Shown here: piece after piece, positions 1 through 59,706 of the stretch
Numbering within the stretch: position 1 is the first letter of the stretch
Layout: every line of letters starts with the position of its first letter
Assembly (NCBI RefSeq): GCF_000154725.1
Contig: NZ_DS544873.1
Span: 1,007,218 to 1,066,923 of the forward strand
DNA from: Kordia algicida OT-1
GTDB taxonomy: Bacteria; Bacteroidota; Bacteroidia; Flavobacteriales; Flavobacteriaceae
Length of the DNA: 59,706 bases
Direction of reading: 5' to 3'
Translations under genes and position numbers: made by a program
The notes under the pieces: model-generated
What the model saw: the letters and a program-made list of their open reading frames with translations, nothing else
The model's database searches: none
Told to the model about the DNA's origin: nothing

Positions 1-27
1 TTGTTGTTTCCTGCTTAGGTTTTGTAT

Positions 28-48
28 AAAACCTCCGCAGGTTTTTTT
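28..48 (+). terminator. Hairpin terminator of an upstream gene
   Basis: The arms AAAACCT and AGGTTTT (28-34 and 39-45) enclose a four-base loop and run into a T tract. It probably ends a gene lying left of the window. No coding sequence can be recognised in the first 27 bases. Confidence 0.55.
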
Positions 49-251
49 ATGGAGTCACATTTGGGAGGATTTTTGGTGGTTTGCTACATGTTTTAGGGTG
101 ATTTTCCTTTTTTAAAAAGTTCTTTTAACGGGTAGTTTTTTGTTAGGTTGCTTTGAGGAACTTATAAGGTGATGATTTGTTTGTTGAAAGTGTGGGTTTG
201 TTTTTTACGGATTTCCATACTTACCATTGATGAATAAGTATTAGTATTGTG
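49..251. other. Intergenic, no gene seen
   Basis: AT-rich spacer between the leftmost terminator and the palindromes upstream of the defence operon. I see no convincing reading frame, RNA gene or repeat in it. Confidence 0.5.
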
Positions 252-289
252 TTATTCTAAGTTAGAATAAGGAAAACAATAATTGTTTT
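252..289 (+). promoter_or_regulatory. Two adjacent perfect palindromes, candidate operator
   Basis: Two perfect inverted repeats lie back to back: TTATTCTAA-G-TTAGAATAA at 252-270 and AAAACAAT-A-ATTGTTTT at 273-289. Both have a single-base centre. They sit directly upstream of a TATATTTG -7 box and 55-93 bp before the first gene of the type III restriction-modification operon. Their position suggests a regulator binding site, but no controller gene is visible in the operon. Confidence 0.5.
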
Positions 290-291
290 TC

Positions 292-299
292 TATATTTG
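292..299 (+). promoter_or_regulatory. Probable -7 box of the defence operon promoter
   Basis: TATATTTG matches the Bacteroidota -7 consensus TAnnTTTG, 45 bp before the ATG at 345. No good TTTG -33 element lies at the usual distance; that position is filled by the palindromes. The promoter may therefore be activator-dependent or repressed. Confidence 0.5.
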
Positions 300-344
300 G
301 ATTACTAAGTTATTATCGTTCTATTAAAGACCAATCACCACCGA

Positions 345-3089
345 ATGCAATACACTAAAGAGCAACATTCTGCTATAAATACTATTAAAGATAACCTACA
401 AATCATTGCTTGTGCTGGTGCAGGTAAAACTCAAGTTATAAGTCAACGGTTAGTAGAAGTCTTAAAACAAAAAGATGTTGAACCTATAAATGTTATCGCA
501 TTTACGTATACAGAAAAAGCTGCTGCAGAACTTAAAACAAGAGTTTTAAAGTTATGTAGAGAACAATTGGGTGACATCAAAGGGCTTGCTGATATGTATA
601 TTGGTACTATTCACTCTTGGTGTTTGCAGGCAATTCAGGATAACATATTCAAATATCAAAAATATTCAATATTAGATGATATCAAACAAAAGCTATTTGT
701 AGATAAGTACTATAACTTTATAGGAATGGCTTCTGTTGGGATGGATAGGTATAAAGATACAGGTCGTTTTCTTGCAATTATGGCTTTGTTTAGAGAAGCT
801 GAATTAAATGAAGGTGTTAAGCTACCAGAAGAATGGGAAGAAGCGGTTAAAAGTTATGAAGAAACTTTGCATAAGCATTCTTACTTTGACTTTACAATGA
901 TTATGACAGAGGTTATAAAAAACCTTAAATCAAATAAAGATTTTCAAGATAATGTATTAGGAAATCTTAAATATTTGGTAGTCGATGAATACCAGGATGT
1001 AAATCCTGTCCAAGAAAACTTAATAGAAGAATTATCAAAATCAAATTGTAATATATGCGTTGTTGGTGATGATGACCAAACACTATATGAATGGCGTCTA
1101 TCAGATGTAAAGTATATACAACAATTTAAAGAACGATACAAAGATGTTTCTTATATCAAATTAGAAGATAATTTTAGGTCATCAAAAGGTATTATAGATG
1201 CTGCTATAAAGTGTATTACTAATAATACACAACGCTTACCTAAAATAATGAATGCTAAAGGTCACCAACGTTTTAGAGATGGTGATATTATTTACAACCA
1301 ATATGAAGACGTTGAAAGTGAAAACCAATTTATTGCAGAAACCATTCAGAAATTAAGAGGTAAAGAATTTCAAGATAGAAATGGAGGAGCAAAAAGAGGT
1401 TTAGACTATTCAGATTGTGCAATATTATTAAGAACCTGGAAAAAGGCAACTTCCATAATGGAGATGTTAGCAGCACATAATATTCCTTTTGTTGTAAGTG
1501 GTGTAAATAATCTTTTTGAAAGACCTGAAATAAAAGCATCTAAAGCTATTTATCAATACCTAAATAATGATATAGAAGAAGATACACTAAAAGCATATTG
1601 GGAAGCTGTATCAGAAAACATTAAAAGTGAAGATATAGATGCTGCTATTGAAGCTATTAGTAAAAAGAAACCTAATCCTAAAATGTACTTCAGTACGTTT
1701 AATATTCAGGAAATATTTTGGACGTTTATTGAAAAGGCTAAATTATCAGAAGAAGTTTTTGCAGACAAAGAACACGAGGGCATTGTAGGCAATGATATTA
1801 ATGAAGTGATCTATTATAATTTAGGGATGTTCTCTCAAATTATTAATGATTATGCAAGTATTCATTTTAAAGATAAACCTATATGGAAATTAAAAGGTTT
1901 CTTAAACTTTTTAAGGTATTCAGCAGATGGATATTATCCAGAAGGTTGGTTAAACAATAGTTACAAGACACCAAATGCAGTTCAGATAATGACTGTATAC
2001 CAATCAAAAGGATTAGAATTTCCTATTGTTTTTGTTCCTGGTTTAAATAAAAACTATTTACCAATTAAAAGACCTGGAGGTAAACAAATATGGCACTTTA
2101 TAGAAAGAGAATGGATTAAAGACCAACACAGATTAGAAGTTAGTGAAGAGGCTGAAAGACGTTTATTTTATGTGGCTATAACTCGTTCTCAAAAGTATCT
2201 TTTTATCACTCGTAGTAAAGAGAATAGACTCTATCAAAAAGAGTCACCCTTTGCTAAAGAAGTAAGCAATTCTGATTATATAATATCAGATAAAAACCCT
2301 GATTATTCACATTTAGAAAATCTAACACCAACACCTAAAAAAGAAGCAGGTGCAATTCAATTAAACTTTTCAGTATTAAAAGCATTTTTTGATTGCCCTT
2401 ATCGTTTTAAACTAATTAGTTTATATGGTTTTGTATCACCAATTACAGAGCGTATGGGATATGGTAATTCAATTCATAATGTATTAATGGAAATGCATCG
2501 AAGACATCTAAACGGTGAAGATGTATCTAACATTAATATTGATGAATTAGTAGAAAACCACGTTCATATACCCTATGCAACTAATATCGTGTTAGATAAT
2601 ATTAAGCAAACTACTAATAACGTCGCAACTGCATACTTGGAAGAAAACCACAAAGAGTTTGACAATATTGAATATGCTGAACAAGAGATTCAAATTGATT
2701 TAGGTGATGGCATTATGGTAAATGGTAGAATGGATTTAATCAAGAAAATTGATTTAGATGGAAATGAAAGTACGACCATAATTGATTTTAAAAGTAAAAA
2801 GGAATCACAAGACCAAGACATTACAATGGAGCAATTATCTATGTATGCGCTTGGTTACAAAGAACTAACAGGTAAAACGGCGGATAGACTTCAGATTTTT
2901 AATTTAGATGAAGACAGAAACTCTAAACATACACAACGTTTAGACAACTCAAAAATTGACGAAATAAAAGAACGTATCATTACTTCTGCTAATGATATAA
3001 GAGATAATAAATTACAGAAATCTTGCCCACCATCAACTTGTAATACTTGTTGGCAAAGGCAATTATGTTCAGGTGTAAAAGCAAATTAA
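345..3089 (+). CDS. UvrD/Rep-family helicase with C-terminal PD-(D/E)XK Fe-S nuclease
   Basis: A 914-aa superfamily 1A helicase-nuclease. Helicase motifs visible in order: Walker A AGAGKT near residue 25, Walker B VVDEYQDVN near 210, GDDDQTLYEWR (motif III), NFRSS (IV), YQSKGLEFPIVFVPG (V) and VAITRSQKYLF (VI). From about residue 680 a RecB/Cas4-like nuclease follows, with GRMDLI near 793 and IDFKSK near 813. One cysteine at ~684 (DCPYRF) and a C-terminal CNTCWQRQLC (C-x2-C-x5-C) resemble the AddB/Cas4 [4Fe-4S] ligands. The stop is 2 bp from the Mod start, so it is the first gene of a three-gene operon with type III restriction-modification genes. A helicase-nuclease is not a standard part of such systems; a role in resecting foreign DNA is inferred. 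Confidence 0.9.
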   Translation: MQYTKEQHSAINTIKDNLQIIACAGAGKTQVISQRLVEVLKQKDVEPINVIAFTYTEKAAAELKTRVLKLCREQLGDIKGLADMYIGTIHSWCLQAIQDNIFKYQKYSILDDIKQKLFVDKYYNFIGMASVGMDRYKDTGRFLAIMALFREAELNEGVKLPEEWEEAVKSYEETLHKHSYFDFTMIMTEVIKNLKSNKDFQDNVLGNLKYLVVDEYQDVNPVQENLIEELSKSNCNICVVGDDDQTLYEWRLSDVKYIQQFKERYKDVSYIKLEDNFRSSKGIIDAAIKCITNNTQRLPKIMNAKGHQRFRDGDIIYNQYEDVESENQFIAETIQKLRGKEFQDRNGGAKRGLDYSDCAILLRTWKKATSIMEMLAAHNIPFVVSGVNNLFERPEIKASKAIYQYLNNDIEEDTLKAYWEAVSENIKSEDIDAAIEAISKKKPNPKMYFSTFNIQEIFWTFIEKAKLSEEVFADKEHEGIVGNDINEVIYYNLGMFSQIINDYASIHFKDKPIWKLKGFLNFLRYSADGYYPEGWLNNSYKTPNAVQIMTVYQSKGLEFPIVFVPGLNKNYLPIKRPGGKQIWHFIEREWIKDQHRLEVSEEAERRLFYVAITRSQKYLFITRSKENRLYQKESPFAKEVSNSDYIISDKNPDYSHLENLTPTPKKEAGAIQLNFSVLKAFFDCPYRFKLISLYGFVSPITERMGYGNSIHNVLMEMHRRHLNGEDVSNINIDELVENHVHIPYATNIVLDNIKQTTNNVATAYLEENHKEFDNIEYAEQEIQIDLGDGIMVNGRMDLIKKIDLDGNESTTIIDFKSKKESQDQDITMEQLSMYALGYKELTGKTADRLQIFNLDEDRNSKHTQRLDNSKIDEIKERIITSANDIRDNKLQKSCPPSTCNTCWQRQLCSGVKAN

Positions 3090-3091
3090 AT

Positions 3092-5011
3092 ATGGCTAAA
3101 AAATATAAAGGTTCATTAAGTCTTGAATGGTTTAATAAACAAAAAGCAATAGTAAATCTTAATGAGGACAGTATTAAATCAGAAAATGATATTCCTGCAC
3201 CTCGTATTAACTGGATTAACAAAGAAGAAGCGCTGTTTTATGAGTTAAACGAAGAAGAAGGAAAGGGAAATACACCATATTGGGTAAATAGAGATGATAT
3301 ACGTGTTAAAGAAGCAAGACCTTTAGTGTTTCAAAAAGCCTTTAAAGCTGTAGCGAAAGACGAAGAATTTACAATTCAAGAAATAGATAATGAAGAAGAT
3401 GCATTAGATATAGAAAATATGCTAATTAAAGGTGATAACCTTTTAGCTCTAAACACTTTAAAAAAACACTTTGATAAGTTGCCAGATAATGAAAAAGTAA
3501 AATGTATTTATATAGACCCACCGTATAATACAGGTTCAGCTTTTGACCATTACGACGATAATTTTAAACATTCGGAGTGGTTAACTTTAATGAGAGATAG
3601 ATTAACAATTCTTAAAAAAACACTTCAAGATTCAGGTACTATCTTTATTTCAATTGACAACGAAGAGTTACCATATTTAATGGTTCTTATGGATGATATT
3701 TTTGGAAAAGAAAATAGGAAAAACATTATTACATTAAAGAGAGGTTCAGCAACTGGAGCAAAGGTTATTAATCCTGGATTAGTTAATATTTCTGAATTTA
3801 TTCTTGTTTATAGTAATGATATTGAAAACTGGAAACCTAATAAATTATATTCTGGAAAGTCAAGAGATGAACGCTATAGTACGTTCATTACTAATTATGA
3901 CAATACAAATTTTGAAAATTGGAAATTTTGTTCTTTGCTTGAAGCTTTTGCTTCTTTCCATAAAATAGAAAAAAGACAAGTTAAGAAGCATTTTGGTTCT
4001 TCTTTTGAAGATGAAATAACAAACTTTATAACGGATAATTCTGAAAGAGTAATTCGTTTTGCCAGTTTAGATTCTAACAGTATAAGTAAATCTGCACGAG
4101 AATTAAAAATAAAATCAAAACAGGATGATAGCAAGGTGTTCAAACTTGAAAGAGATAATGGTAAAAACCCTTATTACATATATAAAGGAAGTATTATTTT
4201 ATTTGTAAAAGATAGATTGAAAACAATTGATGGCAAGTTAAGTTTTAGTGAACCTCTTTCAGATATTTGGATGGACACTTTACCTAATGATTTACATAAT
4301 GAAGGTGGTGTAGATTTTAGAAAAGGGAAAAAACCTGAAAAACTTCTTCAAAGACTAATTGAGTTGGTTACAGATGAAGGTGATACAGTTCTTGATATTT
4401 TTGGAGGAAGTGGTTCTACTTTTGGGACTGCACATAAAATGAATAGAAAATGGATTGGTGTTGAAATAGGTAATCACGCTGAAACTCATATTATTCCAAG
4501 ATTATCTGCTGTATTAAAAGGTACTGATACATCTGGCATTTCAAAATCTGTCAATTGGCAAGGTGGTGGTTCTTTTAAATATTATCATTTAGGAGAATCT
4601 ATTATTAGCATAGATGAAGAAACTAAAAAAGGAGAATTTAATTGGTCTTTAGGTAAGCAGTTTATTCAAGAATCACTTTTACAATCTTATGATTTTGTAG
4701 TACAAGATATTAATGTATTTCCTGCCCAAATATTCCAGGATGAAGACAATAAGCCTACAGTTGGTAAAATAGTGGGTTCTTCTAATGTAGCAGTATATGG
4801 TCTAGCGTTTTTAGCAACTCCACAAGAAAGTAATTTAACGATTACCAACGAAGAGGTGAAAACTATCTACAGTACTTTAAGGAATCAACCAGACTTTCAA
4901 TCATTGGTTATCTACAGTAATAAAGGTATAGATATAGCACAAGATACGATACCAGAAGATTTGGCTATTATAAAAGTACCCCACGCAATATTTTCAGAAT
5001 TAGAAAGATAG
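3092..5011 (+). CDS. mod: Type III restriction-modification system methyltransferase (Mod)
   Basis: A 639-aa site-specific DNA adenine-N6 methyltransferase. The catalytic motif DPPYNTG near residue 143 precedes the AdoMet-binding motif FGGSGST near 437, the beta-class order seen in type III Mod subunits. The region between, roughly residues 210-400, would hold the target-recognition domain and is where Mod proteins differ. I chose the ATG at 3092 (MAKKYKG); an upstream in-frame ATG at 3047 would overlap the helicase gene by 43 bp. It is followed 4 bp later by Res. Mod both methylates DNA and gives the complex its sequence specificity. The recognition site cannot be read from sequence. Confidence 0.92.
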   Translation: MAKKYKGSLSLEWFNKQKAIVNLNEDSIKSENDIPAPRINWINKEEALFYELNEEEGKGNTPYWVNRDDIRVKEARPLVFQKAFKAVAKDEEFTIQEIDNEEDALDIENMLIKGDNLLALNTLKKHFDKLPDNEKVKCIYIDPPYNTGSAFDHYDDNFKHSEWLTLMRDRLTILKKTLQDSGTIFISIDNEELPYLMVLMDDIFGKENRKNIITLKRGSATGAKVINPGLVNISEFILVYSNDIENWKPNKLYSGKSRDERYSTFITNYDNTNFENWKFCSLLEAFASFHKIEKRQVKKHFGSSFEDEITNFITDNSERVIRFASLDSNSISKSARELKIKSKQDDSKVFKLERDNGKNPYYIYKGSIILFVKDRLKTIDGKLSFSEPLSDIWMDTLPNDLHNEGGVDFRKGKKPEKLLQRLIELVTDEGDTVLDIFGGSGSTFGTAHKMNRKWIGVEIGNHAETHIIPRLSAVLKGTDTSGISKSVNWQGGGSFKYYHLGESIISIDEETKKGEFNWSLGKQFIQESLLQSYDFVVQDINVFPAQIFQDEDNKPTVGKIVGSSNVAVYGLAFLATPQESNLTITNEEVKTIYSTLRNQPDFQSLVIYSNKGIDIAQDTIPEDLAIIKVPHAIFSELER

Positions 5012-5015
5012 TATT

Positions 5016-8000
5016 ATGGCAAAGAAAACAGTAAAACCTTACTATCAAGAGTTTCAAAAAATATTGCATTCTAAATTAGAAGATATTAAAGGTAGAATAG
5101 ATTCAACTGCTGGAGATATATTTGGTAACCTTACACCAGAAGCCTCTTTCCTTAAAGATTTAGCAGAAGGTGTCACTAAATATCCTTTTAGATACTATCA
5201 AAAAGAAGCTATATATACGCTACACTCTATTTATAAACAAGCAATTGACGTATGTAAGTCACCAGAAGATATTCAGAAGAATCTCTTACGCCAAGTAGGC
5301 TATAAGCATATAAAACCTTTGTTAGAGAAAGTAGACAAAGAAACAGGGCAATTAGCACCGTTTATTGGCTATGAAATGGCTACAGGTTCAGGGAAGACTA
5401 TGCTTATGGGAGCAACTGTATATTACTTGAATAAATACCATAATGTCAAAAATTTTTTAATTGTAACACCGTCATCTACCGAAATCTATAAAAAGACCAT
5501 ACGTAACTTTACGATAGGTACAAATGAAACCGTATGGAATGATGAAGTTCCTTTTAAATTTAACCTAATTACTGGAGATAATTATAAAGACACAAAAGAC
5601 CTTTTCGCAACAGATACAGATGCAAACATTTTCATATTCAACATAGATAAGTTTGGCACGAATGCTACACAAACAAAAAAGCAATGGGAAGGTTCAGATT
5701 GGAAAGATAAAGAGGGTAATACCATTAGTTTATTAGAATTTCTATCTCAAAATGATTTAGTAATTATTACAGATGAAGCCCACCACGCTCAAAGTAGAAA
5801 AGCAAAGCAAGTGATTAATGCGTTTCATCCTTTAGCCGTTATAGAATTCACAGCAACTGCCATAGAAACAGAAAGAAGTCAGGCTAAAAAGAATCAAACC
5901 ATTGTATATAAATATGATATCAAGCGATTTTTAGAAGACAAGTATGGTAAAAAAGTACGTGTACTAGCATTACCAGGGCAAGAATCAAAAACTAAAGGTA
6001 AAAAGACGGAACTTTCAGATTTAGAAAAATATAAGCTTCTTACCTTCTTTTTAGTGCATTTGGTAAAAAAGAAAGCCTTAAACAATGATATTAAATGTAG
6101 AGACCTAAAACCCATTGGTTTTGTAAAGGTTAAAAATGAGATAGCATTTGCAGAAAAGGTAGAAATCTATATCAAAACGGTTTTAGCAATGGATACTGAA
6201 ATACTTGACGTAATATTAGAAAAAGCGAAAGCAGAAGATACAGAAACAACAAATCTAATCCTGGAAATGTTCGAGTCTGATTACAATTCAGATACTTCTC
6301 TTTTATTGAAAGACATAGATAAAGTGGCTCAAACCTCCATCTTATTACATTCTAAATCAGATAAATTAGTAAAAAAGCAATTTGATGATATTCAAAAGAA
6401 TAGAGTAGAAATTGTAATTTTTATTGATATGCTAAACGAAGGAATAGACATGCCAAATATCTATTCTATGGTAATTATTAACGATACACCTTCAGAGTTT
6501 AAAACGTCAGTAAAGCAAATAGTAGGTCGTGGTGTACGATTAAATAAACTACAAAGAGAGTATGATGAGGTTGAAGATAATGACCTATTAACACACACCG
6601 AAAAGCTACATATAGTTTGTGATAAAGGAGCGTCTTTTGAAGAAGTGGTATTGCAAATACAACAAGAGTTTGGCTTAAATGACAAAACCTTTGCAATGGA
6701 ACGTGGTGCAGAAGAAGTTATTGAAAATCCTGTAAAAACAGAAAAGTTAAAAGGAATTCAAATTCCCAAAGTTACTATTGATTTTAAACGTAAACAAGGC
6801 GCTAACATCCAAGCGGTAATTACTAATTATGACAAGATCATTAAAGACTTTCTTGCTTCTAATTCATTTCCAAGAACAATTAATGGTACTTCTTGCAAAT
6901 TCTTAAAATACACGCCAAATAATTTCTTTACAGAAGTAGACTTATTTACGGATGAAAAGATATTTCATAAATTAGGTGAAGACCAAGACTGGCCATATGA
7001 ACCTTTGCGTATTTCAGAAAAAGATATGAAAGAGGTGTATGGTAGAGTATTAAAAGATTTACAAGCAATTCCAGACATACCTAAAACATATACTACTTTT
7101 CAGGAATATGGTAAACTATTAAATAAGATAGGTTTTTACTTTTACAACTTAGACGAGGTAGATCATAAATTAGCTGTCAATAGGTTTAAAGATAGCTTTA
7201 CATATTTCTATATACATTATGTAGAAAATGAATACTTTGAGCTAGATCTAGATACCTTAGATTCTGAATCAAACTCTTGGTTATTACAGCGTGAGTTTAA
7301 AACAGAAAAGATAAAAATCCGAACAAAGGATAAAAACAACGATTCAAGAAACAGTACTGATAAAGATGAATTGATTGCTCTTATAAAAAATGGGTATTAC
7401 TTTTATGGCTATGAGAATTCAGCGTATGATTATGATAAGTTTGATTCCTATCCTGAAAAGCTTTTAGCGGATTACGTAGACTATCTCATTACGAAAGATA
7501 CCAGTGGAAAAGGAAAGGTAATATCATTAAACTATGAAGATGAACGTGAAGAAGTAAGTTACGATCTAGCAGATGCAGCTGAGGAATATGATGCTTCATA
7601 CAAAAAGAAAAGTGAGCCGTTTTGGTTACGAAATGAACGTAATATTCACTTTAAGTATGGTACACATAAGTATTTCCCTGATTTTATATTCTTCTACAAG
7701 AAAATTATATATGTGATAGAAATAAAGGGAGAAGCTTTTTCCAATGTTAAAAAGAATAGATTACTATTAGAACTAAATAATGTAGAAGGTATTGGAAAGG
7801 TAGATAGTTATGTAGGTATGGTTGTCTTTGAAGTGCAAATGAAGAATTTAAAAGACCTAACAAAATCATTTGATGAGTTTAGAGCAGAAGCAGAAGAGTA
7901 CTTTAAACAATTGCAAACTAGATCGGAAGTTGTCTTAGATGAAGATGTACCAAGCGATTTAAAATTTATTGAGTATGTTCCTGCATACGAAGCAAAACAA

Positions 8001-8408
8001 GCTTATTCTAAATTTATTTTACATAAAGAACCAAAGTCTTCAAAATGGTTAAAGGTAAATAAACACACATACACAGAAACCACATTTGCGACCATCGTTA
8101 AGAACAGTGATTTAGGTGAAGAATTCAAGAACAAATGGATATTAATGGATAGTAAACCATGTATAGTAGAAGAGCTAGAAGGTAAAATAGTATTAGCGTA
8201 TCATTCAAAAATAAATGACGATGCTTATAAAAAAAGTGGCTTGACAATAAAAAGATTTGAAGTAAGGGAAGAATCGCATAAAAAAGGTTTATTCGATGAG
8301 ACTATACGCACCATAATATTATCGAACGAAGATGGAGAAGAAATTAGTATCAACCAAAAGTTATCAGAGTTTAGTGTGATAGGAGTGAAACTCCCTGTAA
8401 TTTTATAA
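5016..8408 (+). CDS. res: Type III restriction-modification system restriction subunit (Res)
   Basis: A 1130-aa superfamily 2 helicase/translocase with a C-terminal nuclease. Visible motifs: Walker A ATGSGKT near residue 125, DEAH (ITDEAHHAQ) near 253, a TAT motif (EFTATAIE), DMLNEGIDMP and the arginine-finger motif VGRGVRL near 503. A PD...EIK nuclease signature (FPDFIFF...YVIEIKGE) lies at about 886-904. Length and layout match type III Res subunits, which translocate or diffuse from Mod-bound sites and cleave when two unmethylated head-to-head sites meet. It is the last gene of the operon and ends at a strong hairpin (8426-8459). All motifs look intact, so the system is probably functional. 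Confidence 0.92.
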   Translation: MAKKTVKPYYQEFQKILHSKLEDIKGRIDSTAGDIFGNLTPEASFLKDLAEGVTKYPFRYYQKEAIYTLHSIYKQAIDVCKSPEDIQKNLLRQVGYKHIKPLLEKVDKETGQLAPFIGYEMATGSGKTMLMGATVYYLNKYHNVKNFLIVTPSSTEIYKKTIRNFTIGTNETVWNDEVPFKFNLITGDNYKDTKDLFATDTDANIFIFNIDKFGTNATQTKKQWEGSDWKDKEGNTISLLEFLSQNDLVIITDEAHHAQSRKAKQVINAFHPLAVIEFTATAIETERSQAKKNQTIVYKYDIKRFLEDKYGKKVRVLALPGQESKTKGKKTELSDLEKYKLLTFFLVHLVKKKALNNDIKCRDLKPIGFVKVKNEIAFAEKVEIYIKTVLAMDTEILDVILEKAKAEDTETTNLILEMFESDYNSDTSLLLKDIDKVAQTSILLHSKSDKLVKKQFDDIQKNRVEIVIFIDMLNEGIDMPNIYSMVIINDTPSEFKTSVKQIVGRGVRLNKLQREYDEVEDNDLLTHTEKLHIVCDKGASFEEVVLQIQQEFGLNDKTFAMERGAEEVIENPVKTEKLKGIQIPKVTIDFKRKQGANIQAVITNYDKIIKDFLASNSFPRTINGTSCKFLKYTPNNFFTEVDLFTDEKIFHKLGEDQDWPYEPLRISEKDMKEVYGRVLKDLQAIPDIPKTYTTFQEYGKLLNKIGFYFYNLDEVDHKLAVNRFKDSFTYFYIHYVENEYFELDLDTLDSESNSWLLQREFKTEKIKIRTKDKNNDSRNSTDKDELIALIKNGYYFYGYENSAYDYDKFDSYPEKLLADYVDYLITKDTSGKGKVISLNYEDEREEVSYDLADAAEEYDASYKKKSEPFWLRNERNIHFKYGTHKYFPDFIFFYKKIIYVIEIKGEAFSNVKKNRLLLELNNVEGIGKVDSYVGMVVFEVQMKNLKDLTKSFDEFRAEAEEYFKQLQTRSEVVLDEDVPSDLKFIEYVPAYEAKQAYSKFILHKEPKSSKWLKVNKHTYTETTFATIVKNSDLGEEFKNKWILMDSKPCIVEELEGKIVLAYHSKINDDAYKKSGLTIKRFEVREESHKKGLFDETIRTIILSNEDGEEISINQKLSEFSVIGVKLPVIL

Positions 8409-8425
8409 CTCATACAATACTAACC

Positions 8426-8459
8426 AAAAAAAGCAAACTCCAAAAAGTTTGCTTTTTTA
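8426..8459. terminator. Bidirectional terminator between res and the lanthipeptide-type gene
   Basis: AAGCAAACT (8431-8439) pairs with AGTTTGCTT (8446-8454). The flanking A and T runs extend the stem and give a U tract in both directions. It serves res (plus) and the converging small peptide gene (minus). Confidence 0.85.
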
Positions 8460-8472
8460 AGTAGATTTGGTA

Positions 8473-8619
8473 TTAGCTCTTTTCGCAAACACAACCTGTA
8501 AATACTACGGTAGATTGTAATGTAGTTGGTAAAGCTCTACCACCTTTTAATCCAACAGGATTGATATTGCTAATAACTTTTTTACGAAGCGCTAGGCTTT
8601 TCATACTTTTTTCTCTCAT
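8473..8619 (-). CDS. Class I lanthipeptide-type precursor peptide (orphan)
   Basis: A 48-aa ORF, MREKSMKSLALRKKVISNIN followed by PVGLKGG, then a 21-residue core. The leader (L-x-L-x-K-K-x-x-I-S ... GG) resembles the Bacteroidota class I lanthipeptide/natural-product precursor family. After the GG at residues 26-27 the core is RALPTTLQSTVVFTGCVCEK-S, with five Thr, two Ser and two Cys (C43, C45), suited to dehydration and thioether ring formation. An internal Met6 could also start it. No LanB dehydratase, LanC cyclase or transporter is in the window, so modification would need enzymes encoded elsewhere. The stop codon is immediately followed by TACCAAATCTACTT, which matches the end of a 160 bp repeat found elsewhere in the window. 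The family call rests on leader pattern and core composition only. Confidence 0.75.
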   Translation of the reverse strand: MREKSMKSLALRKKVISNINPVGLKGGRALPTTLQSTVVFTGCVCEKS

Positions 8620-8960
8620 GATTATAAGTTTTGATTATCATAGTAATATAGAAAAGTAAATGCTAAAAAAATTATGGAAAAACCATAGAAAGAGTGGTGT
8701 AGGTATTGCATAACACTAGGTTAGATTGTGATTTGAAACTGCTTAAAAGCTACTTTGTCATAATTAAATAATGGATGGTTTATAGTAAAAACAGTAAAAC
8801 AAAAAGGACATCAGCGTGCGGTATTGCTATGAAATTGGAGCGTATGTGTATAATGATACTTATTTTTAATACTAGAAAGCATCTAAAAAATTCATCCTAA
8901 AATCAACAGAAACAATAAATTACCAATAGAAATAAAAAAAGTCTTAAAAAAAGCTATCAT
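8620..8960. other. Intergenic, no gene seen
   Basis: AT-rich spacer between the divergent precursor-peptide gene and the tRNA promoter. It must hold the promoter of the peptide gene, but no clear TAnnTTTG box with a partner element could be assigned. No further small precursor ORF was recognised. Confidence 0.4.
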
Positions 8961-8995
8961 TTTGTTTTAAGAATTGAAAAAGGTTTCTATATTTG
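8961..8995 (+). promoter_or_regulatory. Promoter of tRNA-Ser
   Basis: TTTG (8961-8964), a 23-base spacer and TATATTTG (8988-8995) fit the Bacteroidota sigma-70 consensus. The tRNA begins 34 bp after the -7 box. Confidence 0.7.
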
Positions 8996-9029
8996 CATCC
9001 GCAATCAGGGAATACCTGATGAGACACTC

Positions 9030-9114
9030 GGAGAAATGGCAGAGTGGTCGAATGCGGCAGTCTTGAAAACTGTTGACTGTAACAGGTCCGGGGGTTCGAA
9101 TCCCTCTTTCTCCG
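9030..9114 (+). tRNA. tRNA-Ser (anticodon UGA)
   Basis: An 85-nt class II tRNA. The acceptor arms GGAGAAA and TTTCTCC pair, G9114 is the discriminator, the anticodon loop is CTTGAAA with TGA, a long variable arm is present, and the T loop is GGTTCGAATCC. CCA is not encoded. A long hairpin terminator follows 25 bp later. Confidence 0.97.
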
Positions 9115-9138
9115 CAAACAAGCGCAAGGCTTGAAAAG

Positions 9139-9171
9139 AAAAACCACCAAGTTTACTTGAGTGGTTTTTTT
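9139..9171 (+). terminator. Terminator after tRNA-Ser
   Basis: AAAACCACCAAGT and ACTTGAGTGGTTTT form a long stem with one bulge and a TT loop, followed by a T run. Confidence 0.85.
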
Positions 9172-9223
9172 GATTTTAAGACTTTGGCATTTGCAAAATG
9201 CTGTAAGAGGGAGATTGGAACAA

Positions 9224-9243
9224 AATCCCTCTTTCTCCGCAAA
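9224..9243 (+). repeat. Duplicate of the tRNA-Ser 3' end (possible att remnant)
   Basis: AATCCCTCTTTCTCCGCAAA at 9224-9243 is identical to 9099-9118, the T-arm and acceptor 3' strand of tRNA-Ser plus its flank. The copies are 125 bp apart. The second copy also has its own terminator directly downstream. It may be an att site left by a lost integrative element or the tail of a deleted tandem tRNA gene. Confidence 0.75.
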
Positions 9244-9280
9244 ACCCTTGTAAACGAAATGTTTATAAGGGTTTATTTTT
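9242..9280 (+). terminator. Terminator after the duplicated tRNA tail
   Basis: AAACCCTT-G-TAAAC pairs with GTTTA-T-AAGGGTTT (9242-9255 and 9261-9274) around a GAAAT loop, followed by ATTTTTT. Confidence 0.75.
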
Positions 9281-9329
9281 TAGGTGTAAAAAAAGGTGTA
9301 CGTATTAGCTTTATTAAACTATGTTTCAA

Positions 9330-9722
9330 TCAATCCACCATCTTTACAGGATTCTTGTTGTCATCAATCGCGACGAAGGTAAATAGTCCTGTCACTGCTT
9401 TTTTGCGTCCTTCTTCATACATATTTTCCATAAAAATATCTACTTGTACCACACAACTCGTATTTCCGACTTTAATAACATTAGCAATTAATTCTACCAA
9501 AGTTCCTTGCGGAATGGGTTCTGTAAAATCAATCTTATCGGTAGAAACAGTCACAACTTTCTTTCTACTAAAACGTGTTGCGCAAATAAACGAAGCTTCG
9601 TCCATCATATGTAATGCAGTTCCTCCAAACAACGTATCGTAATGATTGGTAGTATTGGGAAACACCGCTTTAAAAATGTGTGTTTCAGAATTTTTAATGC
9701 GTTCGGTAATTTGTGGATTCAT
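9330..9722 (-). CDS. Acyl-CoA thioesterase (hotdog fold, YciA/BFIT-like)
   Basis: A 130-aa single hotdog-domain protein. The segment TNHYDTLFGGTALHMMDEAS carries the conserved hotdog active-site region, a G-G-x-x-[LM]-x-x-[IM]-D-E pattern with the catalytic Asp. VSTDKIDFTEPIPQGTLVEL is the second strand block typical of acyl-CoA hydrolases. It would cleave acyl-CoA thioesters to free acid and CoA in the cytoplasm; chain-length specificity is unknown. It is monocistronic and converges on the tRNA locus. Length is normal for the family. Confidence 0.9.
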   Translation of the reverse strand: MNPQITERIKNSETHIFKAVFPNTTNHYDTLFGGTALHMMDEASFICATRFSRKKVVTVSTDKIDFTEPIPQGTLVELIANVIKVGNTSCVVQVDIFMENMYEEGRKKAVTGLFTFVAIDDNKNPVKMVD

Positions 9723-9858
9723 GGAAAATGTATTTTGTTATAAAGCAATTGGTTTAATTTATCGCAAAAGCTTCTATTTCTTTTTGGGTATTGCTTATTT
9801 TTGATTCAGAAATTAAAATCACTTCTAAAGTGAAATTTAGAACTCAAAGATAACCCAT

Positions 9859-10488
9859 ATGCAAATAGTAGACAGCCTAAAATGGAGATATGCAACAAAA
9901 AAATTTGATGCAACTCGCTTTTTAGAAGAAACTCAAATACATACCTTAAAAGAAGCTTTTAACCTAACGGCAACTTCCTACGGATTGCAGCCTATCCGTT
10001 TAGTAGTCATCAAAAACAAAGCACTTCAAGAAGAATTGGTGCAATACTCTTGGAAACAACGCCAAGTAGCAGATGCGTCTCACTTATTAGTCATTTGTAT
10101 TGAAACGACGATCAACAGTGAAACCATCGAAGCATATTTCAATCGTGTAAAAACACTTAGAGAAACGCCCGAAGATATCTTGGCACCGTTTAGAAACTTT
10201 ATGATTGATACTTTCTCAAAGAAAACACAAGAAGAACTCAACACTTGGGCGTCCAAACAGGCATACATTGCACTTGGAAACTTGCTAACAGTTTGTGCGG
10301 CAGAACAAATAGATGCTTGTCCAATGGAAGGGTTTTCCCCTGAAAAATATGACGAAGTATTAGGCTTAAAAGCAAAAGGACTTTCCTCAGTATTGGTATT
10401 GCCTGTTGGTTACAGAGCTGCCGATGATATGTTTTCAGATATGGCAAAAGTGCGCAAGTCGGTTGCAGAAAGTGTGATTGAAATGTAA
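9859..10488 (+). CDS. NAD(P)H-dependent nitroreductase family protein
   Basis: A 209-aa FMN-binding nitroreductase-fold protein of the NfsB/YdgI type. The N-terminus LKWRYATKKFD is the usual opening with the FMN phosphate-binding Arg/Lys, ATSYGLQPIRLVVI is the flavin-contacting segment, and the C-terminal half carries CPMEGFSPEKYDEVLGL and SSVLVLPVGYRA, both characteristic of the family. It likely reduces nitro-compounds or quinones; the physiological substrate cannot be told. It is a single gene with thioredoxin-like and aminotransferase genes downstream. Confidence 0.9.
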   Translation: MQIVDSLKWRYATKKFDATRFLEETQIHTLKEAFNLTATSYGLQPIRLVVIKNKALQEELVQYSWKQRQVADASHLLVICIETTINSETIEAYFNRVKTLRETPEDILAPFRNFMIDTFSKKTQEELNTWASKQAYIALGNLLTVCAAEQIDACPMEGFSPEKYDEVLGLKAKGLSSVLVLPVGYRAADDMFSDMAKVRKSVAESVIEM

Positions 10489-10559
10489 TATTTTGGCAAG
10501 ATTGTTGTTTTAAGAGAAGAAACATATATATTTGTTTGACGCCTTAACACCGTACACAC

Positions 10560-11015
10560 ATGAAAAAACTACTTTTTTTAGCCGTATTATTTATCGGATT
10601 TTCTGCTGTAGCGCAGGAAGAAGTAAAACTAAATTGGCTGACAGATTTTGAAAAAGCAAAGAAAATTTCAAAGAAAACAAAGAAGCCTATTTTAATATAT
10701 TTTACGGGAAGTGATTGGTGTCCGCCGTGTAAAATGTTGAAAGAAGATTTCTTCTACACAGAAAAATTCAAGAAAAAAGCTGAAAACTTTGTATTGGTCA
10801 TGGCAGATTTTCCAAGACGAATTGATATCATTACAGAAGATCAACGTCAGCAAAACATAAAACTAGCAAGGAAATACAATACCAAAAATAAATTTCCAAA
10901 CATTGTTGCGGTAGACCATAAAGGAAAAGAAATCGACAATATCATGTCGTATAACATGATGCGCGATACATCAAGACATTACAAATTTCTTGAAAAATTA
11001 ATGGAAAACAATTAA
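10560..11015 (+). CDS. Secreted thioredoxin-family protein (CPPC)
   Basis: A 151-aa protein with a signal peptide (hydrophobic residues ~4-17, cleavage likely after SAVAQ or before it) and a thioredoxin fold. The active site is WCPPC near residues 50-54 (GSDWCPPCKML). The order, with the cis-Pro region at FPNIVAVD, resembles DUF899/thioredoxin_7-type periplasmic disulfide reductases of Bacteroidota. It probably acts on periplasmic disulfides. A hairpin terminator follows at 11037. Confidence 0.88.
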   Translation: MKKLLFLAVLFIGFSAVAQEEVKLNWLTDFEKAKKISKKTKKPILIYFTGSDWCPPCKMLKEDFFYTEKFKKKAENFVLVMADFPRRIDIITEDQRQQNIKLARKYNTKNKFPNIVAVDHKGKEIDNIMSYNMMRDTSRHYKFLEKLMENN

Positions 11016-11036
11016 GTAGATGTACATAAAATACAG

Positions 11037-11077
11037 CCTCTTTTCTATACTTTTGTAGTGTAGGAAAGAGGTTTTTT
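11037..11077 (+). terminator. Terminator after the thioredoxin-like gene
   Basis: CCTCTTTTCTA pairs imperfectly with TAGGAAAGAGG and is followed by six T. Confidence 0.75.
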
Positions 11078-11142
11078 AATATTGAAGTGATTTAAACTTT
11101 TTTGATTTTCTAAAAAACCTAAAATCAAGCAAAAAAAACACT

Positions 11143-12336
11143 ATGCCAGGATTTGAATTATTTAGCGACGCCGAACGTAAAGAAGTACACGATGTATTAG
11201 ACAGTGGTGTATTAATGCGTTACGGATTTGATGGAATGCGTAACGGACATTGGAAAGCAAAAGAACTCGAACGTGCGTTAGAAGCACAGTTTGATGTAAA
11301 ACATACACAATTAGTTTCCAGCGGAACCGCCGCCGTTTCTGTCGCGTTGGCAATAACAGGTATTGGAGCAGGAGATGAGGTGATTATGCCAACATTTACC
11401 TTTGTGGCAAGTTTTGAAGCCATCATGATGTTGGGCGCCATTCCTGTTTTAGTAGATATTGATGATACACTTACGTTAGATCCGGAAGCAGTTCGCAACG
11501 CCATTACACCAAAAACGAAAGCCATTATGCCTGTGCACATGTGCGGAAGTATGGCGAATTTGGATGCGATTAAGTCTATTTGTGACGAACATAATTTAAT
11601 CTTAGTTGAAGATGCCTGTCAAGCAATTGGTGGAACCTACAAAGGAAAAGCGCTCGGAACCATTGGTGATGTTGGTTGTTTTTCATTTGATTTTGTAAAA
11701 ACAATGACCTGTGGAGAAGGTGGCGCAATCATTACAAACAATAGCAAATACTCATTAAATGCCGATCATTATAGCGACCACGGACACGATCATGTGGGAA
11801 GCGACAGAGGTGCAGAAACACATCCGTTTTTAGGCTATAACTTTCGTATTTCCGAATTGAACGCGGCAGTTGGTTTGGCACAAGTTCGCCGTTTGCCGGA
11901 ATTCTTAAACATTCAAAAAAAGCATTACAACATACTTAGAGAAGCTTTGGCAGACATTCCAGAAGTGACGTTTAGAACCGTTCCTGAAGGTGGCGTAGAA
12001 AGTTGTGCGTTTCTCAACTTCTTCTTACCAGAATTAGGTGTCGCACAAAAAGTCATGGCAGGATTCAAAGCCAACGGAATTGATGTGTGTTTTCATTATT
12101 ACGATAACAATTGGCACTACATTCGCAAGTGGGAACATTTGAAAAACTTAAAATCATTATATCCAATTTCTGCGGAAGTCAAAGAAGGAATGAAGTATTT
12201 AGATACGAAAACCTACGAGCAGTCAGATCATTATATTGCGCGAAATATTTCTTGTTTGATTAAAATGTCATGGACAGCAGAAGAAGCAAAAGCCAGAGCT
12301 TCAAAAATGCGTGAAGTGATTTTAGCTTCGCTTTGA
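11143..12336 (+). CDS. DegT/DnrJ/EryC1/StrS-family aminotransferase
   Basis: A 397-aa PLP enzyme of the sugar aminotransferase family. VSSGTAAVSVAL is the PLP phosphate-binding segment, LVEDACQAIGG carries the Asp that contacts the pyridine nitrogen, and CFSFDFVKTMTCGEGG contains the Schiff-base Lys (~K186). It would transaminate a keto-sugar nucleotide or a related cyclitol. It stands alone, without glycosyltransferases or sugar-nucleotide dehydratases nearby, so the substrate cannot be inferred. Three families of short tandem or dispersed repeats follow it. Confidence 0.9.
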   Translation: MPGFELFSDAERKEVHDVLDSGVLMRYGFDGMRNGHWKAKELERALEAQFDVKHTQLVSSGTAAVSVALAITGIGAGDEVIMPTFTFVASFEAIMMLGAIPVLVDIDDTLTLDPEAVRNAITPKTKAIMPVHMCGSMANLDAIKSICDEHNLILVEDACQAIGGTYKGKALGTIGDVGCFSFDFVKTMTCGEGGAIITNNSKYSLNADHYSDHGHDHVGSDRGAETHPFLGYNFRISELNAAVGLAQVRRLPEFLNIQKKHYNILREALADIPEVTFRTVPEGGVESCAFLNFFLPELGVAQKVMAGFKANGIDVCFHYYDNNWHYIRKWEHLKNLKSLYPISAEVKEGMKYLDTKTYEQSDHYIARNISCLIKMSWTAEEAKARASKMREVILASL

Positions 12337-12351
12337 AATGTTGAATTTTAA

Positions 12352-12386
12352 ATGTTGGATGTTGAATGTTGAATGTTGGATGTTGA
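12352..12386. repeat. Heptamer tandem repeat, 5 units
   Basis: Five consecutive 7-bp units alternate between ATGTTGG and ATGTTGA immediately downstream of the aminotransferase gene. A heptamer array of another sequence lies at 34255-34324. Confidence 0.8.
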
Positions 12387-12404
12387 ATTGAAAAGTATCT
12401 GAAA

Positions 12405-12618
12405 CGTCATTGCGAACACAGTGAAGCAATCTCATAATCAATACATAATAGTTCTACAATAAACAGCTTCCCATAATAAAATTGATAATGAGACCGTCTG
12501 ATCGAGTGGAATTCTGAAAGAATTTTGTGTCGAGATCTGCTACATTATTCAAAATAAACATCTTGCTTCCAAATACTTATTGATATAAATTTGTGATACA
12601 AATTGACTCGAAGTGACG
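12405..12618. repeat. Dispersed intergenic repeat bounded by CGTCA/TGACG
   Basis: The block starts CGTCATTGCGAACACAGTGA, a type of intergenic sequence common in flavobacterial genomes (CGTCATTGCGA ... GAAGCAATCTC), and ends with TCGAAGTGACG, so its ends are inverted. Between them is non-coding sequence with no usable reading frame. A related motif, GTCATTTCTGCGAAGGCAGG, occurs near 34337. Assignment to a genome-wide repeat family is from memory of such genomes, not from a search. Confidence 0.5.
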
Positions 12619-12632
12619 ATTGGGAAAGGTTG

Positions 12633-12664
12633 GTTTATGAGTTTATAAGTTTATAAGTTTATAA
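12633..12664. repeat. Octamer tandem repeat, 4 units
   Basis: GTTTATGA followed by three GTTTATAA units, just downstream of the convergent anti-sigma-like gene end. Confidence 0.75.
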
Positions 12665-12707
12665 GTTGAGGCGTTTATTAGTGAAACTAACGAATTAACA
12701 ACTAAAT

Positions 12708-13514
12708 CTACTCCAAAGTTTCCAACAACTCCAAGGCTTCTGAGTATTTATAATTTGTTTTTAAAGCCGTAATTTTCTTTAAAGTTTCTTGTAAATTCTT
12801 AGCATCTTCTGTTTTCAAATACACCAACGCCATATACCACAATCCTTTGCTAGCATCAATTGCATCACTTTCAGAAATAGTCTTAAATACCTGCAATGCT
12901 TCCGAATTTTGATGGAGTTGCACCAACGAAAATCCTTTGTAAATCCTCACGTTTGTTTTGTCTGTCGTAGCAGAATTTAAAAAGCGATCAGCTACCAAAA
13001 TACACTTTTGATATTCACTATTTTTATACAAAAGTTCAATTTTTTCTTTTATATCTGTCGTATTTTGATCTTGTACAATAAACGAAGGTGTATCATTCCA
13101 AGTTCCGTATTGTGTGTACAATTCATCTAAAGTTGGTTGCGTAGTAAATTGATATACGATAGTTAGCAACAACGCAATACAAGCAGCAGCAAGCGGAAAC
13201 CAATATTTTTTTAAAGTGAATGTTTTCTTTTCTGTTTCAAAAGCAGTGTCAGCATGTTGTTGCAATTTCTCTTTAAAATCAAGTACATCAACTTCTTGAT
13301 ACCATTTTTGAACAGTATGGTAATGCTTACTCGTATTTTTATGTGCAAACCAATCTTTTTCACTTATGGCTTGTTGTAACTGTTTGCTAAGCGTTACATA
13401 TTCTTTCAGTTCAGGTTGATCTTTTTGCTCCTGTTCAAAGTCAAGAAGCTCCTCAGGTGTCATTTCACCTTTTAAGAAACGTTCGGTTTTTAATTCCCAA
13501 AGAAAATCTTCCAT
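12708..13514 (-). CDS. Membrane anti-sigma-like protein with periplasmic TPR-type helices
   Basis: A 268-aa protein encoded 2 bp after an ECF sigma gene, which is the usual place for a cognate anti-sigma factor. Residues 1-100 are hydrophilic and would be cytoplasmic. One transmembrane helix spans about 104-123 (YWFPLAAACIALLLTIVYQF), with KK on its inner side. Residues 124-268 are helical, with TPR-like spacing (SEYQKCILVADRFL, IYKGFSLVQLHQ, KGLWYMALVYLKTED), and should be periplasmic. No zinc-binding HxxxCxxC of the ZAS type is visible. I infer that the N-terminal part holds the sigma factor and the TPR part senses or binds a periplasmic signal, perhaps products of the divergent protease operon. 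Confidence 0.75.
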   Translation of the reverse strand: MEDFLWELKTERFLKGEMTPEELLDFEQEQKDQPELKEYVTLSKQLQQAISEKDWFAHKNTSKHYHTVQKWYQEVDVLDFKEKLQQHADTAFETEKKTFTLKKYWFPLAAACIALLLTIVYQFTTQPTLDELYTQYGTWNDTPSFIVQDQNTTDIKEKIELLYKNSEYQKCILVADRFLNSATTDKTNVRIYKGFSLVQLHQNSEALQVFKTISESDAIDASKGLWYMALVYLKTEDAKNLQETLKKITALKTNYKYSEALELLETLE

Positions 13515-13516
13515 GC

Positions 13517-14071
13517 TTAGTTATTTTTAAGTTTTTTAAATCGAACATCAGCTTGTATCATTTTAAACAATTTAGTTTTGCACCGAAAAGCTTTCTGTCG
13601 CGCTGCATTTTCATTAGAAAACTTTAGTTTCTTTGAAATTTCCGCATACGAAACCTTGGCAAGTGTTAGCTTAATGATGGTTTTACAAGTTTCTTTGAGC
13701 GATTCAAGTTTTTCTTTAAAAAGATTCCATTGCAATTGTTCTATGTGAAAACTTGCCAAATCAGGGCTTTCATCAACAAGAGTTACCGTATTTAGTTTTG
13801 TTACGCTATTTTGTGAAGATTGTTTTATCCAGAAGTTTTTACACACCGTAAATAGGTAATTGTCAAAATTAGAAATCTGTAACTTTTCCTTTTTTAGCAA
13901 TGTGTAAAGAACCAATAATCCATGCTGAAAAACATCTCTTGCTTGTTCTTTAGTTCCACTATTTTTTAAGATATAAGCTTCAACTCCGAAGTAATTTTTA
14001 GCGTATAGTTGCTTTAGAAAAGCAGCGTCTCCATCTATAAATTTACGAATACAATCTTCGTTTTCAGTCAT
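13517..14071 (-). CDS. ECF-type RNA polymerase sigma factor
   Basis: A 184-aa sigma-70 family protein with region 2 at about residues 8-90 (core-binding and -10 recognition, around YAKNYFGVEAYILKNSG and DVFQHGLLVLYTLLK) and region 4 at about 118-178. The latter has an HTH around LTLAKVSYAEISKKLKFSN. Region 3 is missing, as is normal for ECF factors. It is followed 2 bp later by the membrane anti-sigma-like gene. It is divergent, 132 bp apart, from the lipoprotein-subtilase-CHAT genes, which are likely targets. Confidence 0.9.
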   Translation of the reverse strand: MTENEDCIRKFIDGDAAFLKQLYAKNYFGVEAYILKNSGTKEQARDVFQHGLLVLYTLLKKEKLQISNFDNYLFTVCKNFWIKQSSQNSVTKLNTVTLVDESPDLASFHIEQLQWNLFKEKLESLKETCKTIIKLTLAKVSYAEISKKLKFSNENAARQKAFRCKTKLFKMIQADVRFKKLKNN

Positions 14072-14203
14072 TTAAAAAGCTATGATTATTTTTTTAATAA
14101 AAAAACCGTAACAAAGATGCTAAAAATACTCTACATGGGAAAACAGCGTCTAATATCTAACACGCAAAACCAAAGTTAGATACCATTTAAAATTAACCTT
14201 ATT

Positions 14204-14821
14204 ATGAAAAAAACCATTTTTATCATCATCATCTTTGCTTTCTGTAGCTGTAGTACAGACCATGAAGAAACCTTTCAAGAAGAAGCGCGAACAGTTGCTG
14301 AAACCGTAGTAAACAAAACAAATTATAGCTACGATCAATGGGGAAGTATCAATACATACGATCCTATAAACAGAGAAGCGGTAAAGATTTGGATGACGTA
14401 CGGACATTACAATTCATTGCGAAGACAAGGAACTCAAGGCATGGAAATTTTAAAAGTTCCGAACCAACCCATATATGCAATTGACGCAGGACGCATGAAT
14501 GTTGGAATGCCAAATATTGGTAATCCGTTGCCTTTTGCAGGATGTAACTATTTTAATGACTTGGCAAATAGTTCGTCTCCTTGGGCATTACAGTTTTTAG
14601 CGGGCGAAATTACGTTAGCACAAGCGATTGTACATGAACAAGTTTCGCAACAAGCCGAGGCAAATGCTACTGGGCAAGCAATTTCTTTTGTGATATGTTA
14701 TGATGGTGTTGTAGTTGGATTTGTATGTGCCGTTCCTGATGATACGGGATTTGTGTCAAATCCTGGAGGTGTCGCTAACGAACCCGGAGAATTATCAGGT
14801 TCTTGGAGTCCAGCAGAGTAA
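14204..14821 (+). CDS. Uncharacterised lipoprotein next to the sigma/protease genes
   Basis: A 205-aa protein with a lipoprotein signal peptide (IIIIFAFCSCSTD; the lipid-bearing Cys is residue 14 or 16). The mature part has no domain I recognise. Features are paired aromatic/Gly-rich segments (DQWGSINTYDPINREAVKIW), a central KVPNQPIYAIDAGRMNVGMP, and a Pro/Gly-rich tail without clear structure. It is the first gene of the strand that also encodes a subtilase and a TPR-CHAT protein, and may be a substrate, ligand or partner of those proteases; that is inference from position. Its TAA stop is the first part of a 162 bp repeat. Confidence 0.75.
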   Translation: MKKTIFIIIIFAFCSCSTDHEETFQEEARTVAETVVNKTNYSYDQWGSINTYDPINREAVKIWMTYGHYNSLRRQGTQGMEILKVPNQPIYAIDAGRMNVGMPNIGNPLPFAGCNYFNDLANSSSPWALQFLAGEITLAQAIVHEQVSQQAEANATGQAISFVICYDGVVVGFVCAVPDDTGFVSNPGGVANEPGELSGSWSPAE

Positions 14822-14982
14822 TACCAATTTACATTTAAAATGGTGTTTTGGATACGAAGTTGCTTTGGCAGTGTAGAACGCTGTGAATCCTTTGCATAGC
14901 CGTAGCTACGGAAAGTATTCGCAAGAAACTAGACTGCCAAATGAACGAGTTTATAAACATCATTTTATGTGTAAAGTGGTAT
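14821..14982. repeat. Palindromic interspersed repeat, copy A (162 bp)
   Basis: It starts ATACCAA on the last base of the upstream TAA stop and ends TGGTAT, so the termini are inverted. Inner arms TTTGGCAGTGTAG (14864-14876) and CTAGACTGCCAAA (14929-14941) pair with one mismatch around a central perfect palindrome CCGTAGCTACGG (14900-14911). Copy B (29736-29895) is the same element in the opposite orientation, with high identity along its whole length. There is no coding capacity. It resembles a MITE or a large REP-type hairpin element. Confidence 0.85.
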
Positions 14983-14992
14983 AATATACAAA

Positions 14993-15018
14993 CAAAGCTC
15001 TTGTTTTAAAGAGCTTTG
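14993..15018. terminator. Hairpin after repeat A
   Basis: CAAAGCTCTT and AAGAGCTTTG form a perfect 10-bp stem with a six-base loop. The following T tract is weak, so it may act as a partial terminator between the lipoprotein and subtilase genes. Confidence 0.6.
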
Positions 15019-15054
15019 CTATCTTTCTCCTACTAAAACCTAAACGTTTATATC

Positions 15055-16278
15055 ATGAAAAAAATAATATATTTTATACTTATTAGCTGTTTAATGAGTT
15101 GCGAATCTGAAACGATTGAAGCATCAACAGTACACGAATCATTCACAAATCAAAAATCATCTGGCGGAACAACAATTCCTAAAGACGAAACAGTTGTCAT
15201 CCGATTTACGGAAGGTTTATCCGCTACAGCGAAAGCCATCATACGAGCAAAATACGGCGTTATTGCCTTTGAAAATTGCTCTTGTGGAGATAAGAATTTA
15301 GAATCATGGGATTTAGAAACCATTTACGAAGGCGCTACCATTGAAGAACGCGTGACTTCTATGGAACAAGACCCAGAAATGGAAGGCGCAGATTTTAATT
15401 TTGATATCAATATTTCGAGTCAAGTACCTAATGGTGTTGTCGGAACGATACATTATCAAGATGTATTGCCAAAAATAAAAACACAAAAAGCGGCTGTAAC
15501 TATTGGTGTGTTAGATACAGGAATTGATCCTACGTACTTCGGATTTCAGCAAGCGTTTTTGCACAATAGCGCGTTAGATGAAGAAACGTGTAGCGATGAA
15601 TTTTTTGGTTGGAATTTTGTCGAAAATAATAATCTATCTTTTGATGACAACGGACACGGAACAATGGTCAGTTATTTGGCATACGAACAACTTGAAAATA
15701 CAGGAACTAATTTTGAGATTATACCCGCAAAAGCTTTTGATGCAGCAGGAAAAGGTTCCTTGTTTCAAATAGGTTGTGGGTTGAGTTATCTTATTCAGAA
15801 AAAAGTAAATATTATCAATATGAGTTTTGGATGGACAGAAACTCCCTCAACAGTTATTGAAAGTTATATTAAAGAGACAGAACGCGATATTTTAATGGTA
15901 ACTTCCGCAGGAAATACAGGTGCTGATAATGATTTGACTCCACATTTTCCATCGTCTTACACCACGGCAAATGTGCTGTCAGTAACGGCTGTAGATGGTG
16001 AAATACCGCCAAATCTGGTTTTGTCGCTTTCCAATTATGGTTTTGTATCTGTTGATATTGCTGTAAAAGGCATAGGAATTCCGTTTTATTCAGCACCAGA
16101 AACAGCTCCAATTTCAATTACAGGGTCTTCGTATTCGTCAGCAAAAACTGCAGGATTTGCAGCATTAAAATACCAACAAGGAATGTCTGTAGATATGTTA
16201 TATCACAGGATTTTACAAGATAAAATTCAATCGAGCAGTCTAAACCAAATTAAATATGCTTCTTATTTAGATTTATAG
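15055..16278 (+). CDS. Subtilisin-like (S8) serine protease, lipoprotein
   Basis: A 407-aa protease with a lipoprotein signal peptide (ILISCLMSCESE). An inhibitor-I9-like propeptide is suggested at about residues 40-110 (TVVIRFTEGLSATAKAIIRA). The catalytic triad is visible: Asp in IGVLDTGID (~154), His in DDNGHGTMVS (~201) and Ser in TGSSYSSAKTAG (~359). The oxyanion Asn would be in MVTSAGNTGAD. It is probably anchored in the periplasm or on the cell surface. TPR-CHAT follows 39 bp later, and the pair probably forms an operon divergent from the ECF sigma genes. Confidence 0.92.
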   Translation: MKKIIYFILISCLMSCESETIEASTVHESFTNQKSSGGTTIPKDETVVIRFTEGLSATAKAIIRAKYGVIAFENCSCGDKNLESWDLETIYEGATIEERVTSMEQDPEMEGADFNFDINISSQVPNGVVGTIHYQDVLPKIKTQKAAVTIGVLDTGIDPTYFGFQQAFLHNSALDEETCSDEFFGWNFVENNNLSFDDNGHGTMVSYLAYEQLENTGTNFEIIPAKAFDAAGKGSLFQIGCGLSYLIQKKVNIINMSFGWTETPSTVIESYIKETERDILMVTSAGNTGADNDLTPHFPSSYTTANVLSVTAVDGEIPPNLVLSLSNYGFVSVDIAVKGIGIPFYSAPETAPISITGSSYSSAKTAGFAALKYQQGMSVDMLYHRILQDKIQSSSLNQIKYASYLDL

Positions 16279-16317
16279 TATTTTAGAATCTTCTACTAAA
16301 AAAAAGAAGATTTGATA

Positions 16318-19050
16318 ATGAGCCTGCAAAAAGTGAAAAACAATCGTATTATACAATATATCGTGCTCACTTTTTGTTTGCTTTTTTTTATGTGTACGGT
16401 AAAAGCGCAACATAATGCACAAAAAGTTTATGATTCTGTCATGCAACTTCAAATCTCTCAGAAAGAAAAAATTACTGCGTTTCAAACTACAATACTTCAT
16501 AAGGAATACTCAAACAAGGAAACGCATGCAGACGTTTGCTATTTGGTTGTAAAACTATGTAATAAAGTGGACAAACCAAGCGCAATTCCTTTCCTGAAAA
16601 AAGAATTGGCACTGCGTAAAAAGTATGTTTCATCTAATAAAAACCTCATAGCGAGAACGTACTATAATTTAGGATATTTCTATTGGTTTCAAGAAGATTA
16701 CAACAATGTGCTGACCTATCATGACAGTTTGTTATCTTTTGTAAAAGTAAAAGATAAAAGGAGTGGAAAAGCCTATGAACTTATGGCGCGTGTTTACAAA
16801 AACACTGGCGATTATCAACGCGCATTGGATTATTTTGACCAAGCAGAAACTATCTTTAAAAAAGTGGAAGCTAAAAGAAATCTATTAGGTGTTTATATCA
16901 ATAAATTGACCTTGTTTGTTGAGCAAAAATACCGCTTTACGAATAGTGATTTTAAAGCTTTGGAAAGTGAAATTTTAAATTTTGCGGATAAAGCAAAGGC
17001 TACGGAAAAACAGCGATTGATGATCTTATTCAATCTAGGAACAATACTATACCACAGCCAGCAAAACAAAACTTCCTTATCGTATTATAATAAGTCTTTA
17101 CTAATTGCAGAAAAAATAGAAGATTCTCTAAAAATTGCTCAAATCTACATGAACAAAGCGTTGGTTTATGTTAAAAAATCGGAACTCGACGAAGCACTTT
17201 TATTAAATGAGAAAGCATTGTTGTTTGTTGGAAATGCTGTGGATGAAAAAAGTACTATTTATGATAATTTGGGCGATATTTATGTGCGACAAAAGCAATA
17301 TGAAAAAGGAATAAAATTTTACAATAAGGCTGTGAATGAATTGTTGCCTTTTCATTGGGAAACAAAAGAAAATCTTCCTGATTATGAGAAGATTATAGCT
17401 TCTTCTGATCGAAAGTTTATTTTAGGTTATTTGATTGATAAACAACATGCTTGGCTTCGTTTTTATGAAACTACAAAAAACAAAAAAGACTTATTAGCAG
17501 CAGAACAAACCTTACAATTGATTGATAAAGTAATTGACGATATCTACTTTGAAAGTAAAGAAAAACTATCCAAACTATTTTGGCGGAAAGAAGGAGCGAA
17601 GCTATATGTAAATGCAGTTAAAATCTGTTTTTTACTTAATAATCCCGCAAAAGCATTTTATTATATTGAAAAAAGTAAAGGTGTTACACTTTTAGAAAAT
17701 ATTTCCGCATTTAGCGCAAAGCGAATGGCTAAGTTGCCACAAGAAGTGATAGAGAAAGAGCAAATGCTTTCTCAAAGCGTAAAAAAAATGGAGCAATTGT
17801 TTGTATCTGATAAGAAGAAAGACAGTTTAAAATCACATTATTTTACAGCAAAAGAAAAGTATCATAAATACGTACGTGGGATTGAAAAAGAATATCCTAA
17901 TTACCTTCGGTATCGAACAAGTTTGCCAATAATTGCTACTGAAAAAGTTCAAGAAAGCTTGGCAGAATATGAAGTTGTCATCGCTTATATATTGGGAGAA
18001 GAAGATGGATATGTTTTGTTGATGAATCAAAAGTCGTTGCAAATATATCCTTTGAAAGATTTGAAATCTTTGAAAAGTAGCATAACTGCCTTTCAAAAAC
18101 TATATACCAAACCTTTTGAAACTACAGCAGAAGCAACAAATTTTCAGCAAGAAGGATTTAAAATATATCAGCAATTGTTGCCTTTTTGGGAAAGTACTAT
18201 GTATCAAAAAGCAACCAAATTAACGGTTGTTTCTGATGGAAATATTCATACACTTCCTTTAGAACTATTACCGACTTCAATCTCTAAAAAACTAGAAGAA
18301 ACCTATCTTATACAAGAGAAAGAAGTAAGTTATCGGTATTCGTTTTCATTAGATAGACAAAATGAGTTGAATCGCAGTAACGGAAAACCAGAAAGTACTT
18401 CATTTATGCTTACAAAATTTAAAGATACTACATTGACAAGCTTAAGTACAACTTCTGAAAACGTATTTGAAGGAACAACTTTCTTAAATGAAAATGCTAC
18501 GAAAGAAAGGTTTTTAAAAGCATACAATGAAACTTCACAAGTATATATATCATCGCATGCGGGAACTACAAATACAATTCCTTGGTTGGCAATGTTTGAT
18601 GAAAAAGTATATCCAAATGAGCTTTACTTTTTGAACAATCCGAAGGAACTTGTAGTGTTGAATGCTTGCAAAACATCTGCGGGAATTTTTAATGAAGGTG
18701 AAGGTGTATTTAGTTTGACAAGAGCATTTTTGAATTCAGGTAGTAAAAGTGTTGTGGCTTCTTTATGGAATTTGAATGAAAAATCAGGAATGGAAATCTT
18801 TACAACTTTCCGATCAAATTTAGCCGCAGGACAAACAAAGTCAGAAGCCTTACACCATGCAAAATTGATGTATTTAAAAAAGTATGCAAATACGAGTCAA
18901 AGCTCTCCTTATTATTGGAGCGGAATGGTGTTAACTGGCAACACCGAAGCATTGTCAACCTCTGTAAATATTTGGAAAACTATCGGTTTTGCGATTGTAG
19001 GAATCAGTATTATTTTCTTTTATTTCAAATATCGAAAACGAAGTTATTGA
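16318..19050 (+). CDS. TPR-CHAT protease, periplasmic, C-terminal membrane anchor
   Basis: A 910-aa protein from the ATG at 16318 (a TTG two codons earlier is less likely). It has a signal peptide (IIQYIVLTFCLLFFMCTVKA), tetratricopeptide repeats over about residues 90-330 (NLGYFYWFQEDYNNVLTYHD, LMARVYKNTGDYQRALDYFD, NLGDIYVRQKQYEKGIKFYN), a helical linker, and a CHAT caspase-like domain at ~600-870. The His/Cys dyad is visible: ISSHAGT (~H747) and VLNACKTS (~C784). A final helix (FAIVGISIIFFYF) with a KYRKRSY tail would anchor it. CHAT proteases cleave specific partner proteins when their TPR part is triggered. The target is unknown; the neighbouring anti-sigma-like protein or lipoprotein are candidates. 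Its stop codon lies in the first unit of the tandem array. Confidence 0.9.
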   Translation: MSLQKVKNNRIIQYIVLTFCLLFFMCTVKAQHNAQKVYDSVMQLQISQKEKITAFQTTILHKEYSNKETHADVCYLVVKLCNKVDKPSAIPFLKKELALRKKYVSSNKNLIARTYYNLGYFYWFQEDYNNVLTYHDSLLSFVKVKDKRSGKAYELMARVYKNTGDYQRALDYFDQAETIFKKVEAKRNLLGVYINKLTLFVEQKYRFTNSDFKALESEILNFADKAKATEKQRLMILFNLGTILYHSQQNKTSLSYYNKSLLIAEKIEDSLKIAQIYMNKALVYVKKSELDEALLLNEKALLFVGNAVDEKSTIYDNLGDIYVRQKQYEKGIKFYNKAVNELLPFHWETKENLPDYEKIIASSDRKFILGYLIDKQHAWLRFYETTKNKKDLLAAEQTLQLIDKVIDDIYFESKEKLSKLFWRKEGAKLYVNAVKICFLLNNPAKAFYYIEKSKGVTLLENISAFSAKRMAKLPQEVIEKEQMLSQSVKKMEQLFVSDKKKDSLKSHYFTAKEKYHKYVRGIEKEYPNYLRYRTSLPIIATEKVQESLAEYEVVIAYILGEEDGYVLLMNQKSLQIYPLKDLKSLKSSITAFQKLYTKPFETTAEATNFQQEGFKIYQQLLPFWESTMYQKATKLTVVSDGNIHTLPLELLPTSISKKLEETYLIQEKEVSYRYSFSLDRQNELNRSNGKPESTSFMLTKFKDTTLTSLSTTSENVFEGTTFLNENATKERFLKAYNETSQVYISSHAGTTNTIPWLAMFDEKVYPNELYFLNNPKELVVLNACKTSAGIFNEGEGVFSLTRAFLNSGSKSVVASLWNLNEKSGMEIFTTFRSNLAAGQTKSEALHHAKLMYLKKYANTSQSSPYYWSGMVLTGNTEALSTSVNIWKTIGFAIVGISIIFFYFKYRKRSY

Positions 19051-19866
19051 GAGGTTTCAAAGGAAATACGGTGCTTATTTTAAAGCTTTTTCACAAACAA
19101 GCTAAACAATTTAAAATTCAACATTCAACACTCAGCATTTAAGAATAAGTCTAACAGCAAAGCGATCTAAAAACCAGTATTGAGAATTGAGATATTAGTA
19201 TTGAGAGATTTCAAAGGAAATACGTTGTAAACTTTTAAATATTCCCACAAACAAGCTAAACAATTCAACATTTAAAATTCAACACTCAGCATTCAAGAAA
19301 AAATCTAACAGCAAAGCGATCTAAAAATAAGTATTGAGAATTGAGATATTAGTATTGAGAGGTTTCAAAGGAAATACTGTGTAAACTTTGAAATATTTCC
19401 ACAAACAAGCTAAACAATTTAAAATTCAGCATTCAACACTCAGCATTTAAGAATAAATCTAAAAGCGAAGCGGTCTAACATCCAACAGCGCAGCGATCTA
19501 ACAGCAAAGCGATCTAAAAAAAGTATTGAGTATTGAGATATTAGTATTGAGAGGTTTCAAAGGAAATACGTTGTAAACTTTGAAATATTTCCACAAACAA
19601 GCTAAACAATTTAAAATTCAACATTCAACACTCAGCATTTAAGAATAAGTCTAAAAGCGAAGCGGTCTAAAAATCAGTATTGAGAATTGAGATATTAGTA
19701 TTGAGAGATTTCAAAGGAAATACTGTGTAAACTTTGAAACATTTCCACAAACAAGCTAAACAATTTAAAATTCAACATTCAACACTCAGCATTCAAGAAA
19801 AAGTCTAAAAGCGAAGCGATCTGACATCTAAAAGCGCAGCGATCTAAAAGCACAAAGTGCGCTCTA
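19045..19866. repeat. Tandem array, five copies with a 154 bp period
   Basis: Units starting TATTGAGAG(G/A)TTTCAAAGG begin at 19045, 19199, 19353, 19545 and 19699. Spacing is 154, 154, 192 and 154 bp; the 192 bp unit contains extra copies of a short internal motif of the type AAAGCGATCTAACAGC. Each unit also holds CCACAAACAAGCTAAACAAT and ATTCAACACTCAGCATT. The array fills the gap between two convergent genes and begins inside the last two codons of the CHAT gene. It has no open reading frame of note. Confidence 0.9.
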
Positions 19867-19867
19867 C

Positions 19868-21040
19868 TTAATAAGAAACATAGTCCACAATCTCCAAACC
19901 ATAACCAATCATTCCAACACGTTTTTCTTGATGTGTGTTAGTAACCAAACGAATTTTGCTAATGTTGATGTCGTGTAGAATTTGCGCACCAATTCCGAAG
20001 TCTTTCGAATCCATCTTTATCTTTGGAGCTTTGTATTCACCATCACTTTGCAAGGCTTTCAATTCTTTGATTCTGCGAAGTAAATTCAGCGAACTGCTAT
20101 CTTGATTGATAAATACAATCGCACCTTTTCCTTCTTCGTTAATCAAACGAAACATGTCATCTAGCTTTTTATCGGCATTGTTGGTCAAGGTTCCTAAAAT
20201 GTCATCGTTTACAAGAGTGGAATTAATTCGTGTAAGCACGGGTTCATTATCTGCCCAACTTCCTTTTGTCAGAGCAATATGTAGCTGATTGTTGGTGGTT
20301 TGTTGGTAAGCACGCATGCGAAAATCGCCAAAACGGGTTTGTACGTCAAAGTCTTCTTTCTTTTCAATCAAGGAATCATGTTCCATTCGGTAGGCAACTA
20401 AATCTTCAATAGAAACAATTTTTAAATCGAAGTTTTTAGCAACTTCAAGCAATTGTGGTAAACGCGCCATGGTTCCGTCTTCGTTCATAATTTCCACAAT
20501 CACACCAGCAGGTTGCAATCCAGCTAGGCGTGCAAAATCGATAGCAGCTTCTGTATGACCAGTTCTACGCAATACGCCACCTTCTTTCGCTTTGAGCGGG
20601 AAAATATGTCCTGGACGTGCCAAATCAAAAGGTCTTGTGTTTTTATCAATTAATGCTTGAATGGTTTTTGAACGATCGGAAGCAGAAATTCCAGTAGTTA
20701 CGCCGTTTCCTTTCAAATCTACAGAAATGGTAAAAGCGGTTTCCATCGGATCGGTGTTGTTGCTCACCATCATTCCGAGTTCTAAATCTTTACAACGATT
20801 TTCCGTTAAAGGTGCGCAGATTAAGCCGCGTCCGTGAGTTGCCATGAAGTTAATCATTTCGGGCGTTACCTTTTCAGCCGCCGCTAAAAAATCACCTTCA
20901 TTTTCACGATTTTCATCATCTACTACAATAATTACTTTTCCTTGTCGGATATCTTCAATGGCTTCGTGGATGCTGTCTAATTGTGTATTGGCTTTCACTT
21001 TTGTAGATGTGGTCATTTGTTCTGTATAATTTGAAGACAA
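19868..21040 (-). CDS. ribB: 3,4-dihydroxy-2-butanone-4-phosphate synthase with degenerate RibA-like domain
   Basis: A 390-aa riboflavin-pathway enzyme. The N-terminal RibB domain (about 20-225) converts ribulose 5-phosphate to the four-carbon riboflavin precursor. [13 protein letters not shown] carries its acidic active-site residues, and [40 protein letters not shown] are further RibB signatures. The C-terminal half has the GTP cyclohydrolase II fold order but lacks the zinc cysteines: where RibA has a C-x10-C-D-C-G pattern this protein reads [20 protein letters not shown]. It is probably not active on GTP. The start may be Met1 or Met8 (21019). It is the last gene of the tpx-dgkA-ftsK-lolA-lpt strand. 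Confidence 0.88.
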
Positions 21041-21119
21041 AAATAATCATTCTTATCAAAAAAGATCGATTAAAAGATAGTAAAGATTGATGTGAGTATT
21101 ATTTGTCGCTATGTTAGCT

Positions 21120-23108
21120 TTAATTCAATAGTTTCATGCGGTCTTTTGCCACACGTAATGTGTAGAAATAGGCAATAAAATACAATGGCATTCCCAATAA
21201 AAGAAATGCTAAAATTCCTCCAAAATCTAGTTTTTTATCTAGTGCTTCATGTAGCGATTGGTAATTGAAGAATGATTTTATTAAGAAGTAGAGATAAAGC
21301 AATGAAACAATAATTCCTACGATTAGTATGCTAACTGCAAGATAAAGAGGCATGTCTACATTATTGGCTAATACGGGTAAAACAATGCTAATGATAAGTG
21401 TTGGAATATAGTATATAATCGCTTTTTTTGAATTTTTCACAAATCGATCGTATGCATTTTGTGCCTTAGTGTATTGTTTATTTTCAAAGAAGCCTAATAC
21501 TTTTAAACGTCGTTCAGAAATACCACGTTCTCCCAACATTTCAATTGCTAAACTGCGTTCACCATCAGTATAATTGTATTGACGATAGTTTTTTGCAACG
21601 TCCATCAATTGTTGATCGCTTAAAGCATTGAATTTGTCAGTGCTTTCTCGGTCTGTATTCGTAATAACAGCAGGTTCATCTACAACATCTTCATCGTCAT
21701 TTTCTGCTTTTACAAACAATCCTTTTAATGAGAAGCTAAATAATCCTTGATCGGAAGTCGCTCTACGAGTAAAGTAAATACTTAAAGGAAGCATAATCAT
21801 AGTAGAAAGCCATGTACCGAGCCACGGAGGAATACTACCATCTTCAGCACTGTTTTTACCAAAGATTCCTATAAAGTGATATACTAAAAATAAGCAAATT
21901 GCCACAACCATTGGCAAACCAATTCCACCTTTACGAATGATTGCTCCCAATGGCGCGCCTACAAAGAATAGAATGATACACGCAATAGCAACAGCAAATT
22001 TATCGTGCATGTATATTTTTTGATGATTTATTTTCTTTTCAATACGTTTGAAACGATTGTTTGTATTTTCAAGCGTAGTGATACGTCCTTTGATGTTTGT
22101 GATTGAAATATCTAAAGCACGTTTTTTGTTTTTAAGCGAAAGAATGTCAGTAATACTTTTGTTAGCTATGATAGAATCTTGATGTACTTTGTTGGTCGAA
22201 TCTTTTTCGATAATAACCATTCCGGTACGTTTGTACATATTATCTCCAAAACCAACTTTTTCTTGTCCGTATTTGCGTTCTGAGAGTGCAATTGTATCAT
22301 TTAATTGCTTTACATTGAACATTTTGTATGTATTGTAATCTGTCGCGTCTAAGTCAACCTTATTAATGTCACGCAAGTCAACATTCATAATGTATTTGTC
22401 AAAAGAAACTTTGGCATGTTGCATGCGCAAGACAGACTTTGGATCATTCGATTTTACATCTTCATAGCGATTTCCATCAAACAACACCATTTGTAAGATA
22501 TCAGAATCTGGCGAACTTTTCAATTCTCCTTTTTTTGATTTCATCACAATACGATTTTTCTTGTCATTCGATTTTTGATGAATTATTACTTTATCTAGTA
22601 ACTGATCGTTATCGCCGTATTTGTTGTCTACTTTGATATTGATGTTTCCAATGTCGTTAAAAACACCTTCACCAATAGCCAAAGCAGGTTTTTTCTTTGC
22701 TAAGTTTTTACGTAAGTTGTATTGTTTGAATTCTGACCACGGAATAACACTATTGCTAAAGAAAAACGTTCCAACACCAAGAATTACAATAAATATGATA
22801 AGACTTCGCATGGCGCGTTGTAGCGAGATTCCTGTAGATTTCATTGCGGCAAATTCGTAGCTTTCCGCAAATCGACCAAAAGTCATAATAGAAGATACCA
22901 AGATACTTAACGGCAATACGAGCGGAATCAGTTTTGGTGTAGTGTAGAGTAGAAATTTAAAAATAACTCCAGCATCTAAGCCTTTTCCTGCAAGTTCGCC
23001 TATAAAAAGCCAAACGGTTTGTAATATGAATATACACATAAATATTACAAACACCGTTAGGAACGTAAAGAGGTAACTCTTTAATATGTATCTATCTAAT
23101 ATTTTCAA
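21120..23108 (-). CDS. LptF/LptG-family LPS export permease, long form
   Basis: A 662-aa YjgP/YjgQ-family permease. The opening MKILDRYILKSYLFTFLTVF and PLSILVSSIMTFGRFAESYEFAAMKSTGIS match LptF/LptG, which with LptB extract lipopolysaccharide from the inner membrane. A periplasmic jellyroll-like part spans ~100-340, and three more helices follow to ~445. It is much longer than the ~360-aa E. coli proteins: from about 445 there is an acidic cytoplasmic linker and a further domain with three to four helices (YYIPTLIISIVLPVLANNV, LYLAVSILIVGIIVSLLYLY). The gene is 5 bp from the lolA-like gene, fitting an envelope-biogenesis operon. Confidence 0.88.
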   Translation of the reverse strand: MKILDRYILKSYLFTFLTVFVIFMCIFILQTVWLFIGELAGKGLDAGVIFKFLLYTTPKLIPLVLPLSILVSSIMTFGRFAESYEFAAMKSTGISLQRAMRSLIIFIVILGVGTFFFSNSVIPWSEFKQYNLRKNLAKKKPALAIGEGVFNDIGNINIKVDNKYGDNDQLLDKVIIHQKSNDKKNRIVMKSKKGELKSSPDSDILQMVLFDGNRYEDVKSNDPKSVLRMQHAKVSFDKYIMNVDLRDINKVDLDATDYNTYKMFNVKQLNDTIALSERKYGQEKVGFGDNMYKRTGMVIIEKDSTNKVHQDSIIANKSITDILSLKNKKRALDISITNIKGRITTLENTNNRFKRIEKKINHQKIYMHDKFAVAIACIILFFVGAPLGAIIRKGGIGLPMVVAICLFLVYHFIGIFGKNSAEDGSIPPWLGTWLSTMIMLPLSIYFTRRATSDQGLFSFSLKGLFVKAENDDEDVVDEPAVITNTDRESTDKFNALSDQQLMDVAKNYRQYNYTDGERSLAIEMLGERGISERRLKVLGFFENKQYTKAQNAYDRFVKNSKKAIIYYIPTLIISIVLPVLANNVDMPLYLAVSILIVGIIVSLLYLYFLIKSFFNYQSLHEALDKKLDFGGILAFLLLGMPLYFIAYFYTLRVAKDRMKLLN

Positions 23109-23113
23109 GTAGA

Positions 23114-23755
23114 CTAATCGTTTTTATCTATATAATAATCCTCGTATTTCGATTCGTCAAATATAAATAAGCTTTTTGATAAAGGCTGATTAGTTTTAAA
23201 AGAATTAACAGTTAAAGTCGTATTTGTACCGTTTTTTCCTGTTTCAATTAAGTTGTAAATATGTTTTGTTTTGATGTCAATTCCGAGTAAAACACTTTTG
23301 ATGTCTGATTCTGAGTCAATTGGTGTTAGTTTTACATATTGAATTTTTCGACCACGAACGTTTTGTAATATATCCCAAGCGTACGAATAGCCGTTTTTGT
23401 AAAAAGTAAGCATTTGCGAAGGCGACAAAGAAGTTTCATCTTCATCAGCATCTGTAATGGTTACTTCTTCGTTGGCAGGAACAATGGTATACACTTTTTT
23501 AGTGTCGTACATTTTGGTAAATCCTAAAAAGTTCAACAAGTATTTATCTCCTTCAAGCGTTACATTTCCTTTAGATTCTTGCTTGGTATTGGCTTCTTTG
23601 TTGTTTAATTCGTATTTGAATTCGATTTGAATATTTTCATAACTATTCACTTTTGCAGAAACTTCATCTAATAGTTTTTTGGCTTTTTCTGCATTTTGAG
23701 CATTTACATTGAACGCAAATACACTTAATACGAACACTAAAACTAATTTTCTCAT
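23114..23755 (-). CDS. LolA-like outer-membrane lipoprotein carrier
   Basis: A 213-aa secreted protein from the ATG at 23755 (MRKLVLVFVLSVFAFNVNAQ, cleavage likely after NA). An in-frame ATG three codons earlier would overlap ftsK by 8 bp. The mature part opens with a LolA-like helix (AEKAKKLLDEVSAKV) followed by beta-strands (IQIEFKYELNN, NVTLEGDKYLLNFLGFTKMY). LolA ferries lipoproteins across the periplasm. It lies between ftsK and the LptF/G-type permease, its usual place in Flavobacteriia. Confidence 0.85.
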   Translation of the reverse strand: MRKLVLVFVLSVFAFNVNAQNAEKAKKLLDEVSAKVNSYENIQIEFKYELNNKEANTKQESKGNVTLEGDKYLLNFLGFTKMYDTKKVYTIVPANEEVTITDADEDETSLSPSQMLTFYKNGYSYAWDILQNVRGRKIQYVKLTPIDSESDIKSVLLGIDIKTKHIYNLIETGKNGTNTTLTVNSFKTNQPLSKSLFIFDESKYEDYYIDKND

Positions 23756-23756
23756 T

Positions 23757-26231
23757 TTATCCATTTTTTTCGTTTTCTAATAATTGTTCTAAAGCTAAAA
23801 TATCGGGAACAAGCACTTGTCGCGCCTTACTTCCTTCAAACTGACCTACAATTCCCGCTGCTTCCAATTGATCGATAATTCGTCCTGCACGATTATACCC
23901 AAGTTTTAACTTACGTTGCAATAACGAAGCTGAACCTTGTTGTGCGATGACAATTACTTCCGCAGCTTGACGGAATAATTTATCTCGGTCTGCAATGTCT
24001 ACATCAAGACTTGTGCCACTTTCTTCACCTTGATATTCTGGTAAGATGTGTGCGTCAGGATATGCCTTTTGTGCGCCAATAAAATCGGTTATTTTTTCAA
24101 CTTCTGGCGTATCAACAAAGGCACATTGTATACGAATTAAATCGTTTCCTTGCGTGTATAACATGTCTCCACGACCAATGAGTTGATCGGCTCCTGCATT
24201 GTCTAAAATCGTACGTGAATCTATTTTCGACATGACACGAAACGCAACTCTGGCAGGGAAATTGGCTTTTATCATTCCTGTAATTACATTTACAGAAGGT
24301 CTTTGTGTCGCGATGATTAAGTGAATTCCGATCGCACGTGCTAACTGTGCCAAACGCGCAATTGGTGTTTCTACTTCTTTTCCTGCGGTCATGATTAAAT
24401 CGGCAAATTCATCCACAACCAATACGATATATGGTAAAAACTTATGTCCGTCATTCGGATTCAGTTTTCGAGCTTTAAATTTTGTGTTGTATTCTACGAT
24501 ATTTCGACACATTGCATTTTTCAACATGTCATATCGTTGATCCATTTCAATACACAAGGAATTCAATGTGTTTATTACTTTAGAATTGTCAGTAATAATT
24601 GCTTCTTCAGAATCAGGAAGTTTCGCCAAGTAATGACGTTCTATTTTGTTGAATAAAGTCAATTCTACTTTTTTCGGATCGACCAATACAAATTTTACCT
24701 CAGCAGGATGTTTTTTGTAGAGAATGGACGTTAAAATACAGTTCAATCCAACCGATTTTCCTTGTCCTGTTGCACCAGCCATTAGTAAATGTGGCATTTT
24801 AGCTAAATCGACCACTAAAGTTTCGTTGCTAATCGTTTTACCAAACGCAATTGGCAACTGCATTTCTGCTTGCTGAAACTTCTTGGAAGCAATTGCAGAT
24901 CGCATGGAAACAATGGCAGGTTTTTTATTTGGCACTTCAATTCCAATAGTACCTTTTCCTGGCATTGGCGCAATGATACGAATACCTAATGCGGCAAGTG
25001 AAAGTGCAATATCGTCTTCTAAATTTTTGATTTTTGAAATACGCACACCAGCTTCTGGAATGATTTCGTATAAAGTTACCGTTGGTCCAACCGTAGCTTT
25101 GATGCTGGCAATTTCTATTTTATAATTACGAAGCGTGGTAACAATTTGATTTTTATTTTCTTCGAGTTCTTCTTGATTGATAGTGATGGAACTTCCGTTG
25201 GTATAATCTTTCAGAAGTTCAATAGTTGGAAAACGGAAGTTTCCAAGTTCGAGTTTCGGATCGAATTCTCCGTGTTCTTTGACAAGTTTGTCCGATAGAT
25301 TTTCCGTAACGGTTTTTTCTTCGATAACTTTTTCTACTTCAATCGTAGTTTCTTCTTCGTCTTTTGGAATTTCAACTTCGAAAGAAGCATCTTTGATAGT
25401 GTTGTCTTTTTTAGTTCGATCTGAATGATTTTTGATCGTTGGCTGTAAATTTTCAACCGATAATTCAAATTCAGATTTATCTTCGGTAGTTTTAGTTGCG
25501 ACTGTTGTTTTTTTGCCTGTTGCTTCTTCAATGGTAGCATTTTCTGGTGAAGGAACAGTTTCTGATGCTGTCGTTTCTTCTTTTAACGTAGGTTCGGCGG
25601 TAGTATCAACAGTTTCGAAATCGTCTTTAATATCTTTTGCTTTCCTGTTGAAATATTCCATGACACTTTCTGGCGTAAGCCTCAAACGCAATACTGCATA
25701 CGTAATGGCTCCAAAAAGTAATAAAAGTCCAATACCAATTTTACCAATATAACTTTCTAAATAATAGTTGACTTCATAACCAACAGTTCCTCCTAAAAGC
25801 GATACATCAGAAAAGAAAAAGCTAAAAAATATGGAACACCAAATAACCACAACACTTCCCCAAAACCAATGGTTGAATAACTTCTTTTTGGAATCCAAGA
25901 AAATGTGCAATCCTGTGTAGAAAAGTAAACCTGTAAATATGAAAGAAGCAACTCCAAATCCTTTGTAGATAAAAAAGTGACTAATATTTGCCCCAAATTT
26001 TTGCATCCAATTAGCGGTTTCTGCTGATGGAGAAACGCCGCCTAATTCACTCTGATCGACTTTCCATGTAAAGAAAAACGAAACAAACGCAATAAACAAA
26101 GCAATTGCAAATAACATGAGTAAGCTTCCCAATATCAGTCGATGCTGTCGGGTAAGTGTAAAATCAGGTTTTTTGAATTTCGGGACTCTCGGAGTTTTTT
26201 TAGTTTTCTTTACGGTTTTTTTCTTTGCCAT
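23757..26231 (-). CDS. ftsK: DNA translocase FtsK
   Basis: An 824-aa FtsK/SpoIIIE translocase. Four membrane helices occupy about residues 25-185, followed by a shorter than usual acidic linker (to ~330). The motor domain has Walker A GATGQGKSVGLN near 487, Walker B VLVVDEFADLI near 617 and QRPSVNVITGMIKANFP. The C-terminal gamma winged-helix (LLQRKLKLGYNRAGRIIDQL) reads KOPS sites. It moves chromosome DNA through the division septum and aids dimer resolution. The stop is two bases from the start of the downstream lolA-like gene, implying coupled translation. Confidence 0.97.
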   Translation of the reverse strand: MAKKKTVKKTKKTPRVPKFKKPDFTLTRQHRLILGSLLMLFAIALFIAFVSFFFTWKVDQSELGGVSPSAETANWMQKFGANISHFFIYKGFGVASFIFTGLLFYTGLHIFLDSKKKLFNHWFWGSVVVIWCSIFFSFFFSDVSLLGGTVGYEVNYYLESYIGKIGIGLLLLFGAITYAVLRLRLTPESVMEYFNRKAKDIKDDFETVDTTAEPTLKEETTASETVPSPENATIEEATGKKTTVATKTTEDKSEFELSVENLQPTIKNHSDRTKKDNTIKDASFEVEIPKDEEETTIEVEKVIEEKTVTENLSDKLVKEHGEFDPKLELGNFRFPTIELLKDYTNGSSITINQEELEENKNQIVTTLRNYKIEIASIKATVGPTVTLYEIIPEAGVRISKIKNLEDDIALSLAALGIRIIAPMPGKGTIGIEVPNKKPAIVSMRSAIASKKFQQAEMQLPIAFGKTISNETLVVDLAKMPHLLMAGATGQGKSVGLNCILTSILYKKHPAEVKFVLVDPKKVELTLFNKIERHYLAKLPDSEEAIITDNSKVINTLNSLCIEMDQRYDMLKNAMCRNIVEYNTKFKARKLNPNDGHKFLPYIVLVVDEFADLIMTAGKEVETPIARLAQLARAIGIHLIIATQRPSVNVITGMIKANFPARVAFRVMSKIDSRTILDNAGADQLIGRGDMLYTQGNDLIRIQCAFVDTPEVEKITDFIGAQKAYPDAHILPEYQGEESGTSLDVDIADRDKLFRQAAEVIVIAQQGSASLLQRKLKLGYNRAGRIIDQLEAAGIVGQFEGSKARQVLVPDILALEQLLENEKNG

Positions 26232-26419
26232 TCAGGAATCGCTATTTACTGCAAAATTACAAATTACGCTTAAGTTGCAAGATATTTAAAATTAATCTTT
26301 ATGCGAAACGTTTTTCCGCAAAATACTTGTATTTATAACGAATAGGAGAGAAGTTATCGTATGTTTTTAGACTAGATAGAAAAATGAAATGAGAATTTGA
26401 AGAATTAATTTCTTGATAA

Positions 26420-26785
26420 TTAGGAATGAATAATTTTTGGAATGTAGATAAAACAACCAATTATCACTGCGGTTATCGCAAAGATAAACACTGCGCCTGC
26501 AGCCAAATCTTTAATCAATCCGATTTTTTTATGATGTTCTGGATGAATAAAATCTGCAATTTCTTCAATAGCAGTATTGATACCTTCCAAGCTCATGATA
26601 AGTCCAATAGTTGCTATTTGAATCATCCATTCCGTTTTAGAGATTTCAAAATAAAAACCAGCGATAGTGACCAAAACACCAATAAAAAACTGTGTTTTTA
26701 CGCTGGCTTCCGTAGTAATGAGCAAATATGCACCTTTAAACGCATATCCGATTCCACGAATTCTTCCCAAAATAAATTTACGCAT
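26420..26785 (-). CDS. dgkA: Diacylglycerol kinase family protein (DgkA-like)
   Basis: A 121-aa membrane protein starting at MRKFILGRIRGIGYAFKGAY (two residues after an upstream Met). Three helices and the family signature EGINTAIEEIADF are present, with the catalytic Glu and the nucleotide-binding IKDLAAGAVF. It phosphorylates diacylglycerol or undecaprenol using ATP. The start overlaps the tpx end by 8 bp. Confidence 0.92.
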   Translation of the reverse strand: MRKFILGRIRGIGYAFKGAYLLITTEASVKTQFFIGVLVTIAGFYFEISKTEWMIQIATIGLIMSLEGINTAIEEIADFIHPEHHKKIGLIKDLAAGAVFIFAITAVIIGCFIYIPKIIHS

Positions 26786-27284
26786 TCCCAAGTATTTCTA
26801 AAACTTTAGAATATTTTGGTTGATCGGCAATGTTAGGAACTTGCTCCGTATGAATTACAGTACCTTCTTCATCTAACACAATAACGACGCGTGAATGTAA
26901 TTTTTGCATAGGACCATTTAACAAATCCAAACCGTATGTTTTTCCAAAACTTCCGTCTCTAAAGTCAGAAAGTGCTTCAAGATTTTCGAGTCCTTCCTCT
27001 TTACAAAATCTGCTATGCGCAAATGGTAAATCATGCGAAATGCAAAGTAGCTTTGTATTATCGAGTTCCGCAACCTCTTTGTCAAAAGTTCTTACTGATG
27101 TGGCACAAACAGAAGTGTCAATACTAGGAAATATATTTAAAATTACTCTTGAACCCTTATAGTCACTCAAACTTTTTGTGTCTAAATCAACTGTTGTAAG
27201 TTTAAAATCGGGTGCTTTATCACCTACGTTTGGTAAATTTCCAGAGGTTTGAAATTCGTTTTCTCCTAATTTTACTGTTGCCAT
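26778..27284 (-). CDS. tpx: Thiol peroxidase Tpx
   Basis: A 168-aa atypical 2-Cys peroxiredoxin. The peroxidatic Cys is in FPSIDTSVCATSVRTF and the resolving Cys in HSRFCKEEGL. VGDKAPDFKLTTVDL is the Tpx N-terminal signature. It reduces H2O2 and alkyl hydroperoxides using thioredoxin. It heads the strand that continues through dgkA, ftsK, lolA, lptF/G and ribB. Confidence 0.96.
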   Translation of the reverse strand: MATVKLGENEFQTSGNLPNVGDKAPDFKLTTVDLDTKSLSDYKGSRVILNIFPSIDTSVCATSVRTFDKEVAELDNTKLLCISHDLPFAHSRFCKEEGLENLEALSDFRDGSFGKTYGLDLLNGPMQKLHSRVVIVLDEEGTVIHTEQVPNIADQPKYSKVLEILGNA

Positions 27285-27486
27285 GGTATTTTGGTTTAAA
27301 TTATTTCATGTAAATTTAATCAATAATGAGTTTAATGGCGAATACTTCACAAAAATTTATAAAATAAGTTTTTCTTATTGAAAATATGTTTTCATAGTCA
27401 AAAACTATTAATTAATAATTATAATCAATCTACCCATGATGCTTTCTAAATAAATTATGGTTAATTTTAGTACTTATTAATAATAA

Positions 27487-29735
<2,249 letters not shown>

Positions 29736-29736
<1 letters not shown>

Positions 29737-29895
29737 TACCAAAGCAACCATAAAATGCAACATATAAGCTTGTTCATTTGGTAGTGTAGTTTCTAGAAGC
29801 TCCTTTCCGTAGCTACGGCTGCAAAGAATCCACTACGTTCTACACTACCAAAGCAACTTCGTTTCTAAAATCACATTTTATAGTAGATTTGGTAT
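29736..29895. repeat. Palindromic interspersed repeat, copy B (160 bp)
   Basis: Same element as 14821-14982, inverted with respect to it: it starts ATACCAA on the last base of the katG stop and ends TTGGTAT. The central palindrome CCGTAGCTACGG and the TTTGGTAGTGTAG / CTACACTACCAAA arms are conserved, with compensating changes relative to copy A (GGTAG/CTACC against GGCAG/CTGCC). This argues for selection on or replication of the hairpin. Confidence 0.85.
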
Positions 29896-29916
29896 AAGAA
29901 TCAAAATTCATGTATA

Positions 29917-29951
29917 AAAAAATCCGCTTCAAACGAAGCGGATTTTTTAGC
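29917..29951. terminator. Bidirectional terminator between katG and the peroxiredoxin operon
   Basis: AAAAAATCCGCTTC and GAAGCGGATTTTTT form a perfect 14-bp stem with loop AAAC. It works for both convergent transcripts. Confidence 0.92.
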
Positions 29952-29968
29952 ATGTACACTTTTGTGTA

Positions 29969-30225
29969 TTACTTATCAATCGATCCCATTACACGTTGCA
30001 TAAAACTATTCAATGCTTCTTTTCTTGGCGTTCCTTCTTTTTCCATTTTGTGTACTTCAATAGCGCGTACATGTTTGAAATCAGTTCGCCAATCACGTCA
30101 AGTTCTTCGTCTTTTAAAGAAGGAACTTCCGTTAAAGCTTCTAAAGTTTCAATCGTTTCAATAACATAATCTTCGTCATTTTCTGAAATGAAAGAAGTTA
30201 AATGTTTTATTACTGGTAATTTCAT
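29969..30225 (-). pseudogene. Frameshifted small conserved protein gene (DUF6952-like), third in the peroxiredoxin operon
   Basis: The uninterrupted frame encodes 71 aa from 30225 to 30010 (MKLPVIKHLTSFISENDEDY ... ELISNMY, then an odd Lys-rich tail). After NMY, near 30063-30066, the neighbouring frame continues as AIEVHKMEKEGTPRKEALNS-FMQRVMGSIDK to a TAA at 29969. That reads like the natural end of the protein and stops just before the terminator. A single missing base (GC for GGC after the Tyr codon) explains it. Intact length would be about 85 aa. The family name is from memory. It could be a real mutation, a sequencing error or, less likely, programmed frameshifting. Confidence 0.75.
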
Positions 30226-30278
30226 AAAAATAATTTTTATTCCCTTGCAAAAGGAAATCTTGTATTAATGTTGACTAA

Positions 30279-30587
30279 TTACACAACTTCTTCAACGAGT
30301 TCTTTTAATACGTCAAACTTATTGGTTTGTACTTGTTTTGCGAATTCTCCACCTTTAAAAGCTGCAAATGTTGGCAAATTGTCAACCGTAGCTAGTTTTC
30401 TAGATTCTGAGAATTTCTCTGCATCAACCATAAGGAAAACAGCATTTTCATTCTCAGAAGCTAATTTTTTAAATTTAGGCTTCATAATTCTACAATTTCC
30501 ACACCAAGTTGCTGAATACTGCACCAAAACGGTATCGTTTTCTGCAATTACTTCTGCTAAGTTGTCTTGTGATAATTCTTGTATCAT
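30279..30587 (-). CDS. Thioredoxin-family protein (CGNC)
   Basis: A 102-aa thioredoxin-fold protein. The active site is TWCGNCRIM and the cis-Pro is in DNLPTFAAFKGG. The C-G-N-C dipeptide differs from the usual CGPC and will shift the redox potential. It lies 13 bp after the peroxiredoxin gene, so it is probably its dedicated reductant. The next gene is the frameshifted small protein. Confidence 0.92.
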   Translation of the reverse strand: MIQELSQDNLAEVIAENDTVLVQYSATWCGNCRIMKPKFKKLASENENAVFLMVDAEKFSESRKLATVDNLPTFAAFKGGEFAKQVQTNKFDVLKELVEEVV

Positions 30588-30600
30588 AGCAATTTTTATA

Positions 30601-31239
30601 TTAGTTTGCTGCTAAATATTCTGCAGTTCCTTTTGCATTTGGTTGCATTGCTTCTTTACCTTCTTCCCAGTTTGCAGGACAAACTTCTCCGTTTGTTTGC
30701 ACGTGAGAATACGCATCGATTAAACGTAAAAATTCGTTCACGTTTCTTCCAACTGGCATGTGATTGATTCCTTCATGGAAAACGGTTCCTTCTTCATCAA
30801 TTAAATACGTAGCTCTGTATGTTACGTTATCACCTTCTACTTGTACAGTTCCAGTTTCTTCGTCATATACTTCGTTTGTAATATCTAAAATTCCTAAGAT
30901 GCTTGATAAGTTACGGTTGCTATCTGCTAATAAAGGATACGTTACACCTTCAATTCCTCCGTTGTCTTTTGCAGTGTTTAACCAAGCAAAGTGTACTTCT
31001 GGAGTATCACATGAAGCTCCGATAACAATTGTGTTTCTTTTTTCAAATTCAGCCAAAGCTGCTTGAAAAGCGTGTAATTCTGTTGGACAAACAAAAGTAA
31101 AGTCTTTTGGATACCAGAATAATAATACTTTTTTCTTGTGATTGACCGCTTCTTCTAGGACGTTTAACTTGAAAGTATCGCCCATTTCGTTCATTGCGTC
31201 TACATTTAAATTTGGAAATTTTTTTCCTACAAATGCCAT
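30601..31239 (-). CDS. 2-Cys peroxiredoxin (AhpC/TSA family)
   Basis: A 212-aa peroxiredoxin. The peroxidatic Cys lies in DFTFVCPTELHAFQ and the resolving Cys in GEVCPANWEEGKEAM. It has the usual length for bacterial AhpC-type enzymes of Bacteroidota. It reduces peroxides with electrons from the thioredoxin encoded 13 bp downstream. A TATATTTG -7 box precedes it. Confidence 0.95.
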   Translation of the reverse strand: MAFVGKKFPNLNVDAMNEMGDTFKLNVLEEAVNHKKKVLLFWYPKDFTFVCPTELHAFQAALAEFEKRNTIVIGASCDTPEVHFAWLNTAKDNGGIEGVTYPLLADSNRNLSSILGILDITNEVYDEETGTVQVEGDNVTYRATYLIDEEGTVFHEGINHMPVGRNVNEFLRLIDAYSHVQTNGEVCPANWEEGKEAMQPNAKGTAEYLAAN

Positions 31240-31275
31240 AATTATATCTTTTTAAAATTATTAATTTTCAAGTAG

Positions 31276-31283
31276 CAAATATA
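31276..31283 (-). promoter_or_regulatory. -7 box of the peroxiredoxin operon
   Basis: TATATTTG on the minus strand, 36 bp before the ATG at 31239. No clear -33 partner. Confidence 0.55.
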
Positions 31284-31390
31284 GCTAAGTAAGAAGGAGT
31301 TTTGTGTGAAGAAAATTTTAATTTTTTATCGAATAATAGATAATACTTATAAGTCAAATTTTAAACAATAGGTTATTGTTATAAAAAGGC

Positions 31391-31426
31391 AAAAGCCTTG
31401 AATATATTAAGTTTTCAAGGCTTTTT
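31391..31426 (-). terminator. Terminator after the NhaC-type antiporter
   Basis: AAAAGCCTTGAA and TTCAAGGCTTTT form a 12-bp stem; U tracts exist on both strands. It ends the minus-strand antiporter gene and insulates the peroxiredoxin promoter. Confidence 0.85.
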
Positions 31427-31441
31427 GTATGTTGTTGTGTA

Positions 31442-33118
31442 TTAGGCTGTTTTCCCTTGCAACTGTCTGATTTTAATTTTAAATGCAGCAAATAATAAGG
31501 TTGTAAATGGACTTAACCAGTTAAAAATAGCGTACATAAAATATTCGCCAACGCCAACACCTAATACGCCAGATTGATATGCTCCACATGTATTCCAAGG
31601 AATCAATACCGAAGTAACCGTTCCTGAATCTTCTAAGGTTCTACTTAAGTTTTCAGGAGCCAAACCTCTATCTTCATAAGCTTTTTTAAACATTTTTCCA
31701 GGAATTACCAATGCCAAATATTGATCGGAAGCAATAATATTTAATCCTAAACAACTTGCCACCGTACTTGCAAAGAGTCCGAAAACGCTCGTTGCCATTT
31801 TTAGTAATGCTTGTGTAATTCTTGATAACGCACCAATTGCGTCCATCACACCACCAAAAACCATGGCACAGATGATTAAATAAATTGTCCATAACATTCC
31901 ATTCATTCCGCCAGAACCGAATAATTTTTTCAATCGTTTAATTGTGATGAGTTTCTCCAAACTATCTGCTTTTGTTGCGACAGCTTCTTGCGATAATGAA
32001 TGTCCAGCAAATACTTCCGCTAAGTCTTTTTTAGTGTATATTTTCTTTACATCATCTCCTGTAAAAATATTTTTTAAATCTTCGTCAGCTTTAATCGTTT
32101 CAAGTTCTTTTTCCGAGAATGTTGCTACATATTGCTCATCTGGAATTTCAATGTTCGTATCTGTAAAGATTGCATTTGTGATTACTGACATTTTTGAATC
32201 AGAAAGTTTTTTCATCACATCTGGTTGAAAGATAAATGCAAAAATTGCAGCAAGTACTACACCTGTTAATAGTGCAATTAGTGGTTTTGTTTTGAGTAAA
32301 ATTAGTGCGATTACTGCCAAAGGAACCACAAATAGCCAAGGTGTAATATTGAAGTTATTGTTAATAGTTTCTAGAATAAAAGCCGTATCTGCGCCGTTTC
32401 CGTTCGTTTCAATCGTTGAACTTAATATTGCAAATACAATAAGCGTAATTACAATTGTAGGAACAGTTGTAAATGTCATGTAACGAATGTGTGTAAATAA
32501 ATCTGTTCCAGCCATCGCAGGAGCTAGATTGGTAGTATCACTTAATGGAGACATTTTATCTCCAAAATAAGCTCCAGAAATTACGGCTCCAGCAATCATT
32601 CCTGTTGGAATTCCCAAAGCACTACCAATTCCAATCAACGCAATACCCACCGTAGCAGAAGTTGTCCAACTACTTCCTGTAGCAATCGAAATGATAGCGG
32701 CGATAATTACAGAAGCTGGCAAGAATATTTCTGGACTCAGCACTTGCAAACCGTAATATACCATGGCAGGAATAATTCCGCTTACAAGCCAAGTTCCAGC
32801 TAAAGCTCCAACCAAAAATAAAATCATAATTGGAACAAAAACGCTGCGTAGATTTTCCCAAATTTCTTTTAACATTAACCCGAAAGATACTTTATTAAAA
32901 AAGCCACTTATCATGGCAACGCCACCACCAATGAGTAAAATAATTTGATTGGTATAGCCACCAAACCATTCCTGATCTTCTACAAGAAAGATATTATATG
33001 CTAATAAACCCATCAAAATTACCACAGGAATTAATGCTTCCCAAATGCTTAACTCCTTATTATTTATGATGGTTTGATCGTTTGCTTTTGTTTCAGAAAT
33101 GTTGTTCTTGTCTTGCAT
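31442..33118 (-). CDS. nhaC: Na+/H+ antiporter, NhaC family
   Basis: A 558-aa integral membrane protein with about ten to twelve helices. Family segments include ATGSSWTTSATVGIALIGIG, GAYFGDKMSPLSDTTNLAPA and the C-terminal DSGTVTSVLIPWNTCGAYQS. It exchanges protons for Na+ at the inner membrane, useful in a marine cell. A hydrophilic insert of about 95 residues (~305-400, EIPDEQYVATFSEKELETIK onward) lies between helices, longer than in typical NhaC. It is monocistronic and divergent from a DUF457 membrane protein gene. Confidence 0.92.
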   Translation of the reverse strand: MQDKNNISETKANDQTIINNKELSIWEALIPVVILMGLLAYNIFLVEDQEWFGGYTNQIILLIGGGVAMISGFFNKVSFGLMLKEIWENLRSVFVPIMILFLVGALAGTWLVSGIIPAMVYYGLQVLSPEIFLPASVIIAAIISIATGSSWTTSATVGIALIGIGSALGIPTGMIAGAVISGAYFGDKMSPLSDTTNLAPAMAGTDLFTHIRYMTFTTVPTIVITLIVFAILSSTIETNGNGADTAFILETINNNFNITPWLFVVPLAVIALILLKTKPLIALLTGVVLAAIFAFIFQPDVMKKLSDSKMSVITNAIFTDTNIEIPDEQYVATFSEKELETIKADEDLKNIFTGDDVKKIYTKKDLAEVFAGHSLSQEAVATKADSLEKLITIKRLKKLFGSGGMNGMLWTIYLIICAMVFGGVMDAIGALSRITQALLKMATSVFGLFASTVASCLGLNIIASDQYLALVIPGKMFKKAYEDRGLAPENLSRTLEDSGTVTSVLIPWNTCGAYQSGVLGVGVGEYFMYAIFNWLSPFTTLLFAAFKIKIRQLQGKTA

Positions 33119-33219
33119 AATGATTCGGTTAGTTTCTTAGCGTAATGTTACGATTTTGTAAACTACTATGCAAATCAATTTGGTTGCGTACCTTTGCAAA
33201 CTTATAATTAAATCTATTT

Positions 33220-34251
33220 ATGGATTCATTGACACAAATTGTACTTGGAGCTGCCTGTGGCGAAGCTGCAATGGGAAAGAAAATAGGTAATAAGGCCTTG
33301 TTATTTGGCGCTATTGGTGGCACAATTCCCGATTTGGATGTTTTTGTGGGAAACATGATCTACGACAATCAAATTGACGCCATGTTATTTCATAGAGGAT
33401 TTATGCATTCCATTTTTTTTGCAATTCCAGCAGCTTTTTTCTTCGGATGGTTGATTCATAAATTGTATGATAAAGGTAAACGGAAAGACACAACAACACG
33501 GAAAGACTGGAATTGGCTCTTTTTCTGGTCAATTTTTACACATCCTATTTTAGATTGTTTTACAGGATACGGAACACAGTTATTTTTACCATTTAGTGAT
33601 TATCGAGTAGCATTTAGTAATATTTCGGTGGTAGATCCTAGTTATACAGTGCCATTTTTATTGTGTTTAATTGTACTAATGTTTTTCAATAGAAAGAATC
33701 CGACACGAAGATTATGGTTAAAGTTGGGGTTGGGAATCAGTTCTGCGTACATGTTATTTACGATTGGGAATAAGTTGTATATCAATACATTGTTTAAAAA
33801 AACGTTGGCAGAAAAAGGAATAGAATATCAACGTTACAATACGGAAACGTCTGTTTTTAATAATATTTTATGGTACGGAGTTGCAGAGACAGAAAAAAAT
33901 TATCAAGTTGGTTATTATTCGTTGTTTGACTCAAAAGCGATTTTTACTGATTGGAAGATTATTCCTAAAAGTCACAATTTAATTCCAGAATCTCATCCTG
34001 ATTTGAAAAAGCTAAATTGGTTTAGTGATGATTATTACAATTTGAAAGCAAACGAAGACGGTTCTTATAGTTATACAGATTTACGTTATCCTTCGCTAGA
34101 TATTGGTAACGGAAAAAGCATTGATTTTTCATTTAGAGTTTATAAACAAGGCGACCGACTCAATATGGAAGAACTTGATCCTGAAATTGATGAAGATGTT
34201 ACTATGGAGAAAGTATTGCATATTTTTTGGGAGCGGATAAAGGGGAAGTAA
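33220..34251 (+). CDS. DUF457/YdjM-like membrane-bound metal-dependent hydrolase
   Basis: A 343-aa membrane protein. The N-terminus MDSLTQIVLGAACGEAAMGK with GAIGGTIPDLDV and HRGFMHSIFF matches the YdjM/YbcI (DUF457) family, with conserved His/Asp residues that could bind a metal; THPILDCFTGYG adds further ones. Four to five helices, then a soluble C-terminal domain (~190-343). The reaction is unknown for the family. A heptamer repeat follows. Confidence 0.85.
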   Translation: MDSLTQIVLGAACGEAAMGKKIGNKALLFGAIGGTIPDLDVFVGNMIYDNQIDAMLFHRGFMHSIFFAIPAAFFFGWLIHKLYDKGKRKDTTTRKDWNWLFFWSIFTHPILDCFTGYGTQLFLPFSDYRVAFSNISVVDPSYTVPFLLCLIVLMFFNRKNPTRRLWLKLGLGISSAYMLFTIGNKLYINTLFKKTLAEKGIEYQRYNTETSVFNNILWYGVAETEKNYQVGYYSLFDSKAIFTDWKIIPKSHNLIPESHPDLKKLNWFSDDYYNLKANEDGSYSYTDLRYPSLDIGNGKSIDFSFRVYKQGDRLNMEELDPEIDEDVTMEKVLHIFWERIKGK

Positions 34252-34254
34252 ATT

Positions 34255-34324
34255 GTTAGCTGTTAGCTGTTAGCTGTTAGCTGTTAGCTGTTGGCTGTTG
34301 GCTGTTGGCTGTTGGTTGTTAGCT
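34255..34324. repeat. Heptamer tandem repeat, 10 units
   Basis: Five GTTAGCT, three GTTGGCT, one GTTGGTT and one GTTAGCT unit in a row, just after the DUF457 stop. The unit length of 7 is the same as at 12352-12386 but the sequence differs. It is followed at ~34337 by GTCATTTCTGCGAAGGCAGG, a dispersed intergenic motif. Confidence 0.9.
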
Positions 34325-34366
34325 GTTGTGTAATTGTCATTTCTGCGAAGGCAGGAATCTCGTCAT

Positions 34367-34612
34367 TTACTCATAATCTGCATACAAATGACTCACACAT
34401 GTGCCACAAACGCTTTTGCCGATTTCTGCGCATTTAAGTCTTGCTTCTTTTTCTGATTTACAGGTAAATTTACTTGCTCTCTTGTGATCCATTTTTTTAC
34501 ATATAGACTTACTTCTAGCTGAACAACTACCATCTAGTTCCCTTCTTGATTTAAATAGATGAAATTGCTCTTGGTCGTTTTCTTTTAAAGTGTACAGATT
34601 GTAATCGCTCAT
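34367..34612 (-). CDS. Small Cys-rich protein, paralogue 1
   Basis: An 81-aa cytoplasmic-looking protein with no signal peptide. It has six cysteines: one in DGSCS, then KSICKKM, FTCKSE, LKCAEIG and SVCGTCVSHLYAD. It is clearly related to the neighbour at 34734-34985 (shared KSIC-x2-M, F-[TS]-C, CA-x-IG-x2-VC-x-TCVSHLY). The Cys spacing could bind a metal but matches no zinc ribbon I know. Function unknown. Confidence 0.75.
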   Translation of the reverse strand: MSDYNLYTLKENDQEQFHLFKSRRELDGSCSARSKSICKKMDHKRASKFTCKSEKEARLKCAEIGKSVCGTCVSHLYADYE

Positions 34613-34733
34613 AATTCTAATCAGATTTTAAATTCCTCACAAAATTACACATGAGTACATATAGAAACTTACGGAAAGCCATAAAATCTAATAGTACTCA
34701 AAAAAGAGGGAGAATCGGGAAAAGGTTTTTTGT

Positions 34734-34985
34734 TTAAATTTTATCCATATACAAATGACTCACGCAAGTAGTACAAACAGCTCTGCCAATTTTAGCACAT
34801 TGTGTACGCGCACGATCTTCTGGCTGACAGGAAAAAATTGTTCTCGATTTATCTTCAATATTCATCTGTCCACAAATAGACTTATGCTGTGATTTACATT
34901 CGTTTTTTTCAGTAGAATTTGCCAAAAAAAGATGTAATTCTCCTGTTTCTTTACTTTCTCGTAATATATAGACATTCTTACTCAT
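34734..34985 (-). CDS. Small Cys-rich protein, paralogue 2
   Basis: An 83-aa paralogue of the preceding gene. It opens MSKNVYILRESKETGELHLF, and shares KSICGQM, IFSCQPEDRART and QCAKIGRAVCTTCVSHLYMD, conserving all six cysteines (the first in NECKS). The 121-bp gap to paralogue 1 suggests separate transcripts. A palindrome lies 65 bp upstream of its start. Function unknown. Confidence 0.75.
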   Translation of the reverse strand: MSKNVYILRESKETGELHLFLANSTEKNECKSQHKSICGQMNIEDKSRTIFSCQPEDRARTQCAKIGRAVCTTCVSHLYMDKI

Positions 34986-35049
34986 AAAACATATTGTGGT
35001 TTAACCATTATCTGGGACTTCAATAATAATTAAAAACAATCGCCTTATT

Positions 35050-35065
35050 TTACGGGAATCCGTAA
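35050..35065. promoter_or_regulatory. Inverted repeat upstream of Cys-rich gene, candidate operator
   Basis: TTACGG-GAAT-CCGTAA, 65 bp upstream of the ATG at 34985. The six-base arms are perfect. Binding protein unknown. Confidence 0.4.
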
Positions 35066-35136
35066 TTTGAAAAAAATTATTCTAAATCAAGTAGAATTAC
35101 TTAAGTGATTTCTTTTTAGGTTGTAATACAAAAAAG

Positions 35137-35167
35137 AAAAAGGAACGTTTTTTCGGCGTTCCTTTCT
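35137..35167 (-). terminator. Terminator of the PLP-enzyme gene
   Basis: AAAGGAACG (35139-35147) pairs with CGTTCCTTT (35157-35165). On the minus strand it is followed by a T-rich run. Confidence 0.8.
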
Positions 35168-35198
35168 ACATAAAATAATGTTAACTAAATATTGTAAA

Positions 35199-36413
35199 TT
35201 ACACCAGTTCAGGCTTTAAGATATTTAGTGCTTCCATGCATTCGCGCATTATTGCATACGTTCGTTTGATGTCATTATCCAAACCAACAGAGAAACGAAT
35301 TAAGCCATCTGTTAAGCCCATTGCTGCTTGTTCATCTTCTGGAATTTCTGAGGAAGTCGATGTACCTGGCGCACTGAATAGTGTTTTGTAAAATCCTAAG
35401 CTTACTGCCAAATAGCCTAAATTGCGTTTTTGCATCAATTCCATCAATTCATTGGCTTTGTCAATACTTCCTACATCTACAGTTAGCATTCCTCCAAACC
35501 CATAATCTTCGTTCATCATGCTTTTAAACAATTTATGTGAAGGATGAGACGCTAATCCTGGATATACAGTTTTTAAACCATCTTTTTCGAACATTTCAGC
35601 CAAATAAGCGGCATTCTCACTGTGTTGTTTCATGCGAATATGAAGTGTTCTTAGATTTTTTAATACCGAAGCTGCTCGTAAGCTATCCATGGTTGAACCT
35701 AATAACATACTTGCGCCATCATTTACATTTCGCAATTGATCTATAAATGCTTGTGTTCCACAAACTACACCACCAACAGTATCACTGGAACCATTGATAA
35801 ATTTTGTTAAACTATGAATAACAATATCAGCACCCAATTTTGCAGGCGCAATTGATAATGGCGAAAAAGTATTGTCTACAACCAATTGTATATTGTGTTT
35901 TTTTGCTATTTTGGAAAGTCCAGCAATGTCCGCAACTTCCAACAAAGGATTACTTACTGCTTCACAATACAGTACTTTTGTGTTTGGTGTGATGGCAGCT
36001 TCTACCATGTCCAATTTGGTAATATCAACAAAAGAAGTTTCAATTTGAAAACGCGGTGTAAAATTCTTTAAAAAAGCATACGTTCCACCATAAATTGTGC
36101 GACTTGACACGATATGATCGCCACTTTTACACAATTGAAGCAACACAGGTGTAATTGCGCCCATTCCGGAAGCCGAAACATTGGCGGTTTCTGTTCCTTC
36201 CATTGCTGCCAAAGCTTCTCCTAAGTATAAATTACTTGGAGAACTATGTCGTGAATATAAATAACAACCATCGGCATTGCCTTCAAATGTATCAAACATG
36301 GTTTTTGCAGAAAGAAACGTGTAGGTTGATGAATCTGAAATGGAAGGATTGACACCTCCAAATTCGCCAAAATATTGTAAATCTTGAATGTTGTTTGCGG
36401 GATTGAATTTCAT
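35199..36413 (-). CDS. Cys/Met-metabolism PLP-dependent enzyme (methionine gamma-lyase/cystathionine synthase type)
   Basis: A 404-aa fold-type I PLP enzyme. YSRHSSPSNLYLGEALAAME is the N-terminal signature, VSASGMGAI the phosphate-binding loop, VVDNTFSPL the Asp contacting PLP, and HSLTKFINGSSD holds the Schiff-base Lys (~K204). The family includes methionine gamma-lyase, cystathionine gamma-synthase and O-acetylhomoserine sulfhydrylase, which cannot be separated from sequence alone. It is divergent from an Lrp/AsnC regulator 155 bp away, which probably controls it in response to an amino acid. Confidence 0.9.
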   Translation of the reverse strand: MKFNPANNIQDLQYFGEFGGVNPSISDSSTYTFLSAKTMFDTFEGNADGCYLYSRHSSPSNLYLGEALAAMEGTETANVSASGMGAITPVLLQLCKSGDHIVSSRTIYGGTYAFLKNFTPRFQIETSFVDITKLDMVEAAITPNTKVLYCEAVSNPLLEVADIAGLSKIAKKHNIQLVVDNTFSPLSIAPAKLGADIVIHSLTKFINGSSDTVGGVVCGTQAFIDQLRNVNDGASMLLGSTMDSLRAASVLKNLRTLHIRMKQHSENAAYLAEMFEKDGLKTVYPGLASHPSHKLFKSMMNEDYGFGGMLTVDVGSIDKANELMELMQKRNLGYLAVSLGFYKTLFSAPGTSTSSEIPEDEQAAMGLTDGLIRFSVGLDNDIKRTYAIMRECMEALNILKPELV

Positions 36414-36568
36414 AAGAGTATGTTTTTAATATCAATCAAAATTCAATAAAATAGGAATTAAAATCAACTATTATTTTATTTAATAGAAAATAAAACTATA
36501 AATTAGCTATTTAAATGAAAAAAATAAATTAGACAGTTTAATAAATATAAACGTATAGATTATTTTCC

Positions 36569-37030
36569 ATGTTAAAACTCGATCAAACCGATAAAGAATT
36601 ACTCACATTGCTTCAAAATGATAGTAAACAGACCAATAAAGAGCTTTCTAATAAATTGAACCTCTCCGTAACTGCTGTTTATGAACGTGTGAAAAAGCTT
36701 GAAAAAGAAGGAGTTGTCAAAAGATATGTGGCGTTATTGAATAGAAAACAAATTGAAAAAAACTTTATGGCGCATTGTCATGTTCGTCTTACGCAACACT
36801 CAAAAGAATTTGTTGTCAAATTTGAACGTGAAATCATAAAACTAGAAGAAGTTTTAGAATGCTATCATGTAAGTGGTGATTATGATTATATTCTGAAAGT
36901 TTTGGTAAAAGATATGGAAGCGTATCGCGATTTCATGGTTACAAAACTTACAGCGATTCCAAATATTGGAAATACGCATAGTATATTTGTCATTGATGAA
37001 GTAAAACATACCACATCAATCAATATTTAA
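36569..37030 (+). CDS. Lrp/AsnC-family transcriptional regulator
   Basis: A 153-aa regulator: N-terminal winged HTH (DKELLTLLQNDSKQTNKELS, LSVTAVYERVKKLEKEGVVK) and C-terminal RAM/ligand domain (ECYHVSGDYDYILKVLVKDM). The divergent PLP enzyme of Cys/Met metabolism is the likely target. The AT-rich 155-bp shared intergenic region holds an imperfect TTTTATTT / AAAATAAAA dyad. Confidence 0.93.
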   Translation: MLKLDQTDKELLTLLQNDSKQTNKELSNKLNLSVTAVYERVKKLEKEGVVKRYVALLNRKQIEKNFMAHCHVRLTQHSKEFVVKFEREIIKLEEVLECYHVSGDYDYILKVLVKDMEAYRDFMVTKLTAIPNIGNTHSIFVIDEVKHTTSINI

Positions 37031-37063
37031 TACAGAAACTTTTTATATTTATCTTTTGTTGAG

Positions 37064-37960
37064 ATGGAAAAGTATCTAACACAAGAATTCATATACATGT
37101 GGAGTGTTCCTATACATGCAACTGCAATTATAGGAGAAATGATCTATTCTTCTATTTTAAAACGCAAGTTGTATACCATTGGAGATACCGCTACGAATGT
37201 ATATGCGGCTTTGTTTAATTTTGGACTCGATCTGCTGATGAAAGGTATTTCGTTTGGAATTATGTTGTACTTTTATTATTACCGAGTATTAGATTTGGAA
37301 TTTACACTTTGGTATTGGATTGGCGTTTTCATTCTACAAGATTTTGCTTATTACGTACAACATTATGTAGATCATAAAAGTCGTTTCTTTTGGGCAGTTC
37401 ACGTCACACATCACAACTCAGAATACTTTAATATTTCTACGGGATTCAGAGCTTCGGTATTTCAACCGTTGTACAGATATTTATTCTTTTGTCCGTTGGC
37501 TTTCTTAGGATTTCATCCGTTGCATGTCATGGCGGCGTACGCGATATTGCAAATCTACGGAACGTTGGTGCATACGGAATCGATCAAAAAAATGGGTTTC
37601 CTAGAGTGGATTTTAGTCACGCCATCACATCATAGAGTACATCATGCTTCCAATGGAAAATATTTAGACAAAAATATGGGCATGTTTCTCATTATTTGGG
37701 ATCGTATCTTCGGAACATTTCAAAAAGAAGAAGACAATTACGAACCTATTCAATATGGTTTAACTTCAAAATTAAAAGATAAAGGACCTGTAAATGTGGT
37801 GTTTCACGAATGGAAAGCCATTTGGAATGATGTAAAAACTCCCAATCTAAATTGGCGACAGCGTTTAAAATACGTATTTTATCCACCAGGATGGAGTCAT
37901 GATGGTTCGCGGAAGACTTCCAAGCAAATTCAACAAGAAATCAAAGAAAAAGCAGTATAG
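37064..37960 (+). CDS. Sterol desaturase/fatty acid hydroxylase superfamily protein
   Basis: A 298-aa membrane di-iron enzyme. The histidine clusters are QHYVDH (HxxxDH variant), HVTHHN and, after further helices, HRVHHAS, preceded by a fourth His in LVHTES. It has about four to five helices. The family hydroxylates or desaturates lipids using O2. The substrate in Flavobacteriia is not known. Its stop is one base from the start of a CPBP protease gene, suggesting co-translation. Confidence 0.9.
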   Translation: MEKYLTQEFIYMWSVPIHATAIIGEMIYSSILKRKLYTIGDTATNVYAALFNFGLDLLMKGISFGIMLYFYYYRVLDLEFTLWYWIGVFILQDFAYYVQHYVDHKSRFFWAVHVTHHNSEYFNISTGFRASVFQPLYRYLFFCPLAFLGFHPLHVMAAYAILQIYGTLVHTESIKKMGFLEWILVTPSHHRVHHASNGKYLDKNMGMFLIIWDRIFGTFQKEEDNYEPIQYGLTSKLKDKGPVNVVFHEWKAIWNDVKTPNLNWRQRLKYVFYPPGWSHDGSRKTSKQIQQEIKEKAV

Positions 37961-37961
37961 C

Positions 37962-38594
37962 ATGCAGATACAAAGTACTTCCTACAAACTCACCGAATTC
38001 TTTTTACTATTCATAGCATTGCCCGTGAGTTTGGTACTGAAGTATCCGATCTATCTAAAAATAGCAGCAATTCTCATCGGATTCTTTTACATACTTTGGA
38101 TTTTACTCAAAGTGGAAAAACAACGTTTCAAAATCAACAAATCGTTAAACTGGAAACTATTTTGGCGGCGCACGCTGTTTTTACTCTGTGCAATCATCAT
38201 ACTTACTATAGCTTATGTTTACTTTACAGATGCTTCTAAATTGTTCATCATTGTGCGAACCAAACCTTTAATTTGGATTATCATTTTATTCATATATAGT
38301 CTGTTTTCAGTATATCCACAAGAACTTATCTATCGTACATTTTTCTTCTTACGGTATGAAACGCTATTCAAAAACAAGAATTTAGTAGTATTTATCAATG
38401 CAATTGTATTTTGTTTGGCACATTTCTTTTTTAAAAATAGCTTGGTTTTAATTCTAACTTTCCTTGGCGGAATTCTCTTTGCGCTTACCTTTCAAAAAAC
38501 ACGTTCTACCTTTCTAGTCTCTATAGAACATGCAATCTATGGAAGTTGGTTATTTACAGTTGGCATGGGTGAAATGCTAGGTTTTCCGAGTTAG
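37962..38594 (+). CDS. CPBP-family intramembrane glutamic endopeptidase-like protein
   Basis: A 210-aa membrane protein starting at MQIQSTSYKL, one base after the preceding stop (a further-upstream in-frame start would overlap that gene). CPBP/Abi motifs: YPQELIYRTFFF in place of EExxxR, FCLAHFFF (FxxxH) and IEHAIYG (HxxxB). The first Glu of the EE pair is Gln here, so activity may be altered, though the second Glu, Arg and both His remain. It may process membrane proteins or act on isoprenoid-linked partners. Confidence 0.8.
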   Translation: MQIQSTSYKLTEFFLLFIALPVSLVLKYPIYLKIAAILIGFFYILWILLKVEKQRFKINKSLNWKLFWRRTLFLLCAIIILTIAYVYFTDASKLFIIVRTKPLIWIIILFIYSLFSVYPQELIYRTFFFLRYETLFKNKNLVVFINAIVFCLAHFFFKNSLVLILTFLGGILFALTFQKTRSTFLVSIEHAIYGSWLFTVGMGEMLGFPS

Positions 38595-38718
38595 CTCATA
38601 ATGCTATTGAATGGTTTTTTCAATCAAATAACTGAATCGCATAATCGCGAAATAACCTAAGAGTTTCGCATCAATATAAAAACAAGTTTAAAAGCAGAAG
38701 TGTTTCTCACGGCAAAGC

Positions 38719-38749
38719 ATTGCACAACCCTAAAATAGTTGTACTTTTG
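38719..38749 (+). promoter_or_regulatory. Promoter of lpdA
   Basis: TTG (38720-38722), a 19-base spacer and TACTTTTG (38742-38749) match the Bacteroidota consensus TTG-N19-TAnnTTTG. The ATG is 40 bp downstream. Confidence 0.75.
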
Positions 38750-38788
38750 TATTCTTGACAATCAAAATAGTTCAAAAAACACAAGAAT

Positions 38789-40195
38789 ATGAATTCATAC
38801 GATGTAGCCGTAATTGGCTCTGGTCCTGGCGGATATGTTGCCGCAATACGTTGTGCGCAATTAGGAATGAAAACTGCAATCATTGAAAAATATAGCACTT
38901 TAGGAGGTACTTGCTTAAATGTAGGTTGTATTCCATCGAAAGCATTGCTAGATTCTTCACACCATTACGAAGAAGCGATCAAGCACTTTGACACTCATGG
39001 AATTGAAATTTCAGGAGATGTAAAAGTAAATCTTGAAAAAATGATCGCGCGCAAGCAAGCAGTTGTCGATCAAACCACAGGAGGAATTGATTTCTTGATG
39101 AAAAAAAATAAAATTGATGTATATGAAGGTTTGGGTAGTTTTAAAGATGCTACACACGTAAACATCGCTAAGAATGATGGTGCTACAGAAGAAATTGAAG
39201 CAAAAAATATCATCATTGCTACGGGAAGTAAGCCATCAAACTTGCCATTTATCAATTTAGACAAAGAGCGTATTATCACTTCAACAGAAGCGTTAAAACT
39301 AAAAGAAGTACCAAAACACATGCTAGTAATTGGCGGTGGCGTTATTGGTTTGGAACTTGGACAAGTTTACAAACGTTTAGGAGCAGAAGTTACAGTAATT
39401 GAATTCATGGACAGAATTATTGCGGGAATGGATGCAGGACTTTCTAAGGAATTAACGAAAGTGCTTAAAAAGCAAAAGATCAAGTTCAATACGTCGCACA
39501 AAGTAAAATCAGTAGAACGCGTTGGTGATGAGGTAATCGTAAAAGCGGATAATAAAAATGGAGAAGAAGTAGAATTTAAAGGCGATTACTGTTTAGTTTC
39601 TGTAGGTCGTCGTCCATATACTGACGGATTGAACGCAGAAGCTGCTGGTGTAAAACTAGACGATCGCGGACGCGTAGAAGTAAACGGACATTTGCAAACG
39701 AATGTTTCCAATATTTACGCAATTGGTGATGTTGTAAAAGGAGCAATGTTAGCACACAAAGCTTCTGAAGAAGGTTCAATGGTAGCAGAAATCATTGCGG
39801 GACAAAAACCACATATCGATTATAACTTAATTCCAGGCGTTGTTTATACATGGCCAGAAGTTGCAGCCGTTGGAAAAACAGAACAAGAATTAAAAGATGC
39901 TGGAATTGCGTACAAATCAGGTCAATTTCCAATGCGTGCTTTAGGTAGAAGTAGAGCAAGTATGGATTTAGATGGTTTCATCAAAATCTTAGCTGACGAA
40001 AAAACAGACGAAATCTTAGGAGTTCACATGATTGGCGCTAGAGCTGCCGATTTAATTGCGGAAGCCGTTGTTGCTATGGAATACAGAGCATCTGCGGAAG
40101 ACATCGCGCGCATGTCACACGCACATCCAACATTTGCAGAAGCAATCAAAGAAGCTGCATTAGCCGCAACAGAAGATAGAGCATTGCACGTGTAA
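38789..40195 (+). CDS. lpdA: Dihydrolipoyl dehydrogenase
   Basis: A 468-aa FAD disulfide oxidoreductase, the E3 subunit of 2-oxoacid dehydrogenase complexes. GSGPGGYVAAIRCAQLG binds FAD, GGTCLNVGCIPSKALL holds the redox disulfide (~C44/C49), GGGVIGLELG binds NAD+, and HAHPTFAEA holds the C-terminal catalytic His-Glu. Full length, monocistronic, with its own promoter and terminator. Confidence 0.97.
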   Translation: MNSYDVAVIGSGPGGYVAAIRCAQLGMKTAIIEKYSTLGGTCLNVGCIPSKALLDSSHHYEEAIKHFDTHGIEISGDVKVNLEKMIARKQAVVDQTTGGIDFLMKKNKIDVYEGLGSFKDATHVNIAKNDGATEEIEAKNIIIATGSKPSNLPFINLDKERIITSTEALKLKEVPKHMLVIGGGVIGLELGQVYKRLGAEVTVIEFMDRIIAGMDAGLSKELTKVLKKQKIKFNTSHKVKSVERVGDEVIVKADNKNGEEVEFKGDYCLVSVGRRPYTDGLNAEAAGVKLDDRGRVEVNGHLQTNVSNIYAIGDVVKGAMLAHKASEEGSMVAEIIAGQKPHIDYNLIPGVVYTWPEVAAVGKTEQELKDAGIAYKSGQFPMRALGRSRASMDLDGFIKILADEKTDEILGVHMIGARAADLIAEAVVAMEYRASAEDIARMSHAHPTFAEAIKEAALAATEDRALHV

Positions 40196-40216
40196 AAAGC
40201 TATAAAATATATATTT

Positions 40217-40248
40217 AAAACTCCAGCAATTCACTGGAGTTTTTTTTT
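40217..40248 (+). terminator. Terminator after lpdA
   Basis: AAAACTCCAG and CTGGAGTTTT form a stem around a seven-base loop, with a run of T. Confidence 0.9.
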
Positions 40249-40331
40249 GCCTTACTGTAAGTTCTTACTTTTTTATGCGACTTCTGAATTAATAACCTCG
40301 ATAAAGCCTAAAAAAAGTAACAACACAAATT

Positions 40332-40994
40332 ATGAATTCTCTTTGGTATTTTAATGATGTAAATCTCTTTAATATCCTATGTCCGCATAAATTCAAGAAG
40401 TACAAAAAAAGCCATGAATTTGACGCGTACAAAAAACAAGACTATATCTATTTTGAAGAAGATTCCGCCAACAAAGTCTATTTAATTGACAAAGGGAAAG
40501 TAAAACTTGGGTACTACACAGAAGATGGAGAAGAAGTAGTAAAATCAATTTTATCGAAAGGAGAATTGTTTGGCGAAAAAGCAATTTTGGGCGAAGAAAA
40601 ACGAAACGAATTTGCGCAGTCGGTTGACAATTCAACGTCTATCTGTCCAATTGCTGTTGACACCATGCACGATTTAATGAGAGATAATCAAACCTTCACA
40701 TTAAAAATTTATAAGTTCATCGGTTTTCGAATCAAAAAACTAGAACGCAGATTGCAATTATTACTCTTTAAAGATACCAAAACTCGCTTGCTAGAATTCC
40801 TAAAAGAACTCTGTGAAGAACATGGATATGAATGTCCAGAAACAGGCGATCATGTAGTAAAACATCCATACACACAAAAAGATATTGCAAGTCTAATTGG
40901 CACTTCACGACCAACATTAAACATCATTATGAACGAATTAAAAGAAGAAAATATCATTGATTTCAATCGAAAAGAAATTCGTTTTATCGGTTAA
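40332..40994 (+). CDS. Crp/Fnr-family transcriptional regulator
   Basis: A 220-aa regulator. A cNMP-binding-like beta-roll (YLIDKGKVKLGYYTEDGEEV, SKGELFGEKAILGEE), a dimer helix, then a winged HTH (YTQKDIASLIGTSRPTLNII). No N-terminal Fnr cysteine cluster: the only N-terminal Cys is in NILCPHK, so it is not an oxygen-sensing Fnr. The effector is unknown. A terminator follows at 41047. Confidence 0.92.
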   Translation: MNSLWYFNDVNLFNILCPHKFKKYKKSHEFDAYKKQDYIYFEEDSANKVYLIDKGKVKLGYYTEDGEEVVKSILSKGELFGEKAILGEEKRNEFAQSVDNSTSICPIAVDTMHDLMRDNQTFTLKIYKFIGFRIKKLERRLQLLLFKDTKTRLLEFLKELCEEHGYECPETGDHVVKHPYTQKDIASLIGTSRPTLNIIMNELKEENIIDFNRKEIRFIG

Positions 40995-41046
40995 AAAACA
41001 TAGCTTGAAAAACTACTGATTCTCCCTAAAACTTGACTAAAAGTTG

Positions 41047-41090
41047 CCCAAAATTGACATGACAGCATGACAGTTTTGGGTTTTGTTTTT
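41047..41090 (+). terminator. Terminator after the Crp/Fnr gene
   Basis: CCCAAAA (41047-41053) and TTTTGGG (41074-41080), then TTTTGTTTTT. The loop contains the direct repeat ATGACAGC-ATGACAG. Confidence 0.7.
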
Positions 41091-41221
41091 ATGTTGTGTT
41101 TTTTGTTTAATTAAATTTATTTAAGTGACTGATATTTAGTTTATTGAAATTTTTAATGACTTAATTTTTAAAAGATCAAAAAAGTGAGTTTTTTTAAAAA
41201 AAATATAAAATTTTTAAGAAG

Positions 41222-41237
41222 TGTTAGCTAGCTAACA
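41222..41237. promoter_or_regulatory. Perfect 16-bp palindrome upstream of lipoprotein gene
   Basis: TGTTAGCTAGCTAACA is a perfect palindrome centred about 30 bp upstream of the TACATTTG -7 box, in the place of a -33 region or activator site. Probably a dimeric regulator site; the protein is unknown. Confidence 0.5.
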
Positions 41238-41258
41238 TTTTAGGTGATTTTACTACAA

Positions 41259-41266
41259 TACATTTG
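41259..41266 (+). promoter_or_regulatory. -7 box of the 41294 lipoprotein gene
   Basis: TACATTTG. A transcript beginning a few bases after it excludes the in-frame ATG at 41264 as translation start and supports 41294. Confidence 0.6.
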
Positions 41267-41293
41267 TATCATAATCATAAAAAAATACTCGCA

Positions 41294-42187
41294 ATGATAA
41301 AAAAAATGTTTTTGGGATTAGCGTTAGGATTCTTCGCTGTCTCATGTAGTAACGATGATGATGCCACAGTAGCATTATCCAATTTAAATGTAAACCTTAA
41401 TGGGTTAGAAAATTTAGGTGCAGACTTTGTATATGAAGGATGGATTATTGTAGATGGAAGTCCAGTTTCAACAGGAACATTTACGGTAAATGATTCAGGA
41501 GCTTTATCAAGAACTTCTTTTGCGGTAAATGCAGATCAATTAGCCGCAGCGACAACTTTTGTGCTTTCTATTGAACCAACTGTTGACCCAGATCCAGCAC
41601 CAGCAGCTACAAAATTATTAGCAGGAGATTTTTCAGGAAACACCGCAAGTGTAGGATTGAATCCTGTAACAAGTAGCGGAAACTTTGATAATGCTTCAGG
41701 TGTATTCTTTTTAAGAACTCCAACGGATGAAATGCCAGGAGCAGGAAACAATGGAAACGATCAATATGGTGTTTGGTATGGCAATCCAGGAATGCCACCA
41801 ACATCTGGTTTGAACTTGCCACCTTTAGCAGATGGTTGGAAATATGAAGGTTGGGTTGTCGTTGATGGTGTAGGACCATTGACAACAGGAACATTTACAA
41901 CTTTTGGAGCTGTTGATGAGTTTAACGGATTTAGCGGAGCTGAAAATACAGTAGGACCTCCAATTCCTGGAGAAGACTTTTTCCTCAACGAACCAGCAGG
42001 TTTTACATTCCCATTAGATGTACGCGGACGTACCGTAGTAATTTCTGTAGAGCCTAGTCCAGACAACAGTCCGGCGCCATTCTTACTAAAGCCCCTAGTA
42101 GGAACTGCAGGAAATGACACTGCGCCAGCAACTAACGACTTTAACTTAAACGCTTCATCATTCCCAACAGGAACAATAGTGCGATAA
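41294..42187 (+). CDS. Lipoprotein with two YEGW...TGTF repeats
   Basis: A 297-aa lipoprotein. The start at 41294 (MIKKMFLGLALGFFAVSCSN, lipobox AVSC) is preferred over an ATG at 41264 because a -7 box covers the latter. Two similar domains are visible: YEGWIIVDGSPVSTGTFTVN (~37-56) and YEGWVVVDGVGPLTTGTFTT (~177-196), each followed by a VLSIEP / VISVEPSPD segment. The repeated beta-rich units suggest an anti-sigma-K-like or adhesin-like beta-sandwich, but I do not recognise the family with confidence. It has its own promoter and two terminators. Confidence 0.8.
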   Translation: MIKKMFLGLALGFFAVSCSNDDDATVALSNLNVNLNGLENLGADFVYEGWIIVDGSPVSTGTFTVNDSGALSRTSFAVNADQLAAATTFVLSIEPTVDPDPAPAATKLLAGDFSGNTASVGLNPVTSSGNFDNASGVFFLRTPTDEMPGAGNNGNDQYGVWYGNPGMPPTSGLNLPPLADGWKYEGWVVVDGVGPLTTGTFTTFGAVDEFNGFSGAENTVGPPIPGEDFFLNEPAGFTFPLDVRGRTVVISVEPSPDNSPAPFLLKPLVGTAGNDTAPATNDFNLNASSFPTGTIVR

Positions 42188-42214
42188 TCTTTATGATTAT
42201 TATCGTTAGATTTG

Positions 42215-42272
42215 AAACACGTTATCTTCATTGATAGCGTGTTTTGATTTTGCGCTCAAGGTGAGCGTTTTT
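42215..42272 (+). terminator. Two tandem terminators
   Basis: First, AAACACGTTATC / GATAGCGTGTTT (42215-42244). Second, CGCTCA-AGG-TGAGCG followed by TTTTT (42253-42272). Both follow the lipoprotein gene. Confidence 0.85.
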
Positions 42273-42661
42273 CGATTTCTACTAGATGCTGCTCAAACTG
42301 ACGATTTGAAATTTGTATTGAATAATTATTCTCGTAGAAAAATTTCACAAAAAAAGAAAAACGAATAGATCAATTAGAAGTTTAGAAGTTGAAAGGTTTA
42401 CAAGTTTGTATTTCGATTTAAAAAATAGAATAAATATTGCTACAAACAACAAGCAGTTGGTTAATTTTTGTATATCTGATTTTCAGTAATTTACAAGGTA
42501 AGAAGTCCGAAAAATGGTTAATTTCCATGCTTTTCGGTACTCTGAAACGGTACTTTTTTGACACCTTAAATTCCACTATATTTTATTAGATTTTTAGCTG
42601 TTTATCCATCGCTAAAAAGTATCCGTTTTCTCATGTAATTATAACATAAATACGCGGAAAA
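42273..42661. other. Intergenic, no gene seen
   Basis: AT-rich spacer before a small plus-strand gene. It contains imperfect AGAAGTTTAGAAGTTGAAAG-type short repeats, but no reading frame or RNA could be supported. A sequence like GTATATCTGATTTTCAGTAA resembles part of the modules at 54341 and 55170. Confidence 0.4.
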
Positions 42662-42886
42662 ATGGTACGTAAAAAACAAACTAAAAGAAAATCAATTTTA
42701 GATAAGCTAGATTTGGATTCAATTCCTAAATCTACCAAGCCACTCATTGATTCAAAAAAGATACTGACGCACCCTGTGACTAAAGTAGTCATTTGTGGTA
42801 TGGCAGTTTATGGAGTACTTAAAGTTTCTAAGTACTTTGTAAATGGATATGCTGAACTCATCAGAGCGACAAAAAAACTTACGTAA
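42662..42886 (+). CDS. Small hypothetical protein with one hydrophobic segment
   Basis: A 74-aa protein: a basic N-terminus (MVRKKQTKRKSILDKLDLDS), a linker, and one moderately hydrophobic segment (TKVVICGMAVYGVLKVSKYF) that may sit in the membrane. No family recognised. It lies next to the decayed methyltransferase gene and may belong to the same acquired block. Confidence 0.5.
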   Translation: MVRKKQTKRKSILDKLDLDSIPKSTKPLIDSKKILTHPVTKVVICGMAVYGVLKVSKYFVNGYAELIRATKKLT

Positions 42887-42913
42887 TGCCCGCAATCAAT
42901 AAGTTTTGATTCA

Positions 42914-43078
42914 TTATTGTTTTACAGCAATTTGAAGCTGTTTAATCATCACATCAATACTTGGGATTCGATTTCTTTTTAAGCGTTCCCAAAGCTCATA
43001 CAATGAACCAATCACATCGGCTAGGTGTGGTTGAGTTTCTTTTGTGGGCGTATTAGAGTGGCTTTGTTTTTCGTTCAT
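42914..43078 (-). CDS. Small ORF (54 aa) overlapping the methyltransferase tail
   Basis: MNEKQSHSNTPTKETQPHLA then DVIGSLYELWERLKRNRIPS and a tail ending IKQLQIAVKQ. Its ATG at 43078 overlaps the last 26 bases of the methyltransferase reading frame, suggesting translational coupling. The sequence is amphipathic-helical and looks coding. No family recognised. It may be the last gene of the decayed element. Confidence 0.45.
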   Translation of the reverse strand: MNEKQSHSNTPTKETQPHLADVIGSLYELWERLKRNRIPSIDVMIKQLQIAVKQ

Positions 43079-44572
43079 TAATAAGTGCCAACATTTTTTT
43101 CTGTTTCTTATTTTTATCTTTTGTGAGGATTGTGGAATCTAGATTGATGATATCACATATATGATAATGCTTATAAAGCCAGTTTAAAAATGTTCTTTTG
43201 TGTTTTATCATGCCTTGTTCATCAAATGATATATGAGAATTTAGAACAATAACCGCTTTTCCATCATCTTTCATATTTAATAGTGCAAGCGCCATAATCA
43301 ATTCACGAACTTGAAAATCATCAGCCATGAAATAAGCATTGTCAAAATGCTGTTCAATAATATCTAGTTTTTCATTTTTGGTATTGGTAGATTTCATAAA
43401 CGACGGATTGCAAACTACTAGATCAAAGGATTTATGCATTTCTTTTGGATAAGGCGAAGTAGGATCGTATTTAGTAATTTTACTAAAATCTAAAAAATTT
43501 AGTGATCTTCTTTTCAATTTAGAAATTTCGTTGGCATGGGTAACGCGTTTATTTGCTCGAACCAATAAATTTCCTGTTCCTGCGGTGGTATCAAAACTGA
43601 AGTATCTTCATTCATTTGCAAATATCTTGCAATCATCATAGCGATAGGTAAGGGCAGTATATGGCTATGTTCAGATCGTTGTTTATCATCCACAAAACTT
43701 CTATCGAATTACAAGTTCTGCCAAAAATAACGCATTCCATCTATCCAAACATAGTTTTCATCATGGAAGTATCTATCTCTAACATAATCAATGGCACTTA
43801 ATTCAATGGCTTCTTGTAATAGTTCATCGCTAGCAACCTTCTTTTCTTTACTAAAACTTTCTACTTGTAAAAGCGTTGGTTTTTTATGTTTATAATATAA
43901 TAAACTCATTCCCGCAACAAAGCTATCAAAGTAAAATTTGGGGATTTTCGGCTCGTAATCCACTACATCAGTATTGATGAAATCCATTTGTTCAAGTTGC
44001 TTATCAAGTATATTTTTAATGTAGGTTTCAATACATTTTCTTGATACAAATAAACCGCTTACTTGCGATTGAATGTACTCACGCTTTTTTACATGTTCGG
44101 TATACTAAATATCCAATAAGCTTTGCCTTTTTTTTAAATAGTCTAATTTTTTAGATAATTTATTTATTTTCCGATCAATGATGTTCATTCCTTCTGTTAG
44201 ATCAGCTACAGGTCTAAAATTCTGAATTAAATACAGCCAGGGATATTTTTGTTTATTATCTAGAATTTGATTGAGTGTTTGCAGTAAAATATATCCTTTG
44301 CTTAAACTCACGTAAGGATGTTGTAAATCAGTAGGATATCCAATTTTCTTGAGAAGATCAAAGCCGTTAATTTGCCAATGTCTATTTAGTTCACGCTTAT
44401 TGAGATTGATTCCTAAATCAGTATAATTTTTAAGTTGTGTAACTTCAAAAAGTTCAAATTCTGATAATGAATCTAATGTCTCAATGGCCACATCAAGCAA
44501 CTTAGGGAATTCAATTTTTAGTTTGGGAATAAATTGTAATGGAATAGCTCCTTTTTGAAAACATTCACCCAC
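43053..44572 (-). pseudogene. Decayed N6-adenine DNA methyltransferase gene
   Basis: One ancestral reading frame in pieces. 44572-44105 (QLKNYTDLGINLNKREL ...) ends at an in-frame TAG. The same frame goes on (EHVKKREYIQSQVSGLFVSR), through MDFINTDVVDYEPK, to an in-frame TAA at 43709. It continues again (FDRSFVDDKQRSEHSHILPL, IAMMIARYLQMNED) to a one-base frameshift near 43600, after which the AdoMet motif FDTTAGTGNLLVRANKR and the catalytic-loop region VVCNPSFMKS follow to 43053. Normally these read D-P-x-AGTGN and NPPF, so the catalytic Pro is also altered. The 5' end starts directly after a TGA and is probably truncated. With two nonsense codons and a frameshift it cannot make an active enzyme. 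The parent was probably carried on a phage or conjugative element. Confidence 0.8.
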
Positions 44573-44920
44573 TCATATAATTTTTTAAAACAGAAGTCAA
44601 TTTTTAACTCCTGCTTAGAAAAACTACCCTAAATATTTTTTACTGCAATGACAGGACTGCAACTAGAATTACGTGCAAAAATTTGATGAGTTTCAACATT
44701 TTTGCAAGAGGAATCATTATGATTTAAAATTATTTGTTAACATGAAATTAACAAGAAAAAACATAATATTTTATCAAAATATGACGCTTGCTGGTGGCAA
44801 TTTGACGCTTATACAAAATAATTGTATCGAACAGAAAAAGTGCCCTACTTTGATTTACAAACCCAATTCCTAAAGAATCACCCAAGCTAAAAAAGACTAG
44901 AAATTTAAAAACAGCAATAC
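44573..44920. other. Intergenic, no gene seen
   Basis: Spacer between the methyltransferase remnant and the LytTR regulator. The left part may hold further 5' remnants of the decayed gene in another frame (KKLYEWVNVF just upstream of the remnant). Nothing else is supportable. Confidence 0.4.
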
Positions 44921-45325
44921 ATGAAAATGACAAAAGAAAAAAACAACTACAAACAGGATATTTCAAACAGCACTAAACATATTCGTTTGGGTAGCAAACA
45001 CAAGGGTGAGTATTTGCTAAAAGAACAGATTAGGTATATAGAAGCCAACGAATGTTATACATGGTTTCATTTAACAGATGGTACACGTCAGCTAAGTTGT
45101 AAACCGATTGGATACTATGAAGAAGAACTCTCAGATGATGGATTTGTTCGTATTCATCGCTCTTATTTAATCAATATGAGTCATTTAAAATCGTATGAAT
45201 CCAAGTATCGCTTGGTATATCTCAAAGGGGAAACGGTCTTACCTGTGAGTTTTCGAAAAAATCGTGTGATTTCAAAGAAAATGGTAAAAACTACATCACA
45301 TATTGCTTTGAAAGCGGCAGTATAG
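44921..45325 (+). CDS. LytTR-domain DNA-binding protein
   Basis: A 134-aa protein made almost wholly of a LytTR domain (about 25-125): IRYIEANECYTWFHLTDGTR, LSDDGFVRIHRSYLINMSHL and VLPVSFRKNR are the family signatures. There is no receiver domain or membrane segment, so its signal input is not obvious. It sits 55 bp upstream of the SpvB/RHS genes on the same strand and is a plausible local regulator of that locus. Confidence 0.9.
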   Translation: MKMTKEKNNYKQDISNSTKHIRLGSKHKGEYLLKEQIRYIEANECYTWFHLTDGTRQLSCKPIGYYEEELSDDGFVRIHRSYLINMSHLKSYESKYRLVYLKGETVLPVSFRKNRVISKKMVKTTSHIALKAAV

Positions 45326-45380
45326 CTACACAAGAATCTTTTTAAAATAAAAATAATTAATAAACAAAAATCAGAATTAT

Positions 45381-48300
45381 ATGAAAAATCGTATTGCCGT
45401 GGTCTGCATGCTATTTTGTTTTACCCTGAGTTATGCTCAGATCAGTAATACAGAATACAGCACACCAGCAGTTATTCCTCAAGCGCCAGAAGTGGCATCC
45501 TTACTTCGTTACAGCGAAGTTCCTGTTTCGTATTATAATGGTATTCCTAATGTTGGTGTGCCGATCTATACCTTACAAGGAAGAGAGCTTTCCGCACCCG
45601 TTAATTTATCGTATCACGCAGGTGGTCACCGCGTGAGTGAAGAATCCAGTTGGGTTGGACTCGGTTGGAGCCTCTCAGCAGGAGGACAAATCAGTCGTAC
45701 TGTCAGAGGCTATCCAGATGATAGTACTCATGGATTTATTTACAATCAATATACGGTTCAGTACATAAAAGATGTATGTGACCAAACTATTACCAATGAC
45801 CCTAATGGCTGTGCATACTACACAGGACAACAAGCCATCGATCAGCGTTTTGACTATGAGCCAGATGACTTTAATTATAGTATGTTTGGGCAGTCAGGAC
45901 GTTTTATGTTTAATCAAAAACGTGATGTAAATCCAAAAGGAGAAATTGTGCAGTTTCCCAATAAGAACGTAAAGATTGCTCCAAGTTATACAGGTGATAT
46001 CATCACAGGTTGGAAAATTACTGATACAAATGGTATCGTGTATGAATTTACAGAAGGAAATAAATTCCATAGTGCAGATACCTTTCAAAGTGTTTCAGGT
46101 CAAATAGAACTTTCTCCAGAAGATGGAGAAGGGAATAGCTATATTGAAACTTGGAATTTGATAAGTGTAACCAGTCCAAACGGAGATGTGATTACTTTAG
46201 AGTATGATCGTCCAATATTAGACGGTTATCCATCAGCGTACCCATTCAATGATATCACTACCACGCAAGGTTCACAGTCACTCATTACACATCAAAGTGG
46301 AGAAGAACTTACGGAGAAAAAACGTATTGACACCTATTCTATTACCAAACGTCATTATACGCTACTTTCTAAAATCACAAGTAGTAAAGGCTCGCTGCAT
46401 TTTGTACGCGATGCAACCAATCGTCTAGATACTCAATCTAGTAAACAACGCTTGCAATATATAGAAGTCTATAACAGTGATAATCAACTTACTCAGCGTA
46501 TCAAACTTACGCATGGATATTTCAATAGTCCATATGTAACTAATAGTGAATTTATTGCTACAGGAACTAATGGGTACATTTCAGCAAACACCGACAGTTT
46601 TTTAAACAAACGATTGTATTTACAAAAAGTAACCTTTGAAGGGCATTATGGCGGACACAATCCTTCGGATGATTATAGCTATAGTTTTGGTTATAACACA
46701 GATATAATGCTTCCTCACAAACGATCTTATGCACAGGATCATTGGGGCTATTACAATGGAAAAAGTAATAGTAATTTAATTCCATATTACAGTATCAGTA
46801 CCAGTCAAAAAGCCAATCGTGAGGTAGATCCTGACTACAGTAGTGCTTGTATTTTAAATAAAGTTACCTATCCAGAAGGTGGTGTTACTAAATTATACTT
46901 TGAAAATAATCGTGGAGATGTACGTAATGTTGTTTTGCCTCCCTATATAGAAAATAAAGTAAAAGTTGAAGCAGTAGCTTCGAATCAGCACAGTCTCACA
47001 GAGAATGGAAATGAAATTACGTATGTATTTTGGTCAAATAATTTTACCGTAAGTAATGATGCCAAACCATCAGCGAGTGATGAAAATAAAGTCCAAATGG
47101 AGTATTTCGGATTTTCAAATCGATGTGACAATGTCGATGCACTCTACACGGGTGCAGATCAGGTATGTAACTCCATGTTTTTTGATCTCTATGAAGTAAA
47201 TGGATTCAATGAAACCCTAGTGCAGCGTTTTTCTATATGGGAATCGGGTTCACTATTAGTGGATAAAGGGAGAACCTATAAAATAAAAATAGAGATTAGC
47301 GCAACCAATGCTGAGTATAATTTAGTGGATTATTACAGCGATGTGACTTTTTCATGGTTTGATGACAACCCTAATCAAACTACAGAAGTATTTGATTACT
47401 TTGGAGGGCTTCGCGTAAAAGCCATCAAGACCTATGACCAAGAAAAACTTACAGCTTACAAAAGCTTTGACTATAGTGATGGCTATATTTTAAGTCAGCC
47501 TTTCTATTTTTCAGTAGGTACAGGTGGTGTTTATAAATATGTATCACAAAGTTGGGTGCCTTTACAGACTACACAATCAGGCTATGCAGGCTACAAGACA
47601 GTGATTGAAAATATCCATGAGGTAGCCACCGAAACGGGTTACAGTACTTTAGATGCGGGAAGTTCACAAACCAGACAAGTAAGACGCACCTATACGCCAG
47701 CTTCAACAGACATAGCTTTTCCAGGAGCGCCGTATACTCAAGATTGGGTAGGTGGAAACCCTGAATTAGAAGAAATCACAGGAAAAAGTAGTACTGCTAC
47801 AGGATACAAAACCTTTGAAGAACAGAGTACAAATAATATTCTAGGCTTTGTACTGAGTAGAGAATATCATTTATTTCCTTTTGATGTTGCAAGTCATGAT
47901 AATGTAATGGATTGTGTGAATGATAATGGCTGTGATATTTCACTAAACCTTTACAACATTTGGCCAGGCCAAAAGCTTCCTAACCGACAAACGGTAATTA
48001 GCAAAGAAGGAACACGTGAACTTACGCAGGTGACCGAGACTTTCTATGAGAGCGTTCCCAATCATTACAATCCAACCAAAACACGTTTTACCGATAGTAA
48101 GGGAGATGTATATGAAACAGTGATTCGTTATCCTTATGAAGAAAATCATACTGGATTACTTACCGAAAACAGACTCACGGTTCCTTTAAAAACACAACAG
48201 TATAAAGATGCAACGCTAATGCAAACCGCAGTAAGTCAATATGGAAGTTTTACAGGAACTGATCCTGCAACCAATCCTACAAATTTATTATTGCAATCGG

Positions 48301-48737
48301 TCTCAGGGGCTAAAAAGACCAATCCTCTTGAAGAACGTGTAAGCTATCACGGATATAACAAATACGGACAAGTACGTGAGGTATCAAAAACCAATGGAAC
48401 GCACATTACTTACCTATGGGGATATAATTACAATTACCCGATCGCAAAAATTGAAAATGCTACCTACAGCCAAGTTGCTGCCATTGTGGATGAGAACAGT
48501 ATTCAAAATATGACTGGAACAACCTTAGAGAATACCTTACAAGCACTTCGCGATGGATTGCCACAATCAATGGTAAGTACTTATGTATATGATCCACTTA
48601 TTGGAGTGACAAGAACAACTGATCCACGAGGCAGGAGTATGTACTACATATACGATAGTATGGGACGTCTTAAGCACACCTTAGATCACGATCAGCATGT
48701 GCTAACTACCAACAACTACCACTATAAGAATAACTAA
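45381..48737 (+). CDS. Secreted SpvB/RHS-like protein, N-terminal partner of the RHS locus
   Basis: An 1118-aa protein with a signal peptide (MKNRIAVVCMLFCFTLSYAQ). LSAPVNLSYHAGGHRVSEES followed by SWVGLGWSLSAGGQISRTVR is the SpvB-like start found in Bacteroidota RHS partners. The rest is beta-rich, with YD-type repeats only near the C-terminus (TRTTDPRGRSMYYIYDSMGR, LKHTLDHDQH). It lacks an RHS core and a toxin tail. The larger RHS protein starts 14 bp later, so the two halves are probably made together and form one shell, as in TcB/TcC-type complexes (inference). Confidence 0.85.
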   Translation: MKNRIAVVCMLFCFTLSYAQISNTEYSTPAVIPQAPEVASLLRYSEVPVSYYNGIPNVGVPIYTLQGRELSAPVNLSYHAGGHRVSEESSWVGLGWSLSAGGQISRTVRGYPDDSTHGFIYNQYTVQYIKDVCDQTITNDPNGCAYYTGQQAIDQRFDYEPDDFNYSMFGQSGRFMFNQKRDVNPKGEIVQFPNKNVKIAPSYTGDIITGWKITDTNGIVYEFTEGNKFHSADTFQSVSGQIELSPEDGEGNSYIETWNLISVTSPNGDVITLEYDRPILDGYPSAYPFNDITTTQGSQSLITHQSGEELTEKKRIDTYSITKRHYTLLSKITSSKGSLHFVRDATNRLDTQSSKQRLQYIEVYNSDNQLTQRIKLTHGYFNSPYVTNSEFIATGTNGYISANTDSFLNKRLYLQKVTFEGHYGGHNPSDDYSYSFGYNTDIMLPHKRSYAQDHWGYYNGKSNSNLIPYYSISTSQKANREVDPDYSSACILNKVTYPEGGVTKLYFENNRGDVRNVVLPPYIENKVKVEAVASNQHSLTENGNEITYVFWSNNFTVSNDAKPSASDENKVQMEYFGFSNRCDNVDALYTGADQVCNSMFFDLYEVNGFNETLVQRFSIWESGSLLVDKGRTYKIKIEISATNAEYNLVDYYSDVTFSWFDDNPNQTTEVFDYFGGLRVKAIKTYDQEKLTAYKSFDYSDGYILSQPFYFSVGTGGVYKYVSQSWVPLQTTQSGYAGYKTVIENIHEVATETGYSTLDAGSSQTRQVRRTYTPASTDIAFPGAPYTQDWVGGNPELEEITGKSSTATGYKTFEEQSTNNILGFVLSREYHLFPFDVASHDNVMDCVNDNGCDISLNLYNIWPGQKLPNRQTVISKEGTRELTQVTETFYESVPNHYNPTKTRFTDSKGDVYETVIRYPYEENHTGLLTENRLTVPLKTQQYKDATLMQTAVSQYGSFTGTDPATNPTNLLLQSVSGAKKTNPLEERVSYHGYNKYGQVREVSKTNGTHITYLWGYNYNYPIAKIENATYSQVAAIVDENSIQNMTGTTLENTLQALRDGLPQSMVSTYVYDPLIGVTRTTDPRGRSMYYIYDSMGRLKHTLDHDQHVLTTNNYHYKNN

Positions 48738-48751
48738 AACCACATATACAA

Positions 48752-51700
48752 ATGAAAAAATACATATATACCCTTTTGCTTATCTGTGGTTTTACAGCCA
48801 CCATGCAAGCGCAATTCGGTCCTGTGAATTGTGATACATATTATTACGATTTAGACCGCGATGGCTTTGGAGGAACTACTGCCTATACAGGCACACAGAC
48901 CGTAACTCCAGAGTTTAGAGAACTCAATAAATTAGTCTGCAATAGCAGTGATTGTGATGATACTGATCCGCAGATCAATCCTAATACCAATTGGGCAGTA
49001 TTAGTTGATGGAGACGGTGATGGTTTTTTTGTCATCGGAAGTGTTGAGAAAGCATGTACACCAACTGATCCCAATGCAGTACTTATCGGAGCGGATGCCG
49101 TATTACAGAATTTTTCCTATTTACAATTAGACTGCGATGATACCAATGGTAATCTAAAACAATCAACCCTATATTATCAAGATAGTGATGGTGATGGTTT
49201 TGGAGATATTGAAGTCGTTACCATGTCCTGTGCAGGGTCACCGCCAGCGGGTTATGTAGCCAATGCAGGAGATAGCTGTCCTAATACCTTTGGTCAGTAT
49301 AACGGCTGTCCTGATGTGACCACTACGGAAGGGATTAGTCAAAACAAGAACTATGTACATAGTGTGGCATACCAACAACCAGTATATTTAGTAGAACTCT
49401 CAAATATTGCAGAGAAAGACAAGATTGAACAAGTCACTTATTTTGATGGTATGGGACGCGCAGAGTTACAAGTGGCTATCGGACAATCACCAAAAGATAA
49501 TAGAGATATTAAAACTATTATTTCCTATGATAGCTATGGACGCGCTAATACCAGTTTTTTACCATACGTAGGGACTCAAAAAGGTGGCGGTTTTGTCAAT
49601 AAAGTAGTTGGCGCGCCTAATACCAATCCAGACATCAATCAGGAGATTAAAGAGCAACAACAGTTCTATCATAATAAATATCAAGATGAAGTAGCCTCTT
49701 TTACTACCAGTAACGGAGGACTCACCATGCTAAATGCTTTGGAGAATATTCCTGAAGACCTGCTTGATGACATTGCCAATAACACTCCAGAGACAGGTCT
49801 TTTATATCCATCTTATAGCACCAATGTCTATGATGAGATTGACAGACCGACTCAAGTAGCAGCACCAGGGAAAGATTGGTCATTAGAATTTAATCACACC
49901 ATTAAAATGGAATATGATCTTAATGATGCTGTTGTAGATGCTGTAAAACGTTATGATGTAACGCATCCTTTTGGTCAGCCAGAAGATATTCAGTTAGTGA
50001 TTAATGGTGTTTATCCAACAGGAGAACTTACCAAAACAGTTACGAAAGATGAAAATTGGCAGCCAAATCAAACGTATCCAACCGATCACACTACTGAGGA
50101 GTTTAAAAACAAATCTGGACAAATCGTACTAAAACGCACCTATGATGGGGCAAAACAGTTAAATACTTATTACATCTATGATGACTTTGGAAATCTAACC
50201 TATGTATTACCTCCTATGGCATCAGCTCAAGCGGATATTTTTACAAACGATGTATTAAATAAATTCTGTTATCAATACAAATACGATCATCGAAACAGAC
50301 TCATTGAAAAGAAAATCCCTGGCAAAGGATGGGAATATATTGTGTATGATACGCTTGATCGTCCAGTACTTACCCAAGATGTAAACTTAAGCAATACTGA
50401 TACTTGGCTTTTTACCAAATACGATGCGCTTGGAAGAGTCGTTTATACAGGGAAATATATAAGTGCTACCAATACCACTAGGGAAAACCTACAGAATACC
50501 GTTGCTACAAGCAATAGTTTATATGAGACAAAAATAGCTACATCTAATCTCATTGGAGATAGCTCTGTATTTTACAGTAATAGTGTTTTCCCAACAACGG
50601 GATTAGAAGTGCTTACTATCAATTACTATGACAATTATAATTGGGATACAGGGACTTCCTTCGAGGCGAATTACAATCTTAATGGAAATGATGGAGTGAC
50701 CACGACAGGAATTGTTCAGAAAAAAAGTGTAGGATTACCAGTCTCATGGACAAATTCAGGCTTTGATACCGAAGCTACGATTCAGGGTGACGGATACATT
50801 CAATATACCATTACTCAAACTGACAATCAGCGTGTAATGGTCGGACTTACTAGCGAAGCAACGGCAGGTGCAATACATTATAATACGATGGATTATGCCA
50901 TATACACAGGCTATGGAACCAGCAAACGTGTATACGCTTATAAAAATGGATTACCAGAATCCTTCCCTGCTACCTACTGCAACATAGGAGACACCTTTAG
51001 AGTAGAACGCTCAGGGAATCAAATCTTATACAAGAAAAACGGAGAAACTTTTCATTCGGTAATCACAAGTGATCTGGGAACCCTCGTTGGAGATGCTTCT
51101 TTTTGTGATCCAGATACCGCGATAGAAAATGTATACGTTGGGTATTCTGTGTTAGGACAAGATTTCACAAGCAATGTCAAAGGTATGGCAACAGGAAGTA
51201 AAGTACGTGTACTAGAGACTAATGACTGGATCACAACGGTGTCTTATTACGATGAAAAAGGACGTGTAATTCATACAAGTTCAACAAATGATTATCTTGA
51301 TACTAGCGATGCTGTTAGTAGTTTATTGGACTTTACAGGAAAAGTACTGAAGACCAATACTACACACAAACAGGAAAACAATGATCCAATCGTAACTCGT
51401 GATGAGTATATGTATGATACTCATAACCGATTGCGCTATCAGACAAAGCAAATTAATAATGAAGATAAAGAACTGATTGCTAGAAATCACTATGATGAAT
51501 TAGGGCAATTAGTACAAAAACAAGTAGGTAGTCGTTTGCCAAAAATAAGTGCTTACACGAATATTAATAATATTACACAAGATAAAGAGCAACTCGCTAA
51601 AACATCAGCTACCGCATGGGATGGTGGACTTACTACAGTAGAGACTATTACAGGTGATGGATACCTGAGTTATATACTTTCTCAGTCAAACAAAACCATG

Positions 51701-53854
51701 ATGATAGGACTCTCTGATGTAGTTGGTAACGATAGTTATCAAAGTATCAAATATGCCATTTATACCACATCTACAAGAGAGGTTCATATCAGAGACAATG
51801 GAAGTATCACTTGGGATGTAGCAACCTATTCAGCAGGCGATGAGTTTAAGATAGAACGTAGAGATCATAAAATATACTATTTGCAGAACAATCAAATCAT
51901 TTATGTTTCGTCAATAGTAGACAATGGTGCGCCATTACTTGGGGATGTGGCGATGTACCATATTGATAGTAAAATTAACGATCTAGTTTTAGTTGATTTA
52001 GAAAAAGAATTACAAGAGGTAGATTATGCCTACAATGTAAGAGGTTGGCTCAAAGGAATCAATGATGTCAACAATCAAGGAAATGACTTGTTTAGCTTTG
52101 CGCTTAATTACAATGATATCGCTGATCCAACTAAGCAATTATTCAATGGAAATATCTCTGGTACTTCATGGAAAACTAAAGGACAAGACAGCTCGTTAAA
52201 GAACTATGTATATGATTATGACCCTTTAAACAGAATTATAAGTGCTGTGGATAATACAGGAAACTACAACTTAGATGAAGTAGAATATGATGTGAATGGA
52301 AACATAAAACGCCTTCAACGTAGCGGACACAGAAATCAGGCAGCTACTATATTTGGTGTGATGGATCAGTTGGTATACGAGTACAACGGAAATCAATTGG
52401 AAAAAGTAACCGATCATGTTGCAATTGACTTTGGATTTAAAGATGGAAATACCGTAGGTAATGACTATAGCTATGATGCCAACGGAAATATGATCCAAGA
52501 TAAAAATAAAGGCATTAGTAGTATCAGTTACAATCACTTAAACCTACCGATACAAATTTCATTTGATAATGGCAGTAGTATTTCTTACATTTACGATGCA
52601 AGCGGGGTAAAGCAAGAGAAAATTGTGAATGACCAAAGCAATGAAAGTGTACAAAACACCTTATATGCTGGAAATTACATCTACAAAAAATCAAATACGC
52701 AAACTACGCCTGCACTTACGTTCTTTAATAGTGAAGAAGGCTATGTAGAGCCACAATTTGATCCAAACAAGCCAACAAAAATCATAGGATTTAACTACAC
52801 CTATCAATACAAAGATCACTTAGGAAACATCAGACTTTCCTATGAAGATATTGATGGAGATGGAATCATCAAAGCTGAAACTGAAATCAAGGAAGAAAAT
52901 AACTTCTATCCCTTTGGCTTGAAACATAAAGGGTATAATAACCAGATTACAGGGAGAGATCATCAATACGGATATGGATTTAATGGTGAAAAAGAAGAGC
53001 AGAATGAATTAGATCTTAATTGGATTGATTACGGAGCTAGAAATTATGATGCTTCATTAGGTAGATGGTTTTCTGTAGACAATATGGCAGAAGAGTTCTA
53101 TGATTGGACGCCATATAAATACGGTTTAGATAATCCTATTAATTATACAGATCCTGATGGAAATTGTGAAACTTGCTGGAATTTCTTAAAAAAAGTAGGA
53201 AATTCTTACGTTAATAAATTAAAAGGAAAATGGCATGCTGTAACGAATCCTAGGGAAACAGCAGGAAAGGTTTATGAAACGGTTAAAAAAAATCCTTGGG
53301 GAACTTTATCTCAATTAAGCTTAAGTGCTGTAGGTGGACCAATCGGAGATGCTATTGTAAATGATATCAACCTTGTATCTGCTGTTGCTGATGGAGATAC
53401 TGATGCAATTGCAGATAATATTGCTGATAGAGGGATGAACCTTACTGAAGAAGCTGTTGGGTTTGGAACAGGTAAAGCTCTAAATGTTGTAAGTAAAGCT
53501 GTAAAAGCTTCGAAATCTGCATCGAAAGCAGCGGATGTTGTTGATGATATTCCAGATACAATTTATAGAGGAGGTAGAACAAATGATTCAGCAATAAAAG
53601 ATGTGCAATATAGACCTGGTGATGATGCAGTTTCTTTTAGAGCTCATAACTCAAACCCTTTAGATGGTGCTACCGTTATGAAACCTGGTAAACCGTATAT
53701 GGCTGTAGATACAAATAAATTACCTAAAGGAACGGTCAAAGTAGATGGAGGTGTAAATGGAAATCCTTCAGGTCACGTTTCTGTCACAGCAACTCCAGAG
53801 CAAATTGTTAAAGCTATTGATAAGAGTAAAAGCGGGAAATACCCTAAAAAATAA
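48752..53854 (+). CDS. RHS-repeat protein with DUF6443, two lectin-like inserts and C-terminal putative toxin
   Basis: A 1700-aa secreted protein. Signal peptide to ~20. A Cys/Asp-rich calcium-binding-type region at ~25-190 (DLDRDGFGG, DCDDTDPQINP, DSDGDGFGD). A DUF6443-like start of the RHS part at ~195-270 (VTYFDGMGRAELQVAIGQSP). RHS/YD repeats then run to ~1470. Two related inserts sit inside (~676-770, GDGYIQYTITQTDNQRVMVG, and ~963-1060, GDGYLSYILSQSNKTMMIGL), looking like lectin/SPRY beta-sandwiches. The RHS core ends at GRWFSVDNMAEEFYDWTPYK ... NYTDPDGN. The last 230 residues are the variable tip, ending with a domain around DTIYRGGRTNDSAI and GHVSVTATPEQIVKAI, possibly an ADP-ribosyltransferase-like fold, but this is unproven. 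The next gene is a likely immunity protein. Confidence 0.88.
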   Translation: MKKYIYTLLLICGFTATMQAQFGPVNCDTYYYDLDRDGFGGTTAYTGTQTVTPEFRELNKLVCNSSDCDDTDPQINPNTNWAVLVDGDGDGFFVIGSVEKACTPTDPNAVLIGADAVLQNFSYLQLDCDDTNGNLKQSTLYYQDSDGDGFGDIEVVTMSCAGSPPAGYVANAGDSCPNTFGQYNGCPDVTTTEGISQNKNYVHSVAYQQPVYLVELSNIAEKDKIEQVTYFDGMGRAELQVAIGQSPKDNRDIKTIISYDSYGRANTSFLPYVGTQKGGGFVNKVVGAPNTNPDINQEIKEQQQFYHNKYQDEVASFTTSNGGLTMLNALENIPEDLLDDIANNTPETGLLYPSYSTNVYDEIDRPTQVAAPGKDWSLEFNHTIKMEYDLNDAVVDAVKRYDVTHPFGQPEDIQLVINGVYPTGELTKTVTKDENWQPNQTYPTDHTTEEFKNKSGQIVLKRTYDGAKQLNTYYIYDDFGNLTYVLPPMASAQADIFTNDVLNKFCYQYKYDHRNRLIEKKIPGKGWEYIVYDTLDRPVLTQDVNLSNTDTWLFTKYDALGRVVYTGKYISATNTTRENLQNTVATSNSLYETKIATSNLIGDSSVFYSNSVFPTTGLEVLTINYYDNYNWDTGTSFEANYNLNGNDGVTTTGIVQKKSVGLPVSWTNSGFDTEATIQGDGYIQYTITQTDNQRVMVGLTSEATAGAIHYNTMDYAIYTGYGTSKRVYAYKNGLPESFPATYCNIGDTFRVERSGNQILYKKNGETFHSVITSDLGTLVGDASFCDPDTAIENVYVGYSVLGQDFTSNVKGMATGSKVRVLETNDWITTVSYYDEKGRVIHTSSTNDYLDTSDAVSSLLDFTGKVLKTNTTHKQENNDPIVTRDEYMYDTHNRLRYQTKQINNEDKELIARNHYDELGQLVQKQVGSRLPKISAYTNINNITQDKEQLAKTSATAWDGGLTTVETITGDGYLSYILSQSNKTMMIGLSDVVGNDSYQSIKYAIYTTSTREVHIRDNGSITWDVATYSAGDEFKIERRDHKIYYLQNNQIIYVSSIVDNGAPLLGDVAMYHIDSKINDLVLVDLEKELQEVDYAYNVRGWLKGINDVNNQGNDLFSFALNYNDIADPTKQLFNGNISGTSWKTKGQDSSLKNYVYDYDPLNRIISAVDNTGNYNLDEVEYDVNGNIKRLQRSGHRNQAATIFGVMDQLVYEYNGNQLEKVTDHVAIDFGFKDGNTVGNDYSYDANGNMIQDKNKGISSISYNHLNLPIQISFDNGSSISYIYDASGVKQEKIVNDQSNESVQNTLYAGNYIYKKSNTQTTPALTFFNSEEGYVEPQFDPNKPTKIIGFNYTYQYKDHLGNIRLSYEDIDGDGIIKAETEIKEENNFYPFGLKHKGYNNQITGRDHQYGYGFNGEKEEQNELDLNWIDYGARNYDASLGRWFSVDNMAEEFYDWTPYKYGLDNPINYTDPDGNCETCWNFLKKVGNSYVNKLKGKWHAVTNPRETAGKVYETVKKNPWGTLSQLSLSAVGGPIGDAIVNDINLVSAVADGDTDAIADNIADRGMNLTEEAVGFGTGKALNVVSKAVKASKSASKAADVVDDIPDTIYRGGRTNDSAIKDVQYRPGDDAVSFRAHNSNPLDGATVMKPGKPYMAVDTNKLPKGTVKVDGGVNGNPSGHVSVTATPEQIVKAIDKSKSGKYPKK

Positions 53855-53872
53855 ATAAATTAAAATATTTTT

Positions 53873-54298
53873 ATGTCAGAACAAGTTAAAAACTTGATTG
53901 GGACTCTTGTTGATTTTCAAGTTATTTTAGAAAATAAAGCAGTAGAGTTAAAGAAATTAAAAGAATTTAAAAATGTCTCAAGGACATCAAGTTTTATTGG
54001 TTATCCAGATGAGAAATATCCGTCTATTTCAAGTTCATTGAATGCAGATTTATCTGTACCCTTAAAAAATGATCTACACTGCTTAAGTTTTTCTTTTACA
54101 TTTTTCCCAAATAAAAATAATAAATGGGAGATCCATTCAGAACTAGGTTGGTCTAGTTATGATGAAGGTTTTGTTGATAACAAACTTATTGAAGAAGAAT
54201 ATGAAAATTTAGAAGGAATGCTAGAAAGAATAAAACCACTTACAAATGAATTGATGAAAGATTTAGATATAATGATAGTAATGGTACAGAATGGGTAG
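53873..54298 (+). CDS. Putative immunity protein for the RHS C-terminal toxin
   Basis: A 141-aa soluble acidic protein, 18 bp after the RHS gene. Predicted helix at both ends and a central beta-rich part (LHCLSFSFTFFPNKNNKWEI, HSELGWSSYDEG). I recognise no family. The immunity role is inferred from position directly after the variable toxin tip, size and lack of signal peptide. A terminator module follows. Confidence 0.65.
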   Translation: MSEQVKNLIGTLVDFQVILENKAVELKKLKEFKNVSRTSSFIGYPDEKYPSISSSLNADLSVPLKNDLHCLSFSFTFFPNKNNKWEIHSELGWSSYDEGFVDNKLIEEEYENLEGMLERIKPLTNELMKDLDIMIVMVQNG

Positions 54299-54330
54299 TG
54301 TCCCAAACGGGTGATTTTATCAATTACCTA

Positions 54331-54394
54331 AAACTAAATATTGATTATCAGTAATTTAAATAAATAACAAGCTCCTTTTTGGGGCTTGTTTATG
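54331..54394 (+). repeat. Terminator module 1 of the immunity region
   Basis: TATTGATTATCAGTAATTTA followed by the hairpin AACAAGCTCC / GGGGCTTGTT (54366-54390). Homologous to 55158-55223, where CTGATTATCAATAATTTAA precedes a different hairpin. The conserved left part with a changed hairpin suggests duplicated cassettes. Confidence 0.65.
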
Positions 54395-54423
54395 TTCATT
54401 GTGAAGACTTACCCTTTTTGTAA

Positions 54424-54576
54424 GCTTACAAAGTAGATATAGCAGAACTAATTGTTTGGAAAAAACAAGGTAGTAAAGTTGTAATTTACAGGGGGAGTGC
54501 TATTAGAAATAATATGGAGAAATATAAATCTTTATTTTTTGAAATAATCAACACTTTAACTGATAAAAATGAGTAA
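54424..54576 (+). pseudogene. Immunity-gene fragment (3' end only)
   Basis: An open frame without a proper start: AYKVDIAELIVWKKQGSKVV then IYRGSAIRNNMEKYKSLFFE and a short tail to the TAA at 54574. It begins right after a TAA stop and has no N-terminal part. It looks like the C-terminal end of a small protein, probably an orphan immunity gene left by cassette exchange. The next gene's ATG (54569) overlaps its last codons, as if the two had once been co-translated. Confidence 0.5.
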
Positions 54577-54904
54577 AAAATTTTTAAAAGTCTTTTTAAT
54601 TGTTGTTGGAGCAATAATTTTATTAATAGCTATTGGAAGCATAGGTGCTGCAATTAAAGTTTCAAATTCTGATGCATATGAGTTTGCTAAAAAGGAAATT
54701 TTAAAAAGTAAAAAAGTCGAAGAACGTATAGGAAAAATAAAAGATTTTTCTTTGATGCCTCAAGGAGTATTGAAAAAAAAAGAAGCACAAATTGAGATCG
54801 ATGTTTATGGAGAAAATGGCAAAGCGAATATTATACTAAAGTTAGAAAAAAACTCTAAAGATGAATGGGAAGTATTGAATTTTTACTTTAAGGAATTAAA
54901 ATGA
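54569..54904 (+). CDS. Small membrane-anchored protein, Coa1-like
   Basis: A 111-aa protein: one N-terminal helix (FLKVFLIVVGAIILLIAIGS) and a beta-rich domain (AYEFAKKEILKSKKVEERIG, AQIEIDVYGENGKANIILKL) resembling cytochrome oxidase assembly factor Coa1-type proteins, which occur widely in bacterial toxin-immunity regions. It starts inside the end of the immunity fragment and overlaps the next gene by 4 bp (ATGA). Function not known; an accessory or immunity role is possible. Confidence 0.6.
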   Translation: MSKKFLKVFLIVVGAIILLIAIGSIGAAIKVSNSDAYEFAKKEILKSKKVEERIGKIKDFSLMPQGVLKKKEAQIEIDVYGENGKANIILKLEKNSKDEWEVLNFYFKELK

Positions 54905-55101
54905 AAAATGGTTTTTATGTCATAGCAGCTCTCATTTTAATAGTGATTTTAGGGTCTATATATCTCATAGTTTTTTCAGATAATATAGATATCGCATATG
55001 CTATTTTAAAAATGATACCTATTACTTTTTTAATTATTCTTTTTTTTATTCTTTACAGATTAGGGAGGCGTTATGAAAAGAGAACTAACGATGACAATTA
55101 G
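54901..55101 (+). CDS. Small two-helix membrane protein
   Basis: A 66-aa protein with two predicted helices (FYVIAALILIVILGSIYLIV and AILKMIPITFLIILFFILY) and a basic C-terminal tail (RLGRRYEKRTNDDN). Its ATG overlaps the preceding stop by 4 bp, implying coupled expression with the Coa1-like protein. Family unknown. Confidence 0.6.
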   Translation: MKNGFYVIAALILIVILGSIYLIVFSDNIDIAYAILKMIPITFLIILFFILYRLGRRYEKRTNDDN

Positions 55102-55157
55102 TTTAGAAATAAAAATAGCAAAGTAATGGGGGCAAAATGATGCTTTTGAAAAAAACA

Positions 55158-55223
55158 AAAATTAAATACTGATTATCAATAATTTAAGTGAAAAATGAGC
55201 CTCAATTAAGGGGCTCATTTTAG
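55158..55223 (+). repeat. Terminator module 2 of the immunity region
   Basis: ACTGATTATCAATAATTTAA (compare module 1 at 54331-54394) followed by the stem AAATGAGCC / GGCTCATTT (55193-55220) and TAGTTC. It ends the Coa1-like and membrane-protein pair. Confidence 0.65.
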
Positions 55224-55518
55224 TTCTTTGAAGTAATAAAAGCTTCTTAGAATAAATAAAATAAGGGATTCATTTCCTTTTGTGGTTTAAATTGGTAAGC
55301 CAAGAATAATTTAATATTGAACGAAATAGAATCACAACTCATTACTTAAGATATCCTACTTTGTCAAGGAAAAAAGAACATTATTTCTAACAAAAAACAC
55401 TCCCAAAAAATATATAAGCGTCAAAAATAAAACACACACGTTCGTTACCTTGTCACTATCAATTTTCCCTATTCTGAGTCTGTTAGAATACACGAATTGA
55501 TATTGAAAAAGAACGTAG
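55224..55518. other. Intergenic, no gene seen
   Basis: Spacer before the secretion operon. It must hold that operon's promoter, but I could not single out a convincing TAnnTTTG box. No reading frame is supported on either strand. Confidence 0.4.
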
Positions 55519-55941
55519 ATGAAACTCCATAAAAAATCATTAGTAAACCATAAAGTTAAAGCATTTAATTTACAAGAAATCCTGATTGTACTGGCGATCA
55601 TCGGAATTTTACTCTTATTAGCACTTCCCAATTTAATGCCATATATCTCCAAGGCAAAATCTATAGAAGCGCAAACACAACTCAAAGCGATTCACTCCAT
55701 GCAAACGCAGTATCGCTATTTGTATTCGCGTTACTCTAACGACTTTAACGAAATAGATTTTCAACCACCAATTACAGCAGACAAAGGAGGCACAGCACGG
55801 TATCGCTATGAAATAACTGCGGCAGAAGGCGCAACATTTAAAGCACGCGCAGAAGCTGTGGAAGACTTTGATGGTGATGGAGTCCGTAACGTATGGGAAA
55901 TTGATGAAAAAGGGAATCCAAAAGAAATTGTAAAAGATTGA
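55519..55941 (+). CDS. Type II secretion/type IV pilus-like pseudopilin
   Basis: A 140-aa prepilin. A basic leader (MKLHKKSLVNHKVKA) is followed by FNLQEILIVLAIIGILLLLA, the type III signal peptide with Phe+1 and Glu+5. The residue before the cleavage site is Ala, not the usual Gly. The globular part (SKAKSIEAQTQLKAIHSMQT and onward) resembles GspG/PilE-type major pseudopilins. DFDGDGVRNVWEID near the C-terminus may bind calcium, as in GspG. First gene of the operon; the next overlaps it by 4 bp. Confidence 0.85.
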   Translation: MKLHKKSLVNHKVKAFNLQEILIVLAIIGILLLLALPNLMPYISKAKSIEAQTQLKAIHSMQTQYRYLYSRYSNDFNEIDFQPPITADKGGTARYRYEITAAEGATFKARAEAVEDFDGDGVRNVWEIDEKGNPKEIVKD

Positions 55942-56420
55942 TAGTTCTCATTAAAATCATATTAATTCTGTCGCTTATGAGCATACTTTTTCAAGATATC
56001 AAAGAAAGAAAAGTATATTGGTTTCTATTTCCAATAGTCGCTTTTACTGCTGCATATTTGTACTATACGAACACTTTTTTTGAACTATTTTGGACAACAT
56101 CACTTATCAATCTAGGGATTATTTTTAGTATTATTTTAGTGCTCCAAGCCTATTCAAAATTCAAATTACAAACAGACTTACAACAAGTTTTCGGTTTAGG
56201 TGATGTCCTATTTTTTCTAGCAGTAAGTATCGCATTTCCCATAGCAACATTTATCATATTCTTTGTGTTTTCCTTATTATTTTCTCTGCTTTTACATATA
56301 CTACTTAAAAATAAAACACAGGAAACATCCGTACCACTCGCAGGTTACATGAGTTTATTTTTTATGACTGTCTATCTACTGAATTGGACAGGTTTTTTAT
56401 CCAATATATACAGCATCTAA
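55938..56420 (+). CDS. Prepilin peptidase, short A24 type
   Basis: A 160-aa membrane protein with about five helices. Both aspartates of the A24 family are visible: FQDIKERKVYW in the first cytoplasmic loop and VFGLGDVLFF (GxGD). It lacks the N-terminal methylase domain of PilD/GspO. It probably starts at the TTG at 55938, which overlaps the pilin stop; an ATG at 55977 is an alternative. It would cleave the leader of the pseudopilin encoded upstream. Confidence 0.8.
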   Translation: MIVLIKIILILSLMSILFQDIKERKVYWFLFPIVAFTAAYLYYTNTFFELFWTTSLINLGIIFSIILVLQAYSKFKLQTDLQQVFGLGDVLFFLAVSIAFPIATFIIFFVFSLLFSLLLHILLKNKTQETSVPLAGYMSLFFMTVYLLNWTGFLSNIYSI

Positions 56421-56421
56421 A

Positions 56422-57831
56422 ATGGAAGTACAAGACTACAACATACACGTTTCGTTGCAGCAACTCATCAGCAGTTCGCAAGCGTATCACTATCGCATTG
56501 TTCCAAAAGAAAATGAAAATGGAATCATTACGTTTTTAGCGGAGACTACCGATGAATCATTAAAAAAAGAACTCTCGATTGTTTTTAATCAAAAAATCAA
56601 TCTTGAAGTAACTACTGCGGAAACAATTGACAAATATTTAGCCACAAACTTTCGTAAAACTACAAGCAGCAAAGCAGAAGCATTACACTACACAGACGAT
56701 TTTTTACAAAAAATCATCATGGCAGCAAAAGACATTGGCAGTAGTGATATTCACTTTGAACCGTATGAACATTCCTGTCGTATTCGTTTTCGATTGGATG
56801 GAAAACTAAAAGAACAATATGTCATTCCATCAGCAGAATATCCTGTAATCATCAATAAAATTAAGATAAAAGCACAACTTGATATCTCTGAAAAACGATT
56901 GCCACAAGACGGACGTATTACAATCAATAATGCGCAAGGAGAATTTGACATTCGTGTATCTTCTCTGCCAACCTTACACGGAGAAAAAATTGTGCTTCGT
57001 ATTTTAAGTAAAGATGCCAATCATATCAATTTGGATGAACTTGGTTTTTCTGATGATGAACTATACACCTATAAAGAAATCATCAAAAAACCTAACGGAA
57101 TCATCTTGATTTCTGGACCGACAGGTTCTGGAAAAACTACCACATTATACGCAACACTCAAACTATTAAATGATGCAGAAACCAATATTCTCACCATTGA
57201 AGATCCGATTGAATATACATTAGAAGGTATCAATCAAGTACAACTCAAAGAAAATATCGGACTCGATTTTTCGAGTACACTTCGAACTTTCTTACGTCAA
57301 GATCCTGATGTTATCATGGTAGGAGAAATTCGTGATGCAAAAACCGCCAATATGGCAATTCGTGCAGCGCTTACGGGACATTTGGTATTATCTACCATAC
57401 ACACCAACTCCGCCTGGGCAACGATTTCACGATTGATTGATATGGACATTCCGCCTTTTCTTATCGCAAGTACACTGAACATGAGTGTGGCGCAACGATT
57501 AGTTCGAAAACTTTGCCATCATTGTAAAAAAGTAGCTTCTATAGCAACAGCGACGTTGCCAAAAGATGTTGTACTGCCCAAACATATTAACACACATCAT
57601 GTAGCAGTAGGTTGTAATGCTTGTTATCAAACAGGATATCTCGGTAGAAAAGCCATCTACGAAATCATTCCCATTGGAACACAGCTTATCAATCATATCA
57701 AACAAAATGAAACTGAAATTTCAGATTATCTGAAAGAAAAAAACATACACACACTAAAAGACAATGCAATCACATTTATCGAAAATGGCACAACGTCCAT
57801 TGAAGAAGTATATGCACTGTTATCAAACTAA
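56422..57831 (+). CDS. gspE: GspE/PilB-family secretion ATPase
   Basis: A 469-aa hexameric ATPase that powers pseudopilus or pilus extension. IGSSDIHFEPY is the N2 signature, GPTGSGKTTTLYA Walker A, LTIEDPIEY the Asp box, VGEIRDAKTA Walker B, and HTNSAWATISRL the His box. A tetracysteine zinc site is present (CHHC ... CNAC). The N-terminal domain is short, closer to GspE than to PilB. Its ATG lies 1 base after the peptidase stop. Confidence 0.93.
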   Translation: MEVQDYNIHVSLQQLISSSQAYHYRIVPKENENGIITFLAETTDESLKKELSIVFNQKINLEVTTAETIDKYLATNFRKTTSSKAEALHYTDDFLQKIIMAAKDIGSSDIHFEPYEHSCRIRFRLDGKLKEQYVIPSAEYPVIINKIKIKAQLDISEKRLPQDGRITINNAQGEFDIRVSSLPTLHGEKIVLRILSKDANHINLDELGFSDDELYTYKEIIKKPNGIILISGPTGSGKTTTLYATLKLLNDAETNILTIEDPIEYTLEGINQVQLKENIGLDFSSTLRTFLRQDPDVIMVGEIRDAKTANMAIRAALTGHLVLSTIHTNSAWATISRLIDMDIPPFLIASTLNMSVAQRLVRKLCHHCKKVASIATATLPKDVVLPKHINTHHVAVGCNACYQTGYLGRKAIYEIIPIGTQLINHIKQNETEISDYLKEKNIHTLKDNAITFIENGTTSIEEVYALLSN

Positions 57832-57837
57832 AAAAGA

Positions 57838-59706
57838 ATGAAGAAAATACTTCTTATCATATTATGTTGCTTGATGCATTTTTCACTGCTTGCGCAGGAA
57901 AAACCACGTATTGAAGCCATTAAAAAACAATTAGAAGTTCTTGCAATAGACAATGTAGGACTGACTGAAAATGTAAAAACAGACATCAGCATCAACAATG
58001 TGTCGCTTAGTAGTTTTTTGCTCGCTATCGCGGAAGTTCACAAGCTAAATTTCAATATTTCATCTGATTTAAACAAAATTTCCACATCAACGAACTTTCC
58101 AAATGTTACGGTATCAGATTTACTAACTTTTCTCTGTAAAGAACACGAACTTACCATTGAATTTACAGGAAACATTCTAGCGATAAAAAAATATAGCAAG
58201 CCTGTAGAAAAACCTGTGATGAGAGAGATTCCCATTGCATATAGTATGAAGAACGACGTGATTAGTTTGGATATCAAGAATGATACGCTATACACTGCAT
58301 TTAAAAAAATCATGGAAAAAACAGGAAAAAACCTAGTATTTTCTCCTGATATTGAAAACAAACAAATTACCTTCTATGTAAAAGATGCACCTTTTGACAT
58401 TGCTATGGAACAACTAGCATTTGCCAATCAATTATATGTTGAGAAAGGTAGTAACGGCTTTTATACATTTGAAAATGATGCCCAAACAGTTGCTAACGAT
58501 CAATCTGGGACAACCACATCACAACCACGAACTAGACGAAGAAAGTCGAATTTCAGCTTTAAAATATTAGACAAAAAAAGAAAAATTATAGAAGTCGATT
58601 TTACAAACGTTCCCATTGATGTAGTCATTCACGATATTGGAACAGCATTAGAAATTGATATTTTTACATCAACGCCGCTTACAAATGCGGGAACTGCAAG
58701 CTTCACATCAAAACGTGTTTCTTTTGATGATTTACTCACAAAAATGTTTGAAAGTAATCAAGGACAAACGGCTATAATAGCATCAAGTCAAGGAAGATCG
58801 AATACAGGTTCTCGTTCTAACCAAAATAACCAATCAACAGAGATCAATCAATCGTTTTTCACTTTCAAGAAAGATCGAAATATGTACATTTTTGGAACGG
58901 CGAATCAACTAAGTCTACGAGAAATATCAATCATTCCATTAATGCATCGTTCTATAGAATTATTGACAGATTCCAATGGAGGCAATTCCACACGCGCACG
59001 AAGCAGTAATGTGGGACAAAGTTCAGGATTTGGAAGTGGAAATCAATTTGATTCGTTCTCAGGAGGAAATTCAGGAAACAGAACAACACTCAGTAGAACA
59101 GGGCAATCCAATCAAGGAAATGGACTGGCAAACACCAATACGAGTCAGGCGGAAGCACTCATTAATATCTTACCCGCAGATTTAATTGCAGACTTACAAA
59201 TTGAAGCCGATTATGAACTGAATAGTTTTTATGTAAGCGGACCAAGTTCAAGTGTAAAACGATTCAGAAACTTTGTTGAAAAAATAGACAAACCTGTTCC
59301 TGTGGTGCTAATAGAAGTGATGCTAATTGATGTGAGTAAACTATCGGTTGTAGAAACAGGCATCAGTTGGGGAATTGGTGATGAGCCGACGCAAACAAGC
59401 GGAAGTCTTTTTCCAACTACAAATCTTACACTTGGAGCAAACACCGTAAATCGTGTCATAGGAGGTTTTGATGGTTTCGGGTCATTCAATCTCGGAAAAG
59501 TTGTTCCAGAATTCTTTGCAAACATTTCCGCAATGGAACAAGATGGCGATATAAAAATTCGTTCCACACCAAAAATTTCTACGCTCAACGGACATCGAGC
59601 AACACTCTCCAACGGAACGACTTCGTATTATGCGGTAACGCAACGAAACATCTACGGAACAAACAATCCGCAAACCTCAGAAATCACGAATTACTATCCG
59701 ATTGAT
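57838..59706 (+). CDS. gspD: GspD/PilQ-type outer-membrane secretin (partial, runs off window)
   Basis: Open from the ATG at 57838 to the window edge, 623 codons with no stop. Signal peptide (MKKILLIILCCLMHFSLLAQ). Secretin/STN-type N-domains follow (VSLSSFLLAIAEVHKLNFNI, TLYTAFKKIMEKTGKNLVFS), then a Ser/Asn/Gly-rich linker near residues 385-435, and the start of the secretin pore domain (VLIEVMLIDVSKLSVVETGI, IKIRSTPKISTLNGHRATLS). It is cut just after NYYPID, before the membrane-crossing strands. It forms the outer-membrane channel of the system. The C-terminal third and any downstream gsp genes lie beyond the window. Confidence 0.92.
   Translation, partial: MKKILLIILCCLMHFSLLAQEKPRIEAIKKQLEVLAIDNVGLTENVKTDISINNVSLSSFLLAIAEVHKLNFNISSDLNKISTSTNFPNVTVSDLLTFLCKEHELTIEFTGNILAIKKYSKPVEKPVMREIPIAYSMKNDVISLDIKNDTLYTAFKKIMEKTGKNLVFSPDIENKQITFYVKDAPFDIAMEQLAFANQLYVEKGSNGFYTFENDAQTVANDQSGTTTSQPRTRRRKSNFSFKILDKKRKIIEVDFTNVPIDVVIHDIGTALEIDIFTSTPLTNAGTASFTSKRVSFDDLLTKMFESNQGQTAIIASSQGRSNTGSRSNQNNQSTEINQSFFTFKKDRNMYIFGTANQLSLREISIIPLMHRSIELLTDSNGGNSTRARSSNVGQSSGFGSGNQFDSFSGGNSGNRTTLSRTGQSNQGNGLANTNTSQAEALINILPADLIADLQIEADYELNSFYVSGPSSSVKRFRNFVEKIDKPVPVVLIEVMLIDVSKLSVVETGISWGIGDEPTQTSGSLFPTTNLTLGANTVNRVIGGFDGFGSFNLGKVVPEFFANISAMEQDGDIKIRSTPKISTLNGHRATLSNGTTSYYAVTQRNIYGTNNPQTSEITNYYPID

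Follow-up and report, generated by a model that had tools for sequence, protein, structure and literature searches.

The conserved core of the locus in the window, the whole 59,706-nucleotide stretch of DNA that was analysed, is an ECF sigma factor, a single-pass TPR anti-sigma and a TPR-CHAT protein. We propose that these form an envelope-sensing sigma switch in which the CHAT protein is the first cutter of the anti-sigma, and give this reading a probability of about 0.5. The source is the chromosome of Kordia algicida OT-1, and all five ORFs of the divergent locus described in the original prediction were located at the expected coordinates:

12708..13514, minus strand: putative anti-sigma, 268 aa; cytosolic N-terminal helices, one TM and a periplasmic TPR domain (sides predicted)
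13143..13199, minus strand: anti-sigma TM helix, residues 106-124, from hydropathy (structure-model helix 105-124)
13517..14071, minus strand: ECF sigma factor, 184 aa, with a TIGR02937 match
14072..14203, no strand: divergent intergenic region, with CCGTAAC at 14106-14112
14204..14821, plus strand: accessory lipoprotein, no family match above cut-off
15055..16278, plus strand: subtilase lipoprotein (PF00082)
16318..19050, plus strand: TPR-CHAT protein; signal-like helix, TPR solenoid, CHAT domain and C-terminal TM
18160..18942, plus strand: CHAT domain (Pfam match to PF12770)
18556..18558, plus strand: catalytic-type His747, invariant in 39/39
18667..18669, plus strand: catalytic-type Cys784, invariant in 39/39
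18970..19026, plus strand: TM at the C-terminus of the CHAT protein, with a basic tail after it (hydropathy)

The ECF sigma factor matches TIGR02937 with 48.8 bits against a cut-off of 42.9, and its matches to the Pfam sigma models all lie below cut-off. The neighbouring membrane protein has no Pfam match at E up to 0.01 and resembles the NCBIfam anti-sigma LIMLP_03685 weakly (1.2e-5, 24.6 bits, cut-off 200). Among the 39 aligned members of its family (from 41 proteins, omitting L025, a duplicate of L008, and the partial L057), 34 match a Pfam TPR model and 10 match NF052375, named ‘anti-sigma factor’. Position, topology and these weak family matches together point to an anti-sigma role for the protein. 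The top Foldseek match of its structure model is a TPR domain, 2xev_B (probability 1.00, TMt 0.77, E 7.6e-3); its N-terminus found no convincing match among solved structures (best E 0.0091). Hydropathy agrees with the one membrane helix first described. This central TM occurs in 39/39 anti-sigmas, and in 38 the N-terminal flank is the positive one, as judged from hydropathy and charge.

The CHAT domain matches PF12770 at 1.2e-35. The ORF opens at TTG 16312, and ATG 16318 is the likelier start; counted from this ATG, the numbering proposed for the dyad, H747/C784, is exact. Hydropathy shows a signal-like N-terminal helix and, at the C-terminus, a TM that precedes a basic tail, in keeping with the signal peptide and anchor described earlier. 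Both end segments are present in 33/39 CHAT proteins, and the C-terminal tail carries a net charge of +2 or more in 37/39. The CHAT and anti-sigma TPR domains are thus predicted to lie on one side of the membrane, the periplasmic one, as had been suggested; the prediction does not place the CHAT domain in the cytoplasm.

The grouping of these genes is far beyond random placement. In the own genome, five of six large CHAT genes have a sigma/anti-sigma pair within 10 kb, against about 0.12 expected under random placement (P about 2e-7), and these five modules each have different secreted partners. Across 60 genera, CHAT is found in 22 of the 23 genomes that encode a full-length anti-sigma and in 4 of the 37 that lack one (Fisher 2e-11). 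Anti-sigma rows of at least 68.8 bits were kept for this set and those of 43 bits or below dropped (these cover TPR stretches only, often within ORFs about 1000 aa long, and two come from G000). With the own genome excluded, CHAT adjoins 27/31 anti-sigma loci, where 0.24 are expected within 8 kb, and 8/36 CHAT matches stand without a sigma/anti-sigma pair. Profiles detected neither sigma nor anti-sigma in five such pairless neighbourhoods (L063-L067). In the phylum, with the matches of G000 (5) and G001 (2) dropped and the count based on anti-sigma and CHAT alone, CHAT lies within 15 kb of 58/80 anti-sigma matches, spread over seven families; 22/80 have no CHAT within this distance, and 6/52 anti-sigma genomes lack CHAT entirely. 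The matches from family f23 score weakly (E 6e-16 to 1e-22). CHAT is commoner than the anti-sigma (142 versus 54 of 296 genomes) and therefore has other jobs as well; in the 52 genomes searched again, only 58/109 CHAT matches pair with a nearby anti-sigma. The genome searches thus bear out the co-occurrence that the original prediction had put forward as a check. Viral contigs yielded no usable stretch.

Sigma, anti-sigma and CHAT proteins also co-diverge across loci. The distances of anti-sigma and CHAT correlate with r 0.765 over 33 loci, matched by 0/5000 permutations and uncorrected for species kinship, and this co-divergence partly reflects species ancestry. In this comparison L028 and L029, near copies of the window, were left out, L024 was paired with the CHAT of L010, and L035 was represented by its first CHAT.

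On these observations, the CHAT protein is a good candidate trigger for sigma release. In the proposed switch, the ECF sigma would be held by the single-pass inner-membrane anti-sigma with its outer TPR domain. The C-terminally anchored inner-membrane CHAT protein would present its TPR solenoid and cysteine-protease domain to the same periplasm. A secreted protein encoded in the neighbourhood may carry or mature the signal: the subtilase lipoprotein in Kordia, other lipoproteins or secreted proteins elsewhere. The signal would activate CHAT, and CHAT would make the first cut, in the periplasmic part of the anti-sigma. Removal of the anti-sigma would be completed by host proteases, first of the RseP type and then cytosolic, which would free sigma. 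The genes, their shared neighbourhood, their co-divergence and the unchanging dyad are computed results, and the fold and topology are predictions; we infer the anti-sigma role, the TPR-TPR contact, the cut, the signal and the regulon.

The CHAT protein could instead be an output of the switch: sigma transcribes the CHAT operon, CHAT processes its secreted partners (subtilase, lipoproteins), and the anti-sigma TPRs sense something else. We regard this as doubtful, with a substantial chance of being right. In its favor, the word GGGTAAC, the strongest in a promoter search that also tried GTTACC/GGTAAC variants, is oriented toward the divergent operon in 8/23 divergent gaps versus a shuffle mean of 0.21. 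The count took 26 loci, omitting three gaps longer than 400 bases (L044, L053, L060), and included neither L028 nor collinear loci; judged from locus type, the GGGTAAC loci appear to form roughly two related groups and so are not independent. GGGTAAC is a candidate sigma-dependent promoter element, calling it a -35 element is conjecture, and the motif makes sigma control of the divergent operon a candidate as well. The window, however, has just CCGTAAC in its own gap, where it starts a conserved block shared by three Kordia loci. Gene order varies, with collinear, divergent and convergent arrangements all found. In divergent loci CHAT often follows same-strand genes for secreted proteins, as expected of an output, but in collinear loci it lies directly 3' of the anti-sigma with no secreted partner in between. 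The constant pair is therefore anti-sigma and CHAT, not CHAT and cargo.

In a further alternative, CHAT is a sensory scaffold on the anti-sigma TPRs, acting by conformational control as a split version of the Myxococcus anti-sigma DdvA, with protease activity absent or self-directed. However, H747 and C784, which align with the H and C of the Craspase CHAT, are unchanged across 39 divergent CHAT proteins (aligned from 42, omitting the partial L037 and L067 and the divergent L063 and L064, with L011 added), suggesting that catalysis matters. In addition, a profile of the anti-sigma N-terminus does not find DdvA (8rot is not listed at E up to 10). We consider the scaffold role improbable.

The subtilase (PF00082 at 3.6e-30) might itself cut the anti-sigma, with CHAT secondary. 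Its D/H/S triad is invariant across five homologues, and within Kordia it is fixed upstream of CHAT in 22/23. Against this, a profile search reaching about 19 kb in 27 family loci that hold sigma or anti-sigma together with CHAT found it in full in two (L044, L046), in part in one (L041) and not at all in 24, and Xanthomarina L030 and Subsaxibacter L031 gave no match. Cutting by the subtilase is very unlikely, and the full copy in 2/27 family loci rules the enzyme out as a core component, though it is fixed in Kordia. By eye its N-terminal stretch resembles a propeptide, with no Pfam match there. The 14204 lipoprotein, which has no match above cut-off in Pfam or NCBIfam, is found in L028 and missing in L029, two close Kordia relatives, and is ruled out as a core part. 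The five-gene unit first proposed therefore holds for the sigma, the TPR anti-sigma and the TPR-CHAT protein, and not for the lipoprotein or the subtilase. A chance neighbourhood without function has only the variable gene order in its favor and is practically eliminated by the 27/31 adjoining loci.

The proposed switch can be extended, tentatively and at well below even odds, to a Bacteroidota-wide class in which an anchored periplasmic CHAT (caspase/separase-like) would be the dedicated first cutter of TPR anti-sigmas, with exchangeable secreted sensors on a constant sigma/anti-sigma/CHAT core. The sensors in this reading are the subtilase, a propeptide-only lipoprotein, LRR or PKD proteins and a retropepsin-like protease. 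If true, an older, general CHAT-sigma logic would have the CRISPR Craspase switch as one of its branches, located in the cytoplasm. Should CHAT be the trigger of the switch, regulated proteolysis across much of the phylum would use a caspase-like cysteine protease in place of DegS, and Craspase would gain a plausible non-CRISPR ancestor or sister. Since one genome holds five modules with differing secreted partners, the signal question is testable module by module.

Four known systems are comparable. The single-pass anti-sigma with a periplasmic domain, predicted for Kordia, resembles RseA of the RseA/DegS/RseP system. DegS is a PDZ serine protease and RseP acts after it, whereas here a caspase-like cysteine protease would make the first cut. 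L048, the one locus scanned for it, has an M50 site-2 protease alongside. In type III-E systems, the Csx29 system is described as cutting an inhibitor of an ECF sigma. Csx29 is the closest structural match to the TPR-CHAT protein, a shape-level match over less than the whole chain (TMq 0.38, 12% identity), in keeping with the likeness to type III-E that had been pointed out. As with Csx29/Csx30/CASP-sigma, a TPR-CHAT with an H/C dyad lies beside an ECF sigma and a presumed inhibitor, the latter indicated by weak family matches. Unlike Csx29, which is RNA-guided by Cas7-11, the Kordia CHAT is predicted to be periplasmic and membrane-anchored. The locus was described as free of CRISPR genes, and a search for Cas7-11-type RAMP proteins (PF03787) gave no match in the own genome (E up to 0.01) and matches in 4/14 control genomes, on which basis a CRISPR link was rejected; PADLOC returned two TPR matches only.

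The original prediction mentioned neither DdvA nor ECF54 neighbourhoods. DdvS/DdvA of Myxococcus xanthus (PDB 8rot, 8rw5), whose CHAT-carrying DdvA also matches the TPR-CHAT protein in structure, shares an ECF sigma, an anti-sigma that spans the membrane and a TPR-CHAT-like part with the H and C retained. In DdvA the CHAT is inside the 991-aa anti-sigma chain, whereas in Kordia it is a separate anchored protein from its own ORF, and the Kordia anti-sigma has TPRs of its own. A TPR-CHAT across the membrane from sigma is predicted for Kordia from hydropathy and charge and is suggested for DdvA by its title and chain order. Section 3.3 and a table of PMC8999054 place subtilase and CHAT genes around the ECF sigma in ECF54 neighbourhoods (Geodermatophilus example) and propose control by proteolysis. 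Both genes are present in the Kordia neighbourhood. ECF54 is described there without an anti-sigma, while the Kordia sigma is followed by the membrane protein taken as one. We did not find the sigma/anti-sigma/CHAT module of Bacteroidota in open PMC papers, PMC10028731 and PMC4374960 among them, a scope from which absence from print cannot be claimed, and the DdvA and ECF54 precedents lower the novelty of the locus. With no CRISPR RAMP detected, the module is a widespread split form of a known kind.

All five ORFs of the original prediction are present at 12708–19050 of the window, on the 5.03-Mb Kordia chromosome:

Within 12708–19050, minus strand: ECF sigma factor (TIGR02937 at 48.8 bits, above the model's cut-off), 84 and 81% identical to those of two Kordia isolates, its closest named relatives
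Within 12708–19050, minus strand, paired with sigma: putative anti-sigma, 268 aa, single TM segment
Within 12708–19050, plus strand: lipoprotein
Within 12708–19050, plus strand: subtilase lipoprotein, D/H/S triad invariant in five homologues
Within 12708–19050, plus strand: TPR-CHAT protein (PF12770, E 1.2e-35; structure model pLDDT 88.8, pTM 0.84)
19045–19852: tandem array of a 154-base unit, starting at the CHAT stop codon
34254–34327: heptamer repeat TGTTAGC, 10.6 copies

AlphaFold predicts the anti-sigma (pLDDT 86.9, pTM 0.57) as helices followed by TM helix 105–124 and a helical outer half. The top Foldseek match of this model is the TPR domain 2xev_B (probability 1.00, TMt 0.77, E 7.6e-3), with no match under E 0.001. 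The 154-base unit, which has no Rfam match, recurs three times in a row at 1900.7 kb of the same genome (G000:C1) and singly at 5028.9 kb; 27 shorter pieces lie elsewhere, one of them 4 bases past another CHAT gene (3404128).

Sigma, anti-sigma and CHAT very probably form one unit (probability about 0.9). The CHAT proteins of the genome comprise six large ones and a single short one. Besides the gene in the window, four of the large ones have sigma and anti-sigma paralogues less than 10 kb away, about 0.12 such loci being expected under random placement; only the large gene at 4785 kb has none of these paralogue matches nearby. In all five loci CHAT belongs to a same-strand gene run and the sigma pair points away from it. 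At another locus (L027, 7421–10692) a sigma paralogue precedes a protein of 908 aa that at its start is similar to the anti-sigma N-terminus; Pfam assigns this protein to no family at E ≤ 0.001.

Across 60 genera of the family, full-length anti-sigma is present in 23 genomes, 22 of which have CHAT, against 4 of the 37 others (Fisher 2e-11). The surroundings of each of the 31 anti-sigma loci in other genomes were fetched, and profile search located sigma in 29 and CHAT in 27. Gene order is collinear (sigma, anti-sigma, CHAT, as in Xanthomarina and Subsaxibacter), divergent or convergent tail to tail. CHAT was not found at L040, L048, L052 and L057, the last on a contig of 5.2 kb. L040 (9273–10580) carries a sigma pair with neighbours that by eye resemble Xanthomarina L030, minus the CHAT gene present there, likely a loss; its anti-sigma match holds one internal stop codon. 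At L048 (6625–7950) an RseP-like M50 site-2 protease (PF02163, 9e-50) lies directly upstream of the sigma pair, and CHAT is on a different contig. Among 296 genomes of the phylum, anti-sigma occurs in 54 (E up to 1e-15) and CHAT in 142; 58 of 80 anti-sigma matches, counted without those of G000 (the own genome) and G001 and irrespective of sigma adjacency, lie no more than 15 kb from CHAT, and these come from seven of nine families (matches in family f23 are weak). Pairwise distances at 33 loci co-vary (r 0.765 for anti-sigma/CHAT, 0.679 for sigma/CHAT, 0.816 for sigma/anti-sigma; 0 of 5000 permutations for each pair), with species ancestry contributing to these values.

The original prediction set all five genes in one locus; the constant part is sigma, anti-sigma and CHAT, and the secreted neighbours vary. 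Over 11 Kordia genomes, 22 of 23 cases show a subtilase co-oriented with CHAT and upstream of it, the remaining one being 413 bases from a contig end; the version found in the window (at least 68% identity) occurs in three of these genomes. In the own genome, L010/L024 and L012 have a subtilase within the CHAT run, and L010 has a 1.3-kb gap ahead of CHAT. The L008 run encodes an LRR protein bearing a type IX sorting tail, plus a lipoprotein; that of L009 holds five ORFs, secreted-looking by eye. Proteins encoded between sigma and CHAT at L008 (8192–9724) and L010 (11940–13976) carry PF18962 type IX sorting tails, so cargo may exit the cell. Outside Kordia a full subtilase adjoins CHAT at L044 and L046. 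In its usual place L041 (9047–9436) has a 129-aa lipoprotein with a partial subtilase-profile match (E 4e-10), possibly a free-standing propeptide. Among the loci listed, L050, L055, L056 and L058 have PKD-type and lipoprotein genes and a short ORF overlapping the CHAT end. Pfam, run for L050 alone, confirms the PKD protein there and assigns the short ORF (4593–5036) to the retropepsin-like aspartic proteases (PF13650); the other three short ORFs resemble it by eye. A response regulator follows by eye in L050, L055 and L058.

The main rival makes CHAT the output of sigma. Of 23 divergent intergenic gaps ahead of sigma, 8 contain GGGTAAC pointing away from the sigma gene (mean in shuffles 0.21) and 10 contain GGGTAA (mean 1.75); in 200 shuffles, 7-mers of comparable G+C never occurred in more than six gaps. 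GGGTAAC is found in 11 of 289 other upstream stretches, five belonging to the gene on the opposite side of one of these gaps (L024, L050, L055, L056, L058), leaving 6 of 284. The window has CCGTAAC at 14106, inside a block common to three Kordia loci. The motif is a suggestive candidate for the promoter from which sigma would transcribe the CHAT operon. That CHAT cuts the anti-sigma we hold at even odds. In the most likely reading, the variable secreted partner would pass on an envelope signal that switches CHAT on; active CHAT would make the first cut in the anti-sigma, after which general proteases would release sigma.

A central TM segment is predicted in all 39 anti-sigmas, with the N-side flank more positive in 38. 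N- and C-terminal hydrophobic segments are both predicted in 33 of 39 CHAT proteins, and a basic tail beyond the C-terminal one in 37. The proposed dyad, H747 and C784, holds without exception across these 39, which include three lacking an adjoining sigma pair (L011, L065, L066). In alignment, H747 and C784 fall on the H and C of CHAT in Craspase (Csx29, type III-E CRISPR).
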